Origin: Candidatus Auribacterota bacterium
Lineage (GTDB): Bacteria; Auribacterota; Tritonobacteria; UBA1439
Reading direction: 5' to 3'
DNA length: 43,351 bases
Assembly: GCA_026392035.1 (NCBI GenBank)
Contig: JAPLCX010000084.1
Span: 1 to 43,351, forward strand
Under the pieces are notes generated by a model. That model saw only the letters and a program-made list of their open reading frames with translations, made no database searches and was not told where the DNA came from. The position numbers and the translations under genes are program-made. Below, in pieces: positions 1-43,351 of the stretch; the first letter of the stretch is position 1, and every line of letters begins with the position of its first letter.

Positions 1-238
1 AGGAAACGGGCTCGGGATGGAGCAGCAGGCAAGTCACGAGTGCTGGCGTGAACGGAGCAAGCAGTTGAACCCGCGCATGCGCGAGGGAGGGACCAGATCA
101 TGTCTATTGACTCCGCGCCTTTGATGGGTGACCCATTACAGAAGGGTCGGGCATCGGGATATCCGCGAGCCCCGTCTGCCGAGAGCCCCGTGGGTGCATG
201 CGGCGCACACGGGCTCGGGGCGTGAGGTCGCCATTATC
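1..238. other. Upstream region with no confident gene
   Basis: No reading frame here could be recognised. mreC or mreD often precedes mrdA, but the three forward frames are short and none resembles the membrane-rich end of MreD. A 41-codon frame at 100-225 has a purine-rich GGAGGG seven bases before its ATG, but its product has no recognisable features and it is treated as unproven. The end of the region (GAGGT about a dozen bases before 239) probably holds the ribosome site for the PBP2 gene. Confidence 0.4.
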
Positions 239-2080
239 ATGAAAGCGTACCCAGAGGGAGCATTCTTCACCTCCCCGCGCATCAGGGGGATTGGAATCTC
301 AATCCTGTCGGTATTTTTTCTGCTGACCGGTTATCTCTGGCATATGCAGGTGCTCAACGGCGCTGAGTACATGAACATGGCCAGAAAAAATCGCGTGCGG
401 CTCGTGCGCAAGCGCGCGCCGCGCGGCGTGATCTATGATCGTCAGGGCGACCTTCTCGTGGACAACCGGGCAAGCTTTGATGTGGAGGTGATCCCGGAGG
501 ATGTTGAGGACATGGAGCGCGTCGAGGAGCGCCTCAGCGAGGTGCTCGGGATTGACCAGAAAAAGGTGAGGGAGCGGATACGCGGGCAGCGCGCGTTCAC
601 CTACCTGCCGGTGACGGTGGAGAGTGATGTGACCCTGGAGGAGGTGCTCGCGATTGAGGAGCGCCAGCCGATGCTTGCGGGGGTGCAGGTGGGCGTCTAT
701 CCGAGGCGACGCTATATTTATTCCACATCCGCGGCGCATCTCCTCGGCTATCTCGGCATGATCAACCCGGAGGAGCTCGAGCGGCTCCGCGGCCGGGGCT
801 ATACACCGCAGGACCTCATCGGCAGGGCGGGGGTTGAGAAGAGCTATGAGAGATTCCTGGCGGGCAGGGCGGGGGGCCAGGGTGTCCAGGTCGATAACCG
901 CGGCTACCTGGACAAGGTGCTCTACCGTCAGGAGCCCGAGCAGGGGTGCGCGCTCCATCTCACGCTCGATTTGAAGACCCAGCAGGCCGCGGAGTCTGTG
1001 TTGGGCGATGGCGGGGGGGCGGTGGTGGCGCTCGATCCGCGCAACGGGGAGCTGCTCGCCATGGCGAGCGGTCCCGCCTATGATCCGAATGCCTTTGTCC
1101 CGCCCGTGGACAATGAGATCGTACGCGACCTCATGTCGCGCGAGGACCACCCGCTCGTCAATAGGGCGATTCAGGGGGTTTACCCGCCCGGTTCGACGTT
1201 CAAGCCGATCGTCGCGCTCGCGGCGCTGGAGAGCGGAGCGGTGCAGAAGAACACCACGTTTGAGTGCACGGGCCTGTTCACCCTGGGGCGGCATCCCTAT
1301 AAGTGCTGGCTTGAACGGGGGCACCGCCGGCTGAACATTGTTGACGCGCTGATGTTCTCGTGCAATGTTTTTTTCTACAATACCGGACTGCGCACCGGAC
1401 GGGATGCGATCGCGAGGATGGCATGTGAATTCGGCGTGGACGAGCTGAGCGGGATCGATCTCCCCGGTGAAAAAGCGGGCGTGGTGCCCACCGAGGACTG
1501 GCTCAAGGAGATGCGCATCGGGCGATGGAACCCCGGGGATACGGTGGTCATGGCCATCGGACAGGGATACGTGCTGCTCACTCCGCTGAGGCAGGCGATG
1601 ATAATGGCGGCGATCGCGAACGGCGGCAAGATCTACAGGCCCCGCGTGGTGAAACAGGTGGTCTCCCCTCTTGGAGATATTGTTGAACGATATCAAGCTC
1701 AACTCATCAGGGAGATCCCACTGCGGGAGAAAGACCTCCAGCTGGTGCGGGAGGGGTTGTGGAAGGTGGTGAGTTCAAATTTCGGGACCGGCCAGAAAGC
1801 CAGGCTGGAGGGTGTCGCGATCGCCGGGAAGACAGGGACGGTGCAGGTGGGGCCCGAGGGGAAGCGGAGAAACCACGCCTGGTTTGTCGGCTATGCGCCA
1901 TATGCTGATCCCCGGATCGTTATCGCGGTGCTCCTGGAGGGGAAGGAGTCGGGCGGCTTCTTCGCTGCCCCGGCAGCCAAGAAGATCTTCGCCGCGTACT
2001 TCGGCGTGAATCCTGAAGACAAAGCCCCTGCCCCCACCGGAAGCGACACGCCGCACCCCGCACAGGAGCGCCGCATATGA
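239..2080 (+). CDS. mrdA: Penicillin-binding protein 2 (cell elongation transpeptidase)
   Basis: This is a class B penicillin-binding protein of the PBP2/MrdA type, which cross-links peptidoglycan during cell elongation at the inner membrane together with RodA. From the ATG at 239 it is 613 residues, close to the family norm. A single N-terminal membrane anchor (about residues 15-35) precedes a dimerisation region and the transpeptidase domain. All three active-site motifs are visible: STFK with nucleophile Ser319, SCN at 374-376 and KTG at 531-533. The frame stays open back to 128, but those extra residues look unlike a protein N-terminus, and GAGGT before 239 with the hydrophobic anchor soon after favours 239. 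The stop overlaps the rodA start by four bases, so the two are probably translated together. The assignment is secure; the start is likely. Confidence 0.95.
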   Translation: MKAYPEGAFFTSPRIRGIGISILSVFFLLTGYLWHMQVLNGAEYMNMARKNRVRLVRKRAPRGVIYDRQGDLLVDNRASFDVEVIPEDVEDMERVEERLSEVLGIDQKKVRERIRGQRAFTYLPVTVESDVTLEEVLAIEERQPMLAGVQVGVYPRRRYIYSTSAAHLLGYLGMINPEELERLRGRGYTPQDLIGRAGVEKSYERFLAGRAGGQGVQVDNRGYLDKVLYRQEPEQGCALHLTLDLKTQQAAESVLGDGGGAVVALDPRNGELLAMASGPAYDPNAFVPPVDNEIVRDLMSREDHPLVNRAIQGVYPPGSTFKPIVALAALESGAVQKNTTFECTGLFTLGRHPYKCWLERGHRRLNIVDALMFSCNVFFYNTGLRTGRDAIARMACEFGVDELSGIDLPGEKAGVVPTEDWLKEMRIGRWNPGDTVVMAIGQGYVLLTPLRQAMIMAAIANGGKIYRPRVVKQVVSPLGDIVERYQAQLIREIPLREKDLQLVREGLWKVVSSNFGTGQKARLEGVAIAGKTGTVQVGPEGKRRNHAWFVGYAPYADPRIVIAVLLEGKESGGFFAAPAAKKIFAAYFGVNPEDKAPAPTGSDTPHPAQERRI

Positions 2081-3174
2081 CCGGCATCGGGTTATCCAGG
2101 CACATCAACTGGAGTATCGTCGCGTGCACGCTCGCGCTCGTGATACTGGGGCTCATCTTTATCTACAGCGGCTCCTATCAGCTCATGCCCGATGCGCGCA
2201 CGAGCTACGTACTCAGGCAGATCACATGGGCGTTGATCGGCGGCCTCGCTGCTTCCCTGTTCGTGATGCTCGACTATCGAAAGCTGGCGACAATCGCCTT
2301 CTTCATCTATGCCTTTTTTAGCGCGCTGCTCATTGTCGTGCTCCTCACGTCTGATCCGAGGCGGGGGGCTCAGAGCTGGTTCTCCATAGGGGCTTTTGCC
2401 GTCCAGCCTTCCGAGTTCGCCAAGGTTGCCCTCATCCTCGCGCTCGCGCGGTACCTTTCCCGGGGGGACGCGCCCCGGCATTCCCCGTCGTATCTGACGG
2501 GGGCGTTGCTGCTCGCGCTTTTCCCTGTCCTGCTCATCCTCAAGCAGCCGGACATGGGGAGCGCCATTGTGTTCATTCCGGTGCTCATCGCGATGCTCGT
2601 CGCGGCCGGGGTGAACTGGTCGTATCTATTTTACATAACGATCGCGGGGATCCTGTCCCTTCCCCTCGGCTGGCTCTTCCTTAAACCGTATCAACAGACG
2701 AGGATCAGGGTGTTCCTTAATCCTCAGCTCGACCCGCTCAAATCGGGCTACAATGCGATTCAGTCCATGATCGCCGTGGGTTCGGGCGGGCTCTGGGGGC
2801 AGGGCTGGCTCCACGGTACCCAGACGCATCTCCGCTTCCTGCCCGAGCGCCACACGGATTTTATTTTCTGTGTTCTTGGAGAGGAAACGGGTTTCCTGGG
2901 ATGCCTCCTCGTGGTGACCCTCTACGCGATCATCGCGTTCGGCGGACTCCGCATCGCCGAGCAGTCGCGGGATGAGTTCGGCAGGCTTGTCGCCGTGGGA
3001 GTGACGGTGCTCCTCGCGTCGCATGTCGCGATCAACATCGGGATGACGATCGGCCTCTTGCCGATCACCGGCCTGCCGCTGCCGCTCATGAGCTACGGCG
3101 GCTCATCGCTCGTCAGCACGCTTATCTGCCTCGGCATTCTCCAGAGCATTTGCGCCCGGAGATACATTTTTTGA
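2077..3174 (+). CDS. rodA: Rod shape-determining protein RodA (SEDS glycosyltransferase)
   Basis: RodA is a SEDS-family peptidoglycan glycosyltransferase in the inner membrane. It polymerises lipid II and works with the class B PBP encoded just upstream. The 365-residue product is almost entirely hydrophobic, with about ten membrane segments. It carries the SEDS signatures: QPSEFAK in the middle, then PERHTDFIF, whose Asp belongs to the proposed catalytic site, then GEETGF and a C-terminal PLPLMSYGGSS block. The ATG overlaps the mrdA stop (ATGA), the usual mrdA-rodA arrangement. FtsW is the only close alternative; the PBP2 neighbour and the RodA-like length favour RodA. Confidence 0.95.
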   Translation: MTGIGLSRHINWSIVACTLALVILGLIFIYSGSYQLMPDARTSYVLRQITWALIGGLAASLFVMLDYRKLATIAFFIYAFFSALLIVVLLTSDPRRGAQSWFSIGAFAVQPSEFAKVALILALARYLSRGDAPRHSPSYLTGALLLALFPVLLILKQPDMGSAIVFIPVLIAMLVAAGVNWSYLFYITIAGILSLPLGWLFLKPYQQTRIRVFLNPQLDPLKSGYNAIQSMIAVGSGGLWGQGWLHGTQTHLRFLPERHTDFIFCVLGEETGFLGCLLVVTLYAIIAFGGLRIAEQSRDEFGRLVAVGVTVLLASHVAINIGMTIGLLPITGLPLPLMSYGGSSLVSTLICLGILQSICARRYIF

Positions 3175-3700
3175 TCAATGTTTCACCACGGAGGCACGGA
3201 GAAGTCGCGGAGCACACGGAGGCAGAGGATACTGCTATCGTGTGAACAAAGAGCAAAAGAGCGGAAGAGGCAATATGCTCAAGCCACGAGAAACACCTTT
3301 TCCCCCTCTCCCTCTGAGGGGAGAGGGAAGGGTGAGGGTGAAGCAAAGTCAGAAATCGGGAAACCGGACGGGTAGGAATGTTGTTTGAATTCGTATTCAT
3401 ACGTGTTTTAATTGAATCCGAGCAAATCAGCGGAAAATTATATTTAATTCCGCTCTGCGTCCTCCGAACTACACATGTGCAAAACTTTTCTTTTTGAGAA
3501 AGTTTTTCAAACTGCACGATTAGCTTTTTACCGCTACAAACAGTGAGGATGCTGAAAAGCCTGTGTCTATCTGTGTGAATCTGTGTCACACGTCAATCTC
3601 TGTGTCCTCTGTGCTCTCTGTGGCTACTTGAATCTTGGTTGCGGCCCCGCATGCAGGGCCGCGCTGTGACCTCCTTGATAAAATGTTATAGGGCGCTTGT
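3175..3700. repeat. Repeat-rich intergenic region after rodA
   Basis: No credible gene is present in these 526 bases. Several short repeats are visible. At 3183-3230 there are CACGGAGG-type words, echoed inversely by CTGTGTCCTCTGTGC words at about 3597-3625. At 3301-3342 a CCCTCTCCC hairpin is followed by GGGTGAGGGTGA; a sister copy lies at 32071-32109. A GCGGCCC/GGGCCGC hairpin occurs at about 3640-3663, and the same GGTTGCGGCC start recurs near 20050. Short frames here, for example 3178-3375, translate the repeats and are not genes. The last bases should contain the translation signals of the radical SAM gene. Confidence 0.7.
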
Positions 3701-5632
3701 ATGGACGATATTAAAAATACCCTTGAGCGGGAGGTGCTGCCGCTGGTGTCGAAGCCGGGCCGCTACATCGGAGGCGAAGTGGGAGCGGTGGTCAAGCGGG
3801 ATTCGGAGGTGGATGTCCGGATCGCGCTCGCCTTCCCGGACGTCTATGAAATCGGCATGAGCCATCTGGGGCTCAAGATTCTGTACGCCATTGTCAATGC
3901 CCGGCCGCGCCTGGCCGCGGAGAGGGTTTTTGCCCCCTGGCCGGACATGGAGGCGAGGCTGAGGCAGCAGGGGGTCCCGCTCTACAGCCTGGAAACATTC
4001 AGGCCGCTGGATAAATTTGAACTTGTCGGCTTCTCGCTCCAGCATGAGCTCACCTACACCAACATCCTCACCATGCTCGACCTCGGCGGCATCGCGCTTC
4101 TCTCGGGAGATCGCGGGAGGGGCGCCTTCCCCCTCGTGATCGCAGGCGGCCCTGGGGCGTATAACCCCGCCCCCCTCGAGGATTTCATCGATCTCTTCGT
4201 CATAGGGGACGCTGAAGAAGCGATCGTAGAGCTGATGAGCGCGGTCGGTGAGTGGAAGAGACTGCACGCGGGGACGGAGGGGAAGAAGAAGGATCTGTTG
4301 CGGTATCTCGCGGGGAGTGTACGAGGGGTCTACATTCCGGAACTGTACAGGCGTGTCTATTCCGCCGAGGGCAGGCTCCTTTCATACGAACCCCGTGAGG
4401 CGGGTTTGCCGCCACGTGTCACGCGGAGGGCAATTCCCCGACTGGAGTCGCTCCGCTGGCTCCAGAAGATACCCGTGCCGAATATCGCGGTTGTCCATGA
4501 CCGCCTGGCCCTTGAGGTGCGCCGCGGCTGCGGACAGGGGTGCCGGTTCTGCCAGGCGGGAATGATCTACCGGCCGGTCAGGGATGAAGCTTCTAGCGAT
4601 ATCCATAACGCTGCGCGGGCAGGTCTGGCCGGCACCGGCTACGAAGAGATCGCGCTCTGCGCCCTTTCTATCGGCGACTTCCCTGATTTGGCGGGCATCG
4701 CTGACCGGATCTTGAAGTGTGAGAGTCACGGGCCGGTCTCGCTTTCACTGCCCTCTCTTCGCCCCGATCAACTCTCCGATTCGCTCGTAAAGCGCCTCGC
4801 CCAGGGGCCCAAGACAGGGATCACCCTCGCGCCCGAGGCGGGGACCGAGGTGATGAGGCGCAGGATTAACAAGAAGATTTCCATGGACGACCTCATCCGT
4901 TTCGTCACCGATCTCAGGGGGCGAGGCTGGCGGATGGTGAAGCTCTATTTCATGATCGGCCTGCCAGGAGAAACCGAGGAGGACCTCAGGGGAATTGTGG
5001 ACTCGATACGGAAGGTGGCATCGATCGGAGGGAGGGGGAAGGGGAGGTGGGAGGTGAATGTGACCATCGCCTCGTTCATTCCCAAGGCGCACACCCCATT
5101 CCAGTGGGAGCCGATGGAGGATGTGGAGCGCCTCCGCCGGAAGCAGGCGTTCGTGCGACGGGAGGTGAGGGGGAAGAACATCAATCTCAAGTTCCACGAT
5201 CTGGAGTCGAGTTTCCTGGAGGGGGTATTTTCAAGGGGGGATGAGAAACTCGGGGAGGTCATCGCCCATGCATGGCGGCTCGGGTGCCGCTTTGACGGGT
5301 GGCGAGAGACCTTCAATTTCGGGCTCTGGCGAGAGGCGTTCGAGAAGGCCGGAATAGATCCGCGCGCGTATGCCCACCGGAGATTTGCCGACGACGAGCA
5401 TCTCCCCTGGGAAATAATAGACACAGGGATCCGCAAAAAATTTCTCCTCGAGGAGAAGGAGAAAGCGGCTCGCGGAGAATTTACGGCTGATTGTGTGAGC
5501 AGCGGCTGCCAGGGGTGCGGCGCCTGTATTTCTCTCGGAGTAAAGCCGATTATCAACGAAGGAACAAACTTGATAAGAGGAGGGGCGTATCCACGTCCCA
5601 TTGGTATGGTTCTACCAACACAGATTGTCTAA
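3701..5632 (+). CDS. B12-binding-type radical SAM protein (TIGR03960-like)
   Basis: This is a 643-residue radical SAM enzyme. The N-terminal third (about 20-190) resembles a cobalamin-binding-like domain, with the phrases ALAFPDVYEIGMSHLGL and AGGPGAYNPAPLEDF typical of the TIGR03960 family. The SAM-binding iron-sulfur motif CxxxCxxC is Cys277, Cys281 and Cys284 (CGQGCRFC). The C-terminal part adds a small cysteine cluster (CVSSGCQGCGAC, about 597-608) that may bind metal. In many bacteria this family is fused to or beside a DUF2344 protein, in gene neighbourhoods containing rodA or ribonuclease G, which fits the position after rodA. The substrate is not established, so no symbol is given. 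The ATG at 3701 has AGGG about nine bases upstream. Confidence 0.88.
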   Translation: MDDIKNTLEREVLPLVSKPGRYIGGEVGAVVKRDSEVDVRIALAFPDVYEIGMSHLGLKILYAIVNARPRLAAERVFAPWPDMEARLRQQGVPLYSLETFRPLDKFELVGFSLQHELTYTNILTMLDLGGIALLSGDRGRGAFPLVIAGGPGAYNPAPLEDFIDLFVIGDAEEAIVELMSAVGEWKRLHAGTEGKKKDLLRYLAGSVRGVYIPELYRRVYSAEGRLLSYEPREAGLPPRVTRRAIPRLESLRWLQKIPVPNIAVVHDRLALEVRRGCGQGCRFCQAGMIYRPVRDEASSDIHNAARAGLAGTGYEEIALCALSIGDFPDLAGIADRILKCESHGPVSLSLPSLRPDQLSDSLVKRLAQGPKTGITLAPEAGTEVMRRRINKKISMDDLIRFVTDLRGRGWRMVKLYFMIGLPGETEEDLRGIVDSIRKVASIGGRGKGRWEVNVTIASFIPKAHTPFQWEPMEDVERLRRKQAFVRREVRGKNINLKFHDLESSFLEGVFSRGDEKLGEVIAHAWRLGCRFDGWRETFNFGLWREAFEKAGIDPRAYAHRRFADDEHLPWEIIDTGIRKKFLLEEKEKAARGEFTADCVSSGCQGCGACISLGVKPIINEGTNLIRGGAYPRPIGMVLPTQIV

Positions 5633-5802
5633 AGCTACTGAGCTGCGGTACTGCTGCCCCGGACATTCATAAAATCGGCATTCACGGCCTCAATTTTTCG
5701 CACAACTGCAGATAAGCATTTCTCCTGAACCCTCCTTTAGCACTTCAGCATATATTTCAACCCAAGCACTTAATTTATACTATGTCAAGCTAATGGCATC
5801 AG

Positions 5803-5818
5803 TTTGCAATTATGCAAA
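5803..5818. promoter_or_regulatory. 16-bp dyad, candidate operator shared with the pilin gene
   Basis: The sequence is TTTGCAATTATGCAAA, the reverse complement of TTTGCATAATTGCAAA. That exact 16-mer occurs again at 15437-15452 upstream of the pilin, with a 14/16 relative at 15407-15422. The half-sites TTTGC/GCAAA form a dyad typical of a dimeric DNA-binding protein. It ends 64 bases before the ATG of the double-MshEN gene and 7 bases before a possible -35 box. The match is directly visible; regulator identity is inference, with PilR a candidate. Confidence 0.6.
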
Positions 5819-5825
5819 GGCAATC

Positions 5826-5854
5826 TTGACTCTGGCCTTTAAGTGTGCTAATTT
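5826..5854 (+). promoter_or_regulatory. Possible sigma-70-type promoter of the pilB gene group
   Basis: TTGACT (5/6 to consensus) is followed after exactly 17 bases by TAATTT (a weak -10, 3/6). It sits just downstream of the dyad at 5803-5818, the placement expected for an activator site next to a weak promoter. The rest of the 250-base gap (5633-5882) is AT-rich and shows no gene. Confidence 0.3.
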
Positions 5855-5882
5855 TCACTTAGAGAATTAAGGGAGACATGAT

Positions 5883-6947
5883 ATGACATTTCATCGGCAT
5901 GTCAAAAAAATGTTAGGGGAACTCTTGCTGTATATGGGCATTATTGACAGAACTCAGCTCCAGGAAGCTCTTGCCAAACAAAAGGAAACAGGCAGGTTGA
6001 TAGGGGAGACCCTTGTCGAGCTCGGTTTCGCCAAAGAGGAAGATATCGTGGGTGCCATCGCCTTCCAATACATGATTCCTTATCTGCGGCTGAGAAACTG
6101 TGATGTGGATAGAGCACTCCTGTCTCTCATACCGCGCGACTTTGCGCTGGAGCACTCCTGCTTCCCGGTGGAGAGAGTGGATACTATTCTGACCGTTGTC
6201 ATGGCGAATCCGCTCGATGAAAAAGCTATTGAGAAGATCAAAAGAATCTCGAAGAGCGACGTGCTCTGTTTTGTCTCAACCCCGACTGAAATCGCATCGG
6301 CCATCGAAGAGCACTACGGAGGAGTGGAGAAGGAGCTCGGCCCCACGGAGACATTCGCTGTGGAGACAGAGGCTCCCATCAAGGTTTTTCAGCTTGAGGG
6401 AAAAACCTTCCCAGAGGAGTGGGCAATGGCTGTGCCCGGCATGGAGAAACTGCCTGAGATACTCGTCAATGACGGGTGCATCTCCTCAGATCAGATGAGG
6501 AAGGCGCTCGATCGGCAGAAGGCAGAGGGGGGGAGTATCGTCCGCCTTCTCATAGAGAAGCGGTACGTGCCTGAGAAGGCGCTGATGACCTGCATCGCTA
6601 TTCACATGAACATCCCCCCTCTCGAGCTTAACAGGTACAAGCCCGACAGGGAGGTGCTGGATCTAGTGTCGCGTCGCATCGCGAGCTACTGTCAGGTGAT
6701 ACCAATTGCGGCTCTCGGGCACACGCTGAGCCTCGCGATGGTCGATCCTTTCGATGTTGTAGCCATTGACTACATCCGACTCAACACCGGCCTCGAGATA
6801 CAACCTATCATCTGTTTGGAGAAGGATTTTCGCGACGCGCTCGGGAACTACTACTCCGCAGAAGCGGACATGGAGGGCCTCCTGAAGGAAATGGAATCCC
6901 CCAAAGGGGAGATGAAGGAAGGTGATGCGGATCTGGAGATCATGTGA
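5883..6947 (+). CDS. Stand-alone double MshEN (GspE/PilB N-terminal) protein
   Basis: The 354-residue product consists of two copies of the GspE/PilB N-terminal (MshEN) domain, roughly residues 10-155 and 185-335. The copies share the outline LGELLLYMGIIDRTQL / LPEILVNDGCISSDQM, then GETLVELGF / IVRLLIEKRY and a later VVMANPLDEKAI / LAMVDPFDVVAI. In other bacteria this domain is the N-terminus of the pilus or secretion ATPase, and many versions bind c-di-GMP. Here it stops before the ATPase, which begins as a separate gene about 110 bases downstream. The start has GGGAGA about seven bases upstream. It probably docks on the PilB core to regulate or anchor it; that partnership is inference. A broken pilB is possible, but both pieces have sensible ends and translation signals. 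Confidence 0.85.
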   Translation: MTFHRHVKKMLGELLLYMGIIDRTQLQEALAKQKETGRLIGETLVELGFAKEEDIVGAIAFQYMIPYLRLRNCDVDRALLSLIPRDFALEHSCFPVERVDTILTVVMANPLDEKAIEKIKRISKSDVLCFVSTPTEIASAIEEHYGGVEKELGPTETFAVETEAPIKVFQLEGKTFPEEWAMAVPGMEKLPEILVNDGCISSDQMRKALDRQKAEGGSIVRLLIEKRYVPEKALMTCIAIHMNIPPLELNRYKPDREVLDLVSRRIASYCQVIPIAALGHTLSLAMVDPFDVVAIDYIRLNTGLEIQPIICLEKDFRDALGNYYSAEADMEGLLKEMESPKGEMKEGDADLEIM

Positions 6948-7057
6948 TATTTCATGATTCAGGTGGCATTTATCCTATTTCTTTTTTCTGCGTGACGGTA
7001 CTGCTGCTAGGGCTTGAGAGGGGATAAGGTTTCTGAGGGTTATGAAAGGTGTTACCC

Positions 7058-8287
7058 ATGTCTCCAAATGATAATCCTGAGAAGAAGGGAAGCATTGAGG
7101 AGTTGAGAGATAGGAGTGGCGAGGTATCTGTCATCAAGATCGTCAACCTCATGCTCATTCAGGCCATAAAGGACCGTGCGAGCGATATACACATCGAGCC
7201 CTTCGAGAAAGAGTTGCGGCTCCGCTACAGGGTTGACGGTGTCCTCCATGACTCGACTCCTCCGCCGAAGCGCATGCAGAACGCGATCATTTCGCGAATT
7301 AAAATCATGTCCGACCTCGACATCTCTGAGAGGCGCCTCCCGCAGGACGGTCGCTTTAGAGTGAGGGCCCAGGGCAGGGGAATCGACTTCCGCGTGTCCT
7401 CTCTTCCTACCAGCTTTGGCGAAAAGGTCGTGCTCAGGGTGCTCGATAAGAGTGCCCTCCAGAGCCTTGATCTGGACAAGCTCGGTTTTGATAAACAGGG
7501 GATGGATGAATTTATGAAGGCGATCTCCTCCCCTTACGGTATCATTCTCCTCACCGGGCCGACCGGGAGCGGAAAATCCACCACGCTCTACACCGCCCTG
7601 AGGATGATCAACAAGCCGACGATCAATATCGTCACCGTCGAGGACCCCGTGGAGTACCAGATGGAGGGAGTGAACCAGGTTTCGGTCAATGCTGAGATCG
7701 GCCTCACCTTCGCGGCCGGGCTGAGGTCTATTCTGCGGCAGGACCCCGATGTGATCATGGTGGGCGAGATCAGGGATCAGGAGACTGCCGATATCGCGAT
7801 CAAATCCGCGCTCACGGGCCACCTCGTGCTCTCCACACTGCACACGAATGATGCCGCCAGTTCCATCACCAGACTCGACGATATGGGGATTGAGCCTTTC
7901 CTGATCTCCTCATCAACGCTCCTCGTCGCGGCGCAGCGGCTGGTCAGGCGCATCTGCAAGAAATGTAAAAAGGAATTGGAGATACCCGACGAGGCGCTCA
8001 AGACGGCCCAGATGAAGTATGCGCAGAATGAAAAGCCCGTGCTCTATCACGGGACGGGATGCCCCTCATGCAAGAACACGGGTTATTCGGGCCGAATGGC
8101 CCTCATCGAAACAATTTCCATTGATGATGATATCAGGAACCTCGTTATGAAAAGGGCAACGGCGCGCCAGATCAAGCTCGCCGCGATGGAGAAGGGGATG
8201 AAGACCCTCCGGATGGTTGGGCTGGATCGGGTCAAGGAGGGGGCGACGACGCTTGAGGAGGTGATTCGGGTTACCGCCGCCGATTGA
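7058..8287 (+). CDS. pilB: Type IV pilus extension ATPase core (PilB/GspE-like)
   Basis: This is a secretion ATPase that powers pilin polymerisation at the cytoplasmic face of the inner membrane. From the ATG at 7058 (AAAGGT seven bases before) it is 409 residues, while full-length PilB is typically about 560. It starts almost directly at the N2 domain ([20 protein letters not shown]) and lacks the MshEN domains, which are encoded by the preceding gene. The core looks complete: Walker [10 protein letters not shown] with Lys173, Asp box [10 protein letters not shown], Walker [13 protein letters not shown], and a His box in [13 protein letters not shown]. The tetracysteine zinc site (CKKC and CPSC) marks PilB/GspE rather than the retraction ATPase PilT. 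It probably works with PilC, encoded after a 366-base repeat-rich gap. Confidence 0.92.
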
Positions 8288-8406
8288 GAATCGGCGAGGG
8301 GAGAGACGTAGAAGAATAAAAGGAGGCAGCACGATCACTCGCCGTCTCGCAGGTTCGCCGTTTCCCCGACTCGGGTAGTGTCAAAAGTTCCATGAAAGAG
8401 CTGAAT

Positions 8407-8606
8407 GCAACCACAGATTGCACAGATAGTTGTGAAGATTTTTGGGGGGGAGGAAGTCTGCGCCAATCTGTGGTGAATAAATCTGTGGTAAATGGAGAAG
8501 GGAAAGGATTTCTATACAAGGGCTTAATTATACGCATGTTACCACAGATAAATCACCACTGATTTACTCAGAAAAGGCATAAATAATCTGAGAAATCTGT
8601 GGTTGC
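8407..8606. repeat. Palindromic CACAGAT-family repeat between pilB and pilC
   Basis: A 13-bp perfect inverted repeat, GCAACCACAGATT at 8407-8419 and AATCTGTGGTTGC at 8594-8606, bounds the element. Inside, ATCTGTGGTAA (about 8480) pairs with TTACCACAGAT (about 8540), so the whole element can fold back on itself. Related CACAGAT words recur at 36390-36600. The stretch 8288-8653 holds no gene. It also has CTCGCC/TTCGCC words near 8338-8365 resembling those at about 13020-13050. Whether pilC is read from the pilB promoter through this element cannot be told from sequence. Confidence 0.75.
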
Positions 8607-8653
8607 GTTAAAGAAACTTTTTACATTACCCCGACTCGCCTAGGGAGTTTAAA

Positions 8654-9871
8654 ATGCCGACGTTCAAGTATTTCGCAAAGGATCTTCAGGGGAACAATGT
8701 CACGGCCACGATGACCGCGGAGAACGAGGGGTCGGTCATCAGCAGCCTGCGCAGGAGCGGATTGTTGCCCGTGCGGATTATCCGGGAGGGAGACGCGCGC
8801 GCCGCACGCAGCATGCTTTTTTTAAAAAAGAAGGTGAAATCGGAGGCGGTCGTCATTTTCTGCAGGCAGCTCGCCACGATGATCGATGCGGGCCTGCCGC
8901 TCGTCCAGGGGCTTGAGGCCCTGGAGGAACAGCAGGCACAGAACAAATTCTTCGCGGAGATTCTCAGGACCGTCAAAGAAGATGTGGAGGGGGGGAAGAG
9001 TCTCTCGGACGCGCTGGACAAGCATCCAAGAACGTTCAGCCACCTGATTGTCAACCTCGTACGCGCGGGTGAAAACAGCGGAACGCTCGCGGAGATTATG
9101 GATCGCATCGCGAAATACCTGGAGTCTGCCCGCACGCTTCAGAAGAAGGTAAAGTCCGCGATGATGTATCCGGTAGTCGTATCGGTCATGGCGGTACTCA
9201 TCACCATGGTCCTCCTCGTGAAGGTGATCCCGGTTTTTGGGACCATTTATTCAAGTTTTGGCGCTGAGCTTCCCCTCCCCACGAAGATGCTGCTCCGGGT
9301 CAGTGACCTGTTGAGAAAATATCTCCCCCTCGTGGTCGCGGCCCTCGTGGGTCTCGTGCTGGGAGTGAGGAAATTCTATCGCACGGATAAAGGCCGGCTG
9401 AAGATCGATAATTTAAAGTTCCGCATACCGGTCTTCGGCGACCTGATCCGGAAAGTGGTCCTCTCGCGTTTCGCGAGGACGCTCGCCACATTGGTGCGCA
9501 GCGGCGTGCCGATATTGCAATCATTGGATATCGTGGGGAAGACTGCGGGGAATTATGCGGTGGAGCTCGCGGTTGCCAGAGCCGCTCAGAAGGTCAAGGA
9601 GGGGGAGAGCATCGCCTCGCCGCTGGAGGGAACGGGCATGTTCCCCCCCATGGTGGTGAGGATGATCTCCGTGGGGGAGAAGACCGGGAGGGTGGATACC
9701 ATGCTGGAGAAGATCGCCGACTTCTACGATGAGCAGGTGAACACCACACTCGCCGGGCTCACCGCGCTCATCGAGCCGCTCCTCATCGCGTTTCTCGGCA
9801 TTGTCGTCGGCACCATCGTGATCTGCATGTTCATGCCGATTTTGAAGCTGTCATCCATTGTAAAGATATAG
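8654..9871 (+). CDS. pilC: Type IV pilus inner-membrane platform protein PilC
   Basis: PilC (GspF family) is the inner-membrane platform that couples the PilB motor to the growing pilus. The 405-residue protein has the standard length and layout: an N-terminal MPTFKYFAKDLQGN start, then two GspF repeats. The first includes FCRQLATMIDAGLPLVQGLEALEEQ and the second FARTLATLVRSGVPILQSLDIV, each followed by a GGKSLSDAL- or GESIASPL-like helix and hydrophobic segments (about 170-190, 220-240 and 375-400). No residues appear to be missing. It follows pilB after a repeat-rich gap and precedes pilS by 103 bases. Confidence 0.95.
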   Translation: MPTFKYFAKDLQGNNVTATMTAENEGSVISSLRRSGLLPVRIIREGDARAARSMLFLKKKVKSEAVVIFCRQLATMIDAGLPLVQGLEALEEQQAQNKFFAEILRTVKEDVEGGKSLSDALDKHPRTFSHLIVNLVRAGENSGTLAEIMDRIAKYLESARTLQKKVKSAMMYPVVVSVMAVLITMVLLVKVIPVFGTIYSSFGAELPLPTKMLLRVSDLLRKYLPLVVAALVGLVLGVRKFYRTDKGRLKIDNLKFRIPVFGDLIRKVVLSRFARTLATLVRSGVPILQSLDIVGKTAGNYAVELAVARAAQKVKEGESIASPLEGTGMFPPMVVRMISVGEKTGRVDTMLEKIADFYDEQVNTTLAGLTALIEPLLIAFLGIVVGTIVICMFMPILKLSSIVKI

Positions 9872-9974
9872 TGAAAGAATAAAAGAGTGGGTTGTGGGGG
9901 AGCGGCCGATGGGAGCGCGCCGCGCGCGGTGTGTCGCGCGGGGTTTGGAATTCGGAATTCATTGAGAGGGAGCC

Positions 9975-11621
9975 ATGAGAGCGCCGGGGGATCGCAGAGA
10001 GCTCGTGAGCAGACTCAAGTGGTTCATGCTGGCCCGGCTCATTCTGATCTCCCTGCTCCTGGGGGTGAGCCCTTTTATATTCCACCTGGGGGCGACGCCG
10101 TATTTCTTTATCATCGGCTTCCTCTATTGCGTCACCGTCATCTACAGCCTGCTCCTCAAAACATCCCTCCCCCTGAAGATCCAGGCCTACGGCCAGTTCT
10201 TCGTGGACAGCGCGATGGTGAGCCTGCTCCTCAGCTTTACCGGGGGGGTTGACAGCAACTTCGTCCTCATCTATGTCCTCACGATTGTCTTCGCGAGCCT
10301 CATCATCGGAGGACAGGCGGGAGTGGTGATCGCCGTCAGCTGCAGCGCCATGTACGGCGCGCTCGGCGTCCTTCAGTGTGTGGGTGCGCTGCCGGAGGAT
10401 TTGAGCAGATCCATACCCCTGTCGCTCGACCCGTTCTATGTCGGCCTCATGATCCTCGTGAGGGCGACGATCTTCTGCATTCTCGGGTACTTCGGCGATT
10501 ATCTTGCGAACAGCCTGTACCGGCACCGGGTGGAACTGGATGACCTCAAGAAAATCAACGAGAAGATCCTCGCGCAATTGAAGAGCGGCCTCATCACGAC
10601 GGACGCGGGCGGGAAAATCATATTTGTCAACCCCGTCGCCGAGGAGATACTGGGGTACAGGAGGGGCGAGATGATGGGGAAAAGCTGGCACTACTTTCTG
10701 GGGCGGCCCGTCGAAGACATCGACGACCGGTGGCTCGCCGAGGAGGCCAAGTCATTCACCCGGTGCGAGATCAAGGTGCGGCGGAGGGACGGGAGGGAGA
10801 TCCCGATCGGCTTCACGGTCTCAAGCCTCGTGGACAGGGAGGGTACCGCCCTGGGGCTTCTCATACTCTTCAGGGATCTCACGAGTGTATATCGGATGGA
10901 GGAGCGCATGCGCAGGGCCGATCGGCTCTCCGCCGCGGGGGCGATTCTCGCGAGCGTGGCTCACGAGGTGCGCACCCCCCTCGCGTCAATCAGGGGCGCG
11001 GTTGAGGTGCTCAAGGAGAGCGGCTCTTTTCCAAACGGGCACACACGATTAATGGAGGTGATCCTCAAGGAGTCGGACCGGCTCAACAGGATCGTGAGCG
11101 ATTTTCTCACCTATGGCCATGCGGGCAAGGAGACGCGGACGCGGGAGGATATCAATAAACTTCTGGACGAGGTCCTCTCGCTGGTCAGAGAGGGGAGGAA
11201 GCCGCTGGCAGGAGTGCGAATCACCCGGGAGAACGGAGGCGGGTCGGTATACGCGCGCGTGGAGGCATACAAGATCAAACAGGTGTTCATCAATATCCTG
11301 GATAACGCGCTGGACGCGGTGCGGGGAGGGGGGAGCGTTTCGGTCGCGCTGGAGCGCGCCGAGCTGCGGCCCGCGGGGGGGGCCGTGGCGCGGATAAAAA
11401 TTGCCGACACCGGTGAGGGGATGAGCGCGGAGAGGATGGCGCATCTGTTCGAACCATTTTATAGCACCAAGGAGAGCGGCACCGGCATAGGACTTTTTCT
11501 CGCGGAGAGGATTGTGCGGAACCACGGGGGTCAGCTCGAAGCGGAGAGCAGGGAGGGCGGCGGGACTGTGTTCGCGGTCACGTTGCCCTGCGAGCCCGAA
11601 GGTGCCCCTACGGTGAGGTGA
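9975..11621 (+). CDS. pilS: Membrane sensor histidine kinase of the PilS/NtrB type
   Basis: This 548-residue histidine kinase is a likely PilS. Its N-terminal 180 residues contain about six membrane segments, as in PilS, followed by a PAS domain (about 195-310, LKSGLITTDAGGKIIFVNPVAEEIL). Next comes the phosphoacceptor helix with His330 in SVAHEVRTPLASI, then the ATPase domain with N box FINILDNALDAV, G1 ADTGEGM and G2 GTGIGLFLAERI. In known systems PilS senses pilin in the inner membrane and phosphorylates PilR. Five bases separate it from the regulator gene, so the two form one transcription unit. The position just after pilC matches classical pilBC/pilSR loci. Confidence 0.9.
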   Translation: MRAPGDRRELVSRLKWFMLARLILISLLLGVSPFIFHLGATPYFFIIGFLYCVTVIYSLLLKTSLPLKIQAYGQFFVDSAMVSLLLSFTGGVDSNFVLIYVLTIVFASLIIGGQAGVVIAVSCSAMYGALGVLQCVGALPEDLSRSIPLSLDPFYVGLMILVRATIFCILGYFGDYLANSLYRHRVELDDLKKINEKILAQLKSGLITTDAGGKIIFVNPVAEEILGYRRGEMMGKSWHYFLGRPVEDIDDRWLAEEAKSFTRCEIKVRRRDGREIPIGFTVSSLVDREGTALGLLILFRDLTSVYRMEERMRRADRLSAAGAILASVAHEVRTPLASIRGAVEVLKESGSFPNGHTRLMEVILKESDRLNRIVSDFLTYGHAGKETRTREDINKLLDEVLSLVREGRKPLAGVRITRENGGGSVYARVEAYKIKQVFINILDNALDAVRGGGSVSVALERAELRPAGGAVARIKIADTGEGMSAERMAHLFEPFYSTKESGTGIGLFLAERIVRNHGGQLEAESREGGGTVFAVTLPCEPEGAPTVR

Positions 11622-11626
11622 TTGCC

Positions 11627-12979
11627 ATGGCGAAGATACTTGTTATCGATGATGAGGAGAGCCTCCTCGAGGTGCTCCAGGCCGCGATGGTCAAGGAGGG
11701 GTATGAGGTGACGACCACCACGAAGCCGGATGAGGCGATCCGCATTCTCCACGACGACCACGTGGACGCCATTATCACCGATCTCAAGATGACCCCCATT
11801 GACGGCCTTCAGGTGCTCCAGGAGGCGAAGAAGCTGGACAGCGATGTGGTGGTGATCATGATTACCGCCTTCGGGTCGATCGAGACTGCCGTGGAGGCGA
11901 TGAAGAACGGGGCCTATGACTATGTGATCAAGCCGTTCCAGATGGATGAGATCAGAATGACGCTCAGGCGCGCGCTCGCCCACAGGAATCTCGTGAAGGA
12001 GAACTTCAGCCTCAAGCGCGAGCTCGCCGGGCTGTACCGATTCGAGAACATTGTGGGTGCGAGCGAGGTGATGCATAAGCTCTTCCGCAAGATGGAGAAG
12101 CTCGCGGATACGGACAGCACCGTGCTCATCTATGGCGAGAGCGGCACCGGGAAGGAGCTCGTTGCCCGGGCGCTCCACTACAACAGCGCGCGCAAAGATA
12201 AACCTTTTGTGGCGGTGAGCTGCAGCGCCCTGCCAGAAACGCTGCTTGAGTCGGAGCTCTTCGGGCATGTGAAGGGGTCGTTCACGGGGGCGATCGCGAA
12301 TAAGGAGGGGCTCTTCAAGGTCGCCGATGGGGGCAGTATCTTCCTTGACGAGGTCGGCAGCACGAGCCCCGCGATTCAGTCGAGCCTCCTTCGGGTGCTC
12401 CAGGAGATGGAGATCAGGCCCGTCGGGGCAACCAAGAATATCAAAGTGGATGTGCGCGTGATTGCCGCTTCAAACGAGCGGCTCGAGGACAAGATAAAAC
12501 AGGGAACGTTCCGGGAGGATCTCTATTACCGCCTGAGCGTGATCCCGCTCGACCTCCCGCCGCTCCGCGAGCGGCGGGATGACATCCCCCTGCTCGTGGA
12601 CCACTTCATGCGCCGGGCGCTCGCGAAGCGCGGGAGCGCGATCGACGTGAAAATGAGCTCGGAGGTATTGGATATGCTCATGAGCTACGATTGGCCGGGC
12701 AACGTGCGCGAACTGGAGAATGCGATCGAGAGGATTGTCGCGCTGAGCGATGGGGGGCTGATTCAGCTCGATCAGTTGCCGGAAAAAATCCTGGTGCCGC
12801 AGGAGATCCGCGAGGTGACACAGACAAAAAACCTCAAGGAGTTCGTCCATGAGAAGGAACGGGCGCACATTCAGAGGATGCTGAGAGAAACAGGGGGCGA
12901 CAAGAAGAAGGCCGCGCGCCTCCTTGGCATTGACCTCGTAACGCTCTACCGCAAGATAGACAGGTGGAAATCAAACTGA
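11627..12979 (+). CDS. pilR: Sigma-54-dependent response regulator PilR
   Basis: This 450-residue NtrC-family activator has three parts. A receiver domain (1-120) carries phosphoacceptor Asp52 in AIITDLKM. The central AAA+ domain (about 140-370) has Walker A GESGTGKE from residue 170 and the sigma-54-contacting loop GSFTGA at 217-222, a Ser variant of the common GAFTGA. The C-terminal Fis-type helix-turn-helix is GGDKKKAARLLGIDLVTLYRKI. It opens promoters bound by RpoN holoenzyme. A strong -24/-12 match lies before the pilin at 15545-15560, the natural target. The ATG at 11627 has GAGGT seven bases upstream; a GTG nine bases earlier is the alternative. Confidence 0.92.
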   Translation: MAKILVIDDEESLLEVLQAAMVKEGYEVTTTTKPDEAIRILHDDHVDAIITDLKMTPIDGLQVLQEAKKLDSDVVVIMITAFGSIETAVEAMKNGAYDYVIKPFQMDEIRMTLRRALAHRNLVKENFSLKRELAGLYRFENIVGASEVMHKLFRKMEKLADTDSTVLIYGESGTGKELVARALHYNSARKDKPFVAVSCSALPETLLESELFGHVKGSFTGAIANKEGLFKVADGGSIFLDEVGSTSPAIQSSLLRVLQEMEIRPVGATKNIKVDVRVIAASNERLEDKIKQGTFREDLYYRLSVIPLDLPPLRERRDDIPLLVDHFMRRALAKRGSAIDVKMSSEVLDMLMSYDWPGNVRELENAIERIVALSDGGLIQLDQLPEKILVPQEIREVTQTKNLKEFVHEKERAHIQRMLRETGGDKKKAARLLGIDLVTLYRKIDRWKSN

Positions 12980-13152
12980 GCGGACGAATGGGAGAGTGGG
13001 CGATAGGGCGACTGTTAAGGTAGTTCGCCTCTTCCCCGGTTCGCCCCTCGATCCTCTTCAGATTCTCCCTCGCGCGCTATTCCCTATCTTCCCCGGTGAT
13101 CCGAAGCGCGCAGCATCCCCTTCGAAGGGACAGCGAATCACACCCGGTTTGC

Positions 13153-15201
13153 TCAGCGTTCCCCGTCGAGTCTCCGGAGATTCTCGCGGGCGTTGCGGTT
13201 ATGCGGGTCGATCGCGAGAGCTTTCAGCCAGAGGGATCGGGCGCGGTCATTTTCTCCCCTCAGAGCGCGGATCGACCCCATGTTTGCATAGACGTCTGCA
13301 TTCTCGACCCCGAGTTCAACGGCTCGCTCGTACATCCTGAACGAGTCTTCGAGTTTGCCCATGGCCTGATAGGCTACGGCGAGATTGCGCGCCGCCTCAG
13401 GGGAATCGGGCTTGATCCGCAGCGCATGCGCATAGCAGTCGGCTGCTCCGGTGAGATTGCCGCTGTTGTAGAGCAGGCTCCCTTTTTCCAGCCAGGCGGC
13501 GGAGTCAAGCGGGCGTGTGCTTACCGCAGCGCTTATAAAATGGGCCGCATCCGCTTTGTCGCCAAGGGCAAGATACAACTCCGCTATCTCGAGGTAGAGC
13601 GCCGGGTGATTGTAGGTTGTGAGCGCAGCGTGCATCTCCTGAAGCGCTTCGGCATATCTTTTATCCTTTGCGAGGCAGATGCCGCGGAAAGAGCGAGCGC
13701 GCCCGTTCTGTGGCTGCCAGCGTATCGCCGCCGTCAGTTCACCCAGGGCGGAAGCGATTCTGCCCGCATGGAATTCCCGCATCCCCCGTCCGCAGTATGC
13801 CTCTGAAATGACTGTGCGGATCGAGGAGAGGAGAAGCACCGCGAAGAGTGCGCTGGAGGAGAGGGCCACCGCTACCCTGGATGCCGGCCTGGATATGCGT
13901 ATTGTTTTTACGGTACTGTGCCTGCTCGCCAGAATGCCTGCGAAGATCGAGAAGGTCACGGTTGACGCCCAGAGGTGCAGCGGGAAGCTGACCATCCCTT
14001 CGATGAGGAATGCACTGCACCCCGCACACAGGGCTGCGGGCATTCCGCTCCTGTCTCTTGCCTCCCTCGTCATGGTAAAACCGGAGGCGACGATCGATAC
14101 AATGAACCATAGCAGCAGAAGAAGGCCGATGAAGCCGAGCTCTATCCAAACCTGGAGATACTCCTGGTGCGCGTAGTCAATCCCCTCTCCGGCGAGGGGA
14201 AGGAAGTTTTTGTGTTCGCGCTGATTTAAAAATCGGGCGAGATGGGGAAGGTAGAGGATATTGAGCGATCCAATGCCCGAGCCGCGAAAGGGGTGCTCCA
14301 GCGCCATCCCCGCTCCGATTTCCCAGACCATCACGCGCCATGCGGTGCCGGCGCGGGTGGTGGAGGCTATGTCCGAAATTTTGCCTACCGCCGCCATGCT
14401 GTAGTGATTGAGCGGCGAGGGGAGGTAGAGAAACACAAACAGGGCGGCGATGACGAGGATGAGCGCGTACGGTTTGAATCTCTTCAACGGAAGTCGAAGC
14501 AGACGTGCGACAATGAATACGCCGAGGAGGAGCGCCGCAATGCCGCCGCGGGAGCCGGTGGCGAACAGGGCGGCGGTTCCCGCTATGGAGAACACAAGAA
14601 AGGAGGCCGCGGCGCGACGGGTTGCGGCGGGATAGATCCAGCCGAAGTAGCCCAGGGGGAGGACGACGGCGAGATACGATGCAATGTAGTTCGGGTTGCC
14701 GAGCGTCGAATAGACTTTATGCAGAATTCCCCTCCGAAAAGAAAAGTCGAATCCGAAGAATTGAAGAAGTGCTATGGAGGATACGATGGACGCCGAAATG
14801 CAGGCGCTTCTCGCAAGCTGCGCCACCCCTTTCCCTGAGGTGCAGTCATTCATTGCGGAAAAGAAAATCATCCAGATACTGCACCATCTGCCGCACTCTC
14901 TCACCCCGATGTGAAAGCCGGGTGTATAGAGGAGTGAGATGAACGACCAGACGATGAGGAGAGAGAGAGGGAGCATGCCCTTTCCCCATGCGAAGCGCAG
15001 CTCGCGGCGGATGACGAGCTCGAAGCAGAACAGCAGAAAGATTAAGAGAGCAGAGAATTGGATGACGTAATGCTTGGGAAAACTGAAGGCATCGGGGAGC
15101 TCTACTCCAAATAATAGCGGTTCTATGTAAAAGACCGGAATAATAAAAATCAGCGCGAGCAGAATGTGAAATCTATAAGTCTGGAATCGGTTCGGGATCA
15201 T
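13153..15201 (-). CDS. Wzy_C (O-antigen ligase-like) membrane protein with C-terminal TPRs
   Basis: From the ATG at 15201 (AAAGGTG just upstream on this strand) the protein has 682 residues; the frame is open to 15303. The first 430 or so residues contain about ten membrane helices and a large periplasmic loop of Wzy_C/O-antigen ligase type, including STLGNPNYIASYLA, ATGSRGGIAALLLG, HPFRGSGIGSLN and YAHQEYLQVWIELGFIG. The rest holds TPRs, among them KPDSPEAARNLAVAYQAMGKLED and NADVYANMGSIRALRGENDR. Such proteins move lipid-linked glycans to lipid A or to protein. Its position divergent from the pilin recalls pilin O-oligosaccharyltransferases, but the acceptor is inferred. The start lies 414 bases from the pilin ATG; the gene converges on pilR. 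Confidence 0.82.
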   Translation of the reverse strand: MIPNRFQTYRFHILLALIFIIPVFYIEPLLFGVELPDAFSFPKHYVIQFSALLIFLLFCFELVIRRELRFAWGKGMLPLSLLIVWSFISLLYTPGFHIGVRECGRWCSIWMIFFSAMNDCTSGKGVAQLARSACISASIVSSIALLQFFGFDFSFRRGILHKVYSTLGNPNYIASYLAVVLPLGYFGWIYPAATRRAAASFLVFSIAGTAALFATGSRGGIAALLLGVFIVARLLRLPLKRFKPYALILVIAALFVFLYLPSPLNHYSMAAVGKISDIASTTRAGTAWRVMVWEIGAGMALEHPFRGSGIGSLNILYLPHLARFLNQREHKNFLPLAGEGIDYAHQEYLQVWIELGFIGLLLLLWFIVSIVASGFTMTREARDRSGMPAALCAGCSAFLIEGMVSFPLHLWASTVTFSIFAGILASRHSTVKTIRISRPASRVAVALSSSALFAVLLLSSIRTVISEAYCGRGMREFHAGRIASALGELTAAIRWQPQNGRARSFRGICLAKDKRYAEALQEMHAALTTYNHPALYLEIAELYLALGDKADAAHFISAAVSTRPLDSAAWLEKGSLLYNSGNLTGAADCYAHALRIKPDSPEAARNLAVAYQAMGKLEDSFRMYERAVELGVENADVYANMGSIRALRGENDRARSLWLKALAIDPHNRNARENLRRLDGER

Positions 15202-15406
15202 CCGCACCTTTAGTGTGCCTGCTGGAGATCGTCCGTGATAATGAAACTTGACCCGATCAATTGTATCAAAGCGATGCTTTTTGGCATGCGGCATTCGTGC
15301 CATGGATACATCGTTTTCCGATTTTGCCCCCCGGAAGCAGGGACGGGAGTAGAGTATTTTAATCCATTCGCGGACGGATATGATATTGGCGATAGCTGCT
15401 CTTGTA

Positions 15407-15422
15407 TTTGCGAAATTGCAAA
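15407..15422. promoter_or_regulatory. Dyad TTTGCGAAATTGCAAA upstream of pilin
   Basis: This dyad differs from the one at 15437-15452 in two central bases and starts exactly 30 bases before it, about three helical turns. Both lie roughly 95-140 bases before the -24 element of the pilin promoter, the usual place for enhancer sites of a sigma-54 activator such as PilR. The repeat is seen; the role is inferred. Confidence 0.5.
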
Positions 15423-15436
15423 ACCATGGTCAATTT

Positions 15437-15452
15437 TTTGCATAATTGCAAA
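15437..15452. promoter_or_regulatory. Dyad TTTGCATAATTGCAAA upstream of pilin
   Basis: This 16-mer is identical, in reverse complement, to the dyad at 5803-5818 in front of the double-MshEN/pilB genes. With its 30-bp-spaced relative at 15407 it makes a candidate tandem enhancer for the pilin. The 15202-15615 gap is otherwise AT-rich, with no gene in it. Confidence 0.55.
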
Positions 15453-15544
15453 TTTTACACAATGTTTCTATCTACAATATATGCAAACAGAATGCTAACT
15501 AACTGGTGTTAAGTATGTTATAAAGTTTACAGTTTTGTTGAAAT

Positions 15545-15560
15545 TGGCATGATATATGCT
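15545..15560 (+). promoter_or_regulatory. Sigma-54 (-24/-12) promoter of the pilin gene
   Basis: TGGCATGATATATGCT matches the RpoN consensus TGGCACG-N4-TTGCW with the correct ten bases between the GG and GC pairs; only C-to-T at the sixth position and one T of the -12 box deviate. Transcription would begin near 15571, giving a leader of about 45 bases to the ATG at 15616. The sigma-54 activator gene pilR is about 3 kb away in this window. Confidence 0.7.
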
Positions 15561-15615
15561 GTAATTAAAAGTAGCAAGGTGGTAAATACAGTTACTCTGA
15601 AAGGAGGTGAATGAG

Positions 15616-15948
15616 ATGAGAAAAGGCGGATTTACACTGGTGGAGATCATGATCGTGGTTGCGATCATAGGTCTGCTTGCCGCGATTGCAATACCCAATT
15701 TCATAAGGGCGCGGGCGACGACGCAGCAGAACACGTGTTTGAACAACATACGTCAGTTCGACGCTGCGAAGCAGCAGTACGCCCTTGAAAATGGGCTGGC
15801 TTCGACCTCAACATTCACGAGCACTAACCTCAACGGCTACCTGACAAACCTGACGGTGACATCAACGTGCCCAGGTAGCGCGACGACGACATACGGCGGG
15901 TTGGGTGACATGGGCGCTTCGATAACCTGTGCCATACACAAACCATAA
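15616..15948 (+). CDS. Type IV pilin / pseudopilin with class III-type signal
   Basis: The 110-residue prepilin has a short basic leader MRKGG cut before Phe, then the canonical FTLVEIMIVVAIIGLLAAIA helix with Glu5 of the mature protein. The soluble part is short and holds three cysteines: CLNNIRQFDAAKQQYALENG, then STCPGS and ITCAIHKP. This layout resembles short PulG-like pilins common in PVC-type bacteria. A strong Shine-Dalgarno (AGGAGGT, 15602-15608) seven bases before the ATG at 15616 fixes the start and suggests high expression. A sigma-54 promoter lies upstream and a strong terminator downstream, so it is a single-gene unit and probably the major subunit. A pseudopilin of a secretion system is the alternative, but the surrounding pil genes argue for a pilus. 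Confidence 0.9.
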   Translation: MRKGGFTLVEIMIVVAIIGLLAAIAIPNFIRARATTQQNTCLNNIRQFDAAKQQYALENGLASTSTFTSTNLNGYLTNLTVTSTCPGSATTTYGGLGDMGASITCAIHKP

Positions 15949-15972
15949 GCAGACCGATTGGCTGATTCAAAA

Positions 15973-16006
15973 AGGGCAACTCTCTTCGGAGAGTTGCCCT
16001 CTTTTA
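15973..16006 (+). terminator. Strong bidirectional intrinsic terminator after pilin
   Basis: A perfect 12-bp stem, AGGGCAACTCTC with GAGAGTTGCCCT, is closed by a TTCG tetraloop and followed by CTTTTATT on the + strand. On the other strand the stem is followed by TTTTTG, so it can also end transcription of the converging gene whose stop is at 16032. Confidence 0.9.
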
Positions 16007-16031
16007 TTCAGCGGCAGCGTTTGGGAAATTC

Positions 16032-17924
16032 CTACCGGATGGTTTCGCCTGAGAGGCGCTGATTAAGTTCTTGAAGTTTTTTCACCGCAGGCGCAAGGTC
16101 TGGATAAGTTCGTAAAATAGCCGCATACTGTTCAGCTGCTTCTTCCAGCCTCCCCTGCCGCTTGAGCACCCTGGCGAGGAGCGAACGGGCCTGGAGGGAT
16201 GAAGGATCGAACGAAAGCGCCTCGCGCAGCGTCTGCTCGGCCTTACCCAACTCCGATTCCTGTATGTATGCGGTTGCGAGGTTGAGGCGGACTACTATGT
16301 TATGTGGGGAAAGAGCTAGTGCGGATTTGTATCGTTCCACCGCATCGTCGACTTTCCCCTCTGACATGTCGAGCAGTCCGATTGATTGGAGCACAATTGC
16401 TGAAGACGGGCAGAGCTCGTTCGCCCTCATAAGCTCTTCCCGCGCATCCTGTAGCTTCCCCATGGCGTGATACGCGTTCCCCAGGTTGAGGTGCGCGATG
16501 GCCGAGCGCGGGTTCTGCTCGCGCACCGCGCGGAGGAGCCTGATGCTTTCCTCATAGCGGCCCTGCGCCGCGTAGTGGAGTCCAAGGTTCGTGTTCATCC
16601 TGACGCTGCCGGGGTAACGCGAGAGTGTTTCAGAGTAAAATGTTTGATTATCACGCCAGTATTCGTTGTGCGCGTAGCCGAGTATCCCGAAAATGGCGAG
16701 CACGGCAACAGCGCCGGCGGCGATCGCCGTGCGGTATTTCGCGGCGCGCTCCGCTATCATGGCAAAAGCGAGGGCGGCGGCGGCCGAGAGGCCGGCCATG
16801 GGAAGATAGAGAAACTGTTCACCGAGGAAGAGCTGGCTCCCTGCAAACGCGGGATAGAGCGGAACAATGTTGCTCGCGGGAAGGAGGGCCGCAAGCGCAA
16901 AAAATATGGGATAGGCGAGAAGATCCCTCCGGCGGACCGCGCGGGCGGCGATGAGCAGCAAAAGAATGACCACGGCCGGAGAGAGCAGGGCTCTGATATC
17001 AATGCTACGGGGTATGTCGAGAAAGCGCTCCATGTGGAGGCCGACCGGGAAGAAGAACAGCCTCGCGTAGATGAGGAGGCTCTCTGCAACAGCGCACAGA
17101 TTATGCGCGGAGATGGCCCCCGTCGCCGCTACCCAGACTCCAACTGAGAGGCGGAGCAGGTGACGGGTTATGAGGTAGGCCGCAAGGACCAATATCGAAG
17201 TGAGTAGTGCCTGCATGCTCCGCCGGGAGAATGCTCCGGAGGCCATCCCCCCGAGCATACAAAACACGAGAGGGGCGGCGAGGGCGGCCTCCTTCGCCAT
17301 CAGTGAGAGAAACAGCGATACGCCTAGGCCCATGATATTTGCAGCGCTGCCTCTTGCGAACGCAATATGGCGGAGGTAGAAGATGCATGACAGGAGAAAG
17401 AATGCGGAGGCGAGCAGGTCGGTTCTGTCGGATATGTAGGCAGCGGCAGTCGTCTGCAGGGGATGAAGGGCGAAAACGAGGGAGGCGTACAAGGCGATTT
17501 TCCGCGTTGCCGGGATGGCCCGCCACAGGAGAAGAACAAGCGCGGCGTTCAGTGAATGGATGAGAAAATTGGAGAGGTGAAATCCGAAGGTATTATTCCT
17601 CCAGAAGGCGTAGTCGAGCGCGAAAGAGAAGAGGGCCAGCGGGCGCCAGTACGGAGCTGAACTCTCCTCGGGCGCCTGGGGGAAAAAAGGGGTGGTAAAT
17701 AGTGTCGCTATATGTGCTGAACTGTGTATTCTGTAGTTGTTTTCTATCAGAAAATAATCATCCCAAACGAAGCCATTGTCAAACGTGTTCGAGTAGACTA
17801 TGAACAGGAGAGCGATCAGGAGCAGAATCTGTTTGAGCACGGTCCCCTCATAACCAACCCCGTATGAACCACGCATCTTTGCTGTGTTCATTCCCCTGGG
17901 GATAATGTAGCATAGAGGCAACAA
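16032..17924 (-). CDS. Multi-membrane TPR protein resembling TMTC / GT-C glycosyltransferases
   Basis: The frame encodes up to 630 residues. The N-terminal 420 or so hold about ten membrane helices, with GT-C/TMTC-like features: an acidic FVWDDYFLIENN motif in the first loop, HLSNFLIHSLNAALV, FALHPLQTTAAAYISDRTDLL and GEQFLYLPMAGLSA. The C-terminal 200 residues are about five TPRs, for example AIAHLNLGNAYHAMGKLQDA. TMTC relatives transfer mannose to proteins, and bacterial homologues are mostly uncharacterised. The start is unclear: GTG at 17840 is preceded by GAGGGG and begins just before the first membrane helix, so the true product may be about 602 residues. It converges on the pilin gene with a shared terminator, and divergently faces another membrane protein 72 bases away. 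Confidence 0.75.
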   Translation of the reverse strand: MLPLCYIIPRGMNTAKMRGSYGVGYEGTVLKQILLLIALLFIVYSNTFDNGFVWDDYFLIENNYRIHSSAHIATLFTTPFFPQAPEESSAPYWRPLALFSFALDYAFWRNNTFGFHLSNFLIHSLNAALVLLLWRAIPATRKIALYASLVFALHPLQTTAAAYISDRTDLLASAFFLLSCIFYLRHIAFARGSAANIMGLGVSLFLSLMAKEAALAAPLVFCMLGGMASGAFSRRSMQALLTSILVLAAYLITRHLLRLSVGVWVAATGAISAHNLCAVAESLLIYARLFFFPVGLHMERFLDIPRSIDIRALLSPAVVILLLLIAARAVRRRDLLAYPIFFALAALLPASNIVPLYPAFAGSQLFLGEQFLYLPMAGLSAAAALAFAMIAERAAKYRTAIAAGAVAVLAIFGILGYAHNEYWRDNQTFYSETLSRYPGSVRMNTNLGLHYAAQGRYEESIRLLRAVREQNPRSAIAHLNLGNAYHAMGKLQDAREELMRANELCPSSAIVLQSIGLLDMSEGKVDDAVERYKSALALSPHNIVVRLNLATAYIQESELGKAEQTLREALSFDPSSLQARSLLARVLKRQGRLEEAAEQYAAILRTYPDLAPAVKKLQELNQRLSGETIR

Positions 17925-17996
17925 CGTGAGAACAATTTATTGGGCTGCCATCATCGCCTGCGAGCTCATCCGTGAGATTCAGGTGCGTCTGATACT

Positions 17997-19502
17997 ATGT
18001 CAGGAATTCGACTGTCCCGTGACTTCTTATTTCTCACCCTCGCGTCATCCTTCGCGATTTTCTGCCTGACCAACAACGTGTCTGATCCGGACCTCTGGGG
18101 CCATATTCGGTTCGGGTCCGACATCATTGAGAAGGGGCAGATCCCCAGGTCCGACACTTACTCGTACACCGCGTATGGGAAGCCCTGGATAAACCATGAG
18201 TGGGCCGCGGAGGTGATTTTCGCCTGCCTGTTCAAACACCTCGGGAGCCGCGGGATCATCGCGCTGCGCCTCATCAGCCTGATCATCCTCGGCGTGCTGA
18301 TACGCCACCTGCAAAAAGGCATCTTATGCGGTGTGGAATGGCAGACGATCATCGCGTGGCTGGTGATTTCCACCATATCGTATGGCCTCTGTTTCCGCCC
18401 CCAGCTTTTCAGTTACTTCTTTTTCACGCTGCTGGTATTGCTCCTCCTCAGGAAGCCGAGAGGGTACAAGGCGCTCACCGTCGCCATCTTCCTCATCTGG
18501 GCAAATACCCACGGAGGATTTCTCATAGGGCTCGGCGCACTCGCCCTGTATTCACTTTTCGCATGTGCGGGCGCCCTGTCAAAGAGGCTCCCCCGCGAGG
18601 CAGCCCGCACTCTTCTGTTTTTCGCCGCGGCCCTGGCGGTGACGTTGATCAATCCGTACGGAATCGGCCTCTGGTCATTCCTGTACTCGTCTGTTTCAAC
18701 GGGCAGGCACTACCTGCTCGAATGGGCTTCGGTACCCGCGGGCGGGCTCTCCTTTACGGATTTTAAGGCACTGGGCGCCATTGTTGTCCTCAGCGCGATC
18801 ATGTCACGGAAGCCGTGGAATGGCTGGTTGTTGAGCCTGACGCTTGTGTGCGCCCTCGCCTCACTCAGACATAATCGGCATATGCCGTTCTTTGCGATCG
18901 CCGCGGCCTTCTTTCTCCCTGAGCACCTTGACGGGATGATGGCACGGCTCCGAAATCCATTCGGTGAATTTACGCAGAGAGAACACCATCCCCTTGCCCC
19001 CCTGTACATTGGCATCTCCCTGTGCATCCTCGCGGCAATCCCGGCCTATAGGGGCCGTTCCGCGTACTCACTACGTGTCCCCGCTGATCAGTACCCGGTC
19101 GCCGCGGTGCGCTGGATGAAGGAACACCAGCTGCGCGGAAACTGCGCGGTGTTTTTTAACTGGGGAGAGTATCTCATCTGGCACCTCCGCGACACACTGA
19201 AGGTCTCCATCGATGGCCGGTACGAGACGGTCTATCCGGAGGAGGTCATTGACGATAACTTTGGATGTTTCTTCGCCAGGCCAGGGTGGCGCAATCTCAT
19301 TGACCGCTATCCGACGGAGATGATTCTCGTCCATCCCCTGAACCCGGTCACGCCGTTCCTTGAGGGGCTATCAGAATGGGCGTTGGTTTTTAAGTCTGAG
19401 ACCGCATCACTTTTTGTAAAAAAACAAAAATTCCCCTCGCTCGCCTCACAGCGGCCGGTCATCGCGCACGCGTCGGACTCAGAGGCGACCGCGTTCCCCT
19501 GA
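17997..19502 (+). CDS. Multi-membrane protein, probable GT-C-type glycosyltransferase
   Basis: The 501-residue protein has about ten membrane helices followed by a soluble C-terminal domain of about 120 residues. The first periplasmic loop carries DPDLWGHIRFGSDIIEKG and the segment SDTYSYTAYGKPWINHEWAAE, a pattern I know from bacterial membrane proteins annotated as hypothetical or glycosyltransferase-like. The tail has FNWGEYLIWHL and SIDGRYETVYP. Acidic residues in the first loop resemble those of GT-C enzymes, but no definite catalytic motif can be claimed. It is divergent from the TMTC-like gene and the third large membrane protein around the pilin. Function unknown; role in glycan transfer is inference. 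Confidence 0.6.
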   Translation: MSGIRLSRDFLFLTLASSFAIFCLTNNVSDPDLWGHIRFGSDIIEKGQIPRSDTYSYTAYGKPWINHEWAAEVIFACLFKHLGSRGIIALRLISLIILGVLIRHLQKGILCGVEWQTIIAWLVISTISYGLCFRPQLFSYFFFTLLVLLLLRKPRGYKALTVAIFLIWANTHGGFLIGLGALALYSLFACAGALSKRLPREAARTLLFFAAALAVTLINPYGIGLWSFLYSSVSTGRHYLLEWASVPAGGLSFTDFKALGAIVVLSAIMSRKPWNGWLLSLTLVCALASLRHNRHMPFFAIAAAFFLPEHLDGMMARLRNPFGEFTQREHHPLAPLYIGISLCILAAIPAYRGRSAYSLRVPADQYPVAAVRWMKEHQLRGNCAVFFNWGEYLIWHLRDTLKVSIDGRYETVYPEEVIDDNFGCFFARPGWRNLIDRYPTEMILVHPLNPVTPFLEGLSEWALVFKSETASLFVKKQKFPSLASQRPVIAHASDSEATAFP

Positions 19503-19550
19503 TCATGGCGTGTGCGTCTTTTCTGCAGTGTGCTGCCAATGTCCCTTTCT

Positions 19551-19573
19551 CTTCTGAGGTAATGCCTCAGAAG
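19551..19573. repeat. Perfect hairpin after the 17997-19502 gene
   Basis: CTTCTGAGG, a TAATG loop and CCTCAGAAG form a 9-bp perfect hairpin with no T-run, so it is not an obvious terminator. The words TAATGCCTCAG recur at about 19919-19931 in another palindrome (ACTGAGGCCTCAC with GCCTCAGT, 19894-19932). Confidence 0.55.
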
Positions 19574-19760
19574 GTGTGAAAAAATCAGCATTAAGGTTGT
19601 CATTGCGAGGACGCCGAGTCCCGCTAAGCAGGACGAGGCGGACGTGGCAATCTCAACTCTATTGGAGACAACAGATTGCTTCTCCCGCTTAGCGGGATCG
19701 CAATGACAATTTCTCATATCAGTGTACACGCGCTGAAAATACGAATTTTTCACACCTTCT
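19569..19760. mobile_element. MITE-like element with 15-bp terminal inverted repeats
   Basis: AGAAGGTGTGAAAAA (19569-19583) and TTTTTCACACCTTCT (19746-19760) are perfect terminal inverted repeats around 192 bases with no transposase. Nested inside is a palindrome starting TTGTCATTGCGA (19597-19608) and ending TCGCAATGACAA (19698-19709), with an inner TCCCGCTTAGCGGGA hairpin. The same GTCATTGCGA palindrome sits in another small TIR element at 43033-43215. A long minus-strand frame through it is a translation artefact of the repeat. No clear target duplication could be identified. Confidence 0.65.
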
Positions 19761-19803
19761 CAGTTACGTGGGGGCAGCGGATCCATGCAGATAGTGTTCT
19801 TTC

Positions 19804-19873
19804 ATCCACGGATTAACACGGATTCAAAAGCTCCTGAGATTCCTTTCAATAAAATCCGTGTTAATCCGTGGAT
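19804..19873. repeat. 21-bp perfect inverted repeat of the CACGGATTAACACGG family
   Basis: The arm at 19804-19824 (ATCCACGGATTAACACGG...) is exactly complementary to 19853-19873 over 21 bases with a 28-base loop. Such a structure could extrude a cruciform or form an RNA hairpin. It is followed by AGAATTGTTTTT-like sequence (GATTGTTTTTATAAG) but is too large to call a normal terminator. Related words occur at about 36556-36599 and 37219-37245. Confidence 0.8.
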
Positions 19874-19893
19874 TGTTTTTATAAGCACCTCCC

Positions 19894-20186
19894 ATAACTG
19901 AGGCCTCACTTTCGAAAGTAATGCCTCAGTGGAGCACTGGGGCGTTTTCAATCCCCCATTCCACCCTTTGAAAAGGGGGGGTTAGGTTCTTACATCATAA
20001 CTTCTTCTCATTTTGCGTAGAAGTTTGGGATTTTGGATTTGGGATTTGGTTGCGGCCGTAGGCCGCCCTAGGGGGGATTTATCAGTGCTTCACTGAGCGG
20101 TTACGCGTCAAAGGGCAATTCCTTTGACAGCTTCACGCCGCTCAAGTAAACTTGATAGCTGAATTCTAAGGTGGGGCTCACGGTGA
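19894..20186. repeat. Further palindromes and GGGATTT runs before pilM
   Basis: No gene is seen. The region holds an ACTGAGGC/GCCTCAGT palindrome, a CAATCCCCCATTCC / CCTAGGGGGGATT pair (about 19948 and 20068), a run TTTGGGATTTTGGATTTGGG (about 20022-20047) and a GCGGCCGTAGGCCGC hairpin. Two hairpins lie in the presumed pilM leader: GTCAAAGG/CCTTTGAC at 20107-20128 and CAAGT/ACTTG near 20144. A regulatory role for these is possible but not shown. Confidence 0.6.
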
Positions 20187-20237
20187 GTGTCCATAATAGC
20201 CTGGTGGAGCACCCGATCTGATCGAGGGCAGGGGAGC

Positions 20238-21422
20238 ATGCCGTTATTATTTTTTACGAGGAAGAGCCGCGTGATCAAGCGCGCGGTGGGGCTGGATATA
20301 GGTTCCCATTCCATCAAGATGGTTGCGATGAGCGGCATGCCTGGCGCGCTCGCGCTCACCGACTGCGCTGTTTCCGCGATGGAGGTGGTGTCGGAGAATC
20401 CGCTGCCGATCGCCACGGTCACGCGGGCGATCGCGGATACCGTCGGGCGGAGCGGCCTCGATCTTGCCGACCTGCGCGTCTCTGTCTCGGGGAAGGGGAC
20501 CATCGTGAGACACTCAGAAATGCCCCGCATGAGTCCCCATGACCTGAAGTCGAGCATCAGGTACGAAGCAGAGATGCTCCTCCCGTTCAGCCTGGATGAT
20601 TGCATTTTCGATTGTCAGATCCTGGATCCGGATAACAAGAGCAGTGCCAGGATGAAGGTAGTCCTTGCCGCTGCGAGAAAGGCCGTTGTTCAAGAACGAT
20701 TGGATCTGGTCAACGGCATCCGACTTGTTCCGAGAATCATCAGTATCGATTCAATCGCACTGGCGAACGCGTTTGAGTCTGCGATGGCAAGCGGCACCCC
20801 CGGGCCAGCTCCCCGCGGCGAGCTTCCCTCGGCTCCGCTCGGCTCCGCCCTTCGGCGAGATCAGGACAATGCTCACGGGCTGAGACGGGACTCAGCCCCT
20901 GGGCAGGCTCCGCCTGGTTCAGCTCAGGGAACGGCTGAACGGGGCTCTGATGAGACCGTCCTGGTTGTGCACGTGGGGGCATGCCGCACGATACTCAATG
21001 TCATGTCGACAGCGGGTCTGGAATTCACGAGAGATATAGAGGTGGGAGGGAACAACGCAACCCTCGCCATTGCGCGGGGGCTTGGGATAGAGTTTCAGGA
21101 GGCCGAGCGTCGAAAACAGGCAGGAGACGCCGCGGCGAGGGAGTTCATCCCCTCCATGGTGATGGTCCTCTCGCGCGAGCTGCGCTCAACCTGCAGCTAC
21201 ATATCCTCAAAAATGAACAAGAATGTTGGTAAGATCTATCTCAGTGGCGGAGGCGCGCTCTGCCAGGGAATCAGGGAGACGCTCGCGTCAGAGCTGGGTA
21301 TCGAGGTTTCGTTTTGGAATCCGCTTCGGGGGATCTTACCCGGCGCGGAAACGACATCGGGGGAGCCGGGAAGCAAGGAGGCGGTTTTGGCGGTAGCCGC
21401 TGGACTTGCACTGGCGGACTGA
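20238..21422 (+). CDS. pilM: Type IV pilus assembly ATPase-fold protein PilM
   Basis: PilM is an actin/FtsA-like cytoplasmic protein that binds the PilN N-terminus at the inner membrane. The ATG at 20238 gives 394 residues and the typical opening MPLLFFTRKSR followed by AVGLDIGSHSIKMV, the phosphate-1 motif; the frame is open to 20187. Other family marks are FEGG-like IEVGGNNAT, SRELRSTCSYI and YLSGGGALCQGI near the end. Residues about 185-239 form a Pro/Ala/Arg-rich stretch with no place in the fold, encoded by hairpin-rich DNA that matches an intergenic repeat (see separate entry). Without it the length would be near 340, the family norm. It starts the pilMNOPQ cluster. Confidence 0.92.
   Translation: MPLLFFTRKSRVIKRAVGLDIGSHSIKMVAMSGMPGALALTDCAVSAMEVVSENPLPIATVTRAIADTVGRSGLDLADLRVSVSGKGTIVRHSEMPRMSPHDLKSSIRYEAEMLLPFSLDDCIFDCQILDPDNKSSARMKVVLAAARKAVVQERLDLVNGIRLVPRIISIDSIALANAFESAMASGTPGPAPRGELPSAPLGSALRRDQDNAHGLRRDSAPGQAPPGSAQGTAERGSDETVLVVHVGACRTILNVMSTAGLEFTRDIEVGGNNATLAIARGLGIEFQEAERRKQAGDAAAREFIPSMVMVLSRELRSTCSYISSKMNKNVGKIYLSGGGALCQGIRETLASELGIEVSFWNPLRGILPGAETTSGEPGSKEAVLAVAAGLALAD
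20790..20954. repeat. In-frame repeat-derived insert inside pilM
   Basis: This stretch codes for low-complexity residues in PilM and keeps the frame. It contains CTTCCCTCGGCTCCGCTCGG (20823-20842), which matches 32192-32211 in an intergenic region at 19 of 20 bases. It also has three consecutive hairpins: GGGCTGAG/CTCAGCCC (20877-20898), CAGGC/GCCTG (20904-20916) and GTTCAGC/GCTGAAC (20917-20940). Its length of about 165 bases is a multiple of three. Rickettsial palindromic elements are a known precedent for in-frame repeat insertion into genes. Confidence 0.65.
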
Positions 21423-21500
21423 CGCCGCGTGAGCGGGAGAGAAGCAGGAACGGGATTGCACGAGCTGCGTGATCCGTAGCGAAAACCATAAGCCGGGACT

Positions 21501-22070
21501 ATGATACACGTCAACCTTCTTCCGGAAGAGCTCCGCAAAATCGAGAGGGTCCGCAGGGTCAAGGCGGATATCGCCATGCTCAGCGGCGGCGCGATTGCGG
21601 TTGGGGTCCTGATCGCCGTGATTGCCTTCGTCGTCGTAGGGCGCCGCATGAGCCAGCTCGCGCAGGTGAAGGCGCGCCTGAATCAATTGACCGCGCAGCG
21701 CGAAGAGGCAGACGCGCTCCTCAAGAAGAAACTCGAGCTCACGATGGAGCTCGAGATACTGGACGGTTTTACCACGCGCAAGCTTCTCTGGCACCGTCGG
21801 TTGAACGAGGTGAGCGATGCGGTGCCTGAAGATTGTGTCCTCACGAGGTTGAACTACTCCTCGCAGCCTACACCGGCCTTGACCATCAAGGGAGAAGCCG
21901 CCCCGGGGCATGGGAATAAGAGGGTTGTTGAATTCATAGATTCCCTGCACCTGGCGCCCGCATTCCTCAAGGAATTCCCCCGGATCAACTACTCCATAGA
22001 GAGCATCGAGCAGGGGCGCAAGTCTTTCGAAATCACGTGCGCGCGATTGAAGAAGGAGGAGAAGAAGTGA
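21501..22070 (+). CDS. pilN: Type IV pilus alignment protein PilN
   Basis: PilN is a bitopic inner-membrane protein linking PilM in the cytoplasm to PilO in the periplasm. The 189-residue product opens with MIHVNLLPEELRK, the conserved INLLP-type PilM-binding motif, then one membrane helix (about 25-47) and a coiled coil rich in Lys, Glu and Gln (about 50-85). The C-terminal ferredoxin-like part includes RLNEVSDAVPEDCVLTRLNY. Order and spacing after pilM match classical pil loci. A gap of 134 bases separates it from pilO, which shows no gene. Confidence 0.9.
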   Translation: MIHVNLLPEELRKIERVRRVKADIAMLSGGAIAVGVLIAVIAFVVVGRRMSQLAQVKARLNQLTAQREEADALLKKKLELTMELEILDGFTTRKLLWHRRLNEVSDAVPEDCVLTRLNYSSQPTPALTIKGEAAPGHGNKRVVEFIDSLHLAPAFLKEFPRINYSIESIEQGRKSFEITCARLKKEEKK

Positions 22071-22204
22071 TGCGTGGTCGGCAGAGCAGGTACCCGGCCC
22101 GGAGTGTCGGATGTGTGCACGGTGTCGCTGTGGGCGGCCTGGTGCGTATGAGTGGCATCGTGTGCGTTCGAACGGCGGTGTGAATGGAGGTCGTTTCATA
22201 AGCC

Positions 22205-22765
22205 ATGGAGAAAAAAAAGGTCGAGTTCATCGCCGTCATCGGGATCTTCAGCCTTCTGGCCGTGATTGTTCTCTATAACTTCGTGCGGCTGCCGAAATCG
22301 GGCACTGCAGCCAAGAAGAGAGAGGCGCCCGGCAGTTATCGTGCCCAGCTCCTGGAAACCGAGCTGCGGGTAAAGCGGCTCCCCCGGCAGAGGCAGGAGG
22401 TCGCGGATCTGGAGAAAAAGGCGGATGCGTATAGAAACGAAGTCCCGTTCGAGTCGGACAACACATGGCTCTCGCGGCAGATCAACAGCATCGCGAGCGA
22501 GACAGGGGCGCGAGATGTGAGCCAGCGGTATCTCCAGACGGCGCCCCCCAGCCTCAAGCTTGACAAGGAATGGGAGGGGAAGTACGATGAAAAGACATGG
22601 GAGATCCGCATGAGGTGCGGCTATCACGAGCTGGGGCGTTTCCTGAGCAAGCTCGAGGGAGTGAACAGATTCCTGGAGGTAACCGATATAAGCATTGAAG
22701 GGAATGAGCCCGGCGGACAGAAGGTTGTGCTCGTGATCCATTATCTGGTCAGGAAGCCGAGCTGA
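22205..22765 (+). CDS. pilO: Type IV pilus alignment protein PilO
   Basis: The 186-residue protein has one membrane helix near the N-terminus (about 8-27, VIGIFSLLAVIVLYNFV), a coiled-coil segment (ETELRVKRLPRQRQEVADLEKKADAYRNEVPFE in short form) and a C-terminal domain with the PilO-like phrase MRCGYHELGRFLSKLEGVNR. PilO pairs with PilN in the periplasm to form the alignment subcomplex. A GGAGGT lies about 13 bases before the ATG, further than usual. Sequence divergence is normal for PilO; position between pilN and the PilP-like gene makes the assignment firm. Confidence 0.87.
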   Translation: MEKKKVEFIAVIGIFSLLAVIVLYNFVRLPKSGTAAKKREAPGSYRAQLLETELRVKRLPRQRQEVADLEKKADAYRNEVPFESDNTWLSRQINSIASETGARDVSQRYLQTAPPSLKLDKEWEGKYDEKTWEIRMRCGYHELGRFLSKLEGVNRFLEVTDISIEGNEPGGQKVVLVIHYLVRKPS

Positions 22766-22894
22766 CGGAGCGGCGAGGTCCCGAGGAGTTGATTCGTGCC
22801 AGGATGCCTTGGGGAAAGAATGTAAAATTGGGAAACCGGACGATGATGGCCGATGGCGGTCTCGGCCAGAGGTAGCGACGCGGAGAAACAGCTC

Positions 22895-23296
22895 ATGCCG
22901 ATACGGTTCCTTGCGACGCTGGCGATAATCCTCATTGTGCGCGGGGCGTGTGCTGATCAGACGGTCAGTGCGGAAAAAACCTATGACAGCCACGGCAAGC
23001 GGAATCCATTTATTCCGGCTTCACAGGTCTCTTCGCTCGCGGCAGGCGAGGGAGGGGATGTGGACACGAGCGCGCTTGAAACGTGGTTCGGTCAAAATCT
23101 CGGCGGCATCGTCTGGGATATGGAGAATCCTTACGCCCTTATCGGAGATGAGATTGTCGCGGTCGGTGCGGAGGTGAGGGGCTGCGCCATTGTGGAGATA
23201 AAGCCGGAGGGCATCGTTTTTTCGTACGGGAAGAAAAAGGTCGAGGTGCCTCTCAAAGAATACAAAAAGGAAGAGAAGAAAAAAGGAGAAAGGTAA
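22895..23296 (+). CDS. pilP: PilP-like pilus assembly protein
   Basis: From the ATG at 22895 (GGAGA about ten bases before) the product has 133 residues: a signal-type hydrophobic N-terminus (MPIRFLATLAIILIVRGACA), then RNPFIPASQ, a region conserved in PilP/GspC-like proteins, and a small beta domain (GGIVWDMENPYALIGDEIVAVGAEVRG). The tail is very Lys/Glu-rich. A Cys near the signal end (ARGACADQ) could make it a lipoprotein like classical PilP, but the lipobox is imperfect. The frame is open to 22853. It would connect PilNO with the secretin encoded two bases downstream. Confidence 0.75.
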   Translation: MPIRFLATLAIILIVRGACADQTVSAEKTYDSHGKRNPFIPASQVSSLAAGEGGDVDTSALETWFGQNLGGIVWDMENPYALIGDEIVAVGAEVRGCAIVEIKPEGIVFSYGKKKVEVPLKEYKKEEKKKGER

Positions 23297-23298
23297 GG

Positions 23299-25689
23299 AT
23301 GAGCACAACGAGATGGGCAAGAGCGTCCTGTTATCTCATTGCCGTTATTTTGCCCGCATTCCTGTGTGCCCAGGAAACGCCCGTGCTTCCGGCAGGTGCA
23401 GCGGCTCAACAGGTTGGGGGGGCCGCCGCACCGGTCGGGGGAGAGAAGGCGATATCGCTCACACCTGGACCCGTGGATCCGGTGAAAGGGGCTCCTCCGA
23501 CAGCCGAGGGGCGGGTCACAGTTAATTTAAAAGATGCCGACCTCCATAACATTCTCCACACCTTCTCCCTCCGCTATGGAGCAGTCATCGTTGCCGATCC
23601 CGGCGTGAAGGGGAAGGTCACGGTGAGCCTGACGGATGTCCCCTGGGAAACAGCCCTGAAGCAGATTGTGGAGTCATGCGGCTATTCCTGCGTTAAAGAG
23701 GGCAAAGTGTGCCGCGTGACCTCACGGCCTCCGCCGGGGGCAGGGAGTGCGGAAATATCCGCGGGGAGCACAGGCATGGCGACGCCGCTCCCCGCAGGCG
23801 CGGTGACGCCGGTACCCCAGGCCTCGGCTGAGACCGGCGCGGGTCGCGCGCCGGCGAGCGGCCCATTGCCGGTAGCTTCTCCGGGAGCAGCGGCTCCACC
23901 CATCCCCTCAGAAGGAGAGATGGGAGGAGAAGAGGTGAAGGGCGCGCCATCTGCCGCCGCGGTTGCAGAGCAAGCCCCGCCAGCGCAGGCGACACCTGCC
24001 GGCGGAGCACTGCCGCAGACCCCTGCGACAGGCGCGGCCCCCCCCGCCGCAACACCCACGGCCGCGGTTGGAGTCGAACCGACAACTGGAAGGCCTGTCG
24101 AAGGGCGGATTTCCGCCGAGAAGTTCCCGTCAGCGCCGGGGCGGGTTACCTTTGACTTCAAGGATGCGGACATCGTCAATATCCTCAGGATATTCTCGAC
24201 CCGCTACGGGATAAATATCGTTGCCGGCCCGGAGGTCCAGGGGAAGGTTACGATACGGCTGGTGGATGTTCCCTGGGCGACCGCCCTGAAATTGATTCTT
24301 GAGTCCAATAATTACTCATACGTCAAGCAGAATAACGTGGTTCGCGTGATCTCCCGCGATCAGCTCGATAAAGAGCCGCTGGAGACCCAGGTCTTTCCGC
24401 TGAGTTACGCGCGGGCGACCGAGGTGATCAATTCCATCACCCATCTGCTCACCCCCGCCCGGGGCCAGGTCAAGCCCGATGACCGGAGCAATACGCTCGT
24501 GGTGACCGATACACCGGGAAAACTGACGCAGATTGAGGGGATCGTCAACCGCCTCGACCGGCGCACCCCGCAGGTTCTCATCGAGACCCGGATCCTGGAA
24601 CTCAGGGATGACTTTAATGAGAACATAGGAATCAACTGGGTTTCGCTCAAGGGCTACAGCGTCACCTTCGGCCCTCCCGAGGGAGAGGGTATGTTTACGT
24701 ACAAGCGCGAGGCGATATCAGCGAAAGAGGACAGCAGCGCGGATATATTCAGTGATATCACCACGACGACTGGCACGAATACCTCCACTACGGGAAAGAG
24801 TAAAACCGGCACGACGACGATCTCCACCTCCGGCGGGACCAGCGGCACGGACATCACCAATACCAGCACCTCCGCCAGTTCGAAAGAGAACACTACCGAG
24901 CGTGTCAAGCAGTCGGGGACGACGGGGATCAAAAACCTGGGGGATCTTGGCTCGCAAGATACGGCCATTGACCAAAAAGGCTCCCGCGTGACGACGACGA
25001 CGCTCACACAGGCGGTGCTCACGCCCGACAATTTCCAACTCACCCTGAGTTTTCTCCAGGATCAGACCGACGCGAATCTTATCTCTCATCCCAAGCTGGT
25101 GACCGCCGATAACAAAGAGTCTTCCATCAAAGTGACTGAGCAGTGGCCCATACCCAAATTCACGCTCAACAGCCAGACGGGCAGCTATGACATCACGGGT
25201 TTCGAGTACAAGGACATCGGCATTATCCTCAAGGTGAAGCCCCATGTGAATGAGGACGATTTCATCAACATGTCAGTCAGCCCGGAGGTGAGTGATATCT
25301 CTGATACAACCACGTTCGGCGGGGCAATAGGCGCAACCCTGCCGATCATCCAGACGCGCACGGCGACGACCGATGTGCTGATAAAAAACGGGCAGACGCT
25401 CGCCATCGGCGGGCTGATGACCGAGTCTGAAACAGCTCTCGTGAACAAGGTCCCCCTGCTCGGCGACATTCCGATCATGGGGCCCTATATCTTTACGAGT
25501 TCCTCTAAGACGATTGTCAACCGCAATCTCCTCATCTTTGTCACGGCCAGCGTCGTCAGTGAGGAGAACAAGGACAATCTCTGGGTCGGGCAGAGAGAGG
25601 ATCAGGCCAGGCGCCTGAATCTCCCGCGGACGAAATGGTGGGAGCCGAAGAAGCTCCGCCACGGCCTTGGCTCCACGTCGGGGTATTGA
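23299..25689 (+). CDS. pilQ: Type IV pilus secretin PilQ
   Basis: PilQ forms the outer-membrane ring through which the pilus leaves. The 796-residue precursor starts with a signal peptide (ending near CAQ, residue 25). Two copies of the STN/N0-like domain follow (about 74-137 and 283-351), recognisable by RVTVNLKDADLHNILHTFS and RVTFDFKDADIVNILRIFS; they are separated by a Pro/Ala-rich linker of about 140 residues. Next are an N1 domain (VFPLSYARATEVINSI) and the secretin domain with VPLLGDIPIMGPYIF. A Ser/Thr-rich stretch (about 478-546) sits inside the secretin domain. The ATG follows the PilP stop by two bases, so the genes are co-translated. Confidence 0.93.
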   Translation: MSTTRWARASCYLIAVILPAFLCAQETPVLPAGAAAQQVGGAAAPVGGEKAISLTPGPVDPVKGAPPTAEGRVTVNLKDADLHNILHTFSLRYGAVIVADPGVKGKVTVSLTDVPWETALKQIVESCGYSCVKEGKVCRVTSRPPPGAGSAEISAGSTGMATPLPAGAVTPVPQASAETGAGRAPASGPLPVASPGAAAPPIPSEGEMGGEEVKGAPSAAAVAEQAPPAQATPAGGALPQTPATGAAPPAATPTAAVGVEPTTGRPVEGRISAEKFPSAPGRVTFDFKDADIVNILRIFSTRYGINIVAGPEVQGKVTIRLVDVPWATALKLILESNNYSYVKQNNVVRVISRDQLDKEPLETQVFPLSYARATEVINSITHLLTPARGQVKPDDRSNTLVVTDTPGKLTQIEGIVNRLDRRTPQVLIETRILELRDDFNENIGINWVSLKGYSVTFGPPEGEGMFTYKREAISAKEDSSADIFSDITTTTGTNTSTTGKSKTGTTTISTSGGTSGTDITNTSTSASSKENTTERVKQSGTTGIKNLGDLGSQDTAIDQKGSRVTTTTLTQAVLTPDNFQLTLSFLQDQTDANLISHPKLVTADNKESSIKVTEQWPIPKFTLNSQTGSYDITGFEYKDIGIILKVKPHVNEDDFINMSVSPEVSDISDTTTFGGAIGATLPIIQTRTATTDVLIKNGQTLAIGGLMTESETALVNKVPLLGDIPIMGPYIFTSSSKTIVNRNLLIFVTASVVSEENKDNLWVGQREDQARRLNLPRTKWWEPKKLRHGLGSTSGY

Positions 25690-25699
25690 AGAAACAGCA

Positions 25700-25925
25700 G
25701 AAGGTGTAACGTGTAAGGCATAAAGAATAGAGTGCATTATGCTTTAGAATCTACACTTTCAAGCTTACGCCGTAGCCCAAAATGGCGGATAACCGATTAA
25801 TATCTTCACCAACTGGGTGCGCGTAATTAAGAAATGGTGATTCTGTAGGGGCTTGATTTATCAAACCCGTTACGCGGGTCGGATGAATCTGACCCCTACA
25901 AGTCCGCCATTTCGGGCGTAGCTAG
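25700..25925. repeat. Nested palindromes between pilQ and the surface protein gene
   Basis: At 25705-25762 GTGTAAGGCATAAAG faces ATGCTTTAGAATCTACAC. At 25768-25917 TAGCCCAAAATGGCGGA is answered by TCCGCCATTTCGGGCGTA. Inside it CTGTAGGGGCTTGATTTATC faces GGATGAATCTGACCCCTACA (25844-25900). The GTAGGGGC pattern recurs in shorter form at 31243-31274. No gene is seen in the 25690-25983 gap. Confidence 0.7.
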
Positions 25926-25929
25926 AGCC

Positions 25930-25958
25930 TTGACGATGCTCAGATTCTGTGGTATATT
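25930..25958 (+). promoter_or_regulatory. Sigma-70-type promoter of the surface protein gene
   Basis: TTGACG (5/6) and TATATT (5/6) are separated by exactly 17 bases. Transcription would start near 25965, giving a leader of about 20 bases with GAGGAG before the ATG pair at 25984/25987. The gene therefore seems to be expressed independently of pilQ. Confidence 0.65.
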
Positions 25959-25983
25959 TGTGGCGGCTTCTTAGAGGAGTGCG

Positions 25984-28900
25984 ATGATGCGACTGCGATA
26001 TGCCATTTCGGCCATTCCCCTGCTGTTCCTCCTGCCCCTCTCGCTGAAGGCCCAGACGATAGTGCACGGACAGACTCTCTATGGATCTGTCAACTGGACA
26101 TCCTCCATGAATCCAATCATCGTCACAGGTGATATTACCATCGATGAGGGTGCGACGCTCACTATAGGTCCGGGCTGCGATATCAGGTTCCAGGAAAACA
26201 AGGACGACACGAAGTGGGGATGGGATAAAAAGCGCAGCGAAATAATCGTCCGCGGAACCCTCGATATCAGCGGCACCCCATCCGAACTCGTGATGCTCAC
26301 GAGCACCGGGACCGGGCCACAGGGCTGGTTTGGGATAATTTTCTCCGAAAATACGGCAACGGGTACCATCCAGTACTGCAATATAGATCACAGCGTGTAC
26401 GGCATAAATTTCACGGCGTGCGACGGCCCTCTTTACGGCGGTACGGCGCCGGTTGTCTCCAACTGCATGATCAATGATGTGTCAGTTGGCATGCTTTTTG
26501 ATGACGATTCCTCTCCCTCGATCACTACCTCCACGATAATAAATGCGGCCATCGGCTTTGTGTGTATGTCTGACAGCGCCCCCGCGATCACGAACTGCAA
26601 TACGGGGTTCTTGGCGGGGAATAAAATGGCCGTGTATGCGACAGAGGGCGCGCAACCGACATTCACCGGCTGCGCGTTCGCCTCAGGCTCCGTTGACCTC
26701 GATATGTATAGCGATGTGATCATGCGCGACAGCACCATATCGGACACGGCTAACGGCATCATCGGCCACGAATCAAGAGAGGTGGGTTCAGCGAAAGTCG
26801 TTTCGCACTGTCGCATGACTGTTGATAACTGCAATATCATCGGCCTGGGGGATGAGGGGAACGGTATAGAATGGGACGACAACCTCGATGTGCTCAAGGT
26901 CGAGTATTCACGGCTCGGGGGTTTTACTCAGATCGTCTGGCCGCGATGGGGCAGTATCGATCCGCAGGCGGGCATCGATCACATGATAGGCCCGCGCTTC
27001 AGCCCGCCTGACCCCAGGAGCGGTGAATGCACGGCGGGGAGCAACGTGACACTGGTCGATTCGACGGTAGATTTTGTGGAGTTGGGCGCGTATGTCGGGA
27101 TGGCCATCTATAATTACACCGACAAGAGCTCCGGAACGGTGACAGGTATTGTCACGACCTATACCACGAATGACACTCTTCAGATCGCCGGCGGAATGAT
27201 CGGTGGCGCGGTGAATAACCCGGGGGACATCTACTACTTCTCCCCGCAGGCCGAGCCTGTTCTTGGTTTCTGTACGGCTAATGGGGGAAATACGTACATT
27301 ATTGATGACACGGTCAACTTTGTATCGCTGGGTGCGTATGACGGGATGATCGTCACCAATGAAACTGACAAGAGCACCGGCACCGTTATCGGCATCATCT
27401 CGATGCCATCCTCTACTCCTGAAACATATAACGCGCTTGAGACCTCTGGGATGAGCGGCGGAATGACGAACGATGAGGGTGATATATACTCATTCACACC
27501 GTCGGTGGCGGATCGGGGGGACTACAATAACATCGATTTGGGCGACCTCTTTCTGGACCCCGCCAACCCCTTCAGGAACTGGCCTCCATGGTATGTCGCG
27601 CAAGCCGATTACAGCGATGGGCAGAATGAATTTTACGGTGTCCAGGATCCTGGCTGCCTCTTCAACATCAACATGGAGCAGGGCAGCAATCAGCCTCCAA
27701 ACCTCTACCAGCTCGAGGTATGGGCGGAGGGGAACTGGTGGCTGACGACGAACGGCACCGTGATCGGCCGGTACATCTGGGATTACTACGATTCGCACTA
27801 CCTCGGCGCCGTGTGGAATTTACCCCACCGGACCCCTGATAAGAAGAGGACCTACTCTGCTTCCGGGACGATAGTGGACACTATCGGTGACCCCGCAGCG
27901 GGGGTGAGGGTTTCGGCGGATATCAGCACTCACTCCGAGTTCCCGGGAGTGCACACGGTGCTTGCGGCTATCACTGACGAATATGGTTACTATACAATCT
28001 ATGGCCTCCTCCCGAGCGGGACCCCGTATTCCATTATCCCCCAGAGGCTCGGATATACGTTCACCCCTCCCTCCAGGACGGTGACCATCGATCTATGGAA
28101 TCCGTCTGATATTACGGGACAGGATTTCACCACCGTGCTTCCGGCTCCGGTCATTACAAGCGTGGGCCGGCAAGACGGCGCCGATGGAGCCGACTACGGC
28201 CTGCCGGGAAGGAAGAATTGGGGGGTCCGGAGCCAGACAACCGATATCGTCGTCGCGGGGATCCTTTTCAGGCAGACACCTGCCATTTTCCTGAGGGGGC
28301 CTCTCCCATCGAGCAGTGACACGGCATGCTCAAATACAACCTTTGTCACCGCCACCAATCTCACGGCAACTGTTCCCGCCGGCATGGCGCCCGGCGATTA
28401 CGCGGTGCGGGTGGTCAACCCCGACGGCCAGGAGAATATCTGGGGTAGCGCGAGCGTTCCCGGGTTTACCATTGTCAGACAGCTCGCGCCGTACGTCACC
28501 GGCATCGGCCCGAACCCGATCTCCAGCGCATTCTCCGGAGATCTGACGGTGTCCGGCAAGAATTTTCAATCAGGGTGCAACCTTCTCATTGGCGGCTATA
28601 CATGGCCGGGGCTCACGCCGGGAGGCGAGGGGACGAGCCTCACGGTCACCTATGATTCTGGCGCGCTTTCGGCTGGAACCTATGCCGTTATCGTCACCAA
28701 TCCTGATGAGCAGAGCTCCAATACTGATGTCACATTCACAGTAAATAGCCCTCCACCGACTATAACTCCGCTTCCGACAATCACGCCCACACCCGGCCCG
28801 CCCACGCCCACTCCCGGCCCGCCCACGCCCATCCCGAAGTATCCGCGGATCCAGCCGATCACTAACGCCGCGAGCTACAGGAGGGGGGAGACTCTCGCGC

Positions 28901-29214
28901 TGAGTGTTGGAATGTGGCCTGATAGCACTAATGCGTTCCACAATCTCGGCGACCTTTACATCGCCGTGCGCACGCCCAATGGCACCTTGCTGTTTCTGTC
29001 AAAGGGCCGGTGGAAGAGATCGTCAGCGGCCGTTTATAAAGAGCTGGTGATAGGTGTCTACAGCTCGCTCCCCTTGGGCTCTTTTAAGATCGGCGGGTCG
29101 TTCCCCTCCGGCACCTACACTGTCTACGGTGTGCTGAATACATCGGGGACCTCGGTGTTCAACCCCAGAAACTGGCGCTCCGGCCTCGGCTCCAGATCAT
29201 TCACGATTCAATAA
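25984..29214 (+). CDS. Large secreted beta-helix / TIG-domain surface protein
   Basis: The 1076-residue protein has a signal peptide (ending near KAQ, residue 24). It then has a right-handed beta-helix region (about 30-330) with repeated short strands and turn Asn/Cys patterns. Two copies of a module follow (about 348-420 and 426-505), each with DFVxLGAYxGM and TDKSxGTVxGI ending GDIYxF. After these come a carboxypeptidase-regulatory-like domain (about 623-705, SGTIVDTIGDPAAGVRVSAD), two TIG-like domains (about 720-920), a Pro/Thr linker built of TPTPGPP repeats (about 922-952) and a C-terminal beta domain. It is probably an exported surface or periplasmic protein. No catalytic residues are recognised. 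The location after pilQ suggests, but does not prove, a link to the pilus. Either ATG (25984 or 25987) could start it. Confidence 0.8.
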   Translation: MMRLRYAISAIPLLFLLPLSLKAQTIVHGQTLYGSVNWTSSMNPIIVTGDITIDEGATLTIGPGCDIRFQENKDDTKWGWDKKRSEIIVRGTLDISGTPSELVMLTSTGTGPQGWFGIIFSENTATGTIQYCNIDHSVYGINFTACDGPLYGGTAPVVSNCMINDVSVGMLFDDDSSPSITTSTIINAAIGFVCMSDSAPAITNCNTGFLAGNKMAVYATEGAQPTFTGCAFASGSVDLDMYSDVIMRDSTISDTANGIIGHESREVGSAKVVSHCRMTVDNCNIIGLGDEGNGIEWDDNLDVLKVEYSRLGGFTQIVWPRWGSIDPQAGIDHMIGPRFSPPDPRSGECTAGSNVTLVDSTVDFVELGAYVGMAIYNYTDKSSGTVTGIVTTYTTNDTLQIAGGMIGGAVNNPGDIYYFSPQAEPVLGFCTANGGNTYIIDDTVNFVSLGAYDGMIVTNETDKSTGTVIGIISMPSSTPETYNALETSGMSGGMTNDEGDIYSFTPSVADRGDYNNIDLGDLFLDPANPFRNWPPWYVAQADYSDGQNEFYGVQDPGCLFNINMEQGSNQPPNLYQLEVWAEGNWWLTTNGTVIGRYIWDYYDSHYLGAVWNLPHRTPDKKRTYSASGTIVDTIGDPAAGVRVSADISTHSEFPGVHTVLAAITDEYGYYTIYGLLPSGTPYSIIPQRLGYTFTPPSRTVTIDLWNPSDITGQDFTTVLPAPVITSVGRQDGADGADYGLPGRKNWGVRSQTTDIVVAGILFRQTPAIFLRGPLPSSSDTACSNTTFVTATNLTATVPAGMAPGDYAVRVVNPDGQENIWGSASVPGFTIVRQLAPYVTGIGPNPISSAFSGDLTVSGKNFQSGCNLLIGGYTWPGLTPGGEGTSLTVTYDSGALSAGTYAVIVTNPDEQSSNTDVTFTVNSPPPTITPLPTITPTPGPPTPTPGPPTPIPKYPRIQPITNAASYRRGETLALSVGMWPDSTNAFHNLGDLYIAVRTPNGTLLFLSKGRWKRSSAAVYKELVIGVYSSLPLGSFKIGGSFPSGTYTVYGVLNTSGTSVFNPRNWRSGLGSRSFTIQ

Positions 29215-29647
29215 GGATGGCCCCTCCTTCATCAGGTCCGGCACCTTGCTCTCCACAGGCCTCCGCCTCACGCGCATTGGTTGTCTTTGGCGCCCCACAG
29301 AACGCATCCGTTTAAGGTGCAGCTTCTCTCGGCGTGTGTTATAGACCCGAGATCGTTTCTAATTCGAGGTTTGTAAACGGCAGCATTTGATTCTCATTTA
29401 TCTTCTGGGACTTGTGTTTTGTCATTTGGTGTTTGTCATTTGGTATTGTGGATTTGGGATTTGACATTTGGGATTTGGGATTTGGGATTTAAGAGGTGGG
29501 TCTTTCTCCGTTGTCTTGCTGATGACCCTGTGCTATAAGTATAGGGGCCGCGATGCCGGGGCAGGAAAGCGCCGGTGCGGGCGTCTCGAGCTGAATGATC
29601 CCCTTTGAATTTCTTTGCGTGTGAGAGAAGGCTCCTGGAGCGCTGTG
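29215..29647. repeat. Gene-free region with GGGATTT low-complexity run
   Basis: No gene is supported in these 433 bases. At about 29395-29490 the sequence is built from variants of GTCATTTGGT and GGGATTTGGGATTT words in one direction. Similar words occur at 20022-20047 and, inverted, at 34945-34990 (AAATCCC). The segment 29500-29647 leads into the acyltransferase gene; GGAG at 29637-29640 is its ribosome site. Confidence 0.65.
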
Positions 29648-30562
29648 ATGCTTCTGTATATTGCGTATAATATCGCGCGGTTCGGCATTTCAGTTGTTCC
29701 GCGGCTTGTCTCCGTCTGGATCGCCAGGCGGATCGCGGACATGTGCTTTATGTTCGACGGCCCGGCGCGCCGTGCGGTCATCGCCAATCTCACGCACGTC
29801 CTTTCCGTCACCGGGCGCAAAACCGCGTCGCGGCAGGTCCGCGCGGAGATCATACGTCTCGCCCGGGAGTCGTTTGAAAATTTCGCGGTGCACATTGTCG
29901 ACTTCATGCGCCTGAGCAAGGTGCGCGGCGACATTAAAAAAGGGCTGCTCAAACTCGAGCATATCGAGCGTTTCAGAGAGGCGTTTGCGCGGGGCAGGGG
30001 ATTGATCTCGATCACCGCGCACCTGGGCAACTGGGAGATGGGGGCGGCGGCCACGGCGAGCGAGGGGTTCCCGCTGCACGCGGTCGCGCTCAAGTTCAGG
30101 GATAAGAAGATCGACCGATTCTTTTCACACCTGAGAGACCTGGGCGGCATACGGCTGATCGACTTCAACCATGCGGCGCGCGGATGTTTCCAGGCGATCA
30201 AAAGAAAAGAGATGATCGCTTTTGTGACGGACAGGGATGTGAACGGGAACGGTTACCCCGTAAAATTCTTCGGCAGGCAGATCACCATCCCCAGGGGCCC
30301 CGCTGAGATCGGGGCGCGGAGCGGCGCGCCCATCGTGCCCGCATTCTGCGTGCAGGATAAAAATGGCTGTTTCCGTCTGTGCGTTGAGGAGCCTATCGAG
30401 GCTGATGAGGGCATGCCGATGGACGAGAGGGTAGACCGGATCAACAGGCGCATGGTGGAACTCATGGAGCAGTACATCGCGCGCTATCCGTCACAGTGGT
30501 TCGCATTCTACAAGGTATGGAGTGAGTCCGATGAAGCCGTGCGCGCTGATTCCCGCGTTTAA
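29648..30562 (+). CDS. Lipid A biosynthesis-type lauroyl acyltransferase (LpxL/HtrB family)
   Basis: This 304-residue inner-membrane acyltransferase belongs to the LpxL/LpxM (HtrB) family that adds secondary acyl chains to lipid A from acyl-ACP. The catalytic HX4E motif is HLGNWE with His125 and Glu130. Further family blocks are FVTDRDVNGNGYPVKFFGR and an IPRGPAEIGARSGAPIVPAF segment near the binding groove. The ATG at 29648 has GGAG seven bases upstream; the frame is open to a TTG at 29615. It overlaps the following glycosyltransferase gene by 32 bases, so both are probably one unit. Which acyl transfer it performs cannot be told. Confidence 0.85.
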   Translation: MLLYIAYNIARFGISVVPRLVSVWIARRIADMCFMFDGPARRAVIANLTHVLSVTGRKTASRQVRAEIIRLARESFENFAVHIVDFMRLSKVRGDIKKGLLKLEHIERFREAFARGRGLISITAHLGNWEMGAAATASEGFPLHAVALKFRDKKIDRFFSHLRDLGGIRLIDFNHAARGCFQAIKRKEMIAFVTDRDVNGNGYPVKFFGRQITIPRGPAEIGARSGAPIVPAFCVQDKNGCFRLCVEEPIEADEGMPMDERVDRINRRMVELMEQYIARYPSQWFAFYKVWSESDEAVRADSRV

Positions 30563-31229
30563 CGAGGAGGAGCGCATAGGACAGGTAGTTGCCGGCGCCT
30601 CCAGGCATGTGACAAAGGTGATCGTCGTTGACGATGGTTCGGTGGACGGGACGGCGCGCGTCGCCCGTGAGGCGGGCGCCGAGGTGGTGACCCATAGCCG
30701 GAATCTCGGCAAGGGAGCCTCCCTCAGGGATGGTCTGACAAAGGCCTTCGCCGAGGGGTTCGATCCCGTGATCGTGCTCGATGGAGATGCGCAGCATGAC
30801 TGGGATGAGATTCCGCTGTTCCTGGAGGCCGACCGCGGGGGACGGTCGGACATCATCGTGGGTGATCGTATGGGGCGGGCGGAGGGCATGCCACTCATCA
30901 GGTATCTCACCAACAGGGTCACCTCGTTCTTCGTCTCAAAACTCGCGAAGCAGAGGATACCCGACAGCCAGTGCGGATACAGGCTCATCCACAGGAGCGC
31001 GTTTCAGCGCATGGAATTCAGCACGATGCGCTACGATACCGAGGCGGAGATGCTCATAGAGGCCGCGCGTGCCGGGTGCAGGATCGGCTCTATCCCGGTG
31101 AAGACAATCTACGGTTCTGAGAAGAGCAGGATCGATCCCGTGCGAGACACCGTCAGGTTTATTAAATTGGTGATGCGGCATATGAGGAAATCGCCGGTCT
31201 CCGGCAGGAACAGAGCGAGTGATGAATGA
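30531..31229 (+). CDS. GT2 family glycosyltransferase (DPM1/polyprenol-phosphate type)
   Basis: The 232-residue GT-A fold enzyme carries ALIPAFNEEERIGQVV, the nucleotide-binding VVDDGSVDGT and LDGDAQHD, whose acidic residues bind the metal and sugar nucleotide. QCGYRLIHRSAF follows. This matches dolichyl/polyprenol-phosphate mannosyl- or glucosyltransferases, which make lipid-linked sugar donors at the membrane. GT-C membrane glycosyltransferases use such donors, and three GT-C-like genes lie near the pilin in this window; that link is inference. No C-terminal membrane helices are present. GGAG before the ATG at 30531 lies within the preceding gene. Confidence 0.85.
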   Translation: MKPCALIPAFNEEERIGQVVAGASRHVTKVIVVDDGSVDGTARVAREAGAEVVTHSRNLGKGASLRDGLTKAFAEGFDPVIVLDGDAQHDWDEIPLFLEADRGGRSDIIVGDRMGRAEGMPLIRYLTNRVTSFFVSKLAKQRIPDSQCGYRLIHRSAFQRMEFSTMRYDTEAEMLIEAARAGCRIGSIPVKTIYGSEKSRIDPVRDTVRFIKLVMRHMRKSPVSGRNRASDE

Positions 31230-31240
31230 GGCGGGGGGCA

Positions 31241-31278
31241 CCCTGTAGCTTACCCTTTAGGGTGAGCCCTACAGTTAT
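31241..31278. repeat. CTGTAG palindrome between the GT2 gene and pcm
   Basis: CTGTAGCTTACCCT, a TTA loop and AGGGTGAGCCCTACAG fold into a near-perfect hairpin. It belongs to the GTAGGGGC family also seen at 25844-25900. There is no T-run directly after it, so a terminator role is uncertain. Confidence 0.6.
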
Positions 31279-31306
31279 GGATAACTTTTAGGTCGCTCAT
31301 ACGGCA

Positions 31307-31960
31307 ATGGACGAAAAAGAATTCAAGCAGCAACGCGAGCTGATGGTTGAGCAGCAACTCACGCCGCGCGGCATCTGTAATCCTGAGGTGGTGCGCGCCT
31401 TCATGAGTGTGCCGCGGCATCGTTTTCTGGGAGCGGCGCTCCAGCATTCGGCCTACGCAGACCACCCCCTGCCGATCGGGGAAGGACAAACCATCTCCCA
31501 GCCCTACATGGTCGCGCTGATGACGCAGTGTCTTGGCCTCGCGGCGAGCGACCGCGCCCTTGAGATCGGGACTGGTTCAGGTTACCAGACTTCGATCCTC
31601 GCGACGATTGCGGCGGAGGTGTTCACGGTCGAGAGGGTTGCACCGCTCGCAAAAAAAGCCGAGTCAATACTGAAGGAACTGGGGTATAATAACGTCCATT
31701 TCCTCGTGGGTGATGGGACGAGGGGATGGCCCGAGGAGGCTCCATTTGACGGGATCGTGGTCACCGCGGGCGCGCCTCGGATCCCTGAGCCCCTCGTCGC
31801 GCAGCTCGCCGAGGGGGGCAGGTTGGTGATCCCGGTGGGGGGTGGGTGGTCGCAGGAATTGATGATCGTGCGGAAGGTGAAGGGGAAGATAGAGGAGGAA
31901 CCTGTCTGCGGGTGCGTCTTCGTGCCGCTCCTGGGGGAGTTCGGATGGAAACAGGATTAA
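31307..31960 (+). CDS. pcm: Protein-L-isoaspartate O-methyltransferase
   Basis: This 217-residue cytoplasmic enzyme methylates isoaspartyl residues in damaged proteins using S-adenosylmethionine. Family blocks are MVEQQLTPRGI, VPRHRFL near residue 40, AYADHPLPIGEGQTISQPY, the SAM-binding LEIGTGSGYQTS (from about residue 85) and GIVVTAGAPRIPEPL. Length matches the family. A clear Shine-Dalgarno is not seen near the ATG (AGGT lies about 17 bases before). It stands alone between two repeat-containing gaps. Confidence 0.93.
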   Translation: MDEKEFKQQRELMVEQQLTPRGICNPEVVRAFMSVPRHRFLGAALQHSAYADHPLPIGEGQTISQPYMVALMTQCLGLAASDRALEIGTGSGYQTSILATIAAEVFTVERVAPLAKKAESILKELGYNNVHFLVGDGTRGWPEEAPFDGIVVTAGAPRIPEPLVAQLAEGGRLVIPVGGGWSQELMIVRKVKGKIEEEPVCGCVFVPLLGEFGWKQD

Positions 31961-32364
31961 GAATTAAGGTTCTCTTCCAAGCTGTGTGGGTTTGATTTTG
32001 TAAAGCAATCAAGAATATGTGAGCTCACCCAATTATGGAAACTAACCTTCGCAACGCCTTTTTGTTGTTATCCCCTCTCCCCCAGGAGGGAGAGGGTGGG
32101 GTGAGGGGGAAATACAGCCAAAAGCTCAAAGCGGAAAGCGTAAGGTATGCTCGCTTTCAACTTTCAACTGTAGTTCACACCCCCACCGAACCTTCCCTCG
32201 GCTTCGCTCGGGACAAGCTCCCCGTCAGAGGGGGAGGAATTTACGTGATTTACCCACACAAAACGGAAGAGAACCAGAATTAAGCACTAAGGATTAAGCA
32301 TATTTGGATTAATGCACATAGAGAAGCTTATTGCTTAATCCTTAGCGCTGCCAAAAGGAGAATC
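31961..32364. repeat. Repeat-rich gap between pcm and the YqaA-type gene
   Basis: No real gene is present; the 82-codon frame at 32035-32283 translates repeats. Seen here: a CCCTCTCCC/GGGAGAGGG hairpin with GGGGTGAGGGG (32071-32109); TTTCAACTTTCAACTGTAGT (32155-32174); CTTCCCTCGGCTTCGCTCGG (32192-32211), which matches the insert in pilM; and the inverted pair AGCACTAAGGATTAAGCA (32281-32300) / TGCTTAATCCTTAGCGCT (about 32333-32350). AAAGGAG at about 32353 serves the next gene. Confidence 0.7.
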
Positions 32365-33051
32365 ATGCATTTGCTTCGGCGATTATATGACTGGGTTTTG
32401 CACTGGGCTCATACTCCCTACGGGACACCGGCCCTTTTTCTGCTCGCGTTCGCGGAATCCTCTTTTTTCCCGGTGCCGCCGGATGTGCTGCTGATCGCGC
32501 TGGTGTTCGCACGCCGTGAGCGCGCGTTTTATTACGCCGCTGTATGCACCATAGGATCGGTCTTGGGGGGGATGTTCGGCTACTATCTCGGCCATGAATT
32601 CTTCAGCATAGTGAACTACATTGTCGCTTTTGTCGTTGGCAAGAGTGTCTGGTATGGAGTGGCGCATGAAGGCGCCCGGGTGGTGAACGAAGCCGGATTC
32701 GCTTTTTACGCGTATCCGGCGGGATCCCCCTATGTGTCTGACACCTCCGTATTTTTGAAGGTCAAGCAACTCTATGACCAAAATGCATTTATGGCGGTTT
32801 TTACCGCTGCGTTTACGCCGATTCCCTATAAGGTTTTCACTATCGCGGGTGGTTATTTCCAAATACCATTCAGCACCCTGGTGACGGCGTCGATCCTCGG
32901 GCGCGCCGGGCGCTTTTTCGGGGTGAGCATTTTGCTCTGGAAATTCGGTCCCCCGATGAAGAGATTTATAGAAAAATATTTCGACTGGCTCTCCATTCTT
33001 TTCGTGGTGCTGATAATCCTCGGTTTTCTGGCAATGAAGTATATGATGTAG
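32365..33051 (+). CDS. YqaA/DedA-family (VTT domain) membrane protein
   Basis: The 228-residue membrane protein belongs to the SNARE-associated/VTT group, close to YqaA. Seen are an N-terminal amphipathic stretch, FAESSFFPVPPDVLLIALV (a conserved re-entrant region with Glu and Pro), GSVLGGMFGYYLGHEF, and the later FTPIPYKVFTIAGGYFQIPF and GRAGRFFGVSILLWKFG. DedA relatives are linked to lipid flipping and membrane homeostasis; YqaA itself has no defined role. The Shine-Dalgarno AAAGGAG is well placed. It is followed by the tRNA-like array on the same strand. Confidence 0.87.
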   Translation: MHLLRRLYDWVLHWAHTPYGTPALFLLAFAESSFFPVPPDVLLIALVFARRERAFYYAAVCTIGSVLGGMFGYYLGHEFFSIVNYIVAFVVGKSVWYGVAHEGARVVNEAGFAFYAYPAGSPYVSDTSVFLKVKQLYDQNAFMAVFTAAFTPIPYKVFTIAGGYFQIPFSTLVTASILGRAGRFFGVSILLWKFGPPMKRFIEKYFDWLSILFVVLIILGFLAMKYMM

Positions 33052-33105
33052 TGAGAAGATAAACGGTTGATGAATTGTGGCGCGTTTCACTTTTCACTGT
33101 TGTAT

Positions 33106-33177
33106 CGGGGCGTAGCGTCCCGAAAGCATTCGGGAGTGAGCGCGTCCCGATCGAGATCGGGGAGGTCGGCGGTTCAA
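33106..33177 (+). pseudogene. Degenerate tRNA-Pro-like unit upstream of the intact tRNA
   Basis: The unit begins with the same CGGGGCGTAGCG as the intact tRNA-Pro. The D-arm is then replaced by the hairpin TCCCGAAAGCATTCGGGA and the anticodon arm by CCCGATCGAGATCGGG. It continues with the tRNA's GGAGGTCGGCGGTTC but stops before the 3' acceptor strand. It cannot form a functional tRNA. Confidence 0.6.
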
Positions 33178-33202
33178 GCTGATATATAGTGTTTATATTA
33201 AA

Positions 33203-33279
33203 CGGGGCGTAGCGCAGCTGGCTAGCGCGCTTGGTTCGGGACCAAGAGGTCGGCGGTTCGAATCCGCCCGCCCCGACCA
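33203..33279 (+). tRNA. tRNA-Pro(CGG)
   Basis: The 77-base gene folds into a full cloverleaf: acceptor CGGGGCG/CGCCCCG, D-stem GCGC/GCGC, anticodon stem CTTGG/CCAAG with loop TTCGGGA (anticodon CGG, reads CCG), variable AGGTC, T-stem GGCGG/CCGCC with loop TTCGAAT, discriminator A and an encoded CCA. No intron or mismatch is seen. It heads a set of tandem copies of its own 3' half. Confidence 0.95.
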
Positions 33280-33334
33280 TTACTGCAGCAACACCGGTTT
33301 CCAGTTTATAGTTCCAAGTAAGAGGGGCAAACGA

Positions 33335-33399
33335 GCGGGGCTAGCGCGCCCCGATCGAGATCGGGGAGGTCGGCGGTTCGAATCCGCCCGCCCCGACCA
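33335..33399 (+). pseudogene. tRNA-Pro-like unit with anticodon arm replaced by a hairpin
   Basis: GCGGGGCTAGCGCG stands for a shortened acceptor and D-region. It is followed by the palindrome CCCCGATCGAGATCGGGG in place of the anticodon arm, then a perfect T-arm, acceptor 3' strand and CCA. The D-loop and a 7-base anticodon loop are missing, so a decoding tRNA is excluded. Confidence 0.65.
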
Positions 33400-33454
33400 T
33401 TACTGCAGCAACACCGGTTTCCAGTTTATAGTTCCAAGTAAGAGGGGCAAACGA

Positions 33455-33521
33455 GCGGGGCTAGCGCGGCCCCGATCGAGATCGGGGAGGTCCTCCGGTT
33501 CGAATCCGCCCGCCCCGACCA
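33455..33521 (+). pseudogene. Second tRNA-Pro-like unit with hairpin in place of anticodon arm
   Basis: As the previous copy, with one extra C (GCGCGGCCCC) and an altered T-stem 5' strand (TCCTCCGG instead of TCGGCGG), which breaks T-stem pairing. The CCA is at 33519-33521. It ends the tandem array. Confidence 0.6.
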
Positions 33522-33602
33522 TTACTGCAGCCTAAAGTGTAAGGCATAATGCGGTGCTGAGGCTGTTACGCAATTCCTCGGTGCGCGCAGGTGGGGCACG
33601 CT

Positions 33603-34361
33603 ATGAAAATAGGCTTTGCCAACAATCCGCGGAAAAACATCCTTGACGAGATAGAATGGATCGGCAGGAACGGATTCGATTTTGTTGATTTATTCCTGGA
33701 AGAGGATCAGGCAGTTCCCGAGAAAATTGATATTCAGAAAATACGCGAACTCCTGAAGACGTACGGGCTCGGCGTTGTCGGTCATACCGCGTGGTATCTG
33801 CCGGTCGGATCCCCCGTACCATCACTGAGAGATGCTGCAATCTCAGAGATGCAGAGATATTTTGAGTGCTTTTCGAAGCTCACGGTGCCCTATGTGACCA
33901 TCCATGCCAATTGGCCGCCCGGAATGTTTTCAACGAAAGAAGGCATAGAGTTCCAGGTCGGAACACTGAGGAAACTTGTGGAGAGCGCGAAGAAGCACGA
34001 CATTAGTCTCATGTATGAACCCGTCGATACCTGGCACGACAGCATAGAGAGCGTCTCCGAGATTTTGCAGAGCGTGCCGAATCTCTACCTGCACCTCGAT
34101 ATTGGGCACGCACATCTGTTTGGGAGGAAGCCGGAGCAGTTCATTATAAAATTTCATGATAGGCTAAAACACATTCACATGAACGACAACGACGGGAACA
34201 GAGACCTGCATATTCCTCTGGGGGCAGGCACAATTGACTGGGAAAACGTCATCAAATGTCTGAAGCAGTACTATGATGGAACAATAACCCTGGAAATATT
34301 TTCCCGCGACAGGGATTATGTCTTATTGTGCAAAGAAAAACTTAAGAAGTGGTGGAAGTAG
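33603..34361 (+). CDS. Xylose isomerase-like TIM-barrel protein (sugar phosphate isomerase/epimerase family)
   Basis: The 252-residue product matches the AP-endonuclease-2/xylose isomerase-like TIM-barrel superfamily. Metal-ligand candidates are visible: His in VTIHANWPPG, Glu in SLMYEPVDTWHD, Asp and His in LHLDIGHAHLFG, His in HIHMNDNDGNRDLHIPLGAG and Glu in TLEIFSRD. The GxGxIDW block near residue 210 is typical of sugar isomerases/epimerases. A DNA-repair endonuclease IV is less likely because of the short length and the sugar-type motif. The ATG at 33603 has AGGTGGGG upstream; a GTG at 33591 is the alternative. Substrate is unknown. Confidence 0.8.
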   Translation: MKIGFANNPRKNILDEIEWIGRNGFDFVDLFLEEDQAVPEKIDIQKIRELLKTYGLGVVGHTAWYLPVGSPVPSLRDAAISEMQRYFECFSKLTVPYVTIHANWPPGMFSTKEGIEFQVGTLRKLVESAKKHDISLMYEPVDTWHDSIESVSEILQSVPNLYLHLDIGHAHLFGRKPEQFIIKFHDRLKHIHMNDNDGNRDLHIPLGAGTIDWENVIKCLKQYYDGTITLEIFSRDRDYVLLCKEKLKKWWK

Positions 34362-34400
34362 AATGGCCGGGGCTGAGGGAGTGGTTGATTAAAGCCGAAC

Positions 34401-34808
34401 TTACTGTAAGCCAGCCAGTTGCTGATCGATATGGGCTCTGAACCTCTCGGCGTCCGGGGAGGATATCTCGCTGATTTTCAGCCCCACGCGGAGAATGGCA
34501 GATTGATCAAGGGGATTGTGGATCTTCGTCCCCCATGTCGCCTCCCCCGCCATTGTAATCGCATCATGCGAGTCGGGCAATGTGATTTCGGCGGATACCT
34601 TCTGACCGTTTCTGAGAACCTCGACGCCGGAGGAGACGTACGTTTCTATGGCAATGCCCTCTTTGCTCAGGTTGGAGACCCGCCCCCCGTAGAACTTCAA
34701 ACCGGGAGCTGCCGTTGACTCATCAATGATGGTCAGGCGCACGGGGAGGTCCGCCATGAGGCGCTCGTGTTTCCGGCGTTCCGATCTCTCGGATGGTTTC
34801 TGTCCCAC
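34401..34808 (-). CDS. PilZ-domain protein (probable c-di-GMP receptor)
   Basis: The 135-residue protein is a single PilZ domain. The c-di-GMP-binding elements are present: the arginine-rich RRKHER segment near residue 11 and NLSKEG (family pattern D/NxSxxG) near residue 46, followed by beta strands. The GTG at 34808 has GGGAG seven bases upstream. It is isolated, opposite to its neighbours, with tRNA-Ala behind it. Together with the MshEN protein encoded 28 kb away it suggests c-di-GMP signalling in this cell. The output partner is not identifiable from sequence. Confidence 0.83.
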   Translation of the reverse strand: MGQKPSERSERRKHERLMADLPVRLTIIDESTAAPGLKFYGGRVSNLSKEGIAIETYVSSGVEVLRNGQKVSAEITLPDSHDAITMAGEATWGTKIHNPLDQSAILRVGLKISEISSPDAERFRAHIDQQLAGLQ

Positions 34809-34860
34809 GACTGCTCTCCCGCTTTTTTAACTTTAGGCTTTTAACTTTTAACTGTAGTAA

Positions 34861-34936
34861 TGGTGGAGCTGACGGGAGTTGAACCCGTGACCTTCCCGAT
34901 GCCATCGGGACGCTCTCCCAACTGAGCTACAGCCCC
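34861..34936 (-). tRNA. tRNA-Ala(GGC)
   Basis: Read on the minus strand: acceptor GGGGCTG/CAGCTCC with the G3:U70 wobble pair that identifies tRNA-Ala, D-arm GCTC/GAGC, anticodon stem TCCCG/CGGGA with loop ATGGCAT (anticodon GGC), variable AGGTC, T-stem ACGGG/CCCGT, discriminator A and encoded CCA. The anticodon loop matches known bacterial tRNA-Ala(GGC). An AACTGTAGT repeat lies three bases beyond the 3' end. Confidence 0.95.
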
Positions 34937-35126
34937 ACCGGGGGAAATCCCAACATCCAAATCCCTGCCTGCCGGCAGGCAAAATCCCAATAGATAGAAC
35001 AGCAAAAAAGACTGTCCGAGCGGTGTTAAATCACCTTATTATCAGGAAGCCGGGCAGGTTTGTCAATTGCATTTACTTCATCGCTGGTATATAATCAGCC
35101 GTTCGCATCTGTCCGGAAGGCCTTAT

Positions 35127-36386
35127 ATGGGAATGACGATCGTTCAGAAAATACTGGCTGCCCACGCGGGGCGCGAGTCGGTCTCTCCCGGTGATATGAT
35201 CATGGCGTCGGTTGATATCGCGCTCGGAAACGATATCACCGCGCCGATCGCCATCAAGGAATTCAGATCAATCGGCGCCACGAAGGTCTTTGACCGGGGC
35301 CGCGTCATCCTCATCGCGGATCATTTTACTCCCAATAAAGACATCCAGTCGGCCGAGCAGAGCAAGATACTGAGGGACTTTGCCCGCGAGCAACAGCTCA
35401 CGCACTACTATGACGTTGGTCGATGCGGCATAGAGCATGCCCTGCTTCCGGAGAAGGGGCTTGTGCTGCCGGGAGACCTGATCATCGGGGCGGACAGCCA
35501 CACCTGCACGTACGGTGCGCTGGGGGCATTCGCGACCGGCGTGGGGAGCACGGATCTCGCCGCGGCGATGGCCACGGGTGAGGTGTGGCTCCGCGTCCCT
35601 GAGTCCATCAAGTTCGTCTACAGGGGGAAATTGAGGGAATGGGTCGGCGGGAAGGACCTCATACTCTATACCATAGGCAAAATAGGAGTCGATGGCGCAC
35701 GCTATAAGGCGATGGAGTTTACGGGAGAGACGATCAAGCGGCTCCCTGTGGCCGGCAGGATTACCATGTGCAATATGGCCGTCGAGGCGGGCGGCAAGTG
35801 CGGCATTATCAATCCGGATAAAATTACCCTGGAATATGTGCGCCGGAGAACGGATCGCCAATTCCGCCTGTGCTCGAGCGATGAGGATGCCCGCTACGAG
35901 AGGACGATCGAGTATGATGTCGCGGATATCGAGCCGCAGGTCTCCTTCCCCTCGCTCCCTGAAAATGCGCGGGGCGTCAGCGAGGTGGGAGAGGTGCCGA
36001 TCGATCAGGTGGTGATCGGCTCCTGCACGAACGGCCAGATAGATGATCTGAGGGTTGCGGCGGGCATCCTCAGGGGCCGGAAGGTGCACAGAAATGTGAG
36101 GCTGATCGTGATCCCCGCCACGCAGGAGGTGTACGCCGAGGCGCTCAGGGAGGGGTTGCTCGAGATTTTTATCAACGCCGAGGGGGCGGTATCGACGCCG
36201 ACGTGCGGCCCGTGCCTCGGAGGCCACATGGGAGTGCTGGCGGCCGGCGAGCGGGCGCTCGCCACCACCAACAGGAACTTCGTGGGACGGATGGGGCACC
36301 AGAAGAGCGAGGTCTACCTCAGCGGGCCCGCGGTCGCGGCGGCGAGCGCGGTTGCAGGGAGGATTTGCTCGCCTGAGGAGATTTGA
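35127..36386 (+). CDS. leuC: 3-isopropylmalate dehydratase large subunit (short, archaeal-type)
   Basis: The 419-residue aconitase-family protein isomerises 2- to 3-isopropylmalate with LeuD. The iron-sulfur ligands are Cys300 (GSCTNG) and Cys360/Cys363 (TCGPCLGG). [21 protein letters not shown] is the substrate-side block. Length places it in the short LeuC group of archaea and many bacteria, rather than the 460-residue enterobacterial type. The ATG at 35127 has GGAAGG six bases upstream; the frame is open to 35067 and ATG at 35133 is an alternative. leuD, leuB and asd follow. A homoaconitase role is possible because these families overlap. Confidence 0.9.
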
Positions 36387-36389
36387 CTT

Positions 36390-36600
36390 TTGCCACAGAT
36401 GCACACAGATTGGCACAGATACGCACAGATTTTTTAAAAGAGACGAGAACGGGGTGCACGCAGACGTTTGCCGCAGCCGAAAGTTCAAAGTGTAGGGTGT
36501 AAAATATAAAGGCACACAATATTCTTTCAACTTTACACTTTCAACTGTAGTGAGCATCTGTGTTTATCTGGGTTCATCCGTGTATATCCGTGATAAAGAT
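36390..36600. repeat. CACAGAT/CATCTGTG palindromic repeat between leuC and leuD
   Basis: At 36390-36435 CACAGAT words are repeated (CCACAGATGCACACAGATTG and so on). They are answered at 36553-36599 by CATCTGTGTTTATCTGGG and ATCCGTG words. Between them AAAGTTCAAAGTGTAGGGTG (36480-36500) faces TTTACACTTTCAACTGTAGT (36533-36552), so the element is a nested palindrome. No gene is in this gap; leuD translation signals lie in the last bases. Confidence 0.7.
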
Positions 36601-36615
36601 TGAAGAAGGTTCCTA

Positions 36616-37116
36616 ATGAAAATCAGAGGCAGGGCGTGGAAGTTCGGCGATGATGTAAATACGGATGAGATCATCCCCGGGCGATACCTCAACACCATTG
36701 ATCCGGCCGCGCTCGCGCAGCACTGCATGGAGGATGCGGATCCCGGGTTCGCGGCAAAGGTAAAGCCTGGAGACCTCATTGTGGGAGGCAAGAACTTCGG
36801 GTGCGGTTCGTCGCGCGAGCACGCGCCCATCGCGATAAAGGCCGCCGGTGTGCGCGCGGTGATTGCGGTATCGTTCGCGCGGATATTTTACCGCAACTCG
36901 TTCAATATCGGGCTGCCCATATTTGAGTCCCCCGAAGCGAGCGGGGGGATCGCCGCCGGCGACGAGGTCGAAATCGATACTGAAAAGGGCTTGGTAAGAA
37001 ATTTGACCAGGCGGGAGGACTACCCTATCATGCAGATCCCTCCCTTCATGGAGGAGCTGGTGAAGGTCGGCGGCCTCATGGCGTATGTGAAAAAGAGGTT
37101 GGGAACCGCGGATTGA
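36616..37116 (+). CDS. leuD: 3-isopropylmalate dehydratase small subunit
   Basis: The 166-residue partner of LeuC is the swivelling domain. It shows RAWKFGDDVNTDEIIPGRYL near the N-terminus and the conserved GGKNFGCGSSREHAPIA block, then RIFYRNSFNIGLP. Length fits the short LeuD type that accompanies short LeuC. GGTTCC and GAAGAAGG lie before the ATG. The last codons and stop (ACCGCGGATTGA) merge into the repeat that fills the gap to leuB. Homoaconitase small subunit is the alternative. Confidence 0.92.
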   Translation: MKIRGRAWKFGDDVNTDEIIPGRYLNTIDPAALAQHCMEDADPGFAAKVKPGDLIVGGKNFGCGSSREHAPIAIKAAGVRAVIAVSFARIFYRNSFNIGLPIFESPEASGGIAAGDEVEIDTEKGLVRNLTRREDYPIMQIPPFMEELVKVGGLMAYVKKRLGTAD

Positions 37117-37250
37117 ACGGGTTAAGCGGATTATAAGCGTCATTGGTCGCAGATGAATGCAGATTTGCGCAGATAAAAATGATCAACAGTGTTCATGCAT
37201 AGCAAAAAAATCCGCACAATCCGCCTCATCCGCGGTTTAACACGGTTTGT
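37104..37250. repeat. CGCGGATT/AATCCGC inverted repeat between leuD and leuB
   Basis: CCGCGGATTGAACGGGTTAA (37107-37126) with AGCGGATTA is answered by AATCCGCACAATCCGCC and ATCCGCGGTTTAACACGG (37209-37244). GCAGATGAATGCAGATT words lie between. The left arm reaches into the last codons and stop of leuD. No gene is present in 37117-37273. Confidence 0.65.
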
Positions 37251-37273
37251 TCAGTATTCAATAGGGGGACACA

Positions 37274-38335
37274 ATGGGACGAAAATACGAGATTGCGGTA
37301 ATCCCCGGTGACGGTACGGGGCCTGAGGTGATCCGCGAGGGCTTGAAAGTCCTCAGCGCGGCCGCCGGCAGGTATGGATTCAAACTCGAGACGCGTGAGT
37401 ATGATTTTGGCGGAGCGCGATATAAGAAGACCGGAGAGACACTCCCGGACTCCGCCCTGAATGAGCTCAGGGGATTCAAGGCGATCTACCTCGGAGCGAT
37501 CGGGCACCCCGACGTGAAGCCGGGGATTCTTGAAAAAGGCATCCTGCTCAAGTTGCGCTTCGAGCTCGACCAGTACATCAATCTGCGCCCCGTGAAGCTC
37601 TATCCCGGTGTGGAGACCCCCCTCAGGAATAAGAAGCCGGAGGATATCGATTTCATTGTAGTGCGGGAGAATACGGAAGACCTCTACGCTGGGATCGGCG
37701 GCTTCCTGAAGAAGGGGACCCCCGACGAGGTGGCAATCCAGGAAATGATCTACACGAGGAAGGGGGTCGAGCGCTGCATCCGGTACGCTTTCGAACTCGC
37801 CATGACGCGACCCCGGAAGAAGCTCACCTTCTGCGGCAAGACAAACGTGCTCACCTATGTCCACGACCTCTGGCAGAGAACCTTCGACGAGGTGGGGCGG
37901 GAGTACCCGAAGGTCCAGAAAGATTACGCCCACGTTGACGCGATCTGCATGTGGATGGTGAAGAGCCCGGAGGCATTCGACGTCATAGTCACCTCAAATA
38001 TGTTTGGCGACATCATCACCGATCTGGGCGCGATGATCCAGGGGGGCATGGGGATCGCGGCGGGGGCCAATATCAACCCAACGGGGACATCAATGTTCGA
38101 ACCGATCGGCGGATCGGCCCCCAAGTACACGGGGAAAAACGTGATCAACCCGCTCGCCGCAATCTGCGCGGGGGGGATGATGCTCGACTTCCTGGGAGAG
38201 AAGGAAGCGGCTCAGGCGATCGAGCAAGCGGTGATGAAAGTGGTCTCGGGAAAGCTCAAGAGCCTCTCGGCAGGCAAGATGGGTTATGGGACGGATGAGG
38301 TGGGCACAATGGTGGCGGACATCGTGCGGGGATGA
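37274..38335 (+). CDS. leuB: 3-isopropylmalate dehydrogenase (isocitrate/isopropylmalate dehydrogenase family)
   Basis: The 353-residue decarboxylating dehydrogenase oxidises 3-isopropylmalate with NAD. Seen are VIPGDGTGPEV at the N-terminus, the substrate-binding ELDQYINLRPVKLYPGV with Arg, VVRENTEDLYAG, the metal-binding DVIVTSNMFGDIITDLGAM and GTSMFEPIGGSAPKYTGKN. Position after leuCD supports LeuB. Homoisocitrate, tartrate or isocitrate dehydrogenase activity cannot be excluded from sequence. leuA is not in the window. GGGGG just before the ATG could act in translation. Confidence 0.87.
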   Translation: MGRKYEIAVIPGDGTGPEVIREGLKVLSAAAGRYGFKLETREYDFGGARYKKTGETLPDSALNELRGFKAIYLGAIGHPDVKPGILEKGILLKLRFELDQYINLRPVKLYPGVETPLRNKKPEDIDFIVVRENTEDLYAGIGGFLKKGTPDEVAIQEMIYTRKGVERCIRYAFELAMTRPRKKLTFCGKTNVLTYVHDLWQRTFDEVGREYPKVQKDYAHVDAICMWMVKSPEAFDVIVTSNMFGDIITDLGAMIQGGMGIAAGANINPTGTSMFEPIGGSAPKYTGKNVINPLAAICAGGMMLDFLGEKEAAQAIEQAVMKVVSGKLKSLSAGKMGYGTDEVGTMVADIVRG

Positions 38336-38365
38336 AGTCATGAGGGCGAGAGAGTGTGTCCGAAA

Positions 38366-38392
38366 AATAAATGGTGTCTGTCCCTATTTATT
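38366..38392. repeat. AATAAAT...ATTTATT hairpin with GGTGTCTGTCCC core
   Basis: AATAAAT (38366-38372) pairs with ATTTATT (38386-38392) around GGTGTCTGTCCCT. The core resembles words I recall from dispersed REP-like repeats in bacteria. It lies immediately before the asd ribosome site. Single copy in this window. Confidence 0.4.
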
Positions 38393-38406
38393 AAGGAGTG
38401 AATAGT

Positions 38407-39417
38407 ATGGTGCAGGGATATTCAATAGCGATAGCAGGAGCGACGGGAGCGGTCGGCACGGAGATGATTCGGACGCTCGAAAAGAGGAACTTCCCCGTAC
38501 GGGACATCAGGCTGCTCGCATCACGCCGTTCCGTGGGGAAGAGGTTGCCGTTCAAGGGGGAGGATATCCCCGTCGAGGAGCTCAGGGCCGATTCGTTCAA
38601 GGGCGTGGAGATCGCCTTGTTCAGCGCGGGCGCATCGCGGAGCAAGGATTTTGCGCCGGCAGCCGTTAAGGCGGGCGCGATTGTGGTGGATAATTCCAGC
38701 GCGTTCAGGATGAATCCGGATGTTCCCCTGGTGGTCCCCGAGGTGAATCCTGAAAAGGTCGGGGAGCACAAGGGCATCATCGCGAATCCAAACTGCTCCA
38801 CCATCATCATGGTTGTTCCCCTCTGGCCTCTGCATAGGGCGGCGCGGATAAAAAGAATCGTGGTGTCAACGTACCAGGCAGCGTCGGGGGCGGGGGCGGG
38901 CGCGATGGCGGAATTGCAGAGGCAGATCTGCGAACTATCGGAAGGGAAGAACGCGACGGTCTCGGTGTTGCCCCAGCAGATCGCCTATAACCTTTTCCCG
39001 CACGTTGACGTGTTCCTCCCGGACGGCTATACGAAAGAAGAGATGAAGATGGTCATGGAGACGAGGAAGATATTCGGAGATGATTCAATAGTGCTTACCG
39101 CCACCTGCGTGCGGGTGCCGGTGCTGAGGGCTCACTCGGAGGCGGTGAATATCGAGACGGAACGGAAACTGACCGCGGCGGAAGTGCGGCTAATCCTCTC
39201 CCGCGCACCTGGCGTGAAAGTCGTGGATGACACATCTAAGAATCTCTATCCGATGCCGCTCATGGCGACCGGCCGGGATGAGGTGCTCGTGGGGCGCATT
39301 CGCGAGGATATGTCGCAGCCTCGCGGCATAGATTTGTTCATTTCGGGGGACCAGCTCCTCAAGGGGGCCGCGCTCAATGCGGTGCAGATCGCCGAATTAG
39401 TAGTAAGCGGTAAATAA
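38407..39417 (+). CDS. asd: Aspartate-semialdehyde dehydrogenase
   Basis: The 336-residue enzyme reduces aspartyl phosphate to the semialdehyde, entry to lysine, threonine, methionine and diaminopimelate synthesis. It has the Rossmann GATGAVGTEMI motif, the catalytic Cys130 in NPNCSTI, STYQAASGAGAGAMAEL, and TCVRVPVLRAHSEAV with the active-site His. AAGGAG eight bases before the ATG at 38407 fixes the start over a GTG at 38398. It follows leuB by 71 bases and probably belongs to the same amino-acid biosynthesis unit. Confidence 0.93.
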   Translation: MVQGYSIAIAGATGAVGTEMIRTLEKRNFPVRDIRLLASRRSVGKRLPFKGEDIPVEELRADSFKGVEIALFSAGASRSKDFAPAAVKAGAIVVDNSSAFRMNPDVPLVVPEVNPEKVGEHKGIIANPNCSTIIMVVPLWPLHRAARIKRIVVSTYQAASGAGAGAMAELQRQICELSEGKNATVSVLPQQIAYNLFPHVDVFLPDGYTKEEMKMVMETRKIFGDDSIVLTATCVRVPVLRAHSEAVNIETERKLTAAEVRLILSRAPGVKVVDDTSKNLYPMPLMATGRDEVLVGRIREDMSQPRGIDLFISGDQLLKGAALNAVQIAELVVSGK

Positions 39418-39485
39418 TAAGCAATACGCAAAAGCGGCAAGGCGCAGCTTAATCCTTACGGCTTACCACTTAGAGCTTGTTTCCT

Positions 39486-40229
39486 ATGGCCGGCGTGCGC
39501 AACATAAAACTGGTGATCGAGTACGAGGGGACCCGCTACTGCGGATGGCAGGTGCAGCCCAACGGCCCCACGATCCAGGAAAAGCTTGAGCTCGCCATCA
39601 GACAGATCACGGGCGAGACGGTGCGGATCTTCGGCGCGGGGCGGACCGACGCGGGGGTGCACGCCTCCGGACAGGTGGCGAACTTCCATACCGCGTGCCG
39701 GATGTCCGCCGAGCGGATGCGCCACGCCCTGAACGCAGTCCTCCCCGATGACATCGTGGTGCTCGATCTCGGTGAAGTTCCGGAATCATTTCATGCCCGG
39801 TACAGCGCGAAGAGCAGGCGCTACCGCTACACAATCCTCAACCGCACTGCCCCTTGCGCGCTCCAGCGATACTGTGCCCTGCACCTCGCGCAGCCGCTCG
39901 ATATTGAGGCGATGCGAGAAGCGGCCGGGCATCTCATCGGCACATGGGATTTCTCCTCCTTCGGCTGCAATGCCGGCAGGGAGGATGATCCGGTGCGAAC
40001 CGTCCTGGCCATAGCGGTTGACAGACAGGGAAATTATCTCACGATCGAGATAGAAGCGGTCAGTTTCCTCTACAAAATGGTCCGCTCGATCGTGGGGACG
40101 CTCATCGATGTGGGGAGGGGGAAGATGCAACCGTCGGATGTCCCCCGGATACTGAGGGATCGCGACAGGAAGAGCGCCAGCGCCACCGCGCCGGCTCAGG
40201 GACTTACACTGATCAAAGTCGATTATTGA
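39486..40229 (+). CDS. truA: tRNA pseudouridine synthase A
   Basis: TruA makes pseudouridine at tRNA positions 38-40. The 247-residue protein has IEYEGTRYCGWQVQPNGPTIQ at the N-terminus, catalytic Asp55 in GAGRTDAGVHASGQ, RRYRYTI and the C-terminal FLYKMVRSIVGTLIDVGRGK. The ATG at 39486 is chosen over a TTG at 39477, as it lies just before the conserved start. The preceding gap (39418-39485) contains repeat-like CTTAATCCTTACGG words related to those at 32281-32350. Its stop is 11 bases before the DUF2079 gene. Confidence 0.95.
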   Translation: MAGVRNIKLVIEYEGTRYCGWQVQPNGPTIQEKLELAIRQITGETVRIFGAGRTDAGVHASGQVANFHTACRMSAERMRHALNAVLPDDIVVLDLGEVPESFHARYSAKSRRYRYTILNRTAPCALQRYCALHLAQPLDIEAMREAAGHLIGTWDFSSFGCNAGREDDPVRTVLAIAVDRQGNYLTIEIEAVSFLYKMVRSIVGTLIDVGRGKMQPSDVPRILRDRDRKSASATAPAQGLTLIKVDY

Positions 40230-40240
40230 GGATCCACTCA

Positions 40241-41839
40241 GTGAAAACGACGCAACGATTAGTATCTGTGGCATTGCCTCTTGTGTACCTTGCCATTCTC
40301 GCGCCAATTTATCTCTGGGGAAAAATACCAAACGCAAACACTATTATTTTTCACCTGATTAACGCTGTTCTCCTCCTCGCCGTATCCTTATCGGTAGATC
40401 GCCCCTATGCGCAACAGTTGGGCGAATGGTTCAACCGCCATGCAGATACAATAATAGCTTTTATAGTTGTTATCGTTGCGATCCTGTTTTGCGTCTTGAA
40501 TTATCTGAAGTTCACCAACTATGGCTTTGTGGGTGAGGATCTTTCCAAATTCGCTCAGAGCTTTTACTCAACAACCTATCGGCATCAACTGTTCACCAAT
40601 TCTTATGCGCGCTCGCATTTTGGCATTCACTTCAGTCCGTTCCTATTTATCCTCTGTCCTGCCTACTGGCTTTGTCCTCACCCTTGGATATTAATTTTTG
40701 CGAAAGTTCTTTCCCTCTCACTCAGCATGATACCTGTTTATCTAATTGCTCGTGATGCACTTTCAAAGATGGCTGCCCTGGTCATTGTAGGCAGCTATTT
40801 GATGTCACCCGCAGTGTTCAGCCAATTTTTGTTCGAATTCTACGAGCTTCAATTCGCACCGCTCGTCATTGGATTCTGTTTGTACTATTTCCTGAAAAAG
40901 AAAAAGGCTTTTTTCTTTTTATGTCTCATCATCCTCATATCAATAAGAGAAGAAATGGGTATGTGCGCGATCGCGCTTGGCGTTTATTCCATTATTATAA
41001 AAAGGGATAAGTCATGGTCTATCCCTATGCTCATTATTGGGACCGTATCAATCCTCTCCTCGTATTTCTTCCTAATCCCGTATTTTAATCCGTCGGGTAA
41101 ATACCCAACTGTTTTAATTACAGGCCGATCTGGTGGTTTAATGCCTTTTCAGCTTTATAAGAATATGGTGAGCATAGAAAATGCCAGGTATAGCTATTTT
41201 CTGCTCGCTCCCGCCTTGTTTGTGTTACCTTTTTTAAATCCTTCGTGCATACTCGCCACCCCTTTTATCGTAGGGGTACTCTTATCCGGCAAGCTTCTGA
41301 CTAAGTGGATTGGCTACCACTACCATGCTTTTGTTATGGTTGCCCTTTTTATAAGCTGCATACTATCGCTGGGTCATTTTGGCTCTCTGGGATACTCTAA
41401 TAAGAAACCCGGTGAGGGCGTGTTTCTCTGCAAACTCTGCATTGTGCTCATGCTGTTTGTTGCCACATCTTTGACCTGTTATCAATACATACCCTCTATT
41501 AAAACGGAGATCATGGCTCCGTATGGCTGGAATGGCCTTATACCTCTTGCCGAGTACAAACAAGCGCTGGCCGAGGCGATCTCTATTATTCCTCCCCAGG
41601 CCAGCATCGCCGTGCCTCGATACACAGCCCCCCATCTTGCCAATAGGGATCATGTATTGTACGACCTTCCAGGGGAGCGGCCCGACTATGCGCTCATTGA
41701 CAAGAACACAAAAGATAAAGCGACTCTTGGCCGTTTAAACGAGAAATTTCTCAATGACAGTAACTATCTGTCAAATTATAAAAGTATATTTTGTAGAAAT
41801 GGGATACACTTATACAGGAGAAAAGATAAAACTAGATAG
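40241..41839 (+). CDS. DUF2079-type multi-membrane protein
   Basis: The product (532 residues from GTG at 40241, with GAGGA eight bases upstream) has about eleven membrane helices. It shows DUF2079 family features: GEDLSKFAQSFYSTTYRH, then SHFGIHFSPFLFILCPAYWL in the first large loop, and IREEMGMCAIALGVYSII. This family is related to GT-C glycosyltransferases and its function is unknown. The DNA is visibly richer in A and T than neighbouring genes, which suggests transfer or relaxed selection. It probably shares transcription with truA. The soluble tail has ASIAVPRYTAPHLANRD. Confidence 0.8.
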   Translation: MKTTQRLVSVALPLVYLAILAPIYLWGKIPNANTIIFHLINAVLLLAVSLSVDRPYAQQLGEWFNRHADTIIAFIVVIVAILFCVLNYLKFTNYGFVGEDLSKFAQSFYSTTYRHQLFTNSYARSHFGIHFSPFLFILCPAYWLCPHPWILIFAKVLSLSLSMIPVYLIARDALSKMAALVIVGSYLMSPAVFSQFLFEFYELQFAPLVIGFCLYYFLKKKKAFFFLCLIILISIREEMGMCAIALGVYSIIIKRDKSWSIPMLIIGTVSILSSYFFLIPYFNPSGKYPTVLITGRSGGLMPFQLYKNMVSIENARYSYFLLAPALFVLPFLNPSCILATPFIVGVLLSGKLLTKWIGYHYHAFVMVALFISCILSLGHFGSLGYSNKKPGEGVFLCKLCIVLMLFVATSLTCYQYIPSIKTEIMAPYGWNGLIPLAEYKQALAEAISIIPPQASIAVPRYTAPHLANRDHVLYDLPGERPDYALIDKNTKDKATLGRLNEKFLNDSNYLSNYKSIFCRNGIHLYRRKDKTR

Positions 41840-41919
41840 ATCAATCATGTTGCCGCGCTGATTGGATGTTAATTTGTTGTAGCAGGGACCTAAACCTCGG
41901 CTGTACATAGGGAGGTAGT

Positions 41920-43035
41920 ATGGGTTTTTACTCTATTAGGCAGAAATTTTTCATCTTGTTCTTCTTTACTGTTATAACCAGCATCGCAAGTGTGCCTCCT
42001 TTAATAATCGCCCAGGACGAAGACTCCTTCTCGGGGGAGGTGGGCGAAGATGCGCTGTCAGGGGTGCCGCGCGAAACCGCTCCCGGGGCCGCTCAGGGAG
42101 CGCCTGTGACTGCGACCGGCATCGAGGGATGGGCGCGGGCCGCGAAGAAGCGGATGAGTTTTGCGGTGGCAAATATCTTTGAATCGCGGGACGTCTGGCG
42201 CGGCATCAACTGGTTCGGAATCGATCCGGCATATCTCATGGGCGGCGATTTCAAGCTCGATCTCACCCCCTATGACGAACAGCGGCTGAGGGATATATGG
42301 GAGGTGAAACTGCACTCCATGGTCGGAGGCGCGTGGGCCCTCAAGTCGGGCCATGAGATAAATGATCGGTTCAAGGTGATGGCGGCGCTGGAGAACAGGT
42401 TCTTTAAGTACCTCGATTTCGACATCGGTTACGAACACTATGGCCTCCCACCTTTTGATGACCACGACAGGGACTTCGAGGAGCTGCTCATCCGCACCGG
42501 ATTCAACTCGATCCCCACATTCCGGCCCCTCACGCTTCCCGGCTACGCAAAGCCTGTCACCGCGATACCGTTCGCCGTTCACTATGGTGCCTATAGCGGT
42601 TTTTCGTCAAAGAGCTTTGCATGGACCACTGATAAATACGGCTTCCACGGCTACCCACCCAACTGGTGGTGGCACAATGTCGAATTCAATCTCATCGTTC
42701 CCTTCCCCGATGTCATCCCCGATAGCACATGGGGCATCCTTCAGTGCCTGAAGCTGGACTCCACAATCTGGGCGATCGACAGAGGATCAGTGCTCCCCGG
42801 TCTGAAGAAAGGTCTCCAGGACGCGGAGTTCGGGCTGGCGCTCCCTCTCATCCTCGACATGGGGAAGGCGTTCACGCTCGAGAGGTATCTGTGGGGCGCC
42901 TTCGGCGAGTCGAAAATCATCGTCGAGCCATTCGTGCGGTACGTGATGGACGCCCAGAACCTCGATACCCAGACGATGGTCTGGCACGACAAGGACGAGA
43001 TTATCGGCGGGGTGGCGCTGGTGTACGCGTTCTAG
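41920..43035 (+). CDS. Signal-peptide protein, probable outer-membrane beta-barrel
   Basis: The 371-residue product is not assigned to a known family. It has a signal peptide (hydrophobic from about 10 to 30, cleavage near IIAQ-D), a Glu/Asp and Ala/Pro linker to about residue 65, then alternating strands rich in aromatic residues such as FKYLDFDIGYEHYG and FHGYPPNWWWHNVEFNLIV. It ends with GGVALVYAF, the terminal Phe typical of outer-membrane barrels. AGGGAGGTAGT before the ATG gives a strong ribosome site. The stop codon TAG is also the first bases of the small TIR element 43033-43215, so the 3' end of the gene coincides with the element boundary. Confidence 0.65.
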   Translation: MGFYSIRQKFFILFFFTVITSIASVPPLIIAQDEDSFSGEVGEDALSGVPRETAPGAAQGAPVTATGIEGWARAAKKRMSFAVANIFESRDVWRGINWFGIDPAYLMGGDFKLDLTPYDEQRLRDIWEVKLHSMVGGAWALKSGHEINDRFKVMAALENRFFKYLDFDIGYEHYGLPPFDDHDRDFEELLIRTGFNSIPTFRPLTLPGYAKPVTAIPFAVHYGAYSGFSSKSFAWTTDKYGFHGYPPNWWWHNVEFNLIVPFPDVIPDSTWGILQCLKLDSTIWAIDRGSVLPGLKKGLQDAEFGLALPLILDMGKAFTLERYLWGAFGESKIIVEPFVRYVMDAQNLDTQTMVWHDKDEIIGGVALVYAF

Positions 43036-43215
43036 TGTAGTGCGTCAGAGATATCTTGTCAGATAAAAATCTATCAACCGACCTAGGTTAGGGTCATTGC
43101 GAGCGAAGCGAAGCAATCTTGACTCCACATGGGAGATTGCTTCGGTCGTCTCGCTTCGCGCGACTCCCTCGCAATGACAACCCAAATATAAAGAAGCGTT
43201 AGACGCACTACACTA
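43033..43215. mobile_element. MITE-like element with TIRs and TA ends
   Basis: TAGTGTAGTGCGTC (43033-43046) and GACGCACTACACTA (43202-43215) are perfect inverted repeats around 183 bases with no open frame. The outermost bases are TA at both ends, which would be the TA target duplication of IS630/Tc1-mariner-type transposition. Nested inside is the GTCATTGCGAG...CTCGCAATGAC palindrome (43093-43178), the same core family as in 19569-19760. The first three bases serve as the stop codon of the preceding gene. Confidence 0.7.
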
Positions 43216-43226
43216 ATACAAACGCA

Positions 43227-43351
43227 TTAAGTAAAGTTACACAATCGCTTGATTTTTTGAACTGACCATGAACGTGTTGTTTTGCGAACCGTCGTCCATG
43301 TATTCTCAAGGTCATCAAACCACTGGTTGGTCGTGGCCTCGTAACGGACTC
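43227..43351 (-). CDS. Possible 3' end of a gene running in from the right edge
   Basis: On the minus strand one frame is open from the window edge to the TAA at 43227-43229, giving about 40 residues with the sequence NQWFDDLENTWTTVRKTT inside. Its composition (acidic, aromatic and basic residues mixed) looks protein-like, but it is too short to identify. A transposase end would fit the nearby TIR element; this is speculation. A second minus-strand frame is also open here. Confidence 0.25.
   Translation of the reverse strand, partial: VRYEATTNQWFDDLENTWTTVRKTTRSWSVQKIKRLCNFT

Follow-up and report, generated by a model that had tools for sequence, protein, structure and literature searches.

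Why would a bacterial chromosome hold three damaged copies of a tRNA gene around an intact one, each with a hairpin where the anticodon arm belongs? The question is raised by the tRNA-Pro(CGG) gene of a Candidatus Auribacterota bacterium, located in a window of 43,351 nucleotides (the whole stretch of DNA that was analysed; contig C84 of a 2.8 Mb genome, G000). The array region, 33106-33521, contains the intact gene with a 5' partial copy before it and two 3' partial copies behind it (Table 1). A sequence-only reading of this DNA had described one intact tRNA-Pro with one upstream and two downstream relatives, CCCGATCGAGATCGGG in place of the anticodon arm in all three, a D-arm hairpin in the upstream copy, and downstream copies that keep the 3' acceptor strand and CCA and repeat together with their flank. 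All of these features were borne out by ARAGORN, Rfam, Tandem Repeats Finder and inspection of the sequence.

Table 1. Features of the tRNA-Pro(CGG) array (window coordinates)
Feature	Position	Strand	Evidence or detail
Upstream partial tRNA-Pro copy	33106-33177	+	Sequence; alignment with upstream units at C110, G010, G021, G031
D-arm hairpin TCCCGAAAGCATTCGGGA of upstream copy	33118-33135	+	Sequence
Hairpin replacing anticodon arm, upstream copy	33145-33162 (CCCGATCGAGATCGGG core 33146-33161)	+	Sequence, alignment
GIY-YIG start remnant ATATATAGTGTTTATATT	33182-33199	+	15/18 identical to G010 ORF start
Intact tRNA-Pro(CGG)	33203-33279	+	ARAGORN; Rfam tRNA 67.4 bits
120-bp-period direct repeat	33246-33531	+	Tandem Repeats Finder: 2.4 copies, 97% matches
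Downstream copy 1	33336-33399	+	Hairpin CCCCGATCGAGATCGGGG 33349-33366; T-arm, 3' acceptor, CCA intact
Downstream copy 2	33456-33521	+	Layout as copy 1; hairpin 33470-33487; 3' acceptor and CCA intact

The upstream copy starts with the 5' acceptor strand and reaches as far as the T-loop, where it ends in GGCGGTTCAA, and is devoid of 3' acceptor strand and CCA. The downstream copies lack the normal 5' half; copy 1 begins CGGGGC-TAGCGCG and has lost its D-arm, and copy 2 has a variant T-stem. Besides the two downstream copies and the flank common to them, the 120-bp-period repeat takes in the intact tRNA's 3' half. The two downstream copies are not identical (GCGC versus GCGCGG; GGTCGGCGG versus GGTCCTCCGG), and a simple assembly duplication is less likely for that reason. 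Exactly three occurrences of CCCGATCGAGATCGGG were counted in the window (33146, 33350 and 33471), one per partial copy, and none elsewhere in the 2.8 Mb genome; when up to two mismatches were allowed, six matches were counted on both strands of the window against 0.11 expected. The 16-mer was also used alone as a probe of a public genome collection and was set aside, context and number among the matches listed looking like chance. None of the three partial copies reached tRNA thresholds: downstream copy 1 scored 22 bits, below the cut-off of 29, the remaining two were unlisted, and ARAGORN found none of them.

That there might be no other copies was one doubt attached to the sequence-only reading. 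A search of the own genome with the array showed that both other tRNA-Pro genes also adjoin hairpin-bearing partial copies, and further ones were found in relatives. At C29, a partial copy with TCCCGAAGGCGTTCGGGA as anticodon arm and CCCCCGAAGTAATTCGGGGG as T-arm lies behind an intact tRNA-Pro(GGG). At C110, a partial tRNA-Pro with the hairpin TCCCGATTGAGATCGGGG precedes an 80-codon GIY-YIG ORF, which is followed by an intact tRNA-Pro(TGG). The junctions are tight: the partial copy ends in the T-loop (tRNA position 58 of 76) and is followed at once by the ATG of the ORF, the stop codon of which falls within the downstream intact tRNA. The encoded 80-aa protein scored 58.6 bits against PF01541, and its closest solved sequences are those of the UPF0213-type single-domain GIY-YIG proteins PDB 1ZG2 (E 9.1e-7) and 1YWL (E 7.6e-6). 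A PF01541 search of the window contig found no GIY-YIG gene. Elsewhere in the genome, tRNA-Ser(CGA) is directly preceded by a GIY-YIG ORF that has lost its N-terminal part (L234, C118:13766-13927), another decaying unit.

Alignment of the upstream units of the window, C110, G010, G021 and G031 gave one common layout; a D-loop insert was likewise seen in one upstream unit of G021 (L255). Directly 3' of the window's upstream copy, 15 of 18 positions are identical to the start of the G010 ORF, ATGTATTATGTTTATATT, the runner-up among 86,668 window positions matching at 13 of 18. The remnant reads IYSVYI in place of MYYVYI, its start codon is now ATA, and the remaining gene has been deleted. It is these 18 bp that tie the upstream copy to a GIY-YIG gene; no ORF remnant was visible in the downstream copies.

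Occupied and empty states of this site were compared along the conserved gene order pcm-dedA-tRNA-Pro in draft genomes, for presence or absence only. Behind pcm, G010 is occupied by an ORF-bearing unit, an ORF-less unit and an intact tRNA-Pro(CGG); G005 and G001 (DedA 81% identical) are empty, with a single clean tRNA-Pro and nothing else; the window carries the remnant. The window's downstream units are best paralleled in G028 and G033, two genomes of the same genus with similar dehydrogenase-like downstream genes, where tRNA-Pro(GGG) has a downstream unit with and without the ORF; the gene match between G028, G033 and G021 was judged by eye. G021 contains two tandem ORF-less upstream units (period of about 95 bp, the first with the D-loop insert), an intact tRNA and an ORF start at the contig edge, and on another contig an ORF end with a downstream partial copy; the two contigs probably belong together. 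Internal-deletion derivatives of the ORF-bearing element are represented by the start remnant of the window and by the pairs at G010, L225 (G021) and G028/G033. On the likeliest reading, the partial copies are what stays after loss of the small GIY-YIG gene that lay between a partial copy and the intact tRNA, and tRNA-Pro(CGG) of the window stands between an upstream unit whose ORF was deleted and two downstream units that have no ORF. The earlier proposal of a repeat spreading by using tRNA sequence came close to this; the cause, loss of a GIY-YIG gene between the copies, could not be seen from the window.

The association was surveyed across the phylum with PF01541 in 44 genomes, the own one and those of 43 relatives, and flanks were read by hand. 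An intact tRNA was found within 300 bp of 24 of the 59 small GIY-YIG ORFs, on the same strand in all 24 cases. In two other phyla the figures were 4 of 23 for small ORFs and 0 of 37 for ORFs of at least 200 aa, which are mostly UvrC. Intact elements come in two mirror layouts, always oriented as the tRNA. In the upstream layout, a 5' partial tRNA that bears a palindrome in one of its loops (anticodon, D or T) precedes the ORF and the intact tRNA (Pro, Ser, Met, Asn); in the downstream layout, the intact tRNA comes first, then the ORF and finally a palindrome-bearing 3' partial tRNA (Pro, fMet, Asn, Asp). ORF-less forms exist alongside, and some further loci contain partial tRNAs alone. Each partial copy matches its own adjoining tRNA, be it Pro, Ser, Asn, Asp, Met or fMet, and a strong palindrome was present in every partial copy read by hand. 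Several upstream partial copies end in the T-loop or close by (C110, the window, L222, L232). Terminal inverted repeats bounding the tRNA units were not seen; each has internal palindromes instead. The Pro-type hairpin junction, searched as a pattern, was found at 12 places in 6 of the 44 genomes, against 0 for a control read backwards.

A tree of 55 domains, built from short sequences and with many forks unresolved, separated three sets: UPF0213-like proteins, nearly all of them encoded with no tRNA nearby; a clade of nine whose genes lie between intergenic palindromes (support 100/99); and the tRNA-associated proteins. The target tRNA was clustered on the protein tree, with 17 changes against 35.1 when shuffled (0 of 200 shuffles as low); for the tRNA-associated proteins alone, 13 changes were counted against 19.4 (0 of 200), a clustering to which near-copies contribute. 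The catalytic-type residues Y5, Y16, G18, R26 and E62 are conserved, and ORFs that retain them are present at the related loci C110, G010, G028 and others. Because of this conservation, intact members of the tRNA-type family look active. A few copies are interrupted by stop codons (L214, L215) or shortened, as is L234 of the own genome.

Taken as a whole, the array is best explained, with a probability of about 0.72, as the gene-less remnant of a chromosomal homing-like element, consisting of a single-domain GIY-YIG gene and partial copies of its target tRNA, that inserts leaving the tRNA intact in the manner of SegB. The putative enzyme would cut the tRNA gene, and repair of the break would install the ORF together with a partial duplication of the tRNA, so that one functional tRNA is always left. 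Palindromic inserts would inactivate the partial copy, and later breaks or slippage would both remove the ORF and multiply the short units into tandem arrays.

Support for such a mechanism comes by analogy from phage T6 SegB. Parts of two reports describe SegB of phages T4 and T6 as a free-standing GIY-YIG homing endonuclease encoded in a phage tRNA cluster (PMC13096335; PMC2988022). According to sections of the former, T6 SegB cuts within tRNA genes with a preferred motif RAWTSGAAC and drives tandem amplification of a unit of tRNA plus segB, and segB shares, at its 3' end, microhomology with the 5' end of the tRNA (PMC13096335); translation of T4 segB is described, in part of the latter, as being under the control of RNA structures (PMC2988022). 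The reverse complement of the motif, GTTCSAWTY, can be read as the T-loop. The likeness to the elements studied here lies, as far as those sections go, in a GIY-YIG nuclease gene that adjoins tRNA genes; by contrast, SegB is a phage enzyme and the present elements are chromosomal, and hairpin-bearing partial tRNA copies are not described in those sections of the SegB paper. SegB is also larger than the single-domain ORFs found here (about 80-110 aa). A search of open-access full text found no published description of GIY-YIG elements that reside in chromosomes and come with hairpin-bearing partial tRNAs. The element would be of a known kind, the free-standing homing endonuclease element; its chromosomal setting and the hairpins in its partial tRNAs look new, and the window holds remnants only. 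A viral origin was considered and rejected, the Pro-type hairpin junction being absent from 2.9 million viral contigs and phage relatives of the protein being distant only (35-41% identity).

The palindromes are the weakest part of this account. They may serve to disable the partial tRNA, mask it from cleavage, reduce recombination or regulate how the ORF behind them is translated. Since both downstream copies of the window have an intact T-loop, destruction of a T-loop site is not sufficient as their role, and the anticodon hairpin alone does not explain protection if the enzyme cuts the T-loop like SegB. Part of the downstream spacer, ATTACTGCRGCAAC..., also trails unrelated tRNAs (Lys, Met) and is therefore not specific to the element.

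The prominence of palindromes invites a different reading, in which the GIY-YIG nuclease mobilises them in the style of RAYT/TnpA-REP, the mobile unit being a partial tRNA plus hairpin recognised as a folded structure. The presence of a strong palindrome in every partial copy read by hand would fit, as would the sister GIY-YIG clade (support 100/99), in which inverted GTCATY...RATGAC palindromic repeats lie on both sides at 6 of 9 loci against 0 of 46 others. This reading is nevertheless improbable: stems and loops of the hairpins are very different between tRNA families, the loops affected differ (anticodon, D, T), transposition was not seen, and the resemblance of partial copies to the local tRNA favours local duplication over import of a unit. 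The comparison with REP/RAYT systems (REPtrons) is instructive in that, in the parts of the study describing them (PMC3733652), a nuclease-type gene is likewise accompanied by palindromic repeats and by derivatives that lack the gene. The enzymes differ, RAYTs being HUH tyrosine transposases and the proteins here GIY-YIG, and the present repeats contain tRNA sequence.

It is quite improbable, too, that REP-like mobile palindromes landed by chance in a decayed tandem duplication of tRNA-Pro, with the GIY-YIG gene as a bystander. TCCCGAAAGCTTTCGGGA-type palindromes do occur outside tRNAs in G000 (9 forward and 8 reverse versus 0 in the control), some of them inside TGTCATTGCGAG repeats. Chance insertion leaves unexplained the ORF between the copies at C110, G010, G028 and G021, the GIY-YIG start remnant of the window, the 24 of 24 same-strand association and the clustering of targets on the tree.

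The sequence-only reading had further suggested that the units might be expressed as tRNA-like RNAs or feed tRNA-processing enzymes. The downstream copies, with T-arm, 3' acceptor strand and CCA, fold well, and in this respect resemble what functional RNAs, decoys or processing substrates would be. Such a role is very unlikely, given that the copies all fall below tRNA thresholds, folding z-scores are an unremarkable -0.2 to -1.6, the 3' acceptor and CCA are missing from upstream copies and a normal 5' half from downstream ones, and relatives vary strongly; neither suggestion found support.

Integrases leave direct repeats of the tRNA 3' part beside the tRNA gene, and such repeats adjoin it in the array; a remnant of integrase-type integration (attL/attR duplication) can nonetheless hardly be credited, with a repeat spacing of 120 bp and nothing between, ordinary neighbouring genes at 29.6-36.4 kb and no integrase among them, a 5' copy present as well, and GIY-YIG rather than integrase genes between the copies in relatives. 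The earlier statement that this is not the usual single att-site duplication was correct. Integrative elements that target tRNA genes insert there with a partial duplication, and the tRNA stays functional. The present elements share with them the partial duplication that leaves a functional tRNA; they differ in having no integrase, a unit of about 100-400 bp, either the 5' or the 3' part duplicated, and palindromes added.

The homing-like element reading would give a likely role and target to the small GIY-YIG "family proteins" that are common and unexplained in bacterial chromosomes, would explain why intact tRNAs can have damaged copies next to them, these being relics of a minimal selfish element, and predicts which tRNA each enzyme cuts. 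It would also provide a chromosomal analogue tied to the recent finding of tRNA-segment amplification by phage SegB, and it raises the question of why palindromes mark partial tRNAs.

Several further observations concern palindromes and repeats. The tRNA-Ala(GGC) gene at 34861-34936 (minus strand), apparently intact, has the anticodon arm TCCCGATGGCATCGGGA followed by AGGTC, with the same stem as the partial tRNA-Pro hairpins. Copying of the anticodon hairpin from this gene is possible and was not adopted, because the arm was found in only 1 of 44 genomes and the hairpins in several. The distinct palindrome-flanked GIY-YIG clade lies between inverted common intergenic palindromes, TGTCATTGCGAG...GAAGCAATCTC or GTCATTCCCGCG...GCGGGAATCC, at L172 (G000 C33:221-442), L182, L188, L203, L210 and L212, and in another phylum at L288, L297 and L304. 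As two GIY-YIG lineages are tied to two kinds of palindromic repeat, single-domain GIY-YIG nucleases might quite generally mobilise palindrome-bearing repeats within bacterial chromosomes, with one lineage acting on hairpin-bearing partial tRNAs and its sister on intergenic palindromes (TGTCATTGCGAG..., GTCATTCCCGCG...), with scattered gene-less copies as non-autonomous offspring and the whole as a GIY-YIG counterpart of REP/RAYT; this generalisation is speculative and, for now, rather doubtful.

Palindromes GTCCCGAAAGCTTTCGGGAC were found within longer TGTCATTGCGAG...CAATCTC repeats (L133-L136; G000 C12, C117, C19, C16) and resemble the D-arm hairpin of the window's upstream copy. A common trailer, ATTACTGCRGCAAC... 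or ATTACTACAGTG..., stands behind unrelated tRNAs, at 33280-33320 in the window and at L125 (tRNA-Lys), L128 (tRNA-Met), L131 and L122. Some of these tRNAs have the near-inverse CACTGTAGTAT just 5', and tRNAs therefore seem to be bracketed by a repeat family. At L131 (G000 C67, ca. 52014-52300), the two parts of an apparently split tRNA-like gene, the 5' one and the 3' one with the hairpin CCCGCCGAATGGCGGG, enclose an intact tRNA-Ala(CGC).
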